Shown here piece by piece: positions 1 to 64,000 of a stretch of 64,000 nucleotides of DNA. A program made the translations under genes and the position numbers. Position 1 is the first letter of the stretch, and every line of letters begins with the position of its first letter. Below the pieces are notes generated by a model. That model saw nothing but the letters and a program-made list of their open reading frames with translations. It had not been told where the DNA came from and did not search any database. Source of the DNA: Edaphochlamys debaryana (Eukaryota; Chlorophyta; Chlorophyceae; Chlamydomonadales); assembly GCA_016858145.1 (NCBI GenBank), contig JAEHOE010000099.1, positions 62,001-126,000 of the forward strand, read 5' to 3'.

Positions 1-2030
1 TGCGCCCGCCCCCCTCTCCGCGGTCCCGCCTCGCCAGCCGCCGCTCCCGCCTCTTCCTCCCCCTCCCCGGCCCCCGCCTCTCCCGCCGCCGTCCCCTGCT
101 CCTCCTCCCCTGCAGCCGCCTCCGCTGCCGCCGCCCCCGACACCCCCTTCTCTGCAGCCCCTACCCGTTCTGCAGCCCCTGCCCTCTTATCCTCCCCGGC
201 CGCAGCGCGCTTCCCCTGCTCCCGGCGCTTCCCCCGCTCCCGGCCTGTCCACCCCCGCCTCCGCCCCCCACCTCCTCCCCCGCCGTCACCACCTCAGCAC
301 CTCCTGCCGCGGCCCCCCACGCACGCTGGTGCCCCCCCTTACCTGCGAGAAACAAAACCTGGCAGTGGGTTCGGGCTTGCGCGATGGGGTACGGCCTCGG
401 GGGCGGGCGAGCCAGGTTGGGGCGTGTGAGGGGGGCTGGAGGAGCAGAGCGTGGTAGCGTGGGGCAGGGCGGTGCTATTGGTCTGCGCATTACATGCGTG
501 TCGCGTGCCCTGCCCACCCCCACCCGCGCCCGCCCCCGCCCCTCGCGCCCCGGACTTGCCTCCCCCCTCTGCATCCCTGCGGTTGCCTCCGCCTTGCCTC
601 CTGCCCAGCCGCTCCCTTCTCTACCCCCGTCACCCCGCGCCACCCCCGCCTCCGCTCCCGCCTCTGCACCTCCTGCAGCCCCCGCACCTCCTAGCGACGC
701 CGACGCTGCCCTTGCAGCCGTTGCGGCCACCACTGCCTCCCCACCGCCACCTGCACGCGCCTCTGCCCACCACCTTCCCCCCGCCTCCTTCTCCATCCGT
801 CCTTGACACCAGTCTTTGAGGCCTGGAGGAGCAGAGCGCGCGCGGTAGCGTGGGGCAGGGCGGTGGTACCGGTATGGGTGTTCGCATGGTGTGCATGTCA
901 CGTGCCCTGCCCACCTCCCACCCGCGCCTGCCCCCGCCCCTCTCGCCCCCGGACGTGCCTCCACCTCTGCACCCCCGCCGTTGCCTCCGTCTTGCCTCCT
1001 GCCCAGCCGCTCCCTTCTCTACCCCCGCCACCCCTGCTACCCCCGCCACCCCCGCCTCCACCCCCGCCTCTGCACCTCCTGCAGCCCCCGCATCTCCTAG
1101 CGACGCCGACGCTGCCCTTGCAGCCGTTGCCGCCAACACTGCCTCCCACCGCCACCTGCACGCATCTCTGCCCACCACCTCCCCCCGCCTCCTTCTCCGT
1201 CCTTGACACCAGTCTTAGAGGCCTGGAGGAGCAAAGCGCGCGCGGTAGCGTAGGGCAGGGCGGTGGTACCGGTATTGGTGTTCGCATGGTGTGCGTGTCA
1301 TGTGCCCTGCCCACTTCCCACCCGCCCCTCTAGCCCCGGACTTGCTCACACCCTCTGCACCCCCGCCGTTGCCTCCGTCTTGCCTCCTGCCCAGCCGCTC
1401 CCTCCTCTACCCCCGCCACCCCCGCCTCCGCCCCCCGCCTCCTCCCCCGCCGTCACCACCTCAGCACCTCCTGCCGCGGCTGCCCACGCACGCTGGTGCC
1501 CCCACCCCCCTTACCCGCGAGGAACATATCCTGGCAATGGGTTCGGGCTTGCGCGATGGGGTACGGGCTCGGGGGTGGGCGAGCCAGGTCGGGGCGCATG
1601 AGGGAGGCCAGAGGAGCGAGCAGAGCGTGGGGCGGGGCGGTGGTGTTGGGGTTCGCATCACGTGCGTGTCTCGTGCCCTGCCCACCTCGCATCCACGCCT
1701 GCCCCCGCGCCTCCCACCCCTGTACTTGCCTCCACCCTCTGCACCCTCGCCATTCTTTCCGTCTTGTCTCTTGCCCGGCCGCTCCCTCCTGCTCCCCCGC
1801 TCCCCCCTCCCCGACCCCCACCTCCTCCCCCTCCGTCCCCTCCTCCGCCCTCCTGCAACCCCCACATCCCCTTGCCACGCCGTCACGCACCGCCCTTTCA
1901 GCCCTCGCCCGCGGGTCTGGCGATGGGTTCGGGCTTGCGCACCGGGGTACGGGGTCGGGGCAGGGCGGGTCAATCGGGGCGTCGTTGGTTCTTCTTCGCG
2001 CCACTTTCATCAACACTTTCATCGTGTTTT
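1..2030. repeat. Degenerate tandem repeat, about 400-bp unit, C-rich
   Basis: The stretch is made of diverged copies of a C-rich unit. The marker cgtgccctgcccac recurs near 498, 899, 1297 and 1670, which gives spacings of about 400, 398 and 373 bp. A second marker, gggttcgggcttgcgc, recurs near 367, 1538 and 1925. Several frames on both strands stay open only because the sequence is C-rich on one strand. No frame shows a protein-like composition, so I call no gene here. Confidence 0.7.
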
Positions 2031-5000
2031 ATACATGCATAGTTTGCTATAGTGTCCATCAGGTCGCCCGAAGCCGGCCGCCCAGGATGCGGTTAGCTTG
2101 CGTGACCTTTGCTTCCTGCCCCGCTTTCGTAGTCGCGGCCAACTGAAGTTAGCTCACATCTTAGCTGAAACTACTGCTGCTTACGGCTGCGGCTCGTGCC
2201 GACGAGTTGCCATCTTGACCGAATCTATGCAGCATCGTGCAGCATCGTGGAGGCGCATACGATGCTGGCTGCGCAGCAGCGACGCGTGGCCCCGGGCACA
2301 ACCGGTGCGGGTGCGGTGCGTGCCTGCCGCCTCCTCCCCCTGGGGAGTCCCCCTCGCAGACGCCGGAACGCGGCTTTGGGAGGGGGGCGCGTGATGGGGC
2401 TTGATCTGTCGCATTTGGTGGTCTCTGCTTGAGGCTTGCCCTCCGCCCAAAAACCCTCCTCCTCCTCCTCCTCCTCCTCCCACGCCTCCTTTCCCTCGTC
2501 CTCCTCCCCCCGCAGCCGCCTGCACCTGGAGTACCTTCTGCGCTTCTGGCGGAGGGCGCGAGGGCTGGTGCTGCCCCAACTCCGACGATGTGGACGCAGG
2601 TGGGACGCTGTTGTGGGGGCTCTTCCGTGCCGGCTTCGCACCCAGCTGCTGCCGCTGCAGGCTGTCATAGGCAGGGGCCTTTGCGTTGGTCACGGTGGTC
2701 CTAAACTCGATGGTGCTTGTTGCCCACCCTCCCCCCATATCGTCCACCCCTCGGCTCCCCGCCTTTCCCCCCGCTCTTCCACCGAACCCTTCAGGATGTG
2801 TTTACTCCTGCTCCCGCTCCCACTCCCGCCCCCCGACCCGCCCTCCGAGGCCGCTTGCCGCCTCGTCGGCTCGCAGTGCGTGGTGTGGCGTGCCCGGAAC
2901 CGCGGCTCGCTCCTGACCCTGGGTGCGCTGGCCGGAGCACCGCCACACGCTGCTAAAGTTGGGGTGGAGGCAGGTGGGGAGGGCGCTGAGGTCAGCGGCG
3001 TGGTGCTGGTGGGGGGCTAGAGAGGGGGCTCCACGCCGGCGAGCAGAACCCGGCGTTGCGGGGTACCGACGGCAACACGGCATGGTCTGAGATAGAGGGC
3101 CACCGAGGGGGCGCATGGAGTGAGCTTGACCCTCCTCCTCCTCCCACGCCTCTCCTTTCCCTCGTCCTCCTCCCCCGAAGCCTGCGCCTTGAGTACCTGC
3201 TGCGCTACTGGCGGAGGGCGCGAGGGCCCTTGCAACCGTATTCTCGTCCTTTACACGGCCTTACCTTGAACTCCCATACCCCGTCCCACACTCCATCCGC
3301 AGGGGGGAACCAAGCACGCCAGTCAGCATTGTGGCCCGTGGTCGAGACCGGATGGCCGTGAGAGGGCACCGTACGTGAGGGCCTGCACTGGACCTTTCAT
3401 GTGAGTGCCTAGGTGGGCCAGCACGAGGCGGGGTCGTCACGGGTGACTCGTGGGCGCTCGTGTACATGGGGAAGGGCGGTCAGGCAGGGTTGCGGGCGCG
3501 GGACATGCGCGTCGACATGCGCATCGTCCTCCGCCTGCAGATTCTCCTCCGCCTTCCTCCTATCCTCCTTCCCCTCCCTCCCTTCTATCCCAGCCTGCAG
3601 GTGCGCCACCAGTAATGTGGGCCCCCTTCATCACATTGTGTCGGGGGCAGGCCTTCCCCTCCTCTCCCGCCCCCGCGCCCACGCCCACCGCCTGCCGCCA
3701 GGGTCTCTGCACCGCCAGCACTCCGCTCAATCCCCGCTACAGCTGCCCTCGCCCGTGTGCACTCCTCCGCGGTGCATGTCCCCAGGGTGCGTGTTGGGGA
3801 ACCGTGGGGTTGGGGGTTGAAGGCGGGGCGGCGAGGGCGCGTCCCTCACGAGCCAGTGTACGTTGGGCTGTGGGTCGAGGAACGTGTGCAAACCGCCCAC
3901 TTATGCTGTCATGTGGGAGCAACTGCCAGGTGTTCGTCCGTAACCAGCGCCCCTGCTTGACCCGTCCCTCATCTGCGCCTCCCTCCCACAGGCCAGGGTC
4001 GCCCTGGATGTCTAACGTTGCAGGCCCGGGGCCTCGGCCCCACCTGCTGCTCTGGCGCCGCGCTCTGTAGGTGAGGAGTCCGCGGGGCGTGGCAGCGCTG
4101 GGTCGGGGCAGACAGAGACGTTTGACAAGGCGGGGAGGCGGGGATGGGGAGACATGTGCAGGCAGGAGCCGAGGCCAGCGAGGGGCCGGGGGTGTGGGGC
4201 GTTGGCGCTACAGGGTGGGCGGGGCGTGTACGATGGTGTGTCGGCTGATGGCGTGTCCCGCGTAGTGCAGTAACGGTGTGTTCTGTGCTCTCACCCGCAC
4301 GCTGCGCCCCGTTTACCCGCGCAGGTTCACCGAGGCCCCTGCAAGCGCCCCCAATGCCACCACGCCCATGATCTACACCCGAGCGCCCGTGCGCCGCCGC
4401 CTCCCTGGACCCCCTGCTCCGCCTTCGCCCGCATCCCTCCCCCCGGGGTCGACCCCAGCCCATGGCGCTGCTCCCCCGCCGGTACCCCCCCGCCTCCTCC
4501 TCCGCTTCTCTGCCCTCGCCGCCACCTCCACCATCCACCCCCCTTCCCATACCACGCCTCCGCCCCCGCGCCCCGCCGTCACTACGTCCAGGTGCCCACG
4601 CCGGCCTCTTCCCTTCCAGCGCCTTCCCCTCCTCTCCCGCCCACGCGCCCACGCCCACCGCCTGCCGCCAGGCCTCTGCACCGCCAGCCTGTTCTTAACC
4701 CTCCAGGCTGCTGCTTGTTGTCCCCAACACCTGAGCTAACACATCCCGCACGCTTTCATGCCAGGCGTACTCTCTGTAACTCGCGTCGGTTCCAAAGCTG
4801 CAGCTGCGTCACACACCAAGACAAATACTCGTTCCTGCTTCCCGTCAGTTCACGGAGGTCCTGGTTGCCGCTGCTGCTGGTGCTGGCTGACGGGCAGTGG
4901 GCTGGCACTGGCCTATTGAACTGGCCTACTCGTAGCAGTCGTGTCTTCACTCACTGAATGCTTTCCACCGAAGACTGGCCGCCGGTGTGCTGCTAGGCCG

Positions 5001-5038
5001 GCCAGGCGTACCAGCGGACCGGCCCCCAGTCCTCTGGC
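2031..5038. other. Gene-poor stretch with two small internal duplications
   Basis: No gene can be supported. A segment near 2455-2575 (a cctcct run, then a frame reading EYLLRFWRRARG on the plus strand) is repeated in diverged form near 3128-3230 (EYLLRYWRRARG). It may be a duplicated exon remnant, but no gene model forms around it. A second direct repeat of about 74 bp, at 3652-3725 and 4620-4692, shares cttcccctcctctcccgccc. The rest is C-rich, low-information sequence. Confidence 0.5.
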
Positions 5039-6220
5039 AGCTAGGTCTCCCGGTCAGGCGTCCGCACAATGCAGGTATGAGGTATACCCTCAATAGCGGG
5101 ATACCCACAGCACGCAATCGGACACCCGCAAGCAGCACCGACCCGCGCGACCCGCGATCGCAGCGCCTGTGATGTGCGCGCAGGTGATGGCGAACGAGAG
5201 GTGCCCTGTGCGCGGGCGGTATCCTCGACAGAGTTTGCTCTCCGAAGTGCGTCATGGCAGTGCAGCTGCCGTTCTGCCATTAAACAGATGCCAGTTTTTG
5301 CAAGCTAGCGTCAAAGGCCATGATGAAGTGCGCAGTGCGGCCAGAGCAGCAGTAACACCGGTAGGGAGTAAGGCGGTGTGCTACTGAGTGAGCAAAAAGC
5401 GAGCAAAGCCGAGTGGCTGCGTTGATCTAGAAGTCTACAGTAAATGTAGGTTGATGTTGGCAGGTAGGAGGGGGCGAGTGCGGTTCGCAGGTACTGTGCG
5501 CAACAAACGCAGCCGTCGCGATGCAAGCGTTGACTCCCCGTCCACGCGGTCAACCCCCGCCCACCCAGCCCGGCGGGAATGGTGTTGAGAAACACCGTTG
5601 AGTTGCTTCAAGATACGTCGCGCGGTCGCCGGACCGAAGCGCGCCCAGGGCCGCGCATGCCAGATGCAATGCTTGCACGGCTGCGACTTTCGTGCAGAGG
5701 CAGCACGCAGGACCGGGTAATGCACGCGCGTAGCAACTCAATCGCGGCAGTCTCGACAGGTCCTGGCATCGTGCGTGCGGGAACCGTCGCGACAAACGGA
5801 ACACCAGTAGCGCATAGTGGCCGGCTTTGTACGCAACGACCAATGTCGTGGCTGTACAGCAGAGCTCGCGTCCATCCTGCTATTGCGGGGATAGCTGCGG
5901 GGATAGCTGCGCGTTGGTGTGGGTGCCCGGCATGGCGGGATGGGCGGTGCGGGCCCGGGCTGTTGGCCTGCGCTTGCGCGGACTGAGGTTCTACATCTAT
6001 TGCGGGTATGGGCTGTGCGCGGGCACGGGGGCGGTTGGCGGGCTGCCGCAGGCGCGGTCTGCCCCCAATACGGGTATCGCCGCAGGCGCTGCGATCGCGG
6101 GTCGCGGGTCGCGCGGGTCGGTGCTGCTTGCGGGTGTCCGATTGCGTACTGTGGGTATCCCGCTATTGAGGGTATACCTCATACCTGCATTGTGCGGACG
6201 CCTGACCGGGAGACCTAGCT
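5039..6220. mobile_element. Inverted-repeat element, MITE-like, 1.18 kb
   Basis: The ends are long inverted repeats. Positions 5039-5169 match the reverse complement of 6083-6220, starting agctaggtctcccggtcagg on both outer edges. The right arm carries a 7-bp internal duplication (gtcgcgg) and there are isolated mismatches. The interior of about 910 bp holds no recognisable protein, so this is probably a non-autonomous DNA transposon. A TA target duplication is possible, because the outer bases read agcTA and TAgct, but the palindromic edge (agcta/tagct) prevents a firm boundary. A foldback structure of another origin cannot be excluded. Confidence 0.75.
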
Positions 6221-6424
6221 GGTGTACGCATGGCGATCGCGTTGCAAAGCGTAGCTTGGCGTGCAGCGCGACGCACACAAACGTGCTCCAAGCCGGTCGC
6301 GTGTCGCGTTAAGGGTACGCGACCCGACGCTTCGCGTTGAGCCCCAACGCAAGGCAGCGCGCCCTACGCGTCCCAACGCGGCCGCAACGCGGTCCCCCGT
6401 CGCCATAGTGCTCCCCGCCCGCAG

Positions 6425-7598
6425 GTGTTTGAGGACCTGGCCGAGTTCGGGTCCGGGATGCCGGGCGGCGGCGCGCGGTCCAGCCCCGGGGAGGAGCCCA
6501 AGAGCTGGGAGGCCTGGCACACCGAGTTCCTGGCCCCCTTGCGGGACGACCGGGGCAGCCAGGTGTTTGGCTACCGCGTGGGCAGCATCGTGTGCCTGCT
6601 GCTGCCGCACTGCGTGATGTGCGTGCTGGGCTGTGCGGTGGCCGCCACGGCCGCCACGTTCGACACGTCCCTCGTGCCCGACCCCGCCTGGGTGGTTGGC
6701 GGCAGCCTGGCCACGTGGGTAGCGCTGCTTGCGTGGGCGCGGGCCAAGCGTATGTATACGGGCTCGGGACTGAACACGGACTGGCGCTGGTTCAAGGCTG
6801 TCGTCCAGGTGCGTGCGCGGGCGGGCGGGCGGCATGGCTGGCACCGGGGTTGCGACGCGGGCCGGGCTCTCACCACAAGCTTTGCAGACGGGTCTACAGC
6901 CCAGACGCGTATTGATCCAGCTCCCGACCTGAGCTCGTGCCCCAATGTCGCATTGGCCCCACCTTTCGTCCCTCCCCCACCCACACCCACGCCAGGTCGC
7001 CAGCGTCTGCGCCGTCGTCTACGTGCTCGTGGCCACCCTCATCCTGCCCCAGCGCGGCATCCGCTTCGCGGGCGTGCTCATCACGCTGTGGGCCAACTAC
7101 CAGGCCGCGGCCTTCGCGGCGCAGGCAGCCACCCTGCTCTTCCCCAAGAACCCTCTGATCAGGCAAGCAAGGGCGGAGCGGGCCTGCTGGGCCTTTTGAT
7201 GCGGCGTGCTGCGTGCGGCGTGCTGGGCTCGACGCGACATGGCCCTCGTGCTCGCAGGCAGGCCGACCTCCTGTAGGCTGTTGCGCAAGGCGGCACCCAC
7301 CACCCGTCCGCGCACCACACGCCTCACCTGAAGCCCACAGTTTCCCGCCCCGCCCCCTCGATCCCCCGTTCGCCCCAGGTCCCTGGTGGACGGCGCGTAC
7401 CGCCAGGCGGACGTGCTCGTGGGCCTGGTGCTGGCGGTGGTGCTGGTGGTGCTGACGTTCATCGGCCAGATCGGGCTCATCATGCTGGACAAGGTGCAGG
7501 CCACGGTGCAGTTCAACGGCGTCTACGCCACCAGCGGGCCCCTGGTGGTTCCGCCGCTGGGCCGGGAGCTGCTGCAGGAGCCCGCAGAGGACGACTGA
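6425..7598 (+). CDS. Glucan/callose synthase (FKS1/GSL) C-terminal fragment, copy 1
   Basis: Three exons join in frame to 256 residues: 6425-6808, 6996-7162 and 7379-7598. The start of the first exon matches the conserved segment of plant and algal 1,3-beta-glucan synthases before the last membrane helices, with EPKSWEAWHTEFLAPLRDD resembling their EKSWEAWWEEE..LR motif. At least four hydrophobic helices follow (near residues 50-75, 82-100, 130-165 and 200-225), and the protein ends EPAEDD. The second intron begins with GC (ag|gcaagc) and its phase 2 fits the next exon. The full enzyme is near 2000 residues with its catalytic part upstream. None of that is found between 1 and 6424, so this is an orphan 3' fragment. 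The family is clear; activity is very unlikely. Confidence 0.7.
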
Positions 7599-7689
7599 CG
7601 GCGGGGCGGGGCTGTCGTTATGGTGGGGGGGGGGGAGAGGGGCGAGTGCGGGCCGAGGGGTGCGCCGTGTGCCCCGATTAGCAGCACAT

Positions 7690-8462
7690 GTGGGTGCGAT
7701 GGCTGTGGGTGCAGTCTGCATTTGCTGCCACGAGTGGGCATGTGACTACCGGCGGGATGCTGACTTGCTGAGCCCTGTACTTGTGTGATCTGGGCCTACG
7801 TGCATGGGGGCTGGTGTGGACTAGAGCGGCAGAGCGGGCGCTGGCTCACATGTGGGGGCTAGGCATGCATGGGGGCATTTCGAGTGTGAGTTTTGAGGGG
7901 CATACGCACGGAGGGTCTCCCGGCCGAGCAGCAGTGGGCTGCGGTACATCGTTTGCCCCAGATTGGACAAGATGGGTGTCAGCTTATTCCGCGAAGCTGG
8001 GAAATGAACGTGTGGCTAATGCACGTGAGGAACGGCCCTTGTCACTCCTCGGGCATCGTGGAGCATGCAAGTTGCGTGAGTGGGTCAAGAGACAGGCGTG
8101 CACTGCAACCAGAGCTGTGTGGTGCTGTGAAGTGATGGTGCGTTGGAGGTCAGGCCAGGTGGACGGGGCAGTCCCTGTTGGGTTACACCCGATATGGGAC
8201 CCGTGGGCACAGCGACCAAGTCATGTCCTAGGCCCTGAGTCATGTCAAATCGCACACCCAGCTGCCTTGCGGCCCTTCATTGACTGGAGGCCCTCCCTCT
8301 CAGAACGCCAGCACAACGTTGAACGCCCATGGCCAATCCACAGACCTGCCACGGCAGCTCTGGCTCTTGTATACATGCAGTAGACTGCAGCAATCCTGCG
8401 GGCCCAGCACCAATCGGCAACTCACCGCGCGCTGACACAGGTGGCCACCGTACGCAACATGA
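7690..8462. other. Intergenic stretch, no gene seen
   Basis: I see no supported gene. The open frames here are short and lack protein-like composition or splice context. The first bases, just after the glucan-synthase fragment, still match the sequence downstream of the second copy near 14460-14545. Confidence 0.4.
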
Positions 8463-8466
8463 AAGG

Positions 8467-8996
8467 AGGCGGAAGAAGCTGGAAACAAAACCAAAACCAA
8501 TGTCTTCGAGGCGTTCACGCTCGCCGACAATGACGTCGACAAAATCTTCAAGGACATCAACCGCGTGGAGCGGATTACCGAGCTGATCGTGGAGAACACC
8601 CCCATGGAGGACCCAGGCCGGCTGCTGCTGCGGGGGGTTTCGGACCAGATGGCCGACCGGCTGAAGTCGGGCGACATGTCAGGCCTGGGCCCTTCAGGCG
8701 CCAGCCAGCTTAGCGCGTCAGTCCAGCGGTGCTGGAAGGGTGAGGGGGGCTGGAACGTCGTGCTGGGGGTGACGACCGCACAGCGGGCGGAGTTCCGCCT
8801 GCGGGCTAAGGAGGTGCGGGAGGCGAGCGGGGTGGTGGTGGCGCCCTACCTCACGGCCCTAGGGAGGGCGCTGCGGAAGAAGCGGCAGCCAGTCTTCGCT
8901 AGGCTCCGCACAAAGGGCCTCAAGCCTCGCTGGATCAAAGGGGCGGATATCCTGTACTTAGAGGGGGAGGGGTGGATGCGGCAAGGTTATCTGTGA
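8467..8996 (+). CDS. Hypothetical protein, terminal exon or single-exon gene
   Basis: The frame is open from about 8467 to the stop at 8996. The first ATG in frame is at 8565, but protein-like sequence already precedes it (EAFTLADNDVDKIFKDIN), so the true start or an upstream exon is probably before 8565. A possible acceptor (aaag|gagg) lies just upstream. The product has an acidic helical front, a Gly/Ser turn region (SGLGPSGASQ), a basic stretch (ALRKKR) and the end GEGWMRQGYL. It has a mixed, non-repetitive composition unlike the shadow frames around it. I do not recognise the family and propose no function. Confidence 0.5.
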
Positions 8997-11000
8997 GCCC
9001 GGGGGCATGGTGTGTGGCTGTCCAGCCCTTGCAGGTCGGTGGCCCACGGACGGGCGGGGACACTCCCCTTGGCGGCTCCCTAGCTGAGGCTTCGTTGGTG
9101 ATAGCCGTGGCTCACCGCCCTTGTGGGCTGCTGTTAGGGGGCACCCAGGCTTGCAGGCGGCAAGCCCGTGTGGTCGACCAGCCGGTCGGAGCGTTCTGCG
9201 CTTAGACCCCCTCGAAGGGGTCCCTCATTGTAACCACCGATGACTGGAGGGCGAGGGTGGGCCAGGCCCTGGGTTCCGCCAGGGTGGGCGGCGTTTGGAG
9301 CTGGTACTTCGGGGAATCGGGGCGGGTGGGTCAGGAAAAAGCGGGTCCCATTGACGCCCCAACGCACTGCACTATAACCGTTAGCAATACCACAGGCTGA
9401 CTCGACGCCGCGCTTCACTTTAATCACAGGTGGGCCAACGCGCTCTAGCGGGACTGGCGGCCGCCTGCACGCACAACACCGGGGGCCTCGACAACAGGAG
9501 CTAGGAAAGTACCGTTTGCGCGCGAGGCTGCCCCTAGGTTAGCTCCTGCCTCGGCGATGCACATTGCTGGCCGCCATTTCTCTCGTGTTGCGAGAGCGGC
9601 TACATGGACGCGTTCAGCTGCATCCCCCTTCGTCGTCCGGACTAAGCTGCACGGCCCCTGCGAGCACAGAAACCCCCACGAGAGGCGCTGCCCTGCCTAC
9701 CCATTTGCTAAGTTGGATGTGCAGAAACAGGGAGGCGAAGACAGGGCGGGGTGATGTGTATAGGGCCTCGGGACACCAGAAACAGGCGGCCCGTTACACG
9801 CCCTACTCCACTCCGCTCAGTTACCGCAGTCACCCCCTTCAGGCCAGCCACACGATCTGCCCCTTGCATTAAGCGTCACTGCAGCTTGCACGCACCCCAC
9901 AAACGGCTCCAAACAAGACTCCAAGGCTCTCTAACCACAGCCCCAACCACCGCCCCGCTGTAAATCTTGCAAGAGGCTGACAACCTGGTCCAAGATGAAT
10001 CCCAACGTAGGTGATCCAGTCCCCCAACCTGAACCTGCCTGAACCCCCAGCCAACGCCTCCATCGCAGCCCCGGCAGCCCAGCTTGCTTACTATCAACGT
10101 GCATCGCCAAGTGCAGCACAGATCTATACAGCACCATCTACAAAGCACCAGGTCCTCTGCCATGGGTCGAGGTGGGGCTCCGCCCCCTACACACACACCA
10201 GCGGAACACACGGAGCACTACGAAAGTACAGGCCGTAAGGGCCAACGAGAGAAACACCTGCCCCACACGGCATCTCCTCAGAACCACAGCGCACCAACTT
10301 CCCGCGCCTCCAGTGCTGGCTCCTACCCAAGCCTCTTGCTGCCGCCGCACGAAGTCATGAAGCCCCCGTAAAGGTACAATAGGACCACCAAGGAGTTGGG
10401 ACGCGAGACCAGCTGCACGACCGACAGGCTGGACCGCAGACGGTACGGCCCCCGCCTGGGGAGCTCCGCTACGTACTCCGCTCCGCACAAGGCCGAACGG
10501 GGCCTCAGGGCGGGGGGCGAAGGACCGTAGCCAGGGGAGCCCCGGCGGCGGCGCAGTCGTCGAGGGCGAAGGAGGCCGCGTCTGACGACGGCGATGGCCG
10601 CTGGGGGGACGGGCGGCAAGGGCCCGCCGCCAGGAGGGGCCACCAAGCCCACGAGGAGAGGCAGGGAGGCGGAGGGGGCGCAGCGGCACCCTTGGGGCCC
10701 GGAAACCCCATGTGGACGCTCCGGTCCGTGGTTTGGGCGGGGGCCCAGGCAGGCTGGCCCCCGCCAAAGGCCACGACACGGAGGGGCCAAGGTGCGGTCG
10801 CGAGGCTGGCATGCGGAGTTCGGCGGCAGAGAGAGGGCCCGTGCGAGGCGCGGCGTCGGCCAGTGGGGTGGCGGCGGCTGCTTTGTAGGCCAGGGGGCGG
10901 CAGGCGGCGGAGGCGCGTCAGAACCCGGGCAGTGCGCCATCGGTGTTGTGCTTCAGCTGTCACCCATACTCCGGGCTGCCGCTTCTGCCGCCTCGCCGCT
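8997..11000. other. Long intergenic stretch, no gene seen
   Basis: No gene is supported. Long minus frames in 10138-10940 are Pro/Arg-rich shadows of GC-rich sequence. A run at 9204-9224 (gaccccctcgaaggggtccc) can fold as a short hairpin, but I give it no function. Confidence 0.4.
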
Positions 11001-11232
11001 TTAGTCCGCGACCGGGCCTTGGGGCGGGGCCGCAACTGGCGCCTCCGCCGGGGGGGCGGGCACGAAGTCGACGTCATCGGGGAGTGGCGGCCGGGTGTAC
11101 GCGGGTCCGTACCGGCTGAACATCCTCGCTGAGGCGGCGTGCTCATCCTCCCACGTTCCAAGCTTGGGGAGGAGGATGTAGGGACCGAGGGGCTGAGCAG
11201 CACCAGGTGCGTGGGCCATCGAAGCGTCGTCG
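11001..11232 (-). CDS. Possible terminal exon of an unidentified protein
   Basis: Reading on the minus strand gives about 75 residues with natural composition: a segment MAHAPGAAQPLGPYILLPKL, then GTWEDEHAASARMFSRYGP, a Pro/Ala tail and a stop at 11001. The frame could begin at the Met near 11219 or continue from an upstream exon through a splice near 11235. No upstream exon was found with confidence and the family is not recognised. The call rests only on composition and could be a chance frame. Confidence 0.25.
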
Positions 11233-13324
11233 CGGGCGGCGTGGAGGCCGGAGGGGAGGGGGGGGGGGGGTTCCCGCAGAGGGCCAAGAGGTCGTGGAGA
11301 GGCCCGGCACCAGCGCCGTGACAGAGGAGTCTGCGCACACGTGGATGGGAGAGGGGGTAGGGTGACACGTCAGGGTGGTGGAGGAGGTCAGGACTGAGCG
11401 GGCACTAGGCCAGCTGCGCGGATGACATCCGTCCACATGCCAACGCAGGTGGACCCCGCTGTGCCGCGATCGCTAGTCCATGTCACCGCCCAGACTGTGG
11501 TACTGTATGCTCATTCTGTGGCCGCAACGCACGACCCGGAGGGCAGAGCCGGGAGGAGGAAGCCTGCACGATCTTAGCATGGGCGCTGCTTCCCCAGCCC
11601 TGCCGCCAAGCTTGCCTGCCAAGCGTATGCCTACGCGCTCCGCGATGCCCAGTCGTGAGTGCGAGCCTTCCTGCAGGCACGCAAGGGAGATTCGAGTTAG
11701 GAGAGCGCTTGCGGGCCGGGCCGGGCCGAGCCCGCAAGCGCAGGCGCTGGGGCAAGCGGGTAGACGCGTGCTGAGTATCCTTAGCGTGACCCGGCTTGAC
11801 AACGCGCCACGCTTGCCTTTCACTCACCACGTTGCTCCGCTGGAGTGCTATCGCACGAGTCGGCTCGCCGCGAGGTCGCGTAGCGCAATCAGTGTCGGGC
11901 GCGGGGTCAACCTGACGCTATAATTGATGTTAGCTTAACAGCTTGCTTCAGCTCTGACGATGCTGAGGGTCAAGAGGAGATGTCCCTCCCAGCACCCTGG
12001 TTCCTAGCCAGCAGGCTGGGCCAAGCCCTCCGCCCAGTGCGCTGGTCGCAGGCACCGAAGCCGCAACGCCGCCCACAGGCCGTCGGGGTAACCAAAACAT
12101 GGTGTGAGAGACATGTGTGGGAGCAAGAGAGTCGCTGGCAGCCGACGGAAGGCCGAGTGAAATTAAGCGCTAGGACGGGCCATCCTGCGCGTTCTGCTCG
12201 CTGGCGCGAATCCTAACTCAAGGATATGTATATATTGTGAAGCGCGCATGAGTTCTGGAGTCTGAGCGATTTATCCATGCGACCAGCTGGCCCAGCGTGC
12301 TGGTCGCGGTACGGCACCGCATGTCCGTACGGTACGGCAGTTCAGGGATTCGGGCTGCGGCCCGGTTAGTGGCGTTGAATGTGGAACTCGCGGTGGGGGT
12401 TGGCCGCGGGGTGCGGGGGCCGAGATGTCGATCTCTGTTTGACTGTGTTTGGCGGACGAAGCCGGTGTCCCCTTGGCTTGGGCTGGCTTGGGGCCCCGTT
12501 GAGTGGTCAGGACAGGGTCAGGATGGTGGCAAAGTGGACGATGGGGGGAGAGGGGTGGGGGCCAAGGTTTGCTCCGTTCTTTTCCACGCTTGGCTTGTCC
12601 ACTTGGGCCCCCTGGGGGAGACAGCGAGGCTCAGCCCTTTTCCTGCCTTCGGGCAGCCACCATTGTGTTACTGACGGATCCCCACGCTTTGGTCTGCCCG
12701 TGTTCGTCTCCTCTGTCCCTCAGACGCCCACGGAAACCCTTCCCCCGCACCCACCCTCATGTGCCGGCACAGTATGCGACCGGCGCAGTGCAGGAGAGCT
12801 GCACGGCCGGCGCTGCGGTATGCCACATACCCCCCGCCGCGCCGCCGCGTCACGCCACGTCACGCCGCAATTCTTCGTCAGAAGACGCTCAGCGCCCGGT
12901 ACTCTTGCTGGCCCAACGGGTATATATGCGCCGGGCCTGCGGCGGGAAGAGGGGAGGGATGAGGAGACGCGTATGCAGGCACCTGGGGCGGACGTGTTTG
13001 GTGTGCGAGGGTACATCGATGGTTAAGTCTACAGGTGGCTGGAGGCTGCTCGTTTCCGCGCGCCATCCATCCCAAACGCCGCACCCGAGTGAAGCAAGCT
13101 CCCTTCCTCCCCTCACAAGTCGGAGGCAGGCACCCACCCGCGGTGCATGTTGCTGGACCACAGGGGATGGCCCGCGGCGATGTACGACACGGCGTTCCTG
13201 TCATCCTGCGTCGTGCCAATCATGCACATGTCAAGCTGCCGGTGAGCCCGCATCCCATTATGCCCCTGCACCCATATGCTGAGCAAGGCTGCAGCAGACG
13301 GCTTCACAGCCCAGACGCGTACCG
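11233..13324. other. Intergenic stretch with AT-rich patches and a dispersed repeat
   Basis: No gene is supported. TATA-like patches occur at about 12225-12240 (gatatgtatatattgtg) and 12919-12928 (gggtatatatgcg), but no credible coding start follows either. Positions about 12600-12662 (ttgggccccctggggg, then ctcagcccttttcctgcctt) are nearly repeated at 43376-43437, so this is a short dispersed repeat. Confidence 0.4.
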
Positions 13325-14458
13325 TGAGGACCTGGCCGAGTTCGACCTGGCCGAGTTCTTGGATGCCGGGCGGCGGCGCGCGGTCCAGCCCCGGGGAGGA
13401 GGCCAAGAGCTGGGAGGCCTGGCACACCGAGTTCCTGGCCCCCCTGCGGGACGACCGGGGCAGCCAGGTGTTTGGCTACCGCGTGGGCAGCATCGTGTGC
13501 CTGCTGCTGCCGCGCTGCGTGATGTGCGTGCTGGGCTGTGCGGTGGCCGCCACGGCCGCCACGTTCGACACGGCCCTCGTGCCCGACCCCGCCTGCTACT
13601 GGGTGGTTGGCGGCAGCCTGGCCACGTGGGTAGCGCTGCTGGCGTGGGCGCGGGCCAAGCGTATGTATACGGGCTCGGGACTGAAGTCACTGAACACGGA
13701 TTGGCGCTGGTTCAAGGCCGTCGTTCAGGTGCGTGGGCGGGCGGGGGGGCGGCAGGGTTGGTACCGGGTTTGCGACGCGGGCCGGGCTCTCACCACAGGC
13801 TTTGCAGACGGCTTTACAGCCCAGACGCGTATTGATCCAGCCCCCGACCTGAGCTCATGCCCCAATGTTGCATGTGCCTCACCTTTCGTCCCTCCCCCCA
13901 CCCACACACCCACGCCAGGTCGCCAGCGTCTGCGCCGTCGCCTACGTGCTCGTAGCGACCCTCATCCTGCCCCAGCGCGGCATCCGCTTCGCGGGCGTGC
14001 TCATCACGCTGTGGGCCAACTACCAGGCCGCGGCCTTCGCGGCGCAGGCAGCCACCCTGCTCTTCCCCAAGAACCCTCTGATCAGGCAAGCAAGGGCGGA
14101 GCGGGCCTGCTGGGCCTTTTGATGCGGCGTGCTGCGTGCGGCGTGCTGGGCTCGACACGACAGGGCCCTCGTGCTCGCAGGCATGCCGACCTCCTGTGGG
14201 CTGTAGTGCAACTCGGCACCCACCACGCGCCACTTTCGTTCCGCTTCCCCTTTCGCCCCAGGTCCCTGGTGGACGGCGCGTACCGGCAGGCGGACGTGCT
14301 GGTGGGCCTGGCGCTGGCGGCGGTGCTGGTGGTGCTGACGTCCATCGGCCAGATCGGGCTCATCATGCTGAACAAGGTGCAGGCCACGGTGCAGTTCAAC
14401 GGCGTCTATGCCACCAGCGGGCCCCTGTTGTCTGCAGGAGCCCGCAGAGGGCGGCTGA
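13325..14458 (+). pseudogene. Glucan/callose synthase (FKS1/GSL) C-terminal fragment, copy 2, frameshifted
   Basis: This is a diverged duplicate of the 6425-7598 fragment with the same three-exon layout (about 13327-13728, 13919-14085 and 14262-14458), the same GC-AG second intron and similar downstream DNA. It has lesions that copy 1 lacks. Near 13340-13365 the words gacctggccgagttc are doubled and the following bases altered, which shifts the frame. At the end, a net 23-nt loss after TSGPL destroys the EPAEDD tail. Two in-frame insertions (CY before WVVGG, and KSL after GSGL) also separate the copies. The 5' edge joins a copy of intron-1 sequence (acagcccagacgcgta), so the duplication rearranged its own border. 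It is a pseudogene fragment. Confidence 0.75.
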
Positions 14459-14991
14459 GGGCGGGGCGAGGCTGTCGGTATGGTGGGGTGGGAGAGGGGC
14501 GAGTGCGGGCCGAGGGGTGCGCCGTGTGCCCTGATTAGCAGGCATATGTGCCGCACATAATGTGCGCGCGGCGGCTGGGGGGGCAGATTGTGGACTGGAG
14601 CGGCAGAGCGGGCACTGGCGAACACGCGGGGTCCAGGATCCGTCAGCGGTGCATGGCAAGGGTCGCGAACAGTTGGCGCACACAATACATTGTTGACACG
14701 CAACACGGCCTGAACTTGCCCCGAAGGCACCTGCAAACGTTAATATCAAGACCGAGCACAGTGCAAGGTTCCCTGCGACCAGTGGCTTTGGCCTTGAACA
14801 CCGCACGAGTGATCACCCGTGCGGGACTGGCGACACACTCTCATCAATATGCGGCACTTTTGACATGCTTGGGGTCTGAAAGTAGTGCTCGCTCGCGGAC
14901 ATGGCCTATCATCAAGGTCATAGAGGATGCCCCGCCTGCAACAAGAAGCCTAAGTCCACGAGGATCACTGTGACTAAGTACATATACGACC

Positions 14992-17900
14992 ATGCCGCTC
15001 AGGCGCTGGCAAATCATCGCGGGCGGTCTGCTCTCGAGGCTCAACTCAAGTCGACTGCCCGTCTGCGGCCAGCTTGAGTTTGATCCAGCGCAACCAGCGT
15101 GCCTCTTCTGCGTGGAAACCTTCGCCTACTCGCAGTGGAACCGCCACCGGGGTGCCGCATACCGCAATGCGTGCGCTCGGTGGGATGTGCGCCCAAACCC
15201 ACTGTGCAGTTATCCCGACACCAAACCGGAGGATCTACCCACTCCCATGTCGGCGGCATTGCTGGCTGAGAGCCTGCAGGCCGCGGCTGAGGCAGCACAG
15301 CAGCAGCCTGGGCTGGGGGAAGCCGAGGCGGCACTGCTGCAAGCGGCGCTCCAGCTGGCGGATCAGCTCGGCAACCTGCAGGCGCCAGCACAAGCCCTGC
15401 CGGCAGGTGCTGCCCAGGCGCCCCTGATGGTAGAGGGTCAGCCGGAGGCCCCCGTTGCGGCAGGCGCCGTTCTGGCGGCGGCCGCTACCCCGGGAAATGG
15501 CGCTGCGGCTGGGGCCGGCTTGCACGCCACCACGCAGCTCAAAGCCGGTGCCGTGCCGGCCATGGATGCTGTGCAGACGCACCTGGACGCGGTCAATCCA
15601 CTGCTTGCTGCGGGGTGGCAGCACGGGCCAGGTGCAGGGGTCCAGCAGGGGTCAGGCGGAGGGGGCCATGCAGCAGAGGCCTTCTGGCCGGGAGGCGCTT
15701 CATGGATGGGCCCACCAAGTGCTGGCCTCCTGCCCCTGCTGCGGCCTCCACATCCCGCACTCATGGGAAGCGGTGCTGGGGCGTTCGCCGGTCTGCTCGG
15801 GCCGCTCCAGACCGACTTCGGATCAGCGGGAGGCCCATCAGGAGCTGGGCCCGTCGTGCACCAGCCGTGGGGAGCGGTAGCGTCAGCTGCAGCGGAGCCC
15901 AACCCTACGCTTCAGTTCGGGGCTGCAGTGCAGCACGTGCTGCCTGGGGTGGGCGGAGTCGGGCCAATGGCTGTAGGGCCGGCTGGCTCGCAGCTCGGGC
16001 CCATGCGCCCTGGAGCCATGCACCAGCCGCTCGCCTTGGGGCCGCCCCTGCAACCTTACGCGATGGGGACCATGCCGCCTGCACAGCGTGGCTCGGAAGA
16101 GCTCGGCTACCTGGCGGCAGCCAGCATACCCAGCCTGGGAGGAGGCCAGCAGGGACCGGCTGCGGGGGATGTGGCAGCAGGGCTCCCAGGGGCGCTAGCC
16201 GGTGCTCTTGCTGCTGGCCTGCTTCCCGAGCTTCAGGCAGGGCACGGCCAGGCAGGCGGCCAAGCAGCATCGGCCACCGGGGCGGCAGGCGGCGCGGGGA
16301 TGGGCCCGTCAGCTATAGCAAGCGGGCCTGGGGTGGGGCCCGGTCAGCACGGGGTCAGCGCGGCTACTGCACACAGCTACTGCCAGCTGTGGCCGCCAAT
16401 GCAGGGCGGCTCGTTGGCGGCGTCGGAACCCATCTGGTACCGGACCATGCTCCTGCCGAGCGTTGACGTGCCCACGGTAGTGGGGCTCAGGGGCACTGAT
16501 GCCGGCGTCCTGGCGTGGTGGCGGCCTGCTGGAGAGCCGTGGCGGCTGTGCCGGCGGACGCAACTAGGGTGCGGCGTGTTCATCTGGGCCATCCAGGCCT
16601 CGGCGGACCAAGGCGTTGAGACCCTCGGGCCGCTCCTGGCGGCCTTCGAACCGTGTCTCGGGACGCCGCCCGTCCCGCTGCCGCCACCCCTGCTGCTGCC
16701 GCCACCCTTCCAACCCTGCTGTGTCAGCGCTGTCGTGCACTGGCCGCAGCTTCTGGGCATTCAGGCGGAGCCGCGCTACATGCTGCTGCCGCTCGGATCC
16801 CGGGACGCCCTGGTGCCCCCGAGCGAGCTGGACGGCAGCGCAGCAGACGTCATCTTCCTTGGCCGCCGGCGGCTGGACGCCGGCGAGTCAGGTATGTACT
16901 TGGCCAAGCGGCTGAGGAGCAGCGAGCCCCCGGGTCGACCTGTGCGAGCGGTGCTTTTTGCTCCCGGTGCGAAGGGCAGCGAGCCTGGAACCTTCCAGCT
17001 GGGCCCCTTCCTGGGGCCCTTCGTTCTGTTGCCCTGGCAGCGGCTGCCCACGGACCTGCAAATTTCCCTGGCCCTGCTGCCCTCGGATGCCGCTGGGTCC
17101 GGGGGGCGCGGCCATGCAGCATCCCGGGGGCCCTCAAACGCCTCCAACTTTATGCACGGGCAAGGCCATGGTGGGCCAGGCCCCAGCGGCTTCGAAGGCT
17201 TCGCGCCCTCTGGCAGCACTAGTGGGCAGGTTGGGCGTCCGGTGGGCCGGCCACTGGCGGTGGCGGCGTGCGTCCTGCTCTGCCGCCGGCTCCGGCCTCT
17301 GCCGCTGGCCCTCGCAGCCTCAGCGGCAGTGGCAGCGGTGGACACGGTGGCATGGCTGTGGCACCGGCGTGCCGCTGTGCAGCAGCGGCGGCAAGCTCCA
17401 GCAGCGGTGCCGGCGGGGCAGGATGCGTCCCGTGAAGCCGAGGCGGCGGCGGGAGCTGGCCAGGAGGTGGGGGTGGGGGCCGAAGTGCTCCCGCAGGCCC
17501 AGCCGCCAGACACCCGGCGGCACGTGCCCTCGGAGGCGGGTGCGCAGGCGGAGGCCCCGGGGTCGACCACAGCGGCCGAAGGTCCCGTTTGCCCGACCGG
17601 AGGCCCGCCCGACCGGCAAGCCAGCACGGAGGCAGAGCCCTCGGACATAGCCAGCCTGCCGCAGCCACCGCCGCCCTCGCGCCCTCCGCCATCTCAGCAT
17701 CCCAGGCCTTCAGACACAGCCACCCTGCTGCCACCGCCGTTCGTGCGCCCGCCGCCGCCTGCGCGTCCCGGGAGGGATCCGTCGCCACCAAAGTCGGCGC
17801 CGCCTGCCCCGCCCGGCCCAGGCTCTGCGGCAGACACGCTGCGCTACCTGAACAAGCTGTGCAAGGGGCTGGGCGGGAGCCTAGCGCAGATGGTGGCGCC

Positions 17901-20900
17901 GGAGCAGGTCGCACAGCTGCACGGCCTCGTGGGCTCGCTGCTGTCCGCCGTCGAGACTGGCGACCTTTCTGCAGAGGCTATGGAGCAGGCCCAGCAGCCG
18001 CTGAGCTCCCTGGAGCGGTGCCTGGAGCTCCTGGGCCAGCCGGCGCCAGTGAGCAACCTGGTGGTCTTCCTCCGGGCAGGTGTGTCTACATGCGTCTTAG
18101 CGGACGGCCAGGGCCCCACGTACTGCTGACTCCTTCCCCTGACACCCTCCCTGCTGCCTTCCTGTCCAACGCCTCGCGTCGCATGGCTCAAAACCCTCGC
18201 CCCGACTCACCCCCCTTGCCTGCCTGTCTTCGTGCCGTCCTCTGCGCCTCCGTCCCTTGCAGCCTCCCTCCTGCCCCCGGTCGTGGCGTACCTCGAGGAC
18301 GCCTCCAGGGCGCTCAGCGACCTGGCTCAGGCCTGGGCGCGCGAGGCTCTCATCGCGGGCCCCATTGGCCAGAGGCTGGAGGCGGCCATGGGAGCCTGGC
18401 GCCCGCAGTCAGAGGTGGGGCGGACAACGCACGGTGCCAGACAGCTGCGGTTGCAAGCCCTGTGGATGCTAAATTGCTGATCGCTCCCCTACCCTTCTTT
18501 GCCCCCACCACGCATCAGGAGCTCACCAGCGCGCAGGGCCAATCCGCCGCTCTGCGCCAACGGGTGGAGGCCCTGCTGGCGCGCAGCGCTGGCGGCTCCA
18601 GCAGCAGCGGTGCGGCCCCCAAGGCGGGGAGCGAGCTGCGTCAGATGGTCATCGAGGCGCTGGAGGCAGCGGGCCTCGGAGCGCTGCTCGCCAGCGGCTC
18701 GGAACCCGGCCAGGTGCGTTCCAGGGCTGCCAAGCAAGGGGGCTCTCGTGACGCGGGTCCGCTTCGTTCTTAGATCCCCCCCCGCTGCTGCCTCAGGCGG
18801 CCGGCAGCATGGCAGCTCACCTTGTGGCCCTGAAGAGAGAGGTTGATGGGCTGCGGCGTGCGGCCGAGGACACGGAGGTGGCTGAGGCGGAGGCGGGGTA
18901 TCTGGAGCAGGTGCATGACGCGTTGGCCTCAACACCTCAGCAGGTAAGCGCGCAGGGGGTCGCATGCGATGCGCATAAATGCCTGGGGTTGCCGGCGCTG
19001 AACCCTAGCAGCTCGCACCTAAGCTGTTGGCTTTCCCTGTCGTTACTGACGCTTTGGCTGCTGGCAGGCGCTGGCGGGTGGCGTAGCTGGCGAGGACCCC
19101 GCAAGCTTGGTCGCCGCCTTGTCCAGGGGCCTCACCGTGCCAGCCTCCTTCGTGTGCCCCATAACGGGCTTGATAATGAAGAAGCCCGTCAGTGTGGAGG
19201 GGGGCCAAACCTTCGAGTGCGAGGCCATCAAGGCGCATTTTGCCAAGAGCCGCACCAACCCCATCACGGGTAGGTTGCCGTGTATGTCTCACGCGTGCCG
19301 CTGGGGTGCGACGGGCCTACGCCCGCTCCTTCCACTCAACCCGACACAGGCTACTTGGCTCATCCCTCTTGTACCTCTTGTGCCCTTGCGTTCTGCAGGC
19401 ATGCCGCTTGGTTCGGCCCAGGTCCAGCCCAACTACAGCCTGCAGAGTGTTATTGAGGGCTGGCTTCGGAAGCACAAGCTCAGTCACGACCAGGCGGCAG
19501 AGCTCCCGACAGCTGCCACTGACGAGGAGCTGTCGGCACCGGTAGGTGGGGTGGGGCTGCTGGGGCTGCCGGTGGATGCTGCATGCGAGAGCCCAGGCTT
19601 GCACGGCACCCAACTGTACCCGTATCGGTACCCCCACGTAGGTCATCCCACCTGGAGCCCTTGAGATGCTTGCGGAGGTACAGGCTTCGCATTCTTCTGG
19701 GGTATCTGGGGGCTTAGTCGGGGCTTAAACGGCACCACACAGGTTTCAATGGGAGTTGGCCTTCTGTGCTTGCAGGTCGGCGCAAAGCCGCTCCACAGGG
19801 CGGCCCTGCTAGGGGACATCAAGGCCGTGCGCGCCCTCCTGGACGCTGGAGCAGACCTGGAGGAAGGGGACGCGGTAGGCCTGCGGGCTTGGCAGGGCTG
19901 CTTGGGTTGACGGAAAGGACCAGCAAGGTCCAGGAGGGACCTGCAGGGCGCTCGGGTTGGCGAGGCAGGTGCGAGCAGGTACGGCAGGCTTCCTCACAGT
20001 CCCTCACGCCTCGGTCCCTCACGCCTCGGTCCGCTTGCTGTAGAAGCGGAGCGCCGTGGCGCTGCACTACGCGGCTCTTGGTGGCCAGGTGGACGTGGTC
20101 CGTGAGCTCCTCGGACGCGGCGCACGGGTGAACACGCAGGACAAGGTGCGGCGGGCGCTGAGTAGTTTGGAAGGCTTGGGAACTAGGCTTCGTTAGCTTC
20201 GTCCCCTGCCGGTCAGCGGCAGCCCTACGCGGCTTTCCAGTCGGTCATGCGCTCAGCTGCTGTGCCATGGCAACCATACAGGAGGGCAACACGCCTCTGC
20301 ACCTCGCCGATGGGGCGGCGCGGATCGAGGTGATCGCGCTTCTGGCAGCACAGGGCGCCCTGCTGGAGTTGACGGCAGGCCAGGTGCGTGAAATGGGGAT
20401 GGCGGCTCCTTTCTTCCATAGCCCAAATGTCGTAAGCCCAATCTAAAAAGACTGATGCTGGGCCTTCGCTCTGGATTTCGTACAGAAATGCGGTACACCG
20501 CTCCACCAGGCTGTGGGCGTGTGCGACATCGAGAAGGCCCGTGCGCTCATCAAGGCAGGTGCCAACACAAGCGCCACGGCCAAGGTATGGCCCCTCTCGG
20601 CTTCCTGCAACGTCCTTCTTGCCTTGCGTACTTGCATCCCGCACGTGAGAACCCTAGTAAGGACCTGGTCTCCAAACCGTTGCAGCGCCCCCGCCCCGCC
20701 CTCCTCATAATGGCCCCGCGCAGGACGGCGTCACGCCCCTGCATATCGCTGCTCGCTCGGGTCTCGTGGCCATGGCTCAGGCCCTCATCGACGCTGGTGC
20801 CAACAAGTCCGCCACGGACGAGGTATGCGCACATGTACCATTTCCATAAGGATCAGAGTCTCCGCCCAGCTTCCTGCTACTTTCTTCTTGCCTTGCTTGC

Positions 20901-22802
20901 TTCCAGCACACAGTGACCCTAATTGAGTAGGACCTGGTCCCCAAATCATCCAAGCACCCGCCCCGCCCTCTCCACAACAGCGCGGCATCACGCCCCTGCA
21001 TGTTGCTGTGGCAACGGGTCACGTGGCCATGGCCCAGACCCTCATCGGCGCCGGCGCCAACAAGAGCGCCATAGACAAGGTAGGGACGTTGCACCTCCCC
21101 ACACAGCAGGTCACTGTTGCCGCAAGGGCTAGCTCCGTCACCGCATGCAGCTGTGTTTTTCCTACCTCCGACCAACCCGCCCACTGCTTTCCCAAGTCTC
21201 TCCGGCTTCCTGCAACATTCTTGCTCCCAAGCGCGTCCACCCCTCTCCCCCGACGGCTCCGCGCAGGACGGCGTCACGCCCCTGCATATCGCTGCTCGCT
21301 CGGGTCTCGTGGCCATGGCTCAGGCCCTCATCGACGCTGGTGCCAACAAGTCCGCCACGGACGAGGTATGCGCACATGTACCATTTCCATAAGGATCAGA
21401 GTCTCCGCCCAGCTTCCTGCTACTTTCTTCTTGCCTTGCTTGCTTCCAGCACACAGTGACCCTAATTGAGTAGGACCTGGTCCCCAAATCATCCAAGCAC
21501 CCGCCCCGCCCTCTCCACAACAGCGCGGCATCACGCCCCTGCATGTTGCTGTGGCAACGGGTCACGTGGCCATGGCCCAGACCCTCATCGGCGCCGGCGC
21601 CAACAAGAGCGCCATAGACAAGGTAGGGACGTTGCACCTCCCCACACAGCAGGTCACTGTTGCCGCAAGGGCTAGCTCCGTCACCGCATGCAGCTGTGTT
21701 TTTCCTACCTCCGACCAACCCGCCCACTGCTTTCCCAAGTCTCTCCGGCTTCCTGCAACATTCTTGCTCCCAAGCGCGTCCACCCCTCTCCCCCGACGGC
21801 TCCGCGCAGGATGACTTCACGCCCCTGCATGTTGCTGTTCGCTTAGGCAACGAGGCCATGGCCCAGGCTCTCGTTGCCGCGGGCGCCCCGGTGGACACCA
21901 GCAACAGGATGGTGGGCCCAGCCGAGCAGGCGGTTGGCGGCACGCCCTCCCGCTTGCCCTGACCCTCCCGCTCGCCCTAACCACATGCAGGGGTACACTG
22001 CGCTCCACCTGGCTGCCATGAACGGCAACACGAAAGTGTTGCAGGCCCTGATAGATGCAGGCGCTGATCTCTGCGCGCGGGTCGGGGGAGTAGATGACTC
22101 GATGCCTCTTCACCTCGCGGCCAGCTTTGGGCATGTGGAGGCGGTTCAGGTGCTGCTGGAGAGGGGCGCTCCCCTGGAGGCGGTTGAGAGAGTGAGTTGA
22201 CTCGTCCTTGCCTCTGCTTACCGCGCTCGCTCTGGCCCATCACTGCTTGTTCGCTTCCCTCTATCTACCGTTGACACCCTCTCAGGAAGGCGGAACGGCG
22301 CTCCACTTGGGAGTACTAAAGGACAACATGGCGGTGGTTCAAGTGTTGATCGATAAGGGTGCAAACAAGGAAGCAGCGACTGAGGTGGGTGGTAACTGCG
22401 GTGATCCCTGTCGCCCCCGCCCCCTGACCTTGTCAACTCTCTGACATGTCTTGCGGTGCGTGCTTCGACCTCACAGGATGGCCGCACGCCTTTGATGTAT
22501 GCCGCTCAGAACGGTTCAGTGGAAATGGTGAAAGTGCTGCTTTCCAGCAACGGTCCGTCTGGCTTGGGCGCAAACAAGGCGGCAACGGACCAGGTAACAT
22601 TTGGAATGGGCACATGCGTTGCGGGGGGGGGGGGGGGCAAAGGGTACCAAAGCTTTGGTAAGCCTGTTGCCATCCTTCTCCGCAGGCCGGCAAGACGGCG
22701 CTGGACTGGGCCAAGGGCGGCAAGAAGGAGGGACACGAGGAGGTTTTGAAGCTGCTCGACGACAGGCCAGAACCGGTGACCATCAGCGCCGGCGAAACTT
22801 GA
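14992..22802 (+). CDS. SAND-like/U-box/ankyrin-repeat protein, probable E3 ubiquitin ligase
   Basis: Nineteen exons join in frame to 1786 residues: 14992-18079, 18263-18414, 18519-18713, 18797-18943, 19068-19269, 19399-19541, 19776-19874, 20044-20145, 20282-20383, 20486-20584, 20724-20822, 20981-21079, 21267-21365, 21524-21622, 21810-21911, 21991-22191, 22286-22384, 22477-22593 and 22686-22802. Residues 20-70 look like a SAND domain (LPVCGQLEFD, CLFC, FAYSQWNRH); this is tentative. A Gly/Ala/Pro-rich middle holds one hydrophobic stretch near 748-790. Residues about 1217-1290 are a clear U-box (SFVCPITGLIMKKPV, then NYSLQSVIEGWL), the E2-binding module of ubiquitin ligases. Residues 1309-1786 are ankyrin repeats (TPLHIAARSGL, ALIDAGANK), nearly all one phase-0 exon each. 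Expected role: substrate ubiquitination with ankyrin-based recognition. The first exon could belong to a separate gene, but its phase-1 junction fits. Confidence 0.82.
20724..21809. repeat. Tandem 543-bp duplication of two ankyrin exons with introns
   Basis: Positions 20724-21266 are repeated at 21267-21809. I compared the exons, the first intron and the second intron by eye and saw no difference, introns included. Each unit carries two complete phase-0 ankyrin exons of 99 nt (starting DGVTPLHIAARSG and RGITPLHVAVATG) and both following introns. The duplication therefore adds two whole repeats (66 residues) without disturbing frame or splicing. Perfect intron identity means it is very recent, or is an assembly artefact. 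Confidence 0.9.
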
Positions 22803-22854
22803 TCTCAGGATGGGCAGGGCAGGGGTTGGATCCGGCCCGTGGGCAGCTTCCGAC

Positions 22855-23049
22855 CCCAGCATCTACACCGACGTGACGCTCATGCCCGGGGACCTGCTGC
22901 TGCTGGACAACCGCCGCGCCGCGCACGCCCGCACGCCCTTCATGCCCCGCTACGACGGCGCGGACCGCTGGCTGCAGCGCGTGTACGGCTTCACGGACCG
23001 CTTCGAGGCCCGCTCGGAGGGCATGACCCGCGCTGACGTGATAAAATGA
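22855..23049 (+). pseudogene. TauD-like (clavaminate synthase-like) oxygenase, 3' fragment
   Basis: The frame reads about 64 residues and ends at a stop at 23049. The segment MPGDLLLLDNRRAAHARTPF followed by RYDGADRWLQRVY matches the C-terminal core of Fe(II)/2-oxoglutarate oxygenases of the TauD/L-asparagine-oxygenase type. It holds the distal iron-binding His (in AAHART) and the 2-oxoglutarate-binding Arg region (DRWLQR). A usable acceptor (accccag|catctac) sits at the left edge. The HxD half of the iron site and the rest of the enzyme (normally about 300 residues) are absent, because the ankyrin gene ends only about 50 bp upstream. This is a stranded terminal exon; function is not expected. 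Confidence 0.65.
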
Positions 23050-25040
23050 GCGGGGGAGCGGGCGCGTGGAGGCGGCGGCGGGGGGGCGTGGAGGCGGCGG
23101 CGGTAGGGCAGGGGGGCAGGGAGGACCGGCGAGGAGGGGTAAGACTGGGATGGGCCTTTGCCTGACGGCCCTTAAGGGCGTGTAGAGTGCTAGGGCCGTG
23201 ACGGCATGTGGGGGGCGGTTGTGGCACTCGTGAGGACGGTGGCGGTCGTGCGTGGCGGGGGTGTTGCATAGGTGTGGACGTTTGGCCAGCACATCAACGT
23301 TTGGGCAGGGCTTCGGGGCAGCGGGGCGACTACCTGCAAGGCGACCGCTTGCATCGATGCTGCCTTGAGGCACGAGACGTGCGTGAGGTTACCGTAGCAT
23401 GTGTAGCACCAGTCTCGTCCAACAGCGTGAAATGTCGCTTAGAGCAGCAACATGTCGTCCTATCAACGAATTGTAGTCTGTGTGCATCTACACTTCCGGT
23501 ATTGCGTCTAGCTTGTGAACGTACTGCAGTCTGTCTGTGTGTCACCCTGTGTATGCCTGTGTGGTACGGCAGCACTTGCGTAGCAGCACTCAGCACACTG
23601 ATCAACGCTTCGACGATGGCGGTGGACGTCCCTACTTTGGACAACGCGTGCCGTACGTCTCTGCAACAGCCGCCTGTTCCGTATGTCTGGCGAGAGGCCT
23701 CATCAGGGCAGCCTGGACAGCGGGCTGGTCGCCCTTGGATGTGCAGGGCTGTCCAGCGCTGTTCGACTGGTACATAGGCAGGCGCATGCAAGTTCCACGT
23801 AGAGTTCCACGGCGGTCAGGGGTCTGTCACGAACTAGCGTGTCCAGACGCCCCCCTGATGTCCGTACCGAACAGTCGAGGGGTGGGGGCTCGGAGCAGCG
23901 CCCGCTCCTCCGATGCCGCCCAAACGGGAGTGCCGGCCAAAGCGCCTCGCTGCACTGGCTACGTCCTATGCGTGGGCGCGGGGCCCACGCTGGCTCGGGA
24001 AGAGGCTTCCAGGCGAGGAGCCATCGACGCTAGGCAGCGTGCATCGGCAATGATCAGCGTTACACAGGTCTGCCATGACATGGTCTTAGCTACATTGGTC
24101 TGTTCTATGACTGGCGCATCAGCAAGTCGTGCCGAAGAGCAAGAACAGACAGCTTGCTCAGCGGCCACGAGCACTCTTGACCGTCGGCAACTGCCGTACA
24201 GGTCCCAAAGATCCACACACAGGATTCCCATTGCGTACACGTTCCGCCCAAGTGGTGCCACTAGAGGCAAGAAGACCACATCAAAGAGCTAGCGGAAGTG
24301 TCAGCGAACACGGATTGCAACACGTTCACAAGGCCAAATCGGACCGTTGATTCGGTTGGCACACGGCCTGGACACGCGGTGTTCGAGGACGTACTTGGGC
24401 CTGACAGCTGTCACGAACTAGCGTGTCCAGACGCCCCCCTGATGTCCGTACCGAACAGTCCCCCCCCCAGCTCGTCGACAACGGAGATAGAGCTGGAAAA
24501 TCGAAGTGATGAGGGTAGGACATGGACTGAGGATGATGCTACGGAATACCGCGCACACACACAAGGTATGGCTCCCAACACAATGCCATGCAGAAGTCTA
24601 CAACCGCCTGGGACCGGCCTCTGTCACCCCCTGGCCCCCATGACACCAGCACGAACGGCGACAACTGCAGCATAGCACGGGACCAACACCTCTTTTAGGA
24701 CTGGGAAAGCCGCTTCATAGCGCACTACCACACCCAACCTCGAATCTCAAAGCTCATCGCTGCCGCTACTCGGTCAGCAAGTAGACAGTCGACATTGGAG
24801 ACAGGCATGCGCCCTTCCTGGCTACCATCAAACATAGTGGGGAGAGGTATAGCAGCCTGACTGCGTCACTCTGCACTCCCACAGGGCGGATGCGATGCCT
24901 TCAACTGCCTGGGCTGGCCCCCGCCACCCCCTGGCCTCGGGTGCAGGCGAACCACGCTCACAGCCAACGGCGACACTCGCAAGCCCCATGCACTCCCGTA
25001 GAGCTGCAACACTGGTACCAGCCCAGCCATCCTGATCACT
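23050..25040. other. Intergenic stretch with a 53-bp direct repeat
   Basis: No gene is supported; frames such as 23537-24292 lack protein-like composition. A 53-bp word at 23824-23876 (ctgtcacgaactagcgtgtc onward) recurs exactly at 24418-24470. The 541 bp between the copies shows nothing else recognisable. Confidence 0.6.
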
Positions 25041-25049
25041 CCTTTAGGT

Positions 25050-25800
25050 GGGCACCGCCGCCTCTGAGGCACATGACGGCCCGTAAGCAAGTCTTGAAAG
25101 ATGCTGCCGCCACAGAGGCGTGTCAGCCAAACAAGCACAAGCACAACTGCAGTCGCCCTGAGGCGAACCATAAGTCACATGCATTGCCCCCAAGAGGCGA
25201 GCGGCAAGAAAGCTTGCATGCCTCAAAGCCAATAAACGCTTGCACCGCCCGGGGGCGGGCTCACAGGCCACAGCCGTCGCCCCTGAGGCGCACGAACAGC
25301 AGCTAGCAGCACACGTCACAACCGGTCGCCCACGAGGCGCACCGACATAAGCAAACGAAGCATAATATACCGCCCTGGAGCGGACCAAAAGCTCGAAGCG
25401 TGGAGAGCGTAGCCCGTGCCAGCTAGGGCAAGCAGGCTGAGACGCTTTGACATGCGTGCCACCACCCCATGGGCGCACGGACACAGCAAACGGTAGTGCT
25501 GACGGAAGCCGCCCGGAGGCGACCAGGAGAGCAGGTGCCGGATGCCGCAGCCTCAGCAGGCGCGCACCTCGAAGCCACCTCACAATGCAGGCCGCCCTGA
25601 GGCGAACGCACAAGAACCACACACAGGCGCTGTACGCGGAGCCACTGCCAGCGGGGGCAAGCGGCCTGAGGCGCCACTCAGCAGGTGCCGCCGCCTCAGC
25701 AGGCGCGCAGGCACAAGCCATCACAGCAACAAGTGCTACCACGGAGGCGGACTGATAAACAGTAGTATTGTAGTCCCTGCGGAAGGGGACTAGCACACCT
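25050..25800. repeat. Array of short GC palindromes around a GAGGCG motif
   Basis: Small hairpin words of the form CGCC-nnnn-GGCG occur every 40-80 bp in a more AT-balanced background. Examples: cgccctgaggcg near 25154 and 25592, cgcccctgaggcg near 25269, cgcccacgaggcg near 25327 and cgcccggaggcg near 25511. They are often followed by aac or cac. The stems are 4-5 bp with 4-5 nt loops. Spacing is irregular and the text between hairpins is not conserved, so this is neither a simple tandem repeat nor a CRISPR array. No coding frame explains it. Confidence 0.5.
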
Positions 25801-25813
25801 ACAAGGGAAGCTA

Positions 25814-26175
25814 GCACCCTCGTCGGCCTGCTGTGCAACCCCAGCTGCCTCCCCCGCGCTGCTGGCTGCCTGCTCGCCTGATAACGCCTGATCCCGAGCG
25901 TGTTTCACCATCTGCGGGGGGAAGGGGGAAGGGGTAGAAGGGGGGATCATTGCAGGGCAGCGAAACACACACGAGGTGGTTGTAACCGTTGTACGAGCAC
26001 GGTTATGACAGGTACAACTGTCAACCAAGCTTGGGTTGGTTAGCGTTTGTAGAGTTTGTTGCTGGTGCTGGCTGGGGGGCTGGAGGGGGTGCGGGGGCCA
26101 GGGGCAGGCGGGGAGCCAGACACGCACATGGCATGCACGGCATGCCACGCCCAGCACAATCTGAGCGCCATCTCA
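25814..26175. repeat. 362-bp solo copy of the transposon 5' end
   Basis: Positions 25814-26175 match 29305-29666 in direct orientation over 362 bp, with no difference seen. In the right copy this sequence is the start of the transposase gene (first 32 codons on the minus strand) and its 5' flank. In the left copy the gene body is missing. The shared right edge (gcgccatctca) is followed by unrelated DNA in each case, which marks the likely outer end of the element. Confidence 0.8.
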
Positions 26176-26948
26176 GAGGCCGAGCGGCCCCGTCACGGTT
26201 TCGCAGCAAAAGCTTCGCTAGATCGAAGCCCGTAAGCTCGCTGGCTACGTCTCAGTGACACCAACTCGCTTGTGCGTCTCCGGCAGCGCGGAGGGGCTTG
26301 TCGGAAGGCTCTGAGCCGGCGCCAGCTTAGCGCAATCGAGGATGGCGTTGCGCGGAGGGCTCTGGATAAAGCTGGCGACCTGGGTCCACGCTCTGTTATG
26401 ACTACAGGTGTGTGCAGATAAGCACATAGCATCGGTTAGAAGCGGCTTGACGCGGCGACCATCACCGCGACCGTTCGGCACGCGGGGCCCCGCCTCCCCC
26501 CGCGTCCCGCACTCCCCGACTCCCGCACAACGGAATCGCGCATCCGCTATCCAGGGGGATCAGCCCCCGACTTCGCCACCAGCAGCAATATCGTATAAGC
26601 AGTCGTGACACGCGTTTCCCCTGCTAACCCCCTCGTCACGGCTTCGGACATGTCCATCCCACGCGGGCCGACATGCCAGACAAGCCCCCCTTGCCTCACT
26701 CTGAGGCGGGGCCCCGCCTGGCTCCACCGCAATAATACAAACGTTATAAGCATGATAGGTAGTTAACCTGATGCGTGCTTGCTCAGCTGCCCCAGCGTCC
26801 TGTGCCCCCTGTACACCTTCCTGGCCCATGCTTTCCCTTGCTCGACTCTTCCCTCTCTCCCCTCGACTATCCCTCCCTCCCTCCCTCCCTGTCCCCTCCC
26901 GCGCGCCGCCTCTCGCCCGCAGGCCCGCCTCCAGCTCGCAGGCCCGCC
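26176..26948. other. Stretch between the solo transposon end and the transposase gene
   Basis: No gene is supported. The part nearest the transposase stop is probably the element's 3' flank. I looked for an inverted copy of the 5' outer end (tgagatggcgctcag) and did not find one, so the 3' boundary of the element is unknown. Confidence 0.4.
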
Positions 26949-29402
26949 TCAGCGCAGCTTCTTCTCTGGGTAGTTGCCCTCCGCCTTGATGATTGCCGGC
27001 AGCACCTCCAGAAAGAGCCGGTGGGTAGTGTTGCGAACCCAGTCATTCGTGATGACCTTGCCCGGGCCCTCGAAGAGCCGCCCCAGCTCCGTGATGTAGA
27101 TGCTCAGCTGGTCACCGGTTGCCGACCGGTGGTTGTTGATGAACTCCTGGAACGCCTTGACCAGGCGGGCGTGGCTCAGCTCGATGATGCTGTGCATGTC
27201 CGGGCTGTATTCGGGCAGCCCGGTGTGGTGTGACTCGTCGATGCCGTACTTGGCCCAGTCCCCCTCACGCCACTTGCCGTGGATGTAGGTGTTGTCCCAC
27301 GACAAGATAGGTGGCTGCGGCTCCCCTAGCTCCTTCCACTTTGCAAGCGCTGCTCTGAGCACCCGCGTCTCCCACTCCTTCTTGGTTGGCCCCGCAGCGT
27401 CCTCACCGGCGAGGGTCTGCGTGTGGGAAGCGGTGGACACAACAAGCGGGGCTTTGAGGAGGCATGGGTATACGAGGCCTTCGATACCCAGCGCAACGGC
27501 TGGGAGCTGCGTGGACGTGGGCGGCATGACCCTACAGGAGCCATCTGGACCAGTCCATGCCGGTGCCATGTTTGGAAGACCCCGCACGCTGTGTCAAAGC
27601 GGCTGACTGACCTCAACAAGCGTGGCGAGGCGCCCACCCCCTCTAGCGTGTTTCAGTGCCCCATGCACTGTCCCGGGAGCTCGAGGGAGGCCAGCGACTA
27701 TGAGCAGGAGGCGTTTGAGCTGCTGCGCACACTGGCAGGTGCACGGCCCGGGTGTGTGGTGGTCTGGGAGGCGCAGGTGGTCAAAGGCGTGCGGGCGTTC
27801 GATTTCTGGCTCTACGGCACGCGGGTGGTGGTGGAGGTGGATGGAGAGCATCACTTAGGGGAGGAGTGGAGCGGCAAAGTGAAAGTCGAGAAGCAGATGT
27901 GGCTGGACCGGCAGAAGGGGTGGCATGCAACACGTGCGAAGTTTCACGTGGTGCGGCTTTGCTGCCTCGCAACAAGGCAGGACTGGGCAGACGCTATCCG
28001 ATCAGCTCTGAGCTCTGAGCGCTCCGAGGTGGTACGTGGACATGGTTCCCGAGCACCCTGAGCACGTCTGACCTGGTAGGGGGGGTGCTTGTAGTCGGTG
28101 CCCTTGGTGCCCGTGACCCAGACCAGGAGGAAGGCGCCGTGCCAGTAGTTGATGACGCTGTAGTAGTGGATGCACCAGGGCTCCGTGCATCGCGAGTCGT
28201 GGATGACACGCGAGGGCTGGCCTTTGAGGCCCCACTTCTGGCAGGGCAGAGAGGCGAGGGGCGCACGGAGATATCGTGAGGACTCAGGCAGATGTGAGGG
28301 GCGGTGGCACACCGGTGCCCCAATGCTGAGTAATGCGCGGCTACGGCACCCAGCCCCTTGACGCCGCACCTTGTAGTTGACGGGCGTGATCCAGATCTTC
28401 TTGGCGTCGAGCCACAGGATGCGCGAGATCCAGTCCCAGGGCCCGCGCTTCAGGTCCTCCACGCTGGTGGGCAGCCGGAAGGCCTCGTCCGCTCGCAAAC
28501 CCATCACCTTGCGGAGCCACTTGATTGCGCACTCCACGCGCGCCTTCATCACCTCCGGTTTCAGCGGCTTCTTGAACTCCACCAGCAGCGCCTTGCTCAG
28601 CCTTGGCTCACACTCCATCATGGCGTCCCACAGCGCCCTCAGGCTCACGGGGTCGGCGGGATCCTGTGGGGAAGGCGGGGGGATGCGGGAAAGCTTCAGG
28701 CCAGACCCGCAACAGCTGAGGCTTGCTGCCCCCATGCCCCCTTCTGCTTCTCCACCCGCCCTGACCAGCCCCTCTTGCCTCGCTGCAGCTGTCCAGGAGA
28801 TCCTTGAACTCGGGGACCGCCAGCATCGCCTCCTTGCTGCTGGGCGCCTTGTCGAGCACCATTGCTAGTGCGAGCAGGGCTTTCGCCTCCGGCACCTTCC
28901 GTGGGGCCCCAGAGCGTGGCGCGTCCTGGACCCCAGATGCCCCTCTGTTGGGCTCCAGCCGCGCAGCCCAGCGCCGGCACAGCTCTTCCGGCTTCTTTGG
29001 TGGCTCCACGTCTGGGTTCACCGCCAGCCACTCCCCCAGCAGCCGTGCTGCTTCGGGACCCCACTCTGAGTTGGGATGGGTGGCCTCGGCCGTATGCGCG
29101 GCTTTAACAGCCGCCAGACGCAGGCGGTGCTTGACAGCTGTTCTGTCACGCTTGGCTGCCGCCTCGGCCCTCAGCTCGTCCTTGTCCCGCTTGGGGCCGC
29201 GGTGCCGCCTCTCTTTAGCAGCCGGCGCCGCGGCCCCCTCTCCAGGGGGCGTGTCCACCTCACCCCCAGACTCCACGGCCTCTGCCTCATCCCCCTCCGT
29301 GCCCGCACCCTCGTCGGCCTGCTGTGCAACCCCAGCTGCCTCCCCCGCGCTGCTGGCTGCCTGCTCGCCTGATAACGCCTGATCCCGAGCGTGTTTCACC
29401 AT
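26949..29402 (-). CDS. DDE transposase, IS630/Tc1-mariner-like (D-37-E)
   Basis: Four exons on the minus strand join in phase 0 to 516 residues: 29402-28779, 28663-28370, 28237-28073 and 27416-26949. Exon 1 holds an acidic/basic front, a helix-turn-helix-like region (LLGEWLAVNPDVEPPKKPEE) and the linker-like SGAPRKV. The catalytic triad is visible: first Asp in ILWLDAKKIWI, second Asp in ILSWDNTYIHG, and Glu in SPDMHSIIELSHA, 37 residues after the second Asp. Intron 1 starts with GC (gag|gcaaga); the others are GT-AG. No stop or frameshift breaks the joined frame, so the enzyme may be active: it would cut and join the element's ends in the nucleus. The start at 29402 is the first Met of the acidic domain; an upstream Met near 29441 is in frame. 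Intron 3 contains an antisense nuclease frame. Confidence 0.8.
27423..28061 (+). CDS. Vsr/DUF559-like (PD-(D/E)xK fold) endonuclease frame nested antisense in transposase intron 3
   Basis: The plus-strand frame runs to the stop at 28061 and lies wholly inside intron 3 (27417-28072) of the minus-strand transposase. The C-terminal half reads like a very-short-patch-repair/DUF559-type nuclease: VRAFDFWLYG, then VVVEVDGEHHL (the E-x-D-G-x-x-H signature), then a basic helix and KFHVVRL. Upstream, CRCHVWKTP and FQCPMHC could form a small zinc site. The first ATG in frame is near 27663, which still keeps the whole nuclease core. Position 27423 is a GTG, and the frame stays open upstream into the antisense of exon 4, so the N-terminus is uncertain. 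Such folds occur in mismatch nicking enzymes and in some homing endonucleases. Whether it is expressed is unknown. Confidence 0.65.
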   Translation: MGSGGHNKRGFEEAWVYEAFDTQRNGWELRGRGRHDPTGAIWTSPCRCHVWKTPHAVSKRLTDLNKRGEAPTPSSVFQCPMHCPGSSREASDYEQEAFELLRTLAGARPGCVVVWEAQVVKGVRAFDFWLYGTRVVVEVDGEHHLGEEWSGKVKVEKQMWLDRQKGWHATRAKFHVVRLCCLATRQDWADAIRSALSSERSEVVRGHGSRAP

Positions 29403-29666
29403 CTGCGGGGGGAAGGGGGAAGGGGTAGAAGGGGGGATCATTGCAGGGCAGCGAAACACACACGAGGTGGTTGTAACCGTTGTACGAGCACGGTTATGAC
29501 AGGTACAACTGTCAACCAAGCTTGGGTTGGTTAGCGTTTGTAGAGTTTGTTGCTGGTGCTGGCTGGGGGGCTGGAGGGGGTGCGGGGGCCAGGGGCAGGC
29601 GGGGAGCCAGACACGCACATGGCATGCACGGCATGCCACGCCCAGCACAATCTGAGCGCCATCTCA

Positions 29667-30474
29667 CTACCGCCTAAAAGTCTTCGGAAACTTGAGCACC
29701 CTCGCAGTCGCTGCGCGGGCCCCGTTTGTCTTCCAAGCATCAAAATTGCATCTTCCCTACAGCATGAGCCGCTCAAACCTTGCAGCCGTGGCCTCTAGCG
29801 CCCAGACAGGTTTGCCGTACGTTTGCTCGCACAGCCAGGGTCGGCACCTAGGGACTGCACAGCGTGTCGTTCGTACAAAAGGCGAGGCAATGCTCTACTG
29901 GCTTGGGCTGGTCGCTTGGGAAGGCGCGCTCATGGTGTGGCCGGCCTTGCCCAGTCCCGCGCTCTTGGGCGTACACAATTCCCTGGCAGCACAACCTCCT
30001 GTAAGCCCCACGTCCATCGCCCTTAAGCGAGTGGCCGCGGGGGGCGCTGCGGAGCCCGAGGGGGCGCATCCTGTGGTGAGGGTGTGTGCTGGTACCGTGC
30101 CCGCAGGGGGAAGGCAAGGGTTTTCCCCACCCCGCCTCCAGCCCCTGTCATGCTCCCCCCATATGCACAGGGACTCTGTAAGCTTGCTTGGTGCGCGGGG
30201 GGGACTGCGGGGGGTAAGCATTTCTTAGGGGCGGCATGGGCGCTGCGGCATGGGGTAGGCACGTCGGTGGACCCCGGCACGCATCAGAGCGCGCCGTCTC
30301 GCTGTCGGCCTAAGGCTTCCACTCCGCGCACTCGCTCACACAAGCTTACCTTCCTACTCAATAGAAGACGTGGTGTTCAGCCCTCAAGCTACAGCGCATT
30401 TTAAGCACGGCGCCGCGACAGACGGCTCGAGCCGCAAAGCCAAGTTTCCGACGACTTTTAGGAGGCAGTGGACG
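29667..30474. other. Intergenic stretch, no gene seen
   Basis: The plus-strand frame at 29692-30228 is open but has no recognisable motif, and a similarly weak frame lies on the minus strand. I see no supported gene. Confidence 0.4.
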
Positions 30475-31432
30475 GAGCTTGAACGCGCAGCGTGGTGAGC
30501 CGCAGAGCCGCAAGGGTGAACACAAAAGAAGGGCAGATAGTCTATGAGAGAGGACGGGCAGGCATGCTGATGCAAGCTCCGGGCTGCGCACCAACATCGC
30601 GATCGTGTGGTCGTGCCGTGGGGCCACACCGGGGCCGCACACACACACACCCCACCCCCGGAGCTCCAGCCAAGGACCAAGCGCTCACGTGGAGGTCTCC
30701 CGCCCCATTCGGGCAACAGCCTCATCGGGGCCAACACCCCGCCCGCAGCCCATCACAGCAATAGAGATCGAGTAGGTTACAAGAGAGCTGCTTCTCTCGC
30801 GCTCTCACTCCACCACCTCCCCCGTCCGAGCCCCGTGTCAACGCTGCCCCCCCATTTGCACGCCCTCAATCCGCATATATACGTGTTTGCAATCGCTCAT
30901 GTCAGCCTTTCGGACACCGCCTGCTCGAGAAGGCCTTCATATGCTTGCCAGAGGCTCTCAAGCCGCTGTTCAACTAGGCCGCTATGGCTTGAGGTGTGTG
31001 CACAACGCAGTTATGCCGGAAGAAGCAAGGTTACCCAGCCGGCTGCGCACCCGGCGGCACCTACCCCCAAAACCCCTGCCAGACGCCATTCCCCACGCCC
31101 CCACCCTCCACACCCTACCGACTGCTCCTCCTCCGGCCACAGTGTGTGGCAGAAACATCCCTACCCCAGTCATTCTCCCGCCCCCGGCACTGACCCCGGG
31201 GATCTTCTCATGCAGCAATGCCTGGCGGAGACAGCCAGTGTGTCCCGCCCCCTCAACCTCCATGCATGCATGCGCATTTAGTGTTGATGGCGGCCCCGCA
31301 CTTGTCAGATTCGCACAAACAGCCCGCGCATGCCTCCCATGCAGGCGCAGTTCTTGTCCCTGATGTTGGCCAGCGAGTGCTTGATGTAGCCCCAGGTGTT
31401 GAATGCCACCGCACCGTGCTCCTCTGCAAGCC
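30475..31432. repeat. Segmental duplication of about 0.96 kb, copy 1 (partner 36914-37869)
   Basis: From gagcttgaacgcgcagcgtg at 30475 to ctctgcaagcc at 31432 the sequence is repeated in direct orientation at 36914-37869, with small indels and scattered substitutions. Copy 1 includes most of the last exon of the CAP gene and its 3' flank. Copy 2 therefore carries only that exon end and then breaks into satellite DNA. Confidence 0.85.
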
Positions 31433-32822
31433 AGGCGGCCTCGAACACGCTCTTGCCCTCGTACTGCACACCAACCGCATCATTGTCGCACGAGAAGGGA
31501 AGGGCCGGGGTCAGGTGCAGCAAGGTCGCCGGTGCGCCAGGTGCCTGTGTACTGTTCGCTGATCGGGGCCTGACCGGGTGCACAGCAGTGACCCACCTTC
31601 ATGATGTCCTGGCCGAAGGAGTCGGTCTGCGGCAGGAACAACCAGCCGGCTGGCACGGCTGCATCCCGAACGTACAGCCCGGCGCCCGGGCCATGCCAGC
31701 CGTTGTTGCGACTGACGTCAGACAGCCTTGGTTTCACCGAGCGCTTGATGCACCTGCAAAGCTCACGCACGATGAGGGAGAGGTCGGGACTGTGACGGGA
31801 CTCGATGGGTGGACTCTGACCCACTCGATGGCCGGCAAGGTCCTCAAACATCTAGCACAAGCACCCCTGCCGTGCCAACTGTGAAATATCACAATGCCGC
31901 ATGGATTATACTATGGCGTGCGAGCGCATGCCGCAGGCTCACCCGATGGAGTTGAAGGCTGCCGCGCCCAGACGCTCCGCCCTCCTGGCGATGGCCCGCA
32001 CCGCCTCCAAGTCGGCACTTGGGGGCGGCCAGGTGGGGCCGCAGCCCTCAAAGTCGTTGCCGTACGAGTCACAGTTCGCGTAAAGCCGGAAGCCGCCCTG
32101 GCAGGGCATGAGAAACAGGCGGAGGCGTGAGGCAGAATGCACGAACGAAATGCGGAGCAGGCTGCTTATGACAGATGCTCAACGGCTGGCTGCGATGCAC
32201 ATTGCAGGGAAACCCTTGCGGCTTGTTGCCCGGGCTGCATGGCAGCTGAACGCCGTGGCTTGGCACCCCAGCCTCCAAGAGGAGGTAGGTGCGTGCTTCC
32301 CGTTCTTGCCCGCCCGCCTACCTGAGCGCTGGAGCTGTGGCACTTGCCTGCCGGCTGTGGGCCAGCGAGTGCCGTTTCGAACCCAGGCTGGGCCTCCGAC
32401 GACGGCAGCACGTTTGCCGCAAACTGTCCGTCGTAGTTCCCCGGGGGGTAGTAGCGGAACACGTACACGGGGCGTCCGGAGGGCGTGATGGCCTCGCCGA
32501 TGCCCAGCCGTTGGGTGCCGCGCCACACAACCTGTGTAAAGTGGCCAGTCGCCTTGGCAAAACGAGGGCGGCTAAAGTCGTAGTACTCAACCTCGTTGTA
32601 GAAGCCGTCCACCGCGTCCGCGGCCGACGCGTGACCCATCGCCAGGTTTTCACCCTGATCCGTCGCGTCCGCGTGGACTAGGCGGCCGCCACGCCTTGCA
32701 AGGTAGTCGGCCCATCGCTGCGCATCGCGTGCGAGGACGTTGTCCCATCGGAGCGGACGCGCGCTGTGCAACTGGCGCAACTCGTTATGCCGTGCTAAAG
32801 CTTGAGCGTACTCTCTATTCAT
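31305..32822 (-). CDS. CAP-domain (SCP/PR-1-like) protein with a Cys-containing C-terminal extension
   Basis: Four minus-strand exons join in frame to 323 residues: 32822-32322, 32097-31943, 31753-31597 and 31463-31305 (phases 0, 2 and 0). The first exon is a CAP domain: ALARHNELRQLHSARPL, WADYLARR, GENLAMG, GHFTQVVWRGTQRLG and YYPPGNYDGQF carry the expected His and Glu of the CAP cavity. The later exons form a second region with paired Cys (YANCDSYGNDFEGCGP, then NCACMGG), ending GLFVRI. CAP proteins are usually secreted and bind lipids or act in defence. No signal peptide is seen at this Met, so an upstream exon may be missing, or the start at 32822 is only the start of the conserved part. 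The last exon is partly duplicated at 37742-37869. Confidence 0.75.
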
Positions 32823-33778
32823 GCTGCTACTTGGAAGAACGAAGACAGTGGCTCCCTGCTACGCCGGTTGCGACGATCGAGAGAGTGACATACCGCCCAA
32901 TTGACCGCTTCTGGCTTGTTCTGGCCTCTTGAAGCGTGTGAATTGTGCACATCTTCTGCATCTTCTGCACACCAAGAGCCTCTTGATATAACGCGTGCGG
33001 GGGGGGCATGGTGCGTGCCGTACGGATCGTTGCGGGCTGGTGCGGGCCCAGTTGGGCCAGCTGGCCCTTGAAAGCCCCGCCCCTGCTCCCAGGCCCTCCC
33101 AGGCCCGGCGCCTGCCCGAGACCATCTGTGCGAAGCCCAGGCCCCGCCCGGAACCGTCCGGAACTCAGGCTTCGGCCCTGCTCGGCCCCACTGGCCCGCC
33201 TGCGGGGCGTAGCTTCCTTGGGCCCCTGCCAAGAACGCATCCACCCTCCGCCTTGCCCTCCGCCGATCCAGATCCAGGCGACAACACTCGGTCGGAGAGT
33301 GTTCCCCGTCACGCAAGCCCCTGGCGCATTGGCGCTGTAGCGCTCCAGGAGCGTTAGCTGACCCCGTGAAACCGTCCGCAAGGCAGCCCATGGGCCCGTG
33401 TCCCATTATTCGTCCAGCTTGGCCCAGCTGCCCGAACCGAACTCGCAAGAGAACGAAAGGAAGATGCGGGGCGTCCTTACATGATGGACTGCTCTATCAG
33501 CCACGCACGCACCACAGACTTGACTAACCATGTACCGTCGCACCACCCTGCGTCTCGGCACGTCGGCGGTTGAACGCCAGATTGCCGACAAGCTCACCGG
33601 TCCTTCGCAGACTTGCCCTAGCGGGCGCCCGTGCGACGCTATCGCAAAGAATGTGCCTGCTCGTCCCCCTGCTGCACACGCTCAACGCAGCCCCAGCGGC
33701 AGGCTGACACGTGTCAGCGCTAACAAGACGGCGCCATTCCCTCTGCCCGCCCTTGCTCCAGTGCCCCCCACCCCGCAG
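32823..33778. other. Intergenic stretch, no gene seen
   Basis: Overlapping minus frames here are long but have no motif. A weak TATA-like word (gatataac near 32983) lies about 160 bp upstream of the CAP start on the opposite reading. No feature is firm. Confidence 0.4.
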
Positions 33779-34920
33779 CTGTCGGCGGATCGCTCCACGC
33801 GCATGGCCACGGTCTCGATCCCCCGCAGCGCCAGACAGCAGTCCAAGGGGCCAGACCAGCGCCCTCAGCGATCTGTGTGAGGGGGGATGCGGGTGGAGGG
33901 GAAGCACAGGAGGGGCTTGAGTGGAGGAGAGGCGCAGGAGAGATGGCGGACAGACAGAGCTGGCGGACGTCCTACCCTCCTGTGGTGCGCAGCCACCCAC
34001 TTGCGCTCTGCAAGAGCACCTGCGTGAGGGTCTGGGGCCTTTGGTGCACCCCCCCCCCCCACCCACCAAAACACCCGCCCCTCTCCGCAGAAACACCTGC
34101 ACCTCCTTGTACGCCCACTCCCCCCCTTGTCCGCGCCCCCCTACGTGCAGGAGGTAGGCCCGCTTGGCAGCTCCTCCCCCTTGGCGCTCAGCAGCCCCAG
34201 CGAGCCGTGCCCCCCTCGAGCTTGGTGCCCCGGGCCATGCAGATGTCGGCGCCCAGGTGCAGGGGGCGCTGGGGAGCGGTCAGGGAGGGCGTCGAGGCGG
34301 GTGAGGAGAGAGCGTGGGGGCGGGGTGGGGCCGGGGCTGGGGTGGGCGGCCAGGAGGGGCGCAACGCAACTCAGCCCCTCCGCCCCGCCGTCCGCCGTCT
34401 GCGCCCTATGGGCCCCTACGAGTGTGGGGTGCTGGGGCCAAAGGGGCCCCGTTCCCTCCGTCGCTCCCCCTCCCTGCTCCCCCCCCGGCACCACTCGCTC
34501 CAGGTCCGTCAGGTCCACGTTGCCCACTGACCCAGGGGGGGACCATCTGCAGCGGGGCCGCAGGAGGGGTGGGGCAAGGGGCGCGGTCAAGGCTGGGCAA
34601 GGCTGGGCGGGGTGTCGGGATGCCGAGAGGACCCAAGGGCCGCCCCGCCTCGCCACCCCAACTGAGGCCCGCTGTGGGCCAGGCGGATGAGGGCTGCCTC
34701 GTGAACGGCCGCCCCGTGTAGCCCCGAGTCGACGTCAAGCAGCCACCGCCAACCCGCTTCCACCCAGCCCACTTTCCTGCCCGAATCCACCCGGCCCCTG
34801 TCCGCCGCACAAGCCTCCCCCTCCTCCCCCCCCCTGGCTGAGCAGCCTGCTGGTCCCTCCGCAGCTGTGCTCCCCCGCCGCCACCAGCTTGCACACCGCC
34901 GCCAGCGCCACCCTGCCGAG
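33779..34920 (-). pseudogene. Cystathionine beta-lyase (plant METC-like) pseudogene
   Basis: Fragments of a PLP-dependent cystathionine beta-lyase appear on the minus strand in the family order. VALAAVCKLVAAGEHS and CGGTSRLLSQ (34834-34920) resemble MAAL..V..L...GEE and YGG.DRLLSQ. HEAALIRLAHSGPQ lies at about 34660-34745. A short piece NVDLTDLER lies at about 34493-34528. LHLGADICMARGTK (about 34200-34262) keeps the PLP lysine. GHGSLGLLSAKGEEL follows in another frame and AKRAYLLH in a third. GPLDCCLALRGIETVAMRVE (33779-33853) matches the plant FDCWLCLRGIKTMALR motif. At least two frameshifts, the loss of the segment after GEHS, and the missing VDNS block and C-terminus make it a pseudogene. 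The normal enzyme works in plastid methionine synthesis. Confidence 0.75.
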
Positions 34921-36913
34921 GTGAGGGCGGACCGATCGGCGCCCAGAAGCTCAGCCGACGGCTCCTGGGGGAGGGTTCGTGAGGGATGCTGCTCGCTGAG
35001 GGGCAGGGGGAGGGGGAGGGGGATTGCCGGGCGGGCCGGAGAGCGGAAAGAGAGAGGGAGCGGCAGGGGGGGCGTAAGTAGGTGGGGGCCAGGGAGGGGG
35101 TGGACTTCGGACCGAGTGGAGAAACGAGGGAGAGGGAGCGAGGGAGCGGAGGGGGTGTCCCGGGTCCAAGCTAGCACAAGAGCCCGGGGCAGCAAGGGGG
35201 CAGGGGACGGGGGAAGGGCGTGAACAGGGTGCGTGGGCCATCGGCAGGGCTCTGGGCGCGCGTGGCCGTGCCCCCGCACTCCACGCATTGCTCCCGGGGG
35301 GGGCGAGAGGGCAGGATGCGCCTCCCAGCCTCCTCGCTTCCACCAGCCCGAACCAGGCGCAGGAGGCCGTAGCGAGTCCATGGTCAGAGCGCCTCCTGCG
35401 GGGAAAGGAAGGGGAGGGGAAGGGACGGGGGAGAGGGACATGGTCAGCGAAGCAACAAGGAACGCGATGGAGCGAGAGGTGGAAGGGGGTGGAGGGCGGC
35501 CGGGGCAGAGGCGTGTGGCTGGCAGGAGCTGCTTCACGGGCGACACCGGGGGCGTGCAGCGAGACGCGTCGCCCACGGCAGGCCTAGAGGCCGCGGTACC
35601 GCAGCAGGTCGCGCGCTGGGGGAAGCGGCGCCAGCCATGCAGGTGTGGCCGTGCAGGCCGAGGGCGGACTTCGCGGGGTCAACGGCGGCGGGGGCCACAA
35701 GTAGCTTTGCAGTCGCAGGGGAACAGGCAGCTAGTCTCTCAGGGCAGCAGGCGACACGAGCCCGCGCTGCTCCGCCGTAAGCACGCGCCACATACACCCC
35801 TCCCCCACCTGCCGGTTGGATACATGACAACCATGAATGCTCTTACGGATTGCAATTTAACCCACCCAGCCCTCCTTCCGCGGCGCCCCTGCACAGCCCC
35901 CGCCACGCCCCCCTCCCCCACCTGCTCTCGTGCTCTCCGCACCCCGACACGCCATGCACAGCGCCAGCCCCTGAAGGCCCCAAGCCTGAAGCCCTGCTCC
36001 TGCCACCCGCCTTCTCCAGCGCAAGGCAAGCCCCTGCACCCCCCCCCCACCCCCTCCAGTGGCTGTGCACCACCACCAGAGCATCCGCCCTTGGCGGCAG
36101 CGCCAAACCCGACCTGCACGGACTAGGCCGCTGGCTCCCGTCATGGCCACGCGGCCAAGCTGCCCCTACTCCCCCAAGCCACGTGCGGGAGCAATCTACC
36201 TCCACCGCCCACGCCGCACGCAGGCAAGGACCAGGGACCCCTGCGGCTGGGCTCAGAAGGACGGACACTGGAGCCCTTGAGCCGGGCGTGGGACCGGAGC
36301 CCAGCGGGGGCCCGAGCACCAGCCTCCTCACGGGCGGCCCGCCACGGCCACAGCCGTCTGCACAGCAATGCCTCACGCCGCTGAGCTCCGGAGCTGCTGC
36401 GCAGCTGCGCTTTCCCCTGCCTCTCAAGGCAGAACCACCCAGACCAGAATCCCCACGGAGGCTTGCTGCCGCGACACACCTTCTGGAAAGCGCAAGGCGG
36501 AACGCCGGCGGGCGGCTTGGGGTGGTTGTCCCACACGCCCGAGCTTCGGCGGACCCCGGAGCAGCGTGGTCGCTTGCCAGCTGTGGAGCAAGCCGCGCCA
36601 GGCGATTGACAGACCGTCCAGGTCGCTGCTTGCTGCAGTGCAGCGGTGCTCCGGTCGCCGCGGGTCCGCGAGGGCGCCGAACCAAGGTAGCTTAGCGAGC
36701 GCAAGCGCCATGTTGAGCTATACAGAAGCTGTAAAGCTATTGTATGCAGCGGCTGACGAGGGTGCGCGTGCGCGTCGTTGCGAATGGCGCGCGAAGTCTT
36801 TGTGTTTCTCCTGCGAGCCGTCAAAGCGAGCGCTCTGGTTGCGGCTTGCGAGTTACATGCCCTGTTGAGGCCTCAAGTGAGCAAACACTGGACTGAAACG
36901 TCAAAGGCGGACC
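34921..36913. other. GC-rich stretch without a supported gene
   Basis: Purine-rich plus-strand sequence (about 34980-35480) produces long shadow frames on both strands. Frames of about 280 residues at 35843-36695 overlap on both strands and have the same biased composition. None shows a conserved motif. The N-terminal part of the cystathionine beta-lyase remnant might extend into 34921-35500, but I could not see it. Confidence 0.4.
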
Positions 36914-37869
36914 GAGCTTGAACGCGCAGCGTGGTGAGCCGCAGGGCCGCAAGGGTGAACACAAAAGAAGGGCAGATAGTCTATGAGAGAGGACGGGCAG
37001 GCATGCTGGTGCAAGCTCGCTGCGCACCAACATCGCGATCGTGCGGTCGTCTCGTGCCCTGTCGTGCCGTGGGGCTGGTGGGGCCACCCCCCCCACCCCC
37101 GGAGCTCCAGCCAAGGACCAAGTGCTCACGTGGAGGTCTCACGCCCCATTCGGGCAACAGCCTCATCGGGGCCAACACCCCGCCCGCAGCCCATCGCAAT
37201 AGAGATAGACGGGTTACAAGAGAGCTGCTTCTCTCGCGCTCTCATTCCACCACCTCCCCCGTCCGAGCCCCGTGTCAACGCCGCCCGCCCATTTGCACGC
37301 CCTCAACCTGCATATATACGTGATTGCAATCGCTCATGTCAGCCTTTCGGACACCGCCTGCTCGAGAAGGCCTTCATATGCTTGCCAGAGGCTCTCAAGC
37401 CGCTGTTCAACTAGGCCGCTATCGCTTAAGGTGTGTGCACAACGCAGTTATGCCGGACGAAGCAAGGTTACCCAGCCGGCTGCGCACCCGGCGGCACCTA
37501 CCCCCAAAACCCCTGCCAGACGCCACTCCCCACGCCCCCACCCTCCACACCCTACCGACTGCTCCTCCTCCGGCCACAGTGTGTGGCAGAAACATCCCTA
37601 CCCCAGTCATTCTCCCGCCCCCGGCACTGACCCCGGGGATCTTCTCATGCAGCAATGCCTGGCGGAGACAGCCAGTGTGTCCCGCCCCCTCAACCTCCAT
37701 GCATGCATGCGCATTTAGTGTTGATGGCGGCCCCGCACTTGTCAGATCCGCACAAACAGCCCGCGCATGCCTCCCATGCAGGCGCAGTTCTTGTCCCTGA
37801 TGTTGGCCAGCGAGTGCTTGATGTAGCCCCAGGTGTTGAATGCCACCGCACCGTGCTGCTCTGCAAGCC
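36914..37869. repeat. Segmental duplication of about 0.96 kb, copy 2
   Basis: This is the direct repeat of 30475-31432, with small differences. It ends at ctctgcaagcc and is followed at once by the 359-bp satellite, so the breakpoint lies inside a copied exon of the CAP gene. Confidence 0.85.
37742..37869 (-). pseudogene. Truncated last exon of the CAP gene
   Basis: The minus strand reads EQHGAVAFNTWGYIKHSLAN and then NCACMGGMRGLFVRI with the stop at 37742, the same C-terminus as the CAP gene at 31305. The first part of the exon (YEGKSVFEAAWLAE in the source gene) is missing, because the copy is cut at 37869 where satellite DNA starts. It is a non-functional fragment carried by the segmental duplication. 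Confidence 0.8.
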
Positions 37870-38595
37870 CCTGCCGGCCGCCCTGCCACCGGGACCGCAA
37901 GCAACCAGCGCCGCTCGCCTTCTGGAGATGCCCTGAGGGATGGGGCATCGGCCGGTACCGGCGGGGGGGCCGGCGCAGGCGGGGGCGACACGGATCAGGG
38001 CTTACCCAGTCACCCACCCACCCACCGGAGCAGGGTGGGGGCGCACGCACCCTGATCCCGCCTGTGCAGGCCCGCCGCGCGCAACCCTGCCCGCCCCGAC
38101 GGCCCCAACCCGTGCCCCTACACTTCCCTCAACTCCTCCCAGCCTCCCAGCCCCTCTGTCGTACAGCCGTGCGCCGTACAGCACCGCACCGTGTACACCC
38201 GCACACGCCCCCGGCCTCCCCCGCAGCCCCTGCCGGCCGCCCTGCCACCGGGACCGCAAGCAACCAGCGCCGCTCGCCTTCTGGAGATGCCCTGAGGGAT
38301 GGGGCATCGGCCGGTACCGGCGGGGGGGCCGGCGCAGGCGGGGGCGACACGGAAAAGGGCTTACCCAGTCACCCACCCACCCACCGGAGCAGGGTCGGGG
38401 AACACGGCACCCTGATCCCGCCTGTGCAGGCCCGCCCCTCGCACCCCTCTTCAGCCCAACGACCCCGACCCGTGCCCCTACACTTCCCTCAACCCCTGCC
38501 AGCGCCCCAGCCCCACTGCCGTACAGCCGCGCGCCGTACAGCACCGCACCGTGTACACCCGCACACGCCCCCGGCCTCCCCCGCAGCCCCGGCAC
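37870..38595. repeat. 359-bp satellite, first array, two copies
   Basis: Two head-to-tail copies of a unit of about 359 bp begin near 37867 and 38226 (cccctgccggccgccctgcc), with a partial third start at 38585. The same unit forms the larger array at 45490-47335. Both strands show open frames through it (for example the 369-residue minus frame 38002-39111), but these repeat with the satellite and are not genes. Confidence 0.85.
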
Positions 38596-39012
38596 ACTAC
38601 TATATGGCCACGGAGCCGGAGCGGGGCTTTCGCGTGCGGGAGAGGGTTCCGCACCCCAGAGCCCAATTTTTGGGCTGAACCGTGCGGAGGTTTTGTCCGC
38701 ACGGCGAAGCCCAGTTTTCCGGCTGCTGCGGTGCGGGCTGCTGCTGCGGGTCTCCGGGGCTTGGAAGGACAAACAAGGGAGGAGGACAGCGTGTTCGTGT
38801 GTGTTTCGCCCCGTGCGTCGCCCGTCGCCCCGCCGCCGCCAAGCCTGCGTGCGGGCGCGCCCAAAGGACCTCGTGCGAAAAGCCGACATAGTCGAATTAT
38901 CTTGAGGGACAGGTTGTGTGCGATCAGCCGCATTATTGGGCCATTTTCTTACTGATCCCCCCCCCTCCTCCGTGGGCCCCGCCACGGGAACGAACCACTC
39001 CAGCGTTGGCAG
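38596..39012. other. Unique stretch with two adjacent hairpins
   Basis: After the satellite, two perfect short inverted repeats follow each other: agcccaatttttgggct near 38660, and gtgcggaggttttgtccgcac near 38682. The first has a T-rich loop. They resemble stem-loops, but no function is evident. No gene is supported until the first exon at 39013. Confidence 0.45.
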
Positions 39013-39907
39013 CACCTGGGAGCCGCTGGTGGCTCCCTTTGCGGAGCGGGTGGCGGCACACGTGCGCTCTGACTTGGCCACAGGCCGCAGTGGCTGGGGC
39101 GGTCTCGTCACGAGCTCCCCCTCTCGCGTCGCACAAGCAGGTGCCGACCGGCGGCTCGCTGAGGCCTGCCGCCAAGGCGGCGGCGGCGGCGCTCTTGGCG
39201 TCGCTGGCAGGGCTCAGCTCCGCCGTCAGCTGTCGCTGGATCCAGAACAGCGGCGCTGCTCCGGGCCTGGAGCCGCCCTCGGCCTCCGGGAGTGTGCGTC
39301 CGCCGCTGAAGTAGGCCTGGCAAACCCTTGAGCGCACTCGAAGACCCCTCTTTGGCCTCGCAGGGACACCAGCGACCTGTGCGGCCTGCTGAAGGGGGGT
39401 GCTGGCGGGGAGGGCGGCATGGACATCAACCTACCGTCGCTGCGGCTGCACAGCCCGCACCCAACCCAGGACCTGACGGAGGTGAGGGGTCGGAGCCAGC
39501 TGAGGCTTCTTTGCTGCTGCGCTGTGCCCCTTGCTCATCCCAGCCGCCCGCATGGGCCTTCGCCCTCGCCTGCCCTTCTGCAGCCCTTCCTCATCGCCTC
39601 ACGCCGCCAGCTCAGCTGCCTGCACCCGGTGGGTGTGTGTGCGGCATGGGCTACGAGGACCGGCTAGGGACCTAGCCGTCGTCACCGTTCGCTTGGGGTG
39701 GCGGGGACAAGCGCTGCTGGGCTTCGTGCAGGCCCCGTCGCCGTCAACACATCACACCAAAGCAGCAGCCGTGCTCCCCTGCTGCCATTCGCGAGCCCTA
39801 AGACCATGTGACCGCGAACCCTGCGGCCAACCCGCCAGGTGTACAAGCTCGTAGAGCTCCAAGCTCTATGCTTTTTTCACACTTTTGAGGCCATGTCTAG
39901 ATACTAG
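39013..39907 (+). CDS. 3' part of an unidentified multi-exon gene
   Basis: Four exons join in consistent phase: 39013-39061 (TWEPLVAPFAERVAAH), 39141-39310, 39364-39481 and 39839-39907. Introns are 80, 53 and 357 bp, all GT-AG. The last exons read DTSDLCGLLKGG, DINLPSLRLHSPHPTQDLTE and VYKLVELQALCFFHTFEAMS, ending in Arg-Tyr and a stop. The composition is natural and the phase fit across three junctions is good evidence of a real gene. No 5' exon is found; satellite DNA starts 420 bp upstream, so the gene is probably truncated. I do not recognise the family. Confidence 0.5.
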
Positions 39908-40543
39908 ATGCTCAAGACATGCGGGGCCGGCAGCTCATCTGCCCGCTGGCCGCAACCCTGTAACGCGTCATTCCTAAAGACATTGGGCGTGCACACCTCT
40001 GGTTGGTGCAGCCCCCAACGAACGGAACTGTGCAGCCGGTGTGGGATGTTGTGTGCCTGGCCGCCATTGCTGCGATGGAGAAGGGGCGGCAGGCGCTGTA
40101 CGGAGCCCTGTGGTGCCCGCGTAGGCAGGACGGTGCTCGCCGCCTGTGTGCGCCGCGTGGGGGCCCGCGTGATTGCTGACTTCGTGTCACGGCTGTGGTC
40201 TTTTGCGGCGCTGGATTCGCGGCCACGTGGTTGGGATGTGGTTTTGGGTAGCCACGTGTTCCTGGGCTCTTCTGCTAGCGGGCACGTGGTCTGCACTGTA
40301 CCTCTTGATGATGATTCGTCGTCCGCTTCGGACGGGTGATAGTTGCGGCCCTGTCCATTGGGGTTGGCCTGTGTGCGCCCTGGGACTGAGTGCGATGATC
40401 TGAGCTCGGTAGCTGTGGCACCGCTTGGCGCTTGACCTGCGCATGAAACGTTCTGGCTAGGTGGAGGCGCTGACGTGCGGTGACCAGGGAGCTTCCGGCC
40501 TCACGGCCGGGGGGCATCGGGTTCTGAGGGCTGTTGCTCCGTC

Positions 40544-40805
40544 AAGTCCGCCCTCGCACTGCGTCGTACGCACTGGGGGCGGCACACGCTTTGCTTCCTA
40601 AAGACGCGTATGATGCTTCTGGCCTTCGGGCCAGGGGGCATGGGGTTCTGAGGGCTGCCGTGCTGCTCCGTTCAAGTCCGCCCTCACACTGCGTCGTACG
40701 CACTGGGGGTGGCACCCGCTGTACGCTTTGCTTCCTAAAGACGCGTATGATGCTTCTGGCCTTCGGGCCAGGGGGCATGGGGTTCTGAGGGCTGCTGCTC
40801 CGTTC
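40544..40805. repeat. Tandem duplication of a 130/132-bp unit
   Basis: Unit 1 (40544-40673) and unit 2 (40674-40805) both run from aagtccgccctc through the hairpin tctggccttcgggccag to ggttctgagggctg. A diverged partial third copy precedes them at about 40489-40543 (ggcctcacggcc in place of the hairpin). The word gcttcctaaagacgcgt also recurs alone near 41885. Confidence 0.8.
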
Positions 40806-43375
40806 AAGTCCTCCCCACCTTTGCGCTCGCCGCTTTGGCGCGGAAGGCACCCCAGGTAAAAAGCCACCGAGCTGCGCTGCAGTCAAGGCTTGCCCCTTTT
40901 CTCTTGAGGGCCCAAGGGGTTTGTTTCTAGCACGCACCGCTGGAAGTAAGACGCGGGACGTGTGGGTCGCTCTGCGCGAAGCTTTGGGTGGCCGGCCCGC
41001 CAGGGGGCGGCGGGCATAGCCCCCGCCAGGGGGCCGAGGATGGTCGTGGGGGTGAAACACATTTCGACACACGTCGACCTGTCAGAGTGTCGCGACTACC
41101 AGAACACAAAACCCTCCACAACCTGTCCAAGCGGCTTGCGCTCCTGAAGCAAGCCCTGTCCAACCTCCCGCCCCCACCAGCCGACCCCCGCCCGCCCAGC
41201 CCCGCACCCCTCCCCCAACCCCCCCGCGGCCAGGCCCCCTCCCAGACCCGCCCTCCGCACCCGGCAGCCCCGACCCGGCAGCCCCGACTACCACTCTACC
41301 CACAGATCTAAGTTGCCTAAGTGTAGGCAACGACATCACGGTCGGCTTGGGCTTCAGCGGGCAACATTTGACGAAACTCCGTGTGCAACATCCCGCGCTT
41401 GTTGTTGACGGAACTCCCTTACCCGCAGCACAGCTATCTCTTGAGATACATGTGGATAGCCACGGCGTGCTTTTGCGCGTGCGGCGTGACTTGGGGCATT
41501 GACATTAGCGCCAAAGAACTACGTCCCTGCGCGCATTTTGCGCGCAACAGGGAATATCGCTATGACATGAGCGCGCGTGCCCAGGGCGTGTGTGTCACGG
41601 CCCTGCTCGTCACTGTCCAAACTGTCCTCCTGCCTACCTCTACCTCTACCTCTACACAGTGCTTCTACGCTCATCCTAGTATGCGCCAATGATACGCGGA
41701 CGCTTGCGATGCAGCACTGGGTTGGCCGCACTGGGACTGCATGTCTGACCGGGCACAGACCTGGACGCTAATTGACGGTCCTGGACCTACGAACTGGCAT
41801 GGACGAGCAGTGTCCGCTGAGACGCAAATGCAAGGGCGTAGCCCCGCTTTCCCCCTGCCGGGGGGATTAGGGGCAAGCCAACGGCTTCCTAAAGACGCGT
41901 TTGACAGCACTTCTCCGGTGCAAGAACTCTAACACTGGGGGCATACACATCATCAACTTCATGTCGGGGCGGGTGTCGCGGTTGCTGCTCACAATGCAGC
42001 TAGAACAGCGACAAAGGCCAGACAGCCAGCCAGCGTGACGCGCGTGGAAAGTTTACCGCAGCCCCGACACAAGTTGCACGAAGCGGCCACCGGCACCGGA
42101 GGGTGGGCATGCTGTTGTACACGGACGTTGTACCAGCCGTGAACCCCCATACGGGCCGTGGGCCAAAGAACTGGTCGGCCAATCCATCAATCCGCTGGGC
42201 ACGGGGTGGATAGCGTGTGGGCAATCCAAGGGGGGTCGGCACCGCCACAGGCCCACACACGACCACCTTACCGAGCTCCCCTCCCCACGATACGCTCCTC
42301 CGATTCACCCCGATAGGGAGAGGCGCGCCCTTTGGACCGCCCTGGCGGCCGTTAGTGTATCTGTGGGTGACAGGGTGACCACCTGTGGGTCAGCGGGGAA
42401 TCTCGGGGGGCCACACTTGATATGCGAAGCCAGGAGGGTTGACGCCATCCCGCCGAAGTCCCACGGGAGCCCGCCCGACCGACCGACCGTTTTTGGCCTT
42501 TCATTTGCGGAGCAACGGGCGGCGGGAAGGCACCCCGCAGGGGGGCCGCGGCGCGGGCCGTTGTGACGGAAATGGAAAGCCATAGTGAGAGAGCGACGAT
42601 GCTCACCTCCCCGCCAAAGTCAGCGAACACTAACAGGGACCCGCTGTGTGCACTATACACACTGATGGCTTTGCAATGAGATGCAAGAAATGGCGTAGTT
42701 CGAAACGGGGCGGCGGGAGGTCTCAAGTCGGTGCTGGGCTTCGTGCCAAACACATCGCGAGGGCACAGCAGGGTCGCGCACACTGCTGGGGCTTTTGATA
42801 ATGATACACATAAGTAAGAAGAACACCTTGGGGCTTCCAGGCTGTCCAGGGCTCAGCGCGGCGATGTTGGCGGTAATCGCAAGCCGATTAGCGCTCAAAG
42901 GCCTCCATATCGCGACTGCTAGGCCAAAAGACTCGTGTAGCTCGCTCGAGGTCTACTCCAAGCGATTTGGCGCTACAACGCTGCGTCGACGCACTAACCC
43001 GGATCGCCGACTTCTCCGACCCCCCACGCGCGCCTAGCTGCCTGCCCGCAGTGGCCATGTGACCCCCAAGAATCGGCCACAAGATCCGTTCGGTCTAGTT
43101 TGGGCTGAGCCGCCGCCGTTAGGCTTCTCGGGCGGCGAAGCCCCCCGGGATTACCCCGTGTTGGCGTGCGTGCGTGTGTGCCTGCGTCACGCATAAACAT
43201 GCGATTCACGCCTAGCCCGCTATGCCGGGCCGAGGCGAGTAGACGCCTGACGAGCGCACCACCTCGTGTAGTGCGGGGTTCCAACGGATTAATGGCCGGG
43301 TGCGAGCCCGCGTGCCGTGGTGCGGGCTGGTGGTGGAGAGGGGTTGAGGGCTGCACGGAGCCAGACTCGAACATT

Positions 43376-43437
43376 GGGCCCCCTGGGGGGGACCACGGGG
43401 CTCAGCCCTTTTCCTGCCTTCGGGCAGCCACCCTTGT
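43376..43437. repeat. Short dispersed repeat, partner of about 12600-12662
   Basis: The words ttgggccccctggggg and ctcagcccttttcctgcctt followed by cgggcagccacc are shared with the copy near 12600, in the same orientation. Nothing around the two copies is alike, so this looks like a dispersed short element. Confidence 0.6.
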
Positions 43438-44140
43438 CAACAATAGCCCGGGCCCTTACGGGGCAAGCACCCACGGGGCAAGCAGCTGCCTGCTGGGGCG
43501 GATGCAGCGGACGCAGCGGACGCAGTGGAGCCGGGCGTCTTTCCAGTCGCGGTCCCTCAAGCGATCGCGGCGGGTTCGACGTGCTTTTGGCTGGCTGGTC
43601 AGGTTTGGCTTGCCCAGCCGCGGGCGATGTGGGCTTTCCGCGCCTGCCCAGCCGCCCATAGTCGGACCCTGGGCAGGCGCCCATCGCTCGAGCGTGTCCA
43701 GTTGGCCGGTAGAGTCCAGTAGAGTAGTTACATTGAGAGAACCCAGCGGTCTCCCCACAGGTCTGCGTAGTCTGCGGAACACACTTTAAGCCACCACCAA
43801 GCGCTTCGCTTCGTTGATGTCTTCTAACCCCAGCGGGGTGCATGGCTGCTGAACGCCGCACACATCCCTTTGGCCCACGGCCCGAACGGGAGTTCACGGC
43901 TGATAACCTTGCCCGTGTAACAACATTAACAACGACAACGCCGTGGCTTCGCAGCAAACCTCGGGCTGGCCTCCATCCCTCCACTAGACCGTACTGGCCG
44001 CAGCACGTCACGACGGGCTAAGCCCCCAGGAGGTCGGCCCACTCCCTCGCACGCAGCCCCATTGATAAGCCATTGTGAGCTGTAAAGTTTGTCCGTCGAA
44101 CTGCTCTATACCCTGCACCTCAGTCTACCATGCAGACATC

Positions 44141-44607
44141 TCACTTGCAAACCCCAGTGTCCCCGCCTGCCTTCGCTCCAAAGCAAGGTCCCCTCAAGGA
44201 CTTGGCAGCTGTGATCTGTTTGTGTGCAATCTCCCGCTCCTTGAGCAGGTTAAGCACTGTGCATCGCAAGTCCTGCACCTGGTGCTCAAGCGCCTGAATG
44301 TGTCTCTCGGTCGCCTTCATGCTTGCGTTGAGGTTGTGCTCAAGCGCCTGAACGTTGCGCTCCATGCGGTAAACCGTCCGTCGCAATGCTTCATCGTTGG
44401 ACTTCAGCATTTCCAGCTCTTCCTTCTGAGCGCAGCTGTGGGGACAGACATGGATATTCGGGGCGATCGGCAGAATAAGTACCCAAGCACGGAACAGCGC
44501 ACTATATACCCAGCCACCATCATTCCCGGTCTTACTTTTTGCAGTCATTTGACGACGAAGGCCACTCTGGCTGCCTACTGCCACACCGCGAGCACTGTCG
44601 CCACCAT
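44141..44607 (-). CDS. Small coiled-coil protein
   Basis: Two minus-strand exons, 44607-44579 and 44435-44141, join at phase 2 to about 107 residues starting MVATVLAVWHCAQKEELEML. Nearly all the rest is predicted coiled coil: VQALEHNLNASMKATERHIQ and LEHQVQDLRCTVLNLLKERE show regular hydrophobic spacing with Leu, Val and Met at core positions. The end is Gly/Lys-rich (GAKAGGDTGVCK). A TATA-like box lies about 107 bp upstream of the Met. The function is unknown. A longer unspliced frame that reads through the intron from a GTG is the alternative; the spliced model is favoured by its good acceptor (tgtccccacag) and matching phase. Confidence 0.55.
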
Positions 44608-44713
44608 TGTGGACACGGCCTGCAGTGCATGATGACGGTGACGGTGTGGCGCAAAAGATAGAAGCGGTGCGCAGAGCAAGCGGAGTTTATGCCTGCTGGA
44701 AGCAACATATGAG

Positions 44714-44721
44714 CTTATATA
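44714..44721 (-). promoter_or_regulatory. TATA-like box upstream of the coiled-coil gene
   Basis: On the minus strand the sequence reads acgtatataagctc. It lies about 107 bp upstream of the proposed Met at 44607, a plausible distance for a TATA box plus a short 5' leader. Confidence 0.4.
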
Positions 44722-45140
44722 CGTACGCAGTGACTGGGGGACTGGTGGGGTCTGGCCGAATGGGATCGGCAACTGTCGGAACTGGTCGGGCCGTGTCGGG
44801 CTCGGTTGGGCCAGGGCCAGGGGAGAGGGGAGGGCAGCTCGGGGTCGGGTACGGGGAGTGCCGACTTACGACCCCTCCAAAGCGCTCCAGACCACATAGC
44901 CATATACACATACACATAAAACACCCTTGGGACCGGCCAGCCGCGGCCACCGACCAAATTTCTGGGGCAGTCGCCCAGCGCATGCGCATTGCACCGACCT
45001 GCGCGCTTTCGACTCGGAGCCCGGCCTAGAAGCATGCTGTGACATACGTGAACCGGTTGGGATTGGGGCCTGGTCGCAGCAGGGCCACCAGCGCACACTG
45101 TGGGTTGCGCAAGTGAGTTTGGCGTAAGTGCGGATAGCCG

Positions 45141-45348
45141 TTCGGGATCATGCTCCGGGGACCCCCATGGCTAGCCGCACACAGCAACCCTGATCCCGCC
45201 GAGCGTGCGAGTTTCGCCGCGCCGCCGCGGCTGTACAATGCTGATGATGTCCTGAGACTGCTGTTAGGGTCGCGGCTGCCGTAGGACAGCGTACGGCGAG
45301 ACCCTGGCCCTTGGAAGCCCAAAATGCCCTGATCCGCCTATGGGAGAC
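45141..45348. repeat. Left arm of a 208-bp inverted repeat enclosing both satellites
   Basis: Positions 45141-45348 are the reverse complement of 50996-51203, with about three mismatches over 208 bp. The outer edge reads ttcgggatcatgctccgggg and the inner edge cctatgggagac. Outside the arms, weaker similarity continues for a few tens of bases (tagccgttcggg), with an 8-bp insertion on the right side. Confidence 0.85.
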
Positions 45349-45489
45349 GGCCCCCAACAGCCACAACGGCCTCCCTTTCAACCCAAACTCTGCCAGCACC
45401 TCCCCCAGGGTATCCCTAGATGTACCTTGACCCGACCGAGCCGGGTGCGTGACTGTGCACGGCCGAACAGACCCGCATTCCCCTTATCC

Positions 45490-47335
45490 ACGCGCCGGAG
45501 CAGGGTCGGGGAACACGGCACCCTGATCCCGCCTGTGCAGGGCCCCCCCTAGCACCCCTGCCCGCCCCGACGGCCCCAACCCGTGCCCCTACACTTCCCT
45601 CAACTCCTGCCAGCCCCCCAGCCCCTCTGTCGTACAGCCACGCGCCGTACAGCACCGCACCGTGTCCACCCGCACACGCCCCCGGCCTCCCCCGCAGCCC
45701 CGGCCGGCCGCCCTGCCACCGGGACCGCAAGCAACCAGCGCCGCTCGCCTTCTGGAGATGCCCTGACGGGTTGGGCATTGGCCGGTACCGGCGGGGGGGC
45801 CGGCGCAGGCGGGGGCGACACGGATCAGGGCTTACCCAGTCACCCACCCACCCACCGGAGCCGGGTGGGGGGGCACGGCACCCTGATCCCGCCTGTGCAG
45901 GCCCGCCCCGCGCACCCCTCTTCAGCCCAACAGCCCCAACCCGTGCCCCTACACTTCCCTCAACTCCTGCCAGCCTCCCAGCCCCACTGCCGTACAGCCG
46001 TGCGCCGTACAGCACCGCATCGTGTACACCCGCAAACGCCCGCGGCCTCCCCCGCAGCCCCTGCCGGCCGCCCTGCCACCGGGACCGCAAGCAACCAGCG
46101 CCGCTCGCCTTCTGGAGATGCCCTGAGGGATGGGGCATCGGCCGGTACCGGCGGGGGGGCCGGCGCAGGCGGGGGCGACACGGATCAGGGCTTACCCAGT
46201 CACCCACCCACCCACCGGAGCAGGGTGGGGGCGCACGCACCCTGATCCCGCCTGTGCAGGCCCGCCGCGCGCAACCCTGCCCGCCCCGACGGCCCCAACC
46301 CGTGCCCCTACACTTCCCTCAACTCCTCCCAGCCTCCCAGCCCCTCTGTCGTACAGCCGTGCGCCGTACAGCACCGCATCGTGTACACCCGCAAACGCCC
46401 GCGGCCTCCCCCGCAGCCCCTGCCGGCCGCCCTGCCACCGGGACCGCAAGCAACCAGCGCCGCTCGCCTTCTGGAGATGCCCTGAGGGATGGGGCATCGG
46501 CCGGTACCGGCGGGGGGGCCGGCGCAGGCGGGGGCGACACGGATCAGGGCTTACCCAGTCACCCACCCACCCACCGGAGCAGGGTGGGGGCGCACGCACC
46601 CTGATCCCGCCTGTGCAGGCCCGCCGCGCGCAACCCTGCCCGCCCCGACGGCCCCAACCCGTGCCCCTACACTTCCCTCAACTCCTGCCAGCCTCCCAGC
46701 CCCTCTGTCGTACAGCCGTGCGCCGTACAGCACCGCATCGTGTACACCCGCAAACGCCCGCGGCCTCCCCCGCAGCCCCTGCCGGCCGCCCTGCCACCGG
46801 GACCGCAAGCAACCAGCGCCGCTCGCCTTCTGGAGATGCCCTGAGGGATGGGGCATCGGCCGGTACCGGCGGGGGGGCCGGCGCAGGCGGGGGCGACACG
46901 GAAAAGGGCTTACCCAGTCACCCACCCACCCACCGGAGCAGGGTCGGGGAACACGGCACCCTGATCCCGCCTGTGCAGGCCCGCCCCTCGCACCCCTCTT
47001 CAGCCCAACGACCCCGACCCGTGCCCCTACACTTCCCTCAACCCCTGCCAGCGCCCCAGCCCCACTGCCGTACAGCCGCGCGCCGTACAGCACCGCACCG
47101 TGTACACCCGCACACGCCCCCGGCCTCCCCCGCAGCCCCGGCCGGCCGCCCTGCCACCGGGACCGCAAGCAGCCAGCGCCGCTCGCCTTCTGGAGATGCC
47201 CTGAGAGGTGGGGCATGAGCCGGTGCCGGCGGGGGGGCCGGCGCAGGCGGGGGCGACACGGATCAGGGCTGAATCGCCCACCCGCCCACCCACCGGAGCA
47301 GGGTGGGGGAACACGGCACCCTGATCCCGCCTATG
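45490..47335. repeat. 359-bp satellite, main array, about five copies
   Basis: About five head-to-tail copies of the unit also seen at 37870-38595. The word ggccgccctgccaccgggac recurs at about 359-bp intervals (near 45708, 46066, 46425, 46784 and 47143). Individual units differ at diagnostic sites (ggatcagggc or ggaaaagggc; gcagggtggggg or gcagggtcgggg). The last full unit carries the same variants as the last unit of the small array at 38226-38595, so the two arrays exchanged or copied this unit. Open frames of up to 417 codons are by-products of the repeat. Confidence 0.9.
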
Positions 47336-47585
47336 CAGGCTCGCTCACACATGAGGCTTACTGCGGCCCCGCATGCCATCAGCTTTGCCATGCTGCACGA
47401 TGTTGCCGCCGTGTTGCTAGCAGCTGTGATGAGTGCAAGGGTGACTGTCGAAGAGGAAGGGGCGCTGACAAGCACCTTGGGGCGGCGGTAGGCACGGGTG
47501 AGGCTGGCGGGGGGCCCGCAACACGCCCTCAAAGCGGAAATCTCAGCTTGTCTCCAAATGTTCCGGCAGCGAGGCCTATGCAGTT

Positions 47586-47810
47586 ATGCCCACCACCGCC
47601 ACAGGCGTCAAGCTCCTGGCGCTTCGCGAGCGATACGAAACACAAGCAATGCGGACCCTTGGCAAGGTGGAAGGCTTCGAAGAGCGGCTCTATGTGCAGC
47701 TGGTCGAAACAGAGTCGCGACAATGTCGTGCCGACAACTTGAGCTCACAGCCGGCGGATGGCTGGCGCAGAATAGTAAGGGAAGCTGTGTCTGAATGTGT
47801 GTATGCATAA
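47586..47810 (+). CDS. Hypothetical small protein or exon
   Basis: The frame from the Met at 47586 to the stop at 47810 gives 74 residues with a natural charged helical composition (VKLLALRERYETQAMRTLGK, then GFEERLYVQLVETES). Upstream the same frame stays open (GSEAYAV), so it may be part of a longer exon. It sits in unique DNA between the two satellites. An antisense frame covers the same bases, but its composition is less regular. No family is recognised. Confidence 0.35.
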   Translation: MPTTATGVKLLALRERYETQAMRTLGKVEGFEERLYVQLVETESRQCRADNLSSQPADGWRRIVREAVSECVYA

Positions 47811-48129
47811 GCTGCAGGCGAGCGGCTTATCAGCGCCCATCTGCCGCTGTCGCAACAACACACCCCTCACGACCTCCGCCACGCCCCGACACGACCCCTC
47901 GCGCCCGCAAGCCCTGCCATCCAAGTAGGTGCGGTGTTCACAAACACCATCAGTCGCGCATTCCAGGGCGTGAAAGGACCAAGGGGCGCAGGTGTGGGCG
48001 GCCAGCTAACAGGCGTTGGCACGGCCAGACACTGATCATCAGGGAGTAAACGGGCACAGGGGGTTGCGCTGGCCTGCACGAGCGAAAGCACGATGGGGTA
48101 GCGCGGGACGGCTGAGGGAATGCAGAGGA

Positions 48130-49474
48130 CCGAAGTTGGAGGCCCCGTGACCGCCCCTTTCGCCGCCACAAGCCGTGCGTTCAGCGACAGCACACGGCGC
48201 CAGAGGCGGGGCGGCCGGGGGCGTGCAGGAACCGGGGCACCTGCCCGAGAGCTGCCCCCTCGGTGCAGAGCCCGACGCCGGAGGCCCCGTGACCGCAGCC
48301 CCTCCCACCGCCACAAGCCGTGCGTTCAGCGACAGCACACGGCGGAAGGGGTGGAGAGGCTGGGGGCGTGCAGGAACCGGGGCACCTGCCCGAGAGCTGC
48401 CCCCTCGGTGCAGAGCCCGACGCCGGAGGCCCCGTGACCGCAGCCCCTCCCACCGCCACAAGCCGTGCGTTCAGCGACAGCACACGGCGGAAGGGGTGGG
48501 GAGGCTGGGGGCGTGCAGGAACCGGGGCACCTGCCCGAGAGCTGCCCCCTCGGTGCAGAGCCCGACGCCGGAGGCCCCGTGACCGCAGCCCCTCCCACCG
48601 CCACAGGCCGAGCGTTCAGCGACAGCACACGGCGGAAGGGGTGGAGAGGCTGGGGGCGTGCAGGACCCGGGGCACCTGCCCGAGAGCTGCCCCCTCGGTG
48701 CAGAGCCCGACGCCGGAGGCCCCGTGACCGCAGCCCCTCCCACCGCCACAGGCCGAGCGTTCAGCGACAGCACACGGCGGAAGGGGTGGAGAGGCTGGGG
48801 GCGTGCAGGACCCGGGGCACCTGCCCGAGAGCTGCCCCCTCGGTGCAGAGCCCGACGCCGGAGGCCCCGTGACCGCAGCCCCTCCCACCGCCACAGGCCG
48901 TGCGTTCAGCGACAGCACACGGCGGAAGGGGTGGAGAGGCTGGGGGCGTGCAGGAACCGGGGCACCTGCCCGAGAGCTGCCCCCTCGGTGCAGAGCCCGA
49001 CGCCGGAGGCCCCGTGACCGCAGCCCCTCCCACCGCCACAGGCCGAGCGTTCAGCGACAGCACACGGCGGAAGGGGTGGAGAGGCTGGGGGCGTGCAGGA
49101 CCCGGGGCACCTGCCCGAGAGCTGCCCCCTCGGTGCAGAGCCCGACGCCGGAGGCCCCGTGACCGCAGCCCCTCCCACCGCCACAGGCCGTGCGTTCAGC
49201 GACAGCACACGGCGGAAGGGGTGGAGAGGCTGGGGGCGTGCAGGAACCGGGGCACCTGCCCGAGAGCTGCCCCCTCGGTGCAGAGCCCGACGCCGGAGGC
49301 CCCGTGACCGCAGCCCCTCCCACCGCCACAAGCCGTGCGTTCAGCGACAGCACACGGCGGAAGGAGTGGGGAGGCTGGGGGCGTGCAGGACCCGGGGCAC
49401 CTGCCCGAGAGCTGCCCCCTCGGTGCAGAGCCCGACGCCGGAGGCCCCGTGACCGCAGCCCCTCCCACCACCAC
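48130..49474. repeat. 145-bp satellite, about nine copies
   Basis: A second, unrelated satellite has a unit of 145 bp: ggcacctgcccgagagctgc recurs at 145-bp steps (48236, 48381, 48526 and so on to 49396). Units differ by a few diagnostic bases: aaccgggg or acccgggg, and caagccgtgcg, caggccgagcg or caggccgtgcg. All three forward frames are open in part because 145 is not a multiple of three and stops are rare. The resulting frames of 100-150 codons are not genes. Confidence 0.92.
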
Positions 49475-49479
49475 AAGAG

Positions 49480-50090
49480 GGTTGACCGGGGAAGGCAGCC
49501 ATACCGACCATTGTGTCCCCGGAGCAGAGCCCCGAGCGCGCACGGAGCTCAACTTCTGTGCTGCGCGCTCCTGCTTATTCCCAAGTTGCGATGCCGCACA
49601 GCAGTGCCCGCGGAAGCGTATTCTTGTCGATTCCGGGTGTGAAACGATAGACATTGTTGCCGAGGTGTCTGGTCTGCTAGGAGAATGGCACACCGGAGCG
49701 TGCTCGTCGGTCACCAGCTGTGCTTGTTGAAAGAATGAAGTCGGGACTGTGCGTTGCCGCTTCAGCAGGGGGAACTTGCGGTCGGCAAATTCATTGGCGT
49801 TCTTTGGTTTGGTTGCCAAGTTCGTTGGCGTTTACGTCCAGGACCCCTGTGAGTTGGGATTCGTGGCCAGTGCGGACACCTGCCCCGCCCAGACCCCATG
49901 CGCGCGCCACAACGCTGCGTTTGGCAGCCAGCGCATCGTGGCACACCGTCTTTCACTGCCCCCTCAGCAGTCCTCAAGGGCCCCCACCCCCCGGGCTGGC
50001 CCAGGACCCAGAACTTTTGGGCGGCGCAGAGCCCAAAAGTTCTTTGGCGGACAGAACTTTTGCGTGGATTCCTCGCAAAATCGCCAGAAA
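49480..50090. other. Unique stretch after the 145-bp satellite
   Basis: No gene is supported. The word agaacttttg occurs twice close together (50010-50060), with an inverted form between (caaaagttct), which makes a small foldback. Confidence 0.4.
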
Positions 50091-50094
50091 TGTT

Positions 50095-50939
50095 GAGCTA
50101 TGGATTGCTCCCCGACGCAACAGAAACTCGGGGATGGCGAGGGGGGAAAACACCGTGGGTTACGGTGTCCGGGGAGCGCACGCCACTCGCCGAAAACTTT
50201 ACGCAAGTGCACATTTGCAGGCGCGCTCTGATTGCCTCGCAGCTGTCAGGGTGTGGTGGTGAGCCGCAGGGGGAGAGGCACAGCCCGGGAGGCGCCCACG
50301 CCCGGCCCGGCGGGCGTTGCCAACCCATACCCCCCCAAGGTCAACCACCTCCAAACGGGATGCAACTCGAGCACGAGACTGCCCTGGCCCAGACAAGCCC
50401 ACAGCAAAAGAGCCCACCTCAGCTCTCGCAGCCAGCTGGGCATGCACTGCAGGGGGGTCAGCAAAGCCCAGGCCGCCCCCTCCCCCCGACGCCGTGCTCC
50501 CCACCCACACCCGAGATGCCGAGACCCCGCCCCTCGGGGCCCATGCCTCCGCCAACTCCTCTGCCGTGTGAGTTTCATGCTGACCAAGTTCACCGCTCTC
50601 CGCAGAGACGCGCGCTGGCGAAGAACGCGCAGCTGCGATGGACAGCTGCTCCAGTGTCTTGCTCATAGTAGTAGTTGTTACAGTGGCAGCCTCCTCGGCC
50701 TGACGGTGCTCTGCCAGCACCCAACCACCAGGGTCAGCGACCCACAACGCAGATACCGTTCGGCACGTGTGCGGTACGAACGGCAGGAGGCCGAAGCCAC
50801 CAGTAGTCGGGTGACCACAAAGCAGGGGCCCTTGTTCATGCTTCCTGCCTCAGGCGTCATCATCGGGTATTCAGTAGCCTACGGGATGCAGATTTGCCAT
50901 CCCCGAGTTTCTGTCGCGTCGGGGAGCAATCCATAGCTC
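50095..50939. mobile_element. Small inverted-repeat element, MITE-like, 845 bp
   Basis: The outer 44 bp are inverted copies: 50095-50138 (gagctatggattgctccccg onward) and the reverse complement of 50896-50939, with one mismatch. The interior encodes nothing recognisable. It lies just inside the right arm of the large inverted repeat. This fits a non-autonomous DNA transposon; target-site duplication could not be settled because gagctc is palindromic. Confidence 0.65.
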
Positions 50940-50995
50940 GAGCTGTTCCAACCAACGTAAACTTTTTCGTGAAATCGAAACAAGATAGCAACACT

Positions 50996-51203
50996 GTCTC
51001 CCATAGGCGGATCAGGGCATTTTGGGCTTCCAAGGGCCAGGGTCTCGCCGTACGCTGTCGTACGGCAGCCGCGACCCTAACAGCAGTCTCAGGACATCAT
51101 CAGCATTGTACAGCCGCGGCGACGCGGCGAAACTCGCACGCACGGCGGGATCAGGGTTGCTGTGTGCGGCTAGCCATGGGGGTCCCCGGAGCATGATCCC
51201 GAA
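50996..51203. repeat. Right arm of the 208-bp inverted repeat
   Basis: This is the reverse complement of 45141-45348. The two arms enclose 5.65 kb holding the 359-bp satellite, the 145-bp satellite, a small hypothetical frame and the 845-bp inverted-repeat element. Confidence 0.85.
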
Positions 51204-51979
51204 GACCCGAACGGCTAGCGGTCCTTACGAATGCCTCGCGCAAGTGCCTTGCGAGACCAGTTCGCGTCCCTGTCGCTTCAATACTGCTTTAAGACTTCGC
51301 TCCGGGCGATTACAGCGCGCGGTCCCGCTGATCCCCGCACGGAGCACCGGGCGCCAAATGGTGCACTGAAGCTGGGCATCATGTCAAGGCGAAGGGCACA
51401 ACCAGGGTATTGTGCACGCCTGGTGATGCCTTGTAATGCCTGAGGAGTGAAGAGTGTAGTCGGCCTTACCCGCGCACCACGCGGCACACCCCAACTCACA
51501 GCCGTGTAGGTCAGCTGTCGTTACTCCCTCACAAGTCCGATGTCCGAAGGGCCATGTCATCCTCCCGCCCCAACTCCGCCCCACCCCTTGAGCCCACCTG
51601 GGCCTGCCCGTGCCGCTGCGTGCTGCACTCTTGTCCCGACCTCAATCAACTGAAGAGCCGGCCTGCCCCCCTGACTGCTCCTCCCTGCGGATGAGGCTTG
51701 GGGACCTGGCCTCGCCATCCGCCTCGTGAGGCCACCCCCAATCCTCGAAGGCCCCCCAGTCATGTGCCACCCCTGGTGTCCTGGCCGGCTCCCGTGAGCC
51801 TACCCCGCGGGGCGCTACCGGCGCGCCCCACGGGCCGGCCCTTTCCCCCCGCCTTGCCGCCCTTCGCCTCGCCCGCCTCCTTCTCTACCCCGGCCCCCGC
51901 CTCGCTGCCCGCCTCCTCCTCCTCCCGCTCCCCTTGCCTGGCCCCCTGCCATCTTCCTTGTCGCCCCCCTGCCCCCCGC
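51204..51979. other. Intergenic stretch, no gene seen
   Basis: No gene or repeat is supported. From about 51560 the sequence becomes C-rich and leads into the C-terminal end of the Deg9-like pseudogene. Confidence 0.4.
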
Positions 51980-54395
51980 CTCCTCCGTTGGTCGCCGACT
52001 CCTCGGCCGATTCCCTGGGCTTGCACAGGGCCGGGCAGCGGTCCTGCGGGACGCGTCGCAGCATGGGCCATGGCACGCAGCACGGAGGGTTTAAGATAAG
52101 GGATGATGCAGTGCTAGGTCCCCCCCGCTTGCCATACAGGTTTTCGTACCAACTGACAACTGCGCCCCCCGCCCGCCACGCACTTCTCTGTCCCCCCTGC
52201 GCGGTGCAGTGCGTTGGCGTTTCCCTGGACTTGGCCGTCTCCAGGGCCAGCTGCGGGTGGGGCGGAGAGGGGGCAAGAGGGGGGGGGGGTGAGGACAGTG
52301 GCAGTAGCCGGTGGACGATGAAAGGTGCGGGTTGGCGTACGTGAAGGCAGAACGCAAAAAGACACAGCAGACCAACAGACACCCGAGCGGTGGGGGTTCC
52401 ACAAACGGCGCTCCGCAGCCTGCCCCAAGGGTCCCTCACCCGCTCCATGCCTCGCCCCTAGCGGCAGCAACACACCCACCGCCTGCTCCTCCCACCGGCC
52501 CCTCCCGCACCAGCAACCCCCCCCCCCCCCGTCTCCCCAACTCCCTAATTGTACCGGTACACGGCTCGAAGAACAGGAATCGGTCGCTGCATGCGTCCAC
52601 TCGGGCCACCAGGTATGCCGGGTTGGCGATGGGCTGGCCGTTGAGAAACTGCCCGGGGGCAGGGTGGGTGGGCGGGTAGGAGAGCGCAGAGGGAGAACCG
52701 GGTCTGGTCGGAGGAGTGAAGGGGGATGTGGGCCGATGCATGGGTTTGGTTGGGGCCGATTCATAGCTGGACGGCGCAAAGCGGGCACGCATCTCGGGGC
52801 CATCCTCATCTGCGCCCGCTCCTGCTCCCCCTCTTCCCCTTACTTCCACGGCGCTTTGTCTCCCTCCTTCCCAGCCACCCTCACCTAGACCGGCAGGCCC
52901 TTGGTGTGGAAGGGCACCAGCCGCACGGGCGCCCGCCGCTGCACACGCACGGTGCGCCGCTCTCAGTCAGCGCCTGCTGGGGTGGGCTGGGGCGGGGCGG
53001 GCGGGTAACCGTCGTACTCGTCCGGAGTCTTCCCGCTCGGCCTTGCCACTCACGATCCCCGTCTGCCCCCCTCCCCTTTACGCCTCAGCACCAGCTCCGC
53101 CTCGCCCCCCGTGTACTGATAAGACACCAGCAGGTAGCTGGGGGAGGGGGCGTGGATGCGATTGAGCACGGGGTTGGGGCGATGGGCAAGTTGGAGGATG
53201 GGGTTGGAAAGCGGTACTCGGTTCTAGGTCGTGAGCGACACAAGCCCATGTCCCCACCCCTGCACGGGCCTCCCGTTCCGCCGCGCTCCCCCACTCCCTC
53301 CCCCACTAAATGATATGCGCTCCCCGCTGCGGAAGGGCACCGTGCCGCCATTGGTGATGGGGGCGCTGTTGAACGACAGCTGCGGGTGCAGGGGGGCCCG
53401 GGGGCGACAGGCGAGCCCATGGGGCTGGGGTCGCCCGTTTCCGCCTGCTGACCAGGCATAACCAGTCCGGCCTGCCTCCCCCTCTCCATCTTCCCCGCCC
53501 CAACCAGCACATCGTGCCGTTGCCAAAGTGTTATGTGCACAACCTGCCGCCTTCGGCCCAGGACACTTCCCCACCCCTGTGCCCACGATACCCTTCCCCC
53601 CCCCACACACCCCTTGCTGCCCTTGACCCTCTCCTCCCTCCACCCCCTCCACCCTCCCCCTCCTCCCCCCCTCGTCCCCCCACCGGCACGTCGCTCTGCT
53701 TGAGCACTCCCGCAGCCGCCGAAGTAGGCTCCACGCGCCTGGGGGGTGATGGTGGGGGTGGGGGTGGGGGGGAAGGGGTGAACAGAGCGGGCGGGAACGG
53801 CGGAAGTGAAGGGGTGCGTGACCCGCGTGTGTGGAGAGGACGCACGAGTGCAAGGGGTGCGTGCCGGGCGCGGTAGCCTGAGTGGCAAGCACCAAGCAGG
53901 GAGAAGGGGACTCCCTTGACGACCAAGGCGACGGCGACAGGCGCGGCTGCACGTTGCCCCAGTGCGTGCCTGCCTTCTCCCGGCAAGCAACGCCCCTCCC
54001 GGCCCCGCCTGCCTCCTTCCGCGCGCCTCCCGCAGGAAGGGGCCCTCCAGCTCCTGCCAATGCACTGCGGAGGGGGAGCGGTGCGGGAGGGCGGACCCGG
54101 CACGGCTCCCCCGCAGCGCTGTGCCCGGCCGCCCAGCCCCACGCCAGGTGCTACCCCCTCACGCTCGACTGTGCAGCCCTTCCACCACCACTGCCCCACC
54201 CCCTGGTCCCCACCGCCCCTCACCAACACCACCCGCTCCTCCAGCAACCCACCCTGCACTCCCCTCGGTCACCCCAGCAGCCCCGCCCCCCCCCCTGGAG
54301 CTCACCGCCCAGGCAGGGGAAGCCCGTGTAGGCCCCGTGCAGGGACTAGTCGGTAAGGAAGTGGTCATGAAGGGGGTGGGGATGATGTAGCCGGG
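51980..54395 (-). pseudogene. Deg9-type serine protease (HtrA family) pseudogene
   Basis: Exon-like pieces in the order of plant Deg9 are read on the minus strand. YIIPTPFM, then DHFLTD, a TAG and LHGAYTGFP lie at 54310-54395 (compare GAYTGFPLLG). RRVEPTSAAAGVLKQSDV, a PDZ piece, is at 53683-53741. LSFNSAPITNGGTVPFRSG with ERISF is at 53306-53383. YLLVSYQYTGGEAELVLR is at 53081-53142. VRLVPFHTKGLPV and a stop lie at 52887-52965. FLNGQPIANPAYLVARVD is at 52547-52652. LETAKSRETPTHC is at 52200-52260, and a tail lies near 52000. Lesions: a frameshift and TAG where the family has Tyr, a stop next to the donor after KGLPV, a phase clash after ERISF, and no His/Asp/Ser protease core or FIVAGFVF segment. 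Deg9 is normally a hexameric stress protease. Confidence 0.75.
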
Positions 54396-56036
54396 GGGGA
54401 GGGGGGAGAGCAAGGGGGAAAAGGGGTCGGCAACCGAGATTACCCAACGCCTCACAGACGATCAAGGCAGTAGCTCCAAGCGACCGCCGTTTCCGAGGCT
54501 GTTCAGCTGAGCGCCGCGCGAGGCTGCCCTGCGTTGACTGGCCCGCACCCGGCCATCGTCAGCTGTCAGGGCACCCTGGGTTAGATCGATGGCGCTGAGG
54601 CCGTTTGAGGGCACACCCCTGGCGAACGCGGTCAGCGGCCCACTTGGCGCTTGGTGGGACTCTACGCTTGCGTGAGGCGAACACTCGCTGGCAGGAGACC
54701 TTGCGTGCAGCTCCCAGAGCCCCACCTTTGGGTTAGTCCCGCCCTCCAGCGGGCAGAGCGGTCAGCGCCCTCGCCTCGGGGCCCTCACGCCGCGCCGCCG
54801 CCTGCAGAGCCCCACCCTCCAGCGGGCAGGCTGCAGCCAGTTGACAGAGTGCAGCCACCTTCTGTGCATGTCTGGACGTTGGTCCCTGCAGAGACTCTGC
54901 CCGCTGGCTGCGCGTAGAGCGCGTGGGGCGAGCGTCTTCGTGCTCAGGGGGTCTCCGAGTTCACCCGCTCCCCACCCTGGGGGTTGACAGCCTGTGACAC
55001 GGTGACACGGGCACAGGGCCTCCAGCGTACTATAAGCACCTCCACTGGCACTTAGGGCCCTCACCAGGCAAGTGCGGCTCCGCGGCTGGCGAGCGCAGTG
55101 GCCCGCAACCGATGAGCCCCTGGGCACTCCTCTGCTAACCGGGAACCAAGCTTGCAGCCGCTTTCTTTCAAGTTGGGTTGCAAGGACAGCGCAGGCAGTC
55201 TCGGCCAGACACAGAGGCCTACGCGGGCGGCAACTCGTGGCGTTGTACGAGTGATTGTTTGAACTTATTCCTATAGTAAAGTAGTAAGTGATGAGCGACC
55301 TGCGGAAGGGCGCCGGGGTGGGTGGCATGATCGCTCGCACAGCGGCGCACGAGGTCAAGAACCGGCAATCGCGGCTATGCATGGCAGAATGTTACAGTCC
55401 AAAGGGCCAAAGGCACTGAAGGCGCTACGGCCCGTCTGGTGGCTGACCCCGGGGTCAGCCGCCCGCCGCATAGGGTCCCCCCACGCCCCTCCGTCTGCTC
55501 CCTGCCGGCTGAACGGTACTTCGTGGATGGGGGCCGCGACCATGATCTGCAGGGTGGGGGAGCCCGCCTATACCGTACTTGCATGCCGGCATAGACGGGG
55601 GGACCACGCCACACGACGTTGAAGCCCCTTGCCGTGGCGCGTCCCTATGTGCTCACGCACCGGCACGACATGCTATCCAAACCAGCCCCAAACAAAGTGA
55701 GGCGGCGGGGAGGCTTGATGCCATATCTCGAGGAAACAGACCCTCCAATGCCAGGGCCAAATAAACTCCAAGGTAACCAAGCAGACCCGCTCACATCGAT
55801 GGCAGATGATAGCGTCGTTCATACCATGCAGGCAGCGGTGGGAAGGACGCCCACACGCCCCTTCTACGAACCGCACGCCCACCAGGCCGCTTCCAGTCAA
55901 CCGCACGCTCCACTTAGGCCGGAGCTTTCAGCTACGAAGTCTGCGCCGTGCAAACCCTGCCGCCGTCCAGTCGGCGCCGTCACGTCCGCCCGCCCCCACA
56001 TGGCGCCGCCACGGGGACACCTACCGCACCCGCCTC
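54396..56036. other. Intergenic stretch, no gene seen
   Basis: I found no supported gene. The protease core expected upstream of the Deg9 remnant is not present here, so that pseudogene is truncated near 54400. Confidence 0.45.
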
Positions 56037-56894
56037 TCACTCCAGCGCGAAGCGCTCCCAGGTGTCTGCCTTGGGCTGCAATGCGAACGTGCAGCCATCA
56101 TTCCCCGAGCACAGGTAGCGGCCAAAGTGCCGAGATTTCAGGCTGTACCACATGCCGTCACAAAGAACCGCTTGCAGGTCCCAGTGCTCCCAGTCTTGGT
56201 TGTGCGGCATGAGCCGCAGATGCGGGGCATCGGGCCAGGCCGACAGGTACTTCCCGTCCCGCGTCTTGAACGACAGCGTCCCGTCGCTGTTGGCCTTCGA
56301 CGTGACCTCGAGGGCCATGCTGCGGTTGCGGGTCTGGGTCACCGTGTCGCAAGAGCCCTTCGCCAGGTAGGTGCCGTGCCACGTGCGCAGCCGGGCGAAC
56401 TGGGTGGGGCAGACCGGGGGGTGGGGGAGGGGAAGGAACGAAATAGTCGGTGAGGGTAGTCGACATGAGCCCAACCCGGACGTGCTGCGAAAGTGGCGAG
56501 ATGCCACGCTGCAGTGATTGGGATTAGTTTGTGCGTTGTGTGTTGGCAGCCTCTGCAGTTGCCGGCCTCCCAGCGCACCAGGGTGCGTGCCGCCGCGCGC
56601 TACTGCTTGTCTCCAACTTGCTCCCAGCTGCGCAACACCCACCCTCCGGACTCACCGGCTCCCAATCGCGCTCCTGCTTCCGCTGTGCGGGGACATGCCT
56701 CCGGGTGATGCTGAGCGGCACATTTTGGTAGTCGGAGATTTTGTACGTGCTGACATGGCTCTGGGTCACCGACAGGCCCTTGATGACCAGCTGCTCTGCG
56801 ACCAGCGTGTCCGGTGTGTTGTCGCTCCGCAGGTGGACGCAGTGGACGTCGTACCAGGGCAGGCAAAGATGGCCCCTCCACCGGAAAGTGTCGC
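56037..56894 (-). CDS. Fascin-like (beta-trefoil) domain protein, 3' exons
   Basis: Two minus-strand exons are clear: 56894-56656 and 56399-56037, joined at phase 0 (RDWEP|FARLRTW). The last exon is one beta-trefoil of the fascin/actin-cross-linking superfamily type: GTYLAKGSCD, SMALEVTSKANSDGTLSFKT, GKYLSAWPDAPHLRL, WEHWDLQAVL and FGRYLCSGNDGCTF are the repeated strand-loop units, ending DTWERFALE. The upstream exon (FRWRGHLCLPWYDVHCVHLR, then VTQSHVSTYKISDYQNVPLS) is of unknown type. It starts at phase 1 (two bases complete a codon), so at least one more 5' exon is needed; none was found with confidence up to 57240. Such folds bind carbohydrates or actin. Function here is open. Confidence 0.6.
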
Positions 56895-57240
56895 CTGCGA
56901 GGATGGGGGCGAGCGGGGCCCCAGCGGTCGGTGTCAGCTGGTGTCAACACTGATTCGCGCAGCTAAGATGCACAGGCGGGTTGCAACCTGAGGCATCCGA
57001 AAGTGGGGGCAAGCGTCAAGCACACTACTGAGCGCGGGCGAGTCGATGCAGGTGGAGAGGCGGGGTTCGGCTCATGGGTGCTCGGGCGCTGTGCGGCCGG
57101 AGTGCTGCGTGCGTGCAGGGCAGGGAGGGGCAGGGGCGGTGACTCTGTGTCGCGATAGGAGGGGGAGAGGGGAGGCTGTGGCCAGCCAGGTCTCTCGGTA
57201 ACTTTCCGTCTATGAGGGGGGCAGATCAATGGCGGTGACC

Positions 57241-57440
57241 GTCATATGCGGACACCCAACACCCGAACACCGATTGGCCGCACCGCCATAGACGGAACGC
57301 CCTATCGCGTTGACCGCGAGTCAGCGCGCTGCATCAAAGCAGACTTGCACGCCATATGCGCCACTCCTATACTGCACCCCCCGCCATAGACGCGCCGCAA
57401 TAGCGACTTGACTGCGAGTTATCGCGCGACATTGCGCACA
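57241..57440. repeat. Degenerate twofold repeat of about 105 bp upstream of the repeat-protein gene
   Basis: Two diverged units share catatgcg, then ccgccatagacg, then gac[tc]gcgagt[ct]a and cgcgc. The second unit ends about 75 bp before the proposed start at 57516, so the repeat may be part of the promoter region or only a small duplication. Confidence 0.45.
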
Positions 57441-57515
57441 CCTCCTGCCTCACTGCTGCACCGTTAGACCCCAGACCCCGCGCGACTGTTGCCATGTACC
57501 CTCAGCAAGCCATGA

Positions 57516-60500
57516 ATGGGCCGCGCGCGGGCCGCGGAGGGCCTTCGCGCTGAACGCGACTGCATGGCGCGAATGCTCAGCCGCCAGCGCTGCACCGCAC
57601 AGGCGCCACCAGCGCCATCCGCGCCTAGTTCAGACGATCCGGGCAACATCAAACGGATCAAACTCGTGTTGCCGGACAGCTGTGACTTAAACCCATGCGT
57701 GCAAGCCCCGTCCTTGCGGGGCTCAGCGGGCGTTGAGTACAACGTGCCGGAGGCGCTCTCGCTCGTGCTTCGGGACCTCAAGGTGAGAACAGCATACCCC
57801 CGGTTTGGCACTGCTGTGTTTCGGCACGCCGGCGCCCACTCCTCCCCCTCTCCCCCCGGTTGCAGAACCCGGACACCTGCGACGATGAGGGACTGAGCGC
57901 AGCTGTCCAGGCGGCAGCGGGACGATACTTCCAGTCCTTGCCCGCCGTGAAGGCGCGGCCCCGCCTCTTGCAGCCATGCGTCGCTCACTTCGTGCAGCGG
58001 GTCACGGACATACGATTCCCGTTCAGGGACTTCCTGTCCCGGCCTCCAGCGGCGGCGGACTCAGGCGGCGAGGGCCCTGGCGATGCCCCCACAGCGGGCG
58101 TGGAGATGGAGGTAAGAGTTGGCTTGCAGCGCAGGCGGTTGCACTTTATGTGCTCGCATAGCCAGTCCACAGTCCTGGCCACCCCACCTTACTGCCAGCG
58201 ATCTGCCCCTTCCCTCATGCGCAACGCCTCACGCGGCCTGCCTCCGCCCCGCAATTCCCCTCCTAGGACTCTGGCCTCGCTGCCGCTGCTGTGGCTGAGC
58301 CGGCAGCATCCACGCACGGGCCTACGGCGCAGGGGCTTGCGGCAGCGGGCGAGGAGAGGGAGGTGAGAGTTGGCTTACTGCATTGTCCTCACGGCCTGCT
58401 TTCTGTTGGCCCTCCCCACCCAATCACAGCGAACGTTCGTATATGACACCATGCTCCCTTGCATGGTGGTATGTGTAGGTGACGTGCGAGTTTGAGAGAG
58501 GGCTGGCTGAGCTGAGGGCGGAGTGCGACGTGGAGCCTGGGCTAAGGACGACTGAGGAGATCCAGAGGCTAACGGCGAAGATGGACAAGCTGGCGAAGGC
58601 GTTGGCCAGCACTGGCAAGAAGAGACCCCGACCCCTAAAGGAGCGGCTCGGACCCCTGCCCGGACAGGTGAGCAACTTATTGCCCTTTGCTCTGTTGCCA
58701 GCCACACGGTTACTACCTTCTTTTCTACCACAGACATGGAGAGAGAACCTGGAGCTTGCGGCCGAAGCCGCAGCAGCCGCACGAGGAGAACCCTCCAAGG
58801 CTACGCCAGAGCACATTCCCTACGTGACCGCACCCTTCCTCCTGGAAACGGATGCCGACCTGCAGAGGGAGGTGAGCGTCCGCGCACGGTGTTGCCCCAT
58901 CTGCCTCCTTGCTGCAAGCTCTTTTCCCGGTCCATAATGTCTCCCCATCTCACGTGCGCTGTTCCCGCCCGGAACTTCCCTCCTCAGGGCTCTGGCCTCG
59001 CTGCCGCTGCTGTGACGGAGCCGGCAGCATCCGCACGCACGGCCACGGTGCAGGGGCATGCGTGCGGCGAGGGCTCTGGCGGTGTCCCCACGGCGGGCGA
59101 GGAGAGGCAGGTGAGCGTGGCACTGGGAGAGCACGTTCAGCAACAGCCCCACCTCGGCTCACTTGCAGCTGGGTCTTCACCCCCTCCATCTTGTCCAGCA
59201 CCTCACATGTCTTGTCACCCGCCCTACACTGCCCTCCTCAGGCCTCTGGCCTCGCAGGCCCGTCGAGGACGGCCGTGCAAAAACCAGGACTCAGAATCAA
59301 GCTGCGGGTACCCAGACGGGTTCCCCTACAGGCCATCCAGGCGCCGCTCCACGCGTTTGATGGAGACGGCGTGCTCGGGGGCGGCGGAGGCGGAGGCGGC
59401 GGTTCTGGTGGGGCACCCACCTCCGCCGCCGATGGCGCCGAGGGCGGCGAAGGCGGCCTCGGCGGGGCAAACCCCTTGGCCCTGGCCGCTGCCGCCGCCG
59501 GCGCCTCGGAGCTCGGCGTTGCCGCTCAGCAGCCGGGAATCCAGCCGCCACCGCCCCACGCGCGCGAGGGGGAGGGTGTGCTCGGGGGTGGCGGAGGCGG
59601 AGGCAGAGGCCCTGGGGGCCCCGTTGCTGCCGCCGCCGCCTCCGCCTCCGGCGCCTCGGAGCTCGGCGTTGCCGCTCAGCAGCCGGGAATCCAGCCGCCA
59701 CCGCCCCACGCGCGCGAGGGGGAGGGTGTGCTCGGGGGTGGCGGAGGCGGAGGCGGAGGTCCTGGTGGGGCACCCACCTTTGCCGCCGCTGGCGCTGCGT
59801 GGGGGTTCGTCGCCGGTCCTCCGCACCTGCCCCTCACAGCGCCTCGGGCTCGCGCCCTGGGACCCCCGCAGCAGGGCTTCCAGGAGCCACCGCTCCCCCC
59901 GCCTGACCGGGGCGGTATGCTCGAGGGCGGCGGAGGCGGCGGAGGCGGGGCAAACCCCTTGGCCCTGGCCGTTGCCGCCGCCGGCGCCTCGGAGCTCGGC
60001 GTTGCCGCTCAGCAGCCGGGAATCCAGCCGCCACCGCCCCACGCGCGCGAGGGGGAGGGTGTGCTCGGGGGTGGCGGAGGCGAAGGCGGAGGTCCTGGTG
60101 GGGCACCCACCTTTGCCGCCGCTGGCGCTGCGGGGGGGTTCGTCGCCGGTCCTCCGCACCTGCCCCTCACAGCGCCTCGGGCTCGCGCCCTGGGACCCCC
60201 GCAGCAGGGCTTCCAGGAGCCACCGCTCCCCCCGCCTGACCGGGGCGGTATGCTCGAGGGCGGCGGAGGCGGCGGAGGCGGGGCAAACCCCTTGGCCCTG
60301 GCCGTTGCCGCCGCCTCCGCCTCCGGCGCCTCGGAGCTCGGCGTTGCCGCTCAGCAGCCGGGAATCCAGCCGCCACCGCCCCACGCGCGCGAGGGGGAGG
60401 GTGTGCTCGGGGGTGGCGGAGGCGGAGGCGGAGGTCCTGGTGGGGCACCCACCTTTGCCGCCGCTGGCGCTGCGGGGGGGTTCGTCGCCGGTCCTCCGCA

Positions 60501-61695
60501 CCTGCCCCTCACAGCGCCTCGGGCTCGCGCCCTGGGACCCCCGCAGCAGGGCTTCCAGGAGCCACCGCTCCCCCCGCCTGACCGGGGCGGTATGCTCGAG
60601 GGCGGCGGAGGCGGCGGAGGCGGGGCAAACCCCTTGGCCCTGGCCGCTGCCGCCGCCGGCGCCTCGGAGCTCGGCGTTGCCGCTCAGCAGCCGGGAATCC
60701 AGCCGCCACCGCCCCACGCGCGCGAGGGGGAGGGTGTGCTCGGGGGTGGCGGAGGCGGAGGCGGAGGTCCTGGTGGGGCACCCACCTTTGCCGCCGCTGG
60801 CGCTGCGGGGGGGTTCGTCGCCGGTCCTCCGCACCTGCCCCTCACAGCGCCTCGGGCTCGCGCCCTGGGACCCCCGCAGCAGGGCTTCCAGGAGCCACCG
60901 CTCCCCCCGCCTGACCGGGGCGGTATGCTCGAGGGCGGCGGAGGCGGCGGAGGCGGGGCAAACCCCTTGGCCCTGGCCGTTGCCGCCACCTCCGCCTCCG
61001 GCGCCTCGGAGCTCGGCGTTGCCGCTCAGCAGCCGGGAATCCAGCCGCCACCGCCCCACGCGCGCGAGGGGGAGGGTGTGCTCGGGGGTGGCGGAGGCGG
61101 AGGCCCTGGTGGGGCACCCACCTTCGCCGCCGCTGGCGCTGCGTGGGGGTTCGTCGCCGGTCCTCCGCACCTGCCCCTCACAGCGCCTCGGGCTCGCGCC
61201 CGCGACGGGGGCGGCAGGCTTGACGGAGGCGGCGGGCTCGACGGGGGCGGCGGCCTTGGCGAGGTGTTTGCAGCCGCCACCACGGATGCTGCCTCAGGGC
61301 TCGGCGGCGGGGAGATGCCTGACTGGCCGGGTGGTCCCGCTGGTGTGGATGGCTTCGATGACCTCCTCGGCATCAACGGTATGGAGCTGCTGTCGCCGCC
61401 TGGCATGGGGCCCATGACAGGCCTCCTGCTCGGCAGCCCATCTTCATCCGCCGATGGCCAGACCAGGCAGCAGGAAGCACCCTTGACGGCGTATGCCGCC
61501 GAGACCACGGGGCTCCCCGCAGGAGGAGGCCAGCAGCTGGAGCAGGTGGACGAGGAGCCTGAGGCAGGCGGCATCCGGAACCCCACAGCGGAGGTCATCG
61601 AACTCGCCATGCGGGTACCGGTGAAGCCCACGCCGCGGCTGACGGCGCGGCCTTGGCCGAGGGAGCTGCAGCGGCGACTCGGGACGTGGCGATGA
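57516..61695 (+). CDS. Gly/Ala/Pro-rich repeat protein, unidentified
   Basis: Seven phase-0 exons join to 1170 residues: 57516-57782, 57866-58111, 58267-58362, 58479-58667, 58734-58871, 58988-59110 and 59242-61695. Exons 1-2 are globular (GNIKRIKLVLPDSCDLNPC, RPRLLQPCVAHFVQRVTDI). Exon 4 is helical (LRTTEEIQRLTAKMDKLAKA). Exons 3, 6 and the start of 7 are copies of one module (SGLAAAAV.EPAAS and ASGLAGPSRTAVQ) and exons 2 and 6 share the end PTAG.E. Exon 7 is mostly a 111-114-residue repeat (NPLALAVAAAGASELGVAAQ; GVLGGGGGGGGG; GFVAGPPHLPLTAPRAR; PPQQGFQEPPLPPPDRGG), four units. The last part is unique and acidic (EQVDEEPEAGGIRNPTAEVI). All exons being phase 0 would allow exon duplication. I do not recognise the family. 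The final residues after AMR look out of frame. Confidence 0.65.
59455..61190. repeat. Coding minisatellite, 333/342-bp unit
   Basis: Four tandem units, with starts near 59834, 60167, 60509 and 60842, are preceded by partial units from 59455. Units differ mainly by 9-bp steps in Gly or Ala codon runs, so length changes keep the frame. The unit lengths 333 and 342 are multiples of three, as expected for selection on the protein. Confidence 0.85.
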
Positions 61696-62165
61696 CGGAA
61701 GACGCTGTCCCGGCAGCTGTCCCGGCTGCCCCGGCTGCCGGAGCGGAGAGCGATGGCGAGGCCGCAGACAACTACAACGACTGGCGTAGATGCAGGGCGG
61801 ACAAGCCGGCAGTAATCGCTTTCTTTGAGGCGGACATTAAGGAGCGGAAGGTGCGGGCGGTCAAGGCGGAGCAGAAGCAGGGAAAAGCCGCCGGCATTGC
61901 TGCCTGGCGGGCATCCAACCAGAATGCCAGGCTGCAACGGCTAAGTGACGCATGTCTCACCAAGGCCTGGGACGAGGCGTACGACAACATCACAAAACCA
62001 TTCAACATCAAAGCCAGAGAGCTCGAGAAGCTGCTGGCCGCAACGCCATTCGATTGGGCGACGGCCATGCAGCTGGCCCAGGCGGTGACGCACCACGCCA
62101 GCAACCAGGCAGAGCAGAAGAGGGCAAGCAGCCTCAAGAAGAAGGTGGACTCGCGGATTGAGTAG
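61590..62165 (+). CDS. Helical C-terminal frame overlapping the end of the repeat-protein gene
   Basis: The frame is open from about 61590 to the stop at 62165, one frame back from the preceding gene. It reads GEAHAAADGAALAEGAAAAT, then MTEDAVPAAV (first ATG at 61692), then a helical charged domain (ADNYNDWRRCRADKPAVIAF, RVKAEQK-type basic helix, TKPFNIKARELEKLLAATPF) ending KKKVDSRIE. The composition matches the upstream protein, and no upstream promoter space exists. The likeliest reading is that it is the real C-terminus of the repeat protein, reached by an unrecognised intron or hidden by a one-base error. A separate small gene starting at 61692 is the alternative. Confidence 0.55.
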   Translation, partial: GGHRTRHAGTGEAHAAADGAALAEGAAAATRDVAMTEDAVPAAVPAAPAAGAESDGEAADNYNDWRRCRADKPAVIAFFEADIKERKVRAVKAEQKQGKAAGIAAWRASNQNARLQRLSDACLTKAWDEAYDNITKPFNIKARELEKLLAATPFDWATAMQLAQAVTHHASNQAEQKRASSLKKKVDSRIE

Positions 62166-62185
62166 AGTCGGGGATGGACGGGGAG

Positions 62186-62592
62186 AGGCATGGTGCACGG
62201 CGGGGAACGGGTGGGTGTCGCTGGCTTCCTCGCCTGGGGTCCGGTTGTCAGGGCATCGAGACGGTGTGGACTGCGGGTCAGCGGTGACGTAGAGTGGATA
62301 CAAGACATGTGTTGATAGTGGTAGCCATAGCTGCACATTGGCAGTTCAGCTTTGTCGTAGCTGGCGGAGTCGGAGCACTAGCCAGATGCGGGGAGGTGGG
62401 CGGGTGCGAAGCACGGTGCACGTCTGGCGGCGGATGGGTGGGTGTCGCCGGCTTCCTCATCTGGGGTTAGGTTGTCAGGGCATGAAGACATCGGTGTTGA
62501 CTGCAGTCAGTAAGGCGTAGAGCGGAGACAAGACAGGTGTCGGTAGTGATAGTCATGGCTTCACATTGGCGGTTTACCTCGACTTCGTAGCT
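62186..62592. repeat. Diverged tandem repeat of about 220 bp downstream of the repeat-protein gene
   Basis: Block 1 (about 62186-62365) and block 2 (about 62408-62592) share gggtgggtgtcg, then ggcttcct, then ttgtcagggcat, then caagaca, then cacattggc. They diverge by many substitutions and indels. They may form a duplicated 3' untranslated or downstream segment. Confidence 0.6.
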
Positions 62593-64000
62593 GCCTTTGA
62601 GCTGTGGTCACCGACGTGACAGCAAGAAGAGAGGGGTGGGGCAGGGCCTTCGTTGTCGCTGCGAGCCCGCTGCCCGCTGTCCCCGTGACCTGTATGTTGA
62701 AGCTGCCCTGCCGCGACTACATCCCAGCCCCAAACCCAAACCCTGGCCTGCACTGCGGGCCGCCCGCTCTCCCCTCCCACCGCTGTGCGTGCACCTGCGG
62801 CCCCGCCGCCCTCCCACGACCGACGTGCTCAGCCCACGCCTCAGGATGCGATGGTTACAGCAGGAACCGCCTCCAGAAGGGGAGGGGTTGAGCGAAAGCG
62901 CCACCTACTGGGTGTGCCACCTGCACACCGACACCCACGCAACGTGACTGACTTTCGGTCGTCACACCACGCTGCTAGGGCCGGGCCCGTAGAGCCCCCC
63001 TCAGTACTAGTCCACTAATTCCGCCTCAGGCCCCACCCTTCCAGACACACGCCTCACACGTCCCCTTCGCTTTGGCACGCCAGAGGGATTTGATGGGAGC
63101 GTTTATGATGCATTAGGGGCCTGGTTCCCAACCCTAAGCGGCCTGCCACCCTCCTTCGTCTCTGTCGCTTGCAGGTGCGCGCTCACGCATGATGGCGCCA
63201 TACAAGACTGGAGCACACTTCGCGGCTGGGGGCCCAGCTCTACAACTCCGAAGCAGCAACTAGCTAGCATAGCGGAGAGGCAGACCGGCAAATCGGGTGT
63301 GCTGCACTGCTGCTAGGTGGGCGGAGCGGAGGAGGGGAAGGAGTGACGCAGTGCATGGTGGAGGAGGCCGCAGGCGCCCATGCCTGGCCCAAGGAAAGGC
63401 TGCCTGGCCGCACCCGCACCCCAGCCCCCACCCCAACCCCGCACCCTAACTTGAGCTGCAGGCAGGCCGCTGTCGCTGCCTTATGCCAATGACGAGGGCC
63501 GCAGCAGGTACTCGTCGTTAGGCACAACTGTGGTTACAAGGGGCTTAGAACCTTGACCCTCGTCGCCCGAGCATTTCTTTACGCGGCTCAGTCGCACAGT
63601 GGACCCACTACCCAGCAGCTTAGCCTGTAGCCCAGACGGCCATGCCCTAGTCGCATCTCGCCCTGGAGCAGCTAGAACCCTGGTGAGCACGCTGAGGGAG
63701 GCTGTCCTCAGTGCGCGCCGCCCTCGCGGAATGCCTGCAAGACCCCCTCCTTCCTTGCCTAACGCCAAGTGGCGGGGCTGGACGGATCCTGTCAGCTGGC
63801 GTGACGCTGCATGCTGTCCGCTGTTCCCGTGTCCTGTCAACGCTGCCAGCTGCCTTGCCGCACCCGCTGGATGGGCGTGCGTGCATGCAACTAAGGGAGG
63901 GCTTGCATCACAACTCATCACCATTTCAACCGGAGGTGCAGCGTCCTTTATCCGGCTAGTCGTTTTACCCGTCCGAGATACACTGCACGCTAGCCCCACG
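62593..64000. other. Intergenic stretch to the window end
   Basis: No supported gene. The words near 62665-62715 (ctgtccccgtgacctgt, then gaagctgccctgccgc) recur in diverged form near 63818-63865, which suggests an old duplication. Several short frames on both strands lack motifs. Confidence 0.4.

What the first reader, a model, noticed from the sequence alone, without database searches (positions are those of the whole stretch)
27417..28072. Endonuclease frame fills an intron of a transposase gene on the opposite strand
Seen: intron 3 of the minus-strand DDE transposase runs 28072-27417 (donor cag|gtcaga, acceptor cacacgcag), and its plus strand carries an open frame 27423-28061 with a Vsr/DUF559-like core (EVDGEHHL, DFWLYG, FHVVRL). 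The frame ends 11 bp before one splice site and starts within 6 bp of the other. Known: Vsr-like folds occur in homing endonucleases such as I-Bth0305I, and DDE elements normally encode only the transposase. Inference: this could be a homing-type nuclease that colonised a spliceosomal intron, or a two-gene transposon in which a cutter helps element or intron spread. I know of no described IS630/Tc1-like element with this antisense nested layout.
Basis: partly seen in the sequence, partly recalled or inferred. Interest (0 to 1): 0.88.

Follow-up and report, generated by a model that had tools for sequence, protein, structure and literature searches.

The report
Nuclease gene inside a transposase intron
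A green-alga jumping gene carries a DNA-cutting enzyme gene written backwards inside an intron of its transposase gene, and this arrangement recurs in at least five related element families, pointing to a second, separate case of a transposon that pairs a jumping enzyme with a homing-type nuclease.

Summary
The window holds a 516-codon DDE transposase gene model (minus strand, four exons). Its third intron (27417-28072) carries an antisense open frame for a nuclease with a Vsr-like predicted fold. In the same genome (assembly statistics fit Edaphochlamys debaryana) five transposase families, down to about 31% identical, share a phase-0 intron at the same site, and all five carry the antisense nuclease in it. 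Nuclease and transposase relationships broadly agree, catalytic and metal-binding residues are invariant, and the nuclease shows purifying selection (dN/dS 0.22, A-B). So it is a stable second gene of the transposon. Beyond the finding, the element is composite: an internal region flanked by long direct repeats (LTDRs, 756-806 bp, seen in families A, B, C) that are themselves CACT...AGTG inverted-repeat elements. It occurs as monomers, tandem multimers and solo LTDRs, with 3-bp target duplications in 5 of 5 testable loci and probable excision footprints. This parallels KolobokP of animals, but with an IS630-like transposase, a different nuclease and intron nesting. Most likely mechanism (inferred): the transposase moves LTDR-bounded DNA; nuclease cuts drive repair that multiplies internal units. 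The window copy's nuclease looks damaged, and no RNA or biochemical evidence was available.

The parts
28779..29402 (-). transposase exon 1 (first ATG used; an upstream exon is possible because an acceptor-like ...cccccgcag precedes it)
   Evidence: GC-AG intron 1 proposed after it
28370..28663 (-). transposase exon 2, holds first catalytic Asp (LWLDAKK)
28073..28237 (-). transposase exon 3
26949..27416 (-). transposase exon 4, holds second Asp (SWDN) and Glu (IIEL), DD37E spacing; stop codon included
27417..28072 (-). intron 3, phase 0, donor gtcaga, acceptor cacacgcag; homologous site in families A, B, C, D, F
27423..28061 (+). antisense nuclease frame (open from 27330): Cys/His part from about 27558 to 27668, Vsr/DUF559-like core about 27798-27959; C-terminus altered by a 38-bp deletion
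26177..29664 (-). internal region (INT), one full unit
29665..30470 (.). LTDR: 806-bp element with 30-bp terminal inverted repeats (27 of 30 identical), CACT...AGTG, next to the 5' end of the transposase unit
26174..26176 (.). 3-bp INT-INT junction (CTG read on the transposase strand), probable LTDR excision footprint
25814..26173 (-). start of a second INT unit, truncated; the 362-bp exact direct repeat 25814-26175 / 29305-29666 comes from it

Best explanation
What it is (shown by sequence): a composite-like cut-and-paste DNA transposon, LTDR-INT-LTDR. INT encodes an IS630-like DDE transposase and, antisense inside an intron between the first and second catalytic aspartates, a nuclease made of a Cys/His part (probably metal-binding) and a Vsr/DUF559-like core. 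How it most likely works (inferred): the spliced transposase acts on the CACT...AGTG ends, either of one LTDR (giving solo LTDRs and INT-INT excision footprints) or of the whole composite, making 3-bp target duplications. The nuclease, made from the other strand, cuts element DNA, and repair from a neighbouring unit or sister chromatid adds units or restores lost ones, giving the long homogeneous arrays. Sense transposase splicing and antisense nuclease transcription use the same DNA, so the two products probably limit each other.
Against: No RNA evidence for splicing or for a nuclease transcript, and no biochemical evidence. Copies of families A, D and F have no in-frame ATG before the conserved core (only B and C have one), the window copy has a shifted C-terminus, and amplified B copies (C33, C131, C137, C300, C400) carry a nuclease frame break. 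Deletion derivatives without nuclease (C59 type) also form arrays, so any nuclease action would be in trans or not needed. LTDR ends were not found in families D and F. Not every array starts or ends at an LTDR end: the C255 array starts 101 bp inside INT and the window and C230 arrays end in truncated units. With only five families the co-inheritance test is weak (without B, 2 of 24 permutations). INT-INT junctions could also be old tandem joints. Plain unequal crossing-over could explain the arrays.
Confidence: 0.6

Rival explanations
1. TnsA-like helper: the nuclease cuts the strands at the LTDR ends that the DDE transposase does not cut, so the two enzymes form one excision machine, and arrays grow only by ordinary unequal crossing-over.
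Against: The best structural matches are Vsr and I-Bth0305I, not TnsA. IS630/Tc1-type transposases cut both strands themselves (recalled).
Confidence: 0.2
2. Passenger homing gene: a nuclease once homed into this intron and persists by its own drive (gene conversion of nuclease-less copies), with no benefit to transposition.
For: Fold close to I-Bth0305I; a stand-alone relative at C118 with no transposase in the 10 kb fetched; predicted proteins in C. reinhardtii and C. incerta.
Against: Same site in all five families and similar relationships argue for vertical co-inheritance. Among the fetched loci no transposase with that site intact but without the nuclease intron was found; G lacks it only through a deletion that also removes flanking coding sequence.
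Confidence: 0.2
3. Antisense regulator: the antisense frame matters mainly as a transcript that silences or times the transposase, and the protein is secondary.
For: Antisense nesting in five of five families; some amplified B copies have a broken nuclease frame yet open transposase exons; no start codon before the core in A, D and F.
Against: Protein-level purifying selection and invariant active-site residues.
Confidence: 0.08
4. Chance open frame in G+C-rich intron DNA.
For: Long spurious frames are common here.
Against: Homologous frames in five families, dN/dS 0.22, fold match, relatives predicted in other algae.
Confidence: 0.01

Closest known systems
KolobokP composite-like transposons of animals (Kojima and Bao 2022, PMC9587614; abstract, part 1 of 3 of the Results, the sections on LTDR excision and on the encoded proteins, and part 1 of 2 of the Discussion read)
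   Same: LTDR-INT-LTDR layout; LTDRs with own inverted repeats; solo LTDRs and multimers with outer target duplications; LTDR excision argued from INT junctions; DDE transposase plus a homing-type nuclease on the complementary strand.
   Different: There: Kolobok transposase, RR...YY ends, His-Me finger nuclease downstream of the transposase, animals. Here: IS630-like transposase, CACT...AGTG ends, 3-bp duplications, Vsr/DUF559-like nuclease nested in an intron, a green alga.
IS630/Tc1-mariner transposons
   Same: DDE motif with WDN...YSPD..IIE, DD37E spacing in A, weak NCBIfam IS630 match in 4 of 5 families.
   Different: Target duplication is not TA; CACT ends; long direct repeats; second gene (family features recalled).
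CACTA (EnSpm) transposons
   Same: CACT-type termini and 3-bp target duplications (family features recalled).
   Different: No Pfam match to a CACTA-type transposase model for 5 of 5 transposases; transposase is IS630-like.
Vsr endonuclease and homing endonuclease I-Bth0305I
   Different: Extra N-terminal Cys/His part; sits on the opposite strand of an apparently spliceosomal intron of a eukaryotic transposase; target unknown.
Fanzor/TnpB-carrying eukaryotic transposons (Bao and Jurka 2013, PMC3627910; search listing only)
   Same: Transposon with an added nuclease gene.
   Different: Unrelated nuclease (recalled); the listing text says nothing of an antisense intron layout.

Membership tests
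KolobokP | long terminal direct repeats bearing their own inverted repeats | tested here: met
   A (806 bp) and B (804/805 bp), imperfect in C (756 bp). Not found in D and F.
KolobokP | terminal dinucleotides 5'-RR...YY-3' | tested here: not met
   ends are CA...TG
KolobokP | His-Me finger nuclease | tested here: not met
   Vsr-like predicted fold and ExD..H core
KolobokP | Kolobok superfamily transposase | not tested
   no Kolobok profile was run; IS630 profile matches 4 of 5 weakly
KolobokP | solo LTDRs and multimers flanked by target duplications | tested here: met
   C319, C9, C90 solo; C33 monomer; C137 dimer
IS630/Tc1-mariner | profile membership | tested here: inconclusive
   NF033545 matches 4 of 5, best E 1.5e-5; family A 21.2 bits against a cut-off of 100, scores of the others not shown
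IS630/Tc1-mariner | DDE triad with D2-E spacing in the Tc1 range | tested here: met
   D294, D402, E440 in the window protein, 37 residues between D2 and E; the three residues are invariant in 5 of 5
IS630/Tc1-mariner | TA target duplication | tested here: not met
   TAA, GAG, TAC, TGC, TGA
CACTA/EnSpm | CACT(A) ends and 3-bp target duplication | tested here: met
CACTA/EnSpm | EnSpm-type transposase | tested here: inconclusive
   no such Pfam match for 5 of 5 transposases, but a missing profile match in so divergent a family is not proof
Vsr/I-Bth0305I-type nucleases | Vsr-like fold | tested here: met
   (model pLDDT 65.5, pTM 0.69; four sequences in the alignment)
Vsr/I-Bth0305I-type nucleases | homing (site-specific cleavage of intronless or element-free DNA) | not testable with these tools
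   needs biochemistry or crosses
self-splicing intron with homing nuclease | group I or II intron | tested here: not met
   no Rfam match at gathering score in the window; GT-AG borders at the homologous site in five families
DUF559 (PF04480) | score above Pfam gathering cut-off | tested here: inconclusive
   window 15.7 vs 20.6 bits; family C 18.9; relatives C118 23.2 and P0003 22.5 pass; D and F show no match

The most novel reading that the evidence does not exclude
A second, independent invention of the nuclease-armed composite transposon: an IS630-like lineage of green algae in which a homing-type nuclease is housed antisense in an intron that interrupts the transposase between its catalytic residues. 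One stretch of DNA then encodes the tool that moves the element and the tool that multiplies it, with sense and antisense expression acting as a switch between transposition and array growth.
Probability: 0.4. Interest if true: 0.88.

Novelty: new variant of a known kind. Interest (0 to 1): 0.75.

Why it matters
If right, pairing a DDE transposase with a homing-type nuclease and long terminal direct repeats has evolved more than once from unrelated parts, which argues that the nuclease does real work, probably array growth or rescue of the composite form. It also offers an apparently spliceosomal intron kept at one place in highly diverged transposon families that carries a second gene on the other strand, a direct test case for how nested antisense genes are maintained. 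Nuclease frames from five families and LTDRs from three are at hand, so the induced-unequal-crossover model proposed for KolobokP can be tested in a laboratory alga or yeast.

Tried and rejected
Rejected: chance open frame; group I/II intron; defence-system nuclease (PADLOC, three nucleases scanned: one weak type II restriction-enzyme match for C118 at E 0.02, none for A or C); reading of CTA/TA flanks of the 362-bp repeat as a target duplication, dropped once the LTDR and true ends were found.

Literature: nine answered searches of the open PMC library; by titles and abstract starts, none listed an IS630/Tc1-like or algal element with this layout. Subscription papers, preprints and Repbase are not in that library, so the element may be catalogued there.

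Full report
The observation. Reading the window directly, the minus strand carries a four-exon gene model (exons 29402-28779, 28663-28370, 28237-28073, 27416-26949) for a 516-residue protein with the DDE signature LWLDAKK ... SWDN ... YSPDMHSIIE, D2-E spacing 37. The gene models are inferred from homology and splice signals; no RNA data were available.

Is it more than chance? Long frames are common in this DNA (66% G+C; 83 stop-to-stop frames of 200 codons or more in the window), so I looked for conservation. The own genome has 118 matches to the nuclease and 150 scored matches, of 202 candidates, to exon 4; both are lower bounds and include fragments. Many lie in tandem arrays with periods of about 2.5-4.8 kb. 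From the fetched loci I built transposases for five families, A (window type), B, C, D and F, 31-73% identical in local alignment. In all five, an intron interrupts the gene at the homologous phase-0 site just after the TGT-G--Y motif, and in all five the nuclease frame lies antisense inside it. In C and F it is the only intron in the model. Normalised pairwise scores of nuclease and transposase correlate (r=0.975; 3 of 120 label permutations reach it), with A-B and D-F scoring highest in both. The A-B pair drives much of this: without it r=0.79, and with A, C, D, F alone 2 of 24 permutations reach the value. By plain identity the nuclease pair C-F (48%) is above D-F (45%). A-B nuclease divergence is concentrated at third codon positions (51/45/102 of 226 codons, p=3.5e-7; dN/dS 0.216); transposase exons 3+4 give 0.357. 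For B, the nuclease was taken from the open C409 copy and the transposase from C33. The A-C and B-C estimates (0.349, 0.227) are near saturation, as is A against C118 (0.448).

The transposase. No convincing Pfam match; HTH_32 appears in 3 of 5, best E 0.019. NCBIfam IS630 matches 4 of 5 at up to E 1.5e-5; family A scores 21.2 bits against a cut-off of 100. I therefore call it IS630-like, not a member. Only one relative, P0004, was found in the large protein database (only the 7996 best candidates were scored), and its likeness ends about where exon 3 ends.

The element around it. Left edges of the family A arrays in C57, C230 and C244 and of the window unit share one sequence, the end of an 806-bp element with 30-bp inverted repeats, CACTACCGCC...GGAGGCAGTG (window 29665-30470). 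At least 39 near-identical copies exist (39 of 104 candidates were scored). Family B has its own 804/805-bp version, 67% identical, and family C a 756-bp version with CACTT...GGAGTG ends. Of four family C array edges read, C185 (left) and C234 (right) lie exactly at LTDR ends, C280 (right) within about 10 bp of one, and C255 (left) 101 bp inside INT. The window array and the right end of C230 finish in truncated units. C33 is LTDR-INT-LTDR, C137 is (LTDR-INT)2-LTDR, and C319, C9 and C90 are solo LTDRs. In all five loci where both outer flanks were read there is a perfect 3-bp duplication: TGC, TGA, TAA, GAG, TAC. Other LTDR loci looked at (C188, C31, C118, C306, C427, C1, C57, C59, C99, C300, C400) showed at most one outer flank and could not be tested; further listed loci were not fetched.

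Excision. Where an LTDR is missing between units, 13 junctions in the fetched A and B loci read CAG (6), CTG (6) or CTAG (1) between otherwise constant INT ends. With an LTDR present the same INT ends abut CACT and AGTG directly. Unit periods of 1919 and 2722 in the deletion-derivative arrays differ by 803 = 806 minus 3. I read these as excision footprints, in line with the LTDR excision argued for KolobokP. Copies within an array are related by amplification, so 13 junctions are not 13 events. This is inference.

How it probably works. Shown: two-gene anatomy, conservation, LTDR ends, target duplications, multimers. Inferred: the transposase excises and inserts DNA between CACT/AGTG ends, and nuclease cuts stimulate repair from neighbouring copies, producing arrays, as proposed for KolobokP. 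Against it: arrays of deletion derivatives without the nuclease exist, so the nuclease is not needed in cis; copies of families A, D and F lack an in-frame ATG before the core, whereas B and C have one (MQGSGGHN, MGTRRRRRGGHN), so a further exon or another start is needed; amplified B copies have a frame break. The window copy itself is probably not a working nuclease gene because of the 38-bp deletion, although its core is intact. A TnsA-like helper role and a passenger role remain open.

Organism. G000 has 141,892,200 bases in 502 contigs and C57 is 721,103 bases. The Edaphochlamys debaryana assembly in PMC8226300 (passages seen) is 142.14 Mb, 527 contigs, N50 0.73 Mb, L50 56, 67.1% G+C. This fits well if contigs are numbered by size, but is an inference.

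Novelty. The closest published system is KolobokP (PMC9587614): the same architecture with an unrelated nuclease, RR...YY ends, and the nuclease downstream rather than in an intron. I found no account of an IS630-like or algal version, or of a nuclease nested antisense in a transposase intron, in the titles and abstract starts of nine answered searches of the open library. I rate it a new variant of a known kind.

Noticed in passing
L023 (G000:C118:5000-14999), 5552-6646 +: A stand-alone frame for the same nuclease type (365 codons, DUF559 above cut-off) with no transposase in the fetched 10 kb; tandem repeats of about 867-880 bp lie in the same locus.
   Followed up: partly
G000:C59:692000-709000, C177:168000-208000, C230:25900-69500: Tandem arrays of a deletion derivative (in the C59 stretch read, transposase exon 1 joins the end of exon 4, no nuclease), with units of 1919 and 2722 bp that differ by one LTDR.
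   Followed up: partly
G000:C49, C63, C126, C331, C120, C201: Arrays or copies of a sixth transposase family (G); the C49 copies read have lost the intron region with a frame break and show no nuclease.
   Followed up: partly
contig ends, e.g. G000:C57 both ends, C185 end, C230 start, C167 start: Several of the arrays sit at contig ends and probably break the assembly, so true array lengths are unknown; no telomere-type repeats were seen in loci L001-L028.
   Followed up: partly
window 32166-32858 (-): A frame that looks like a CAP/PR-1 (SCP) domain protein (recalled motif, no profile run).
   Followed up: no
window 23824-23876 and 24408-24460: A 53-bp exact direct repeat 584 bp apart, origin unknown.
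   Followed up: no
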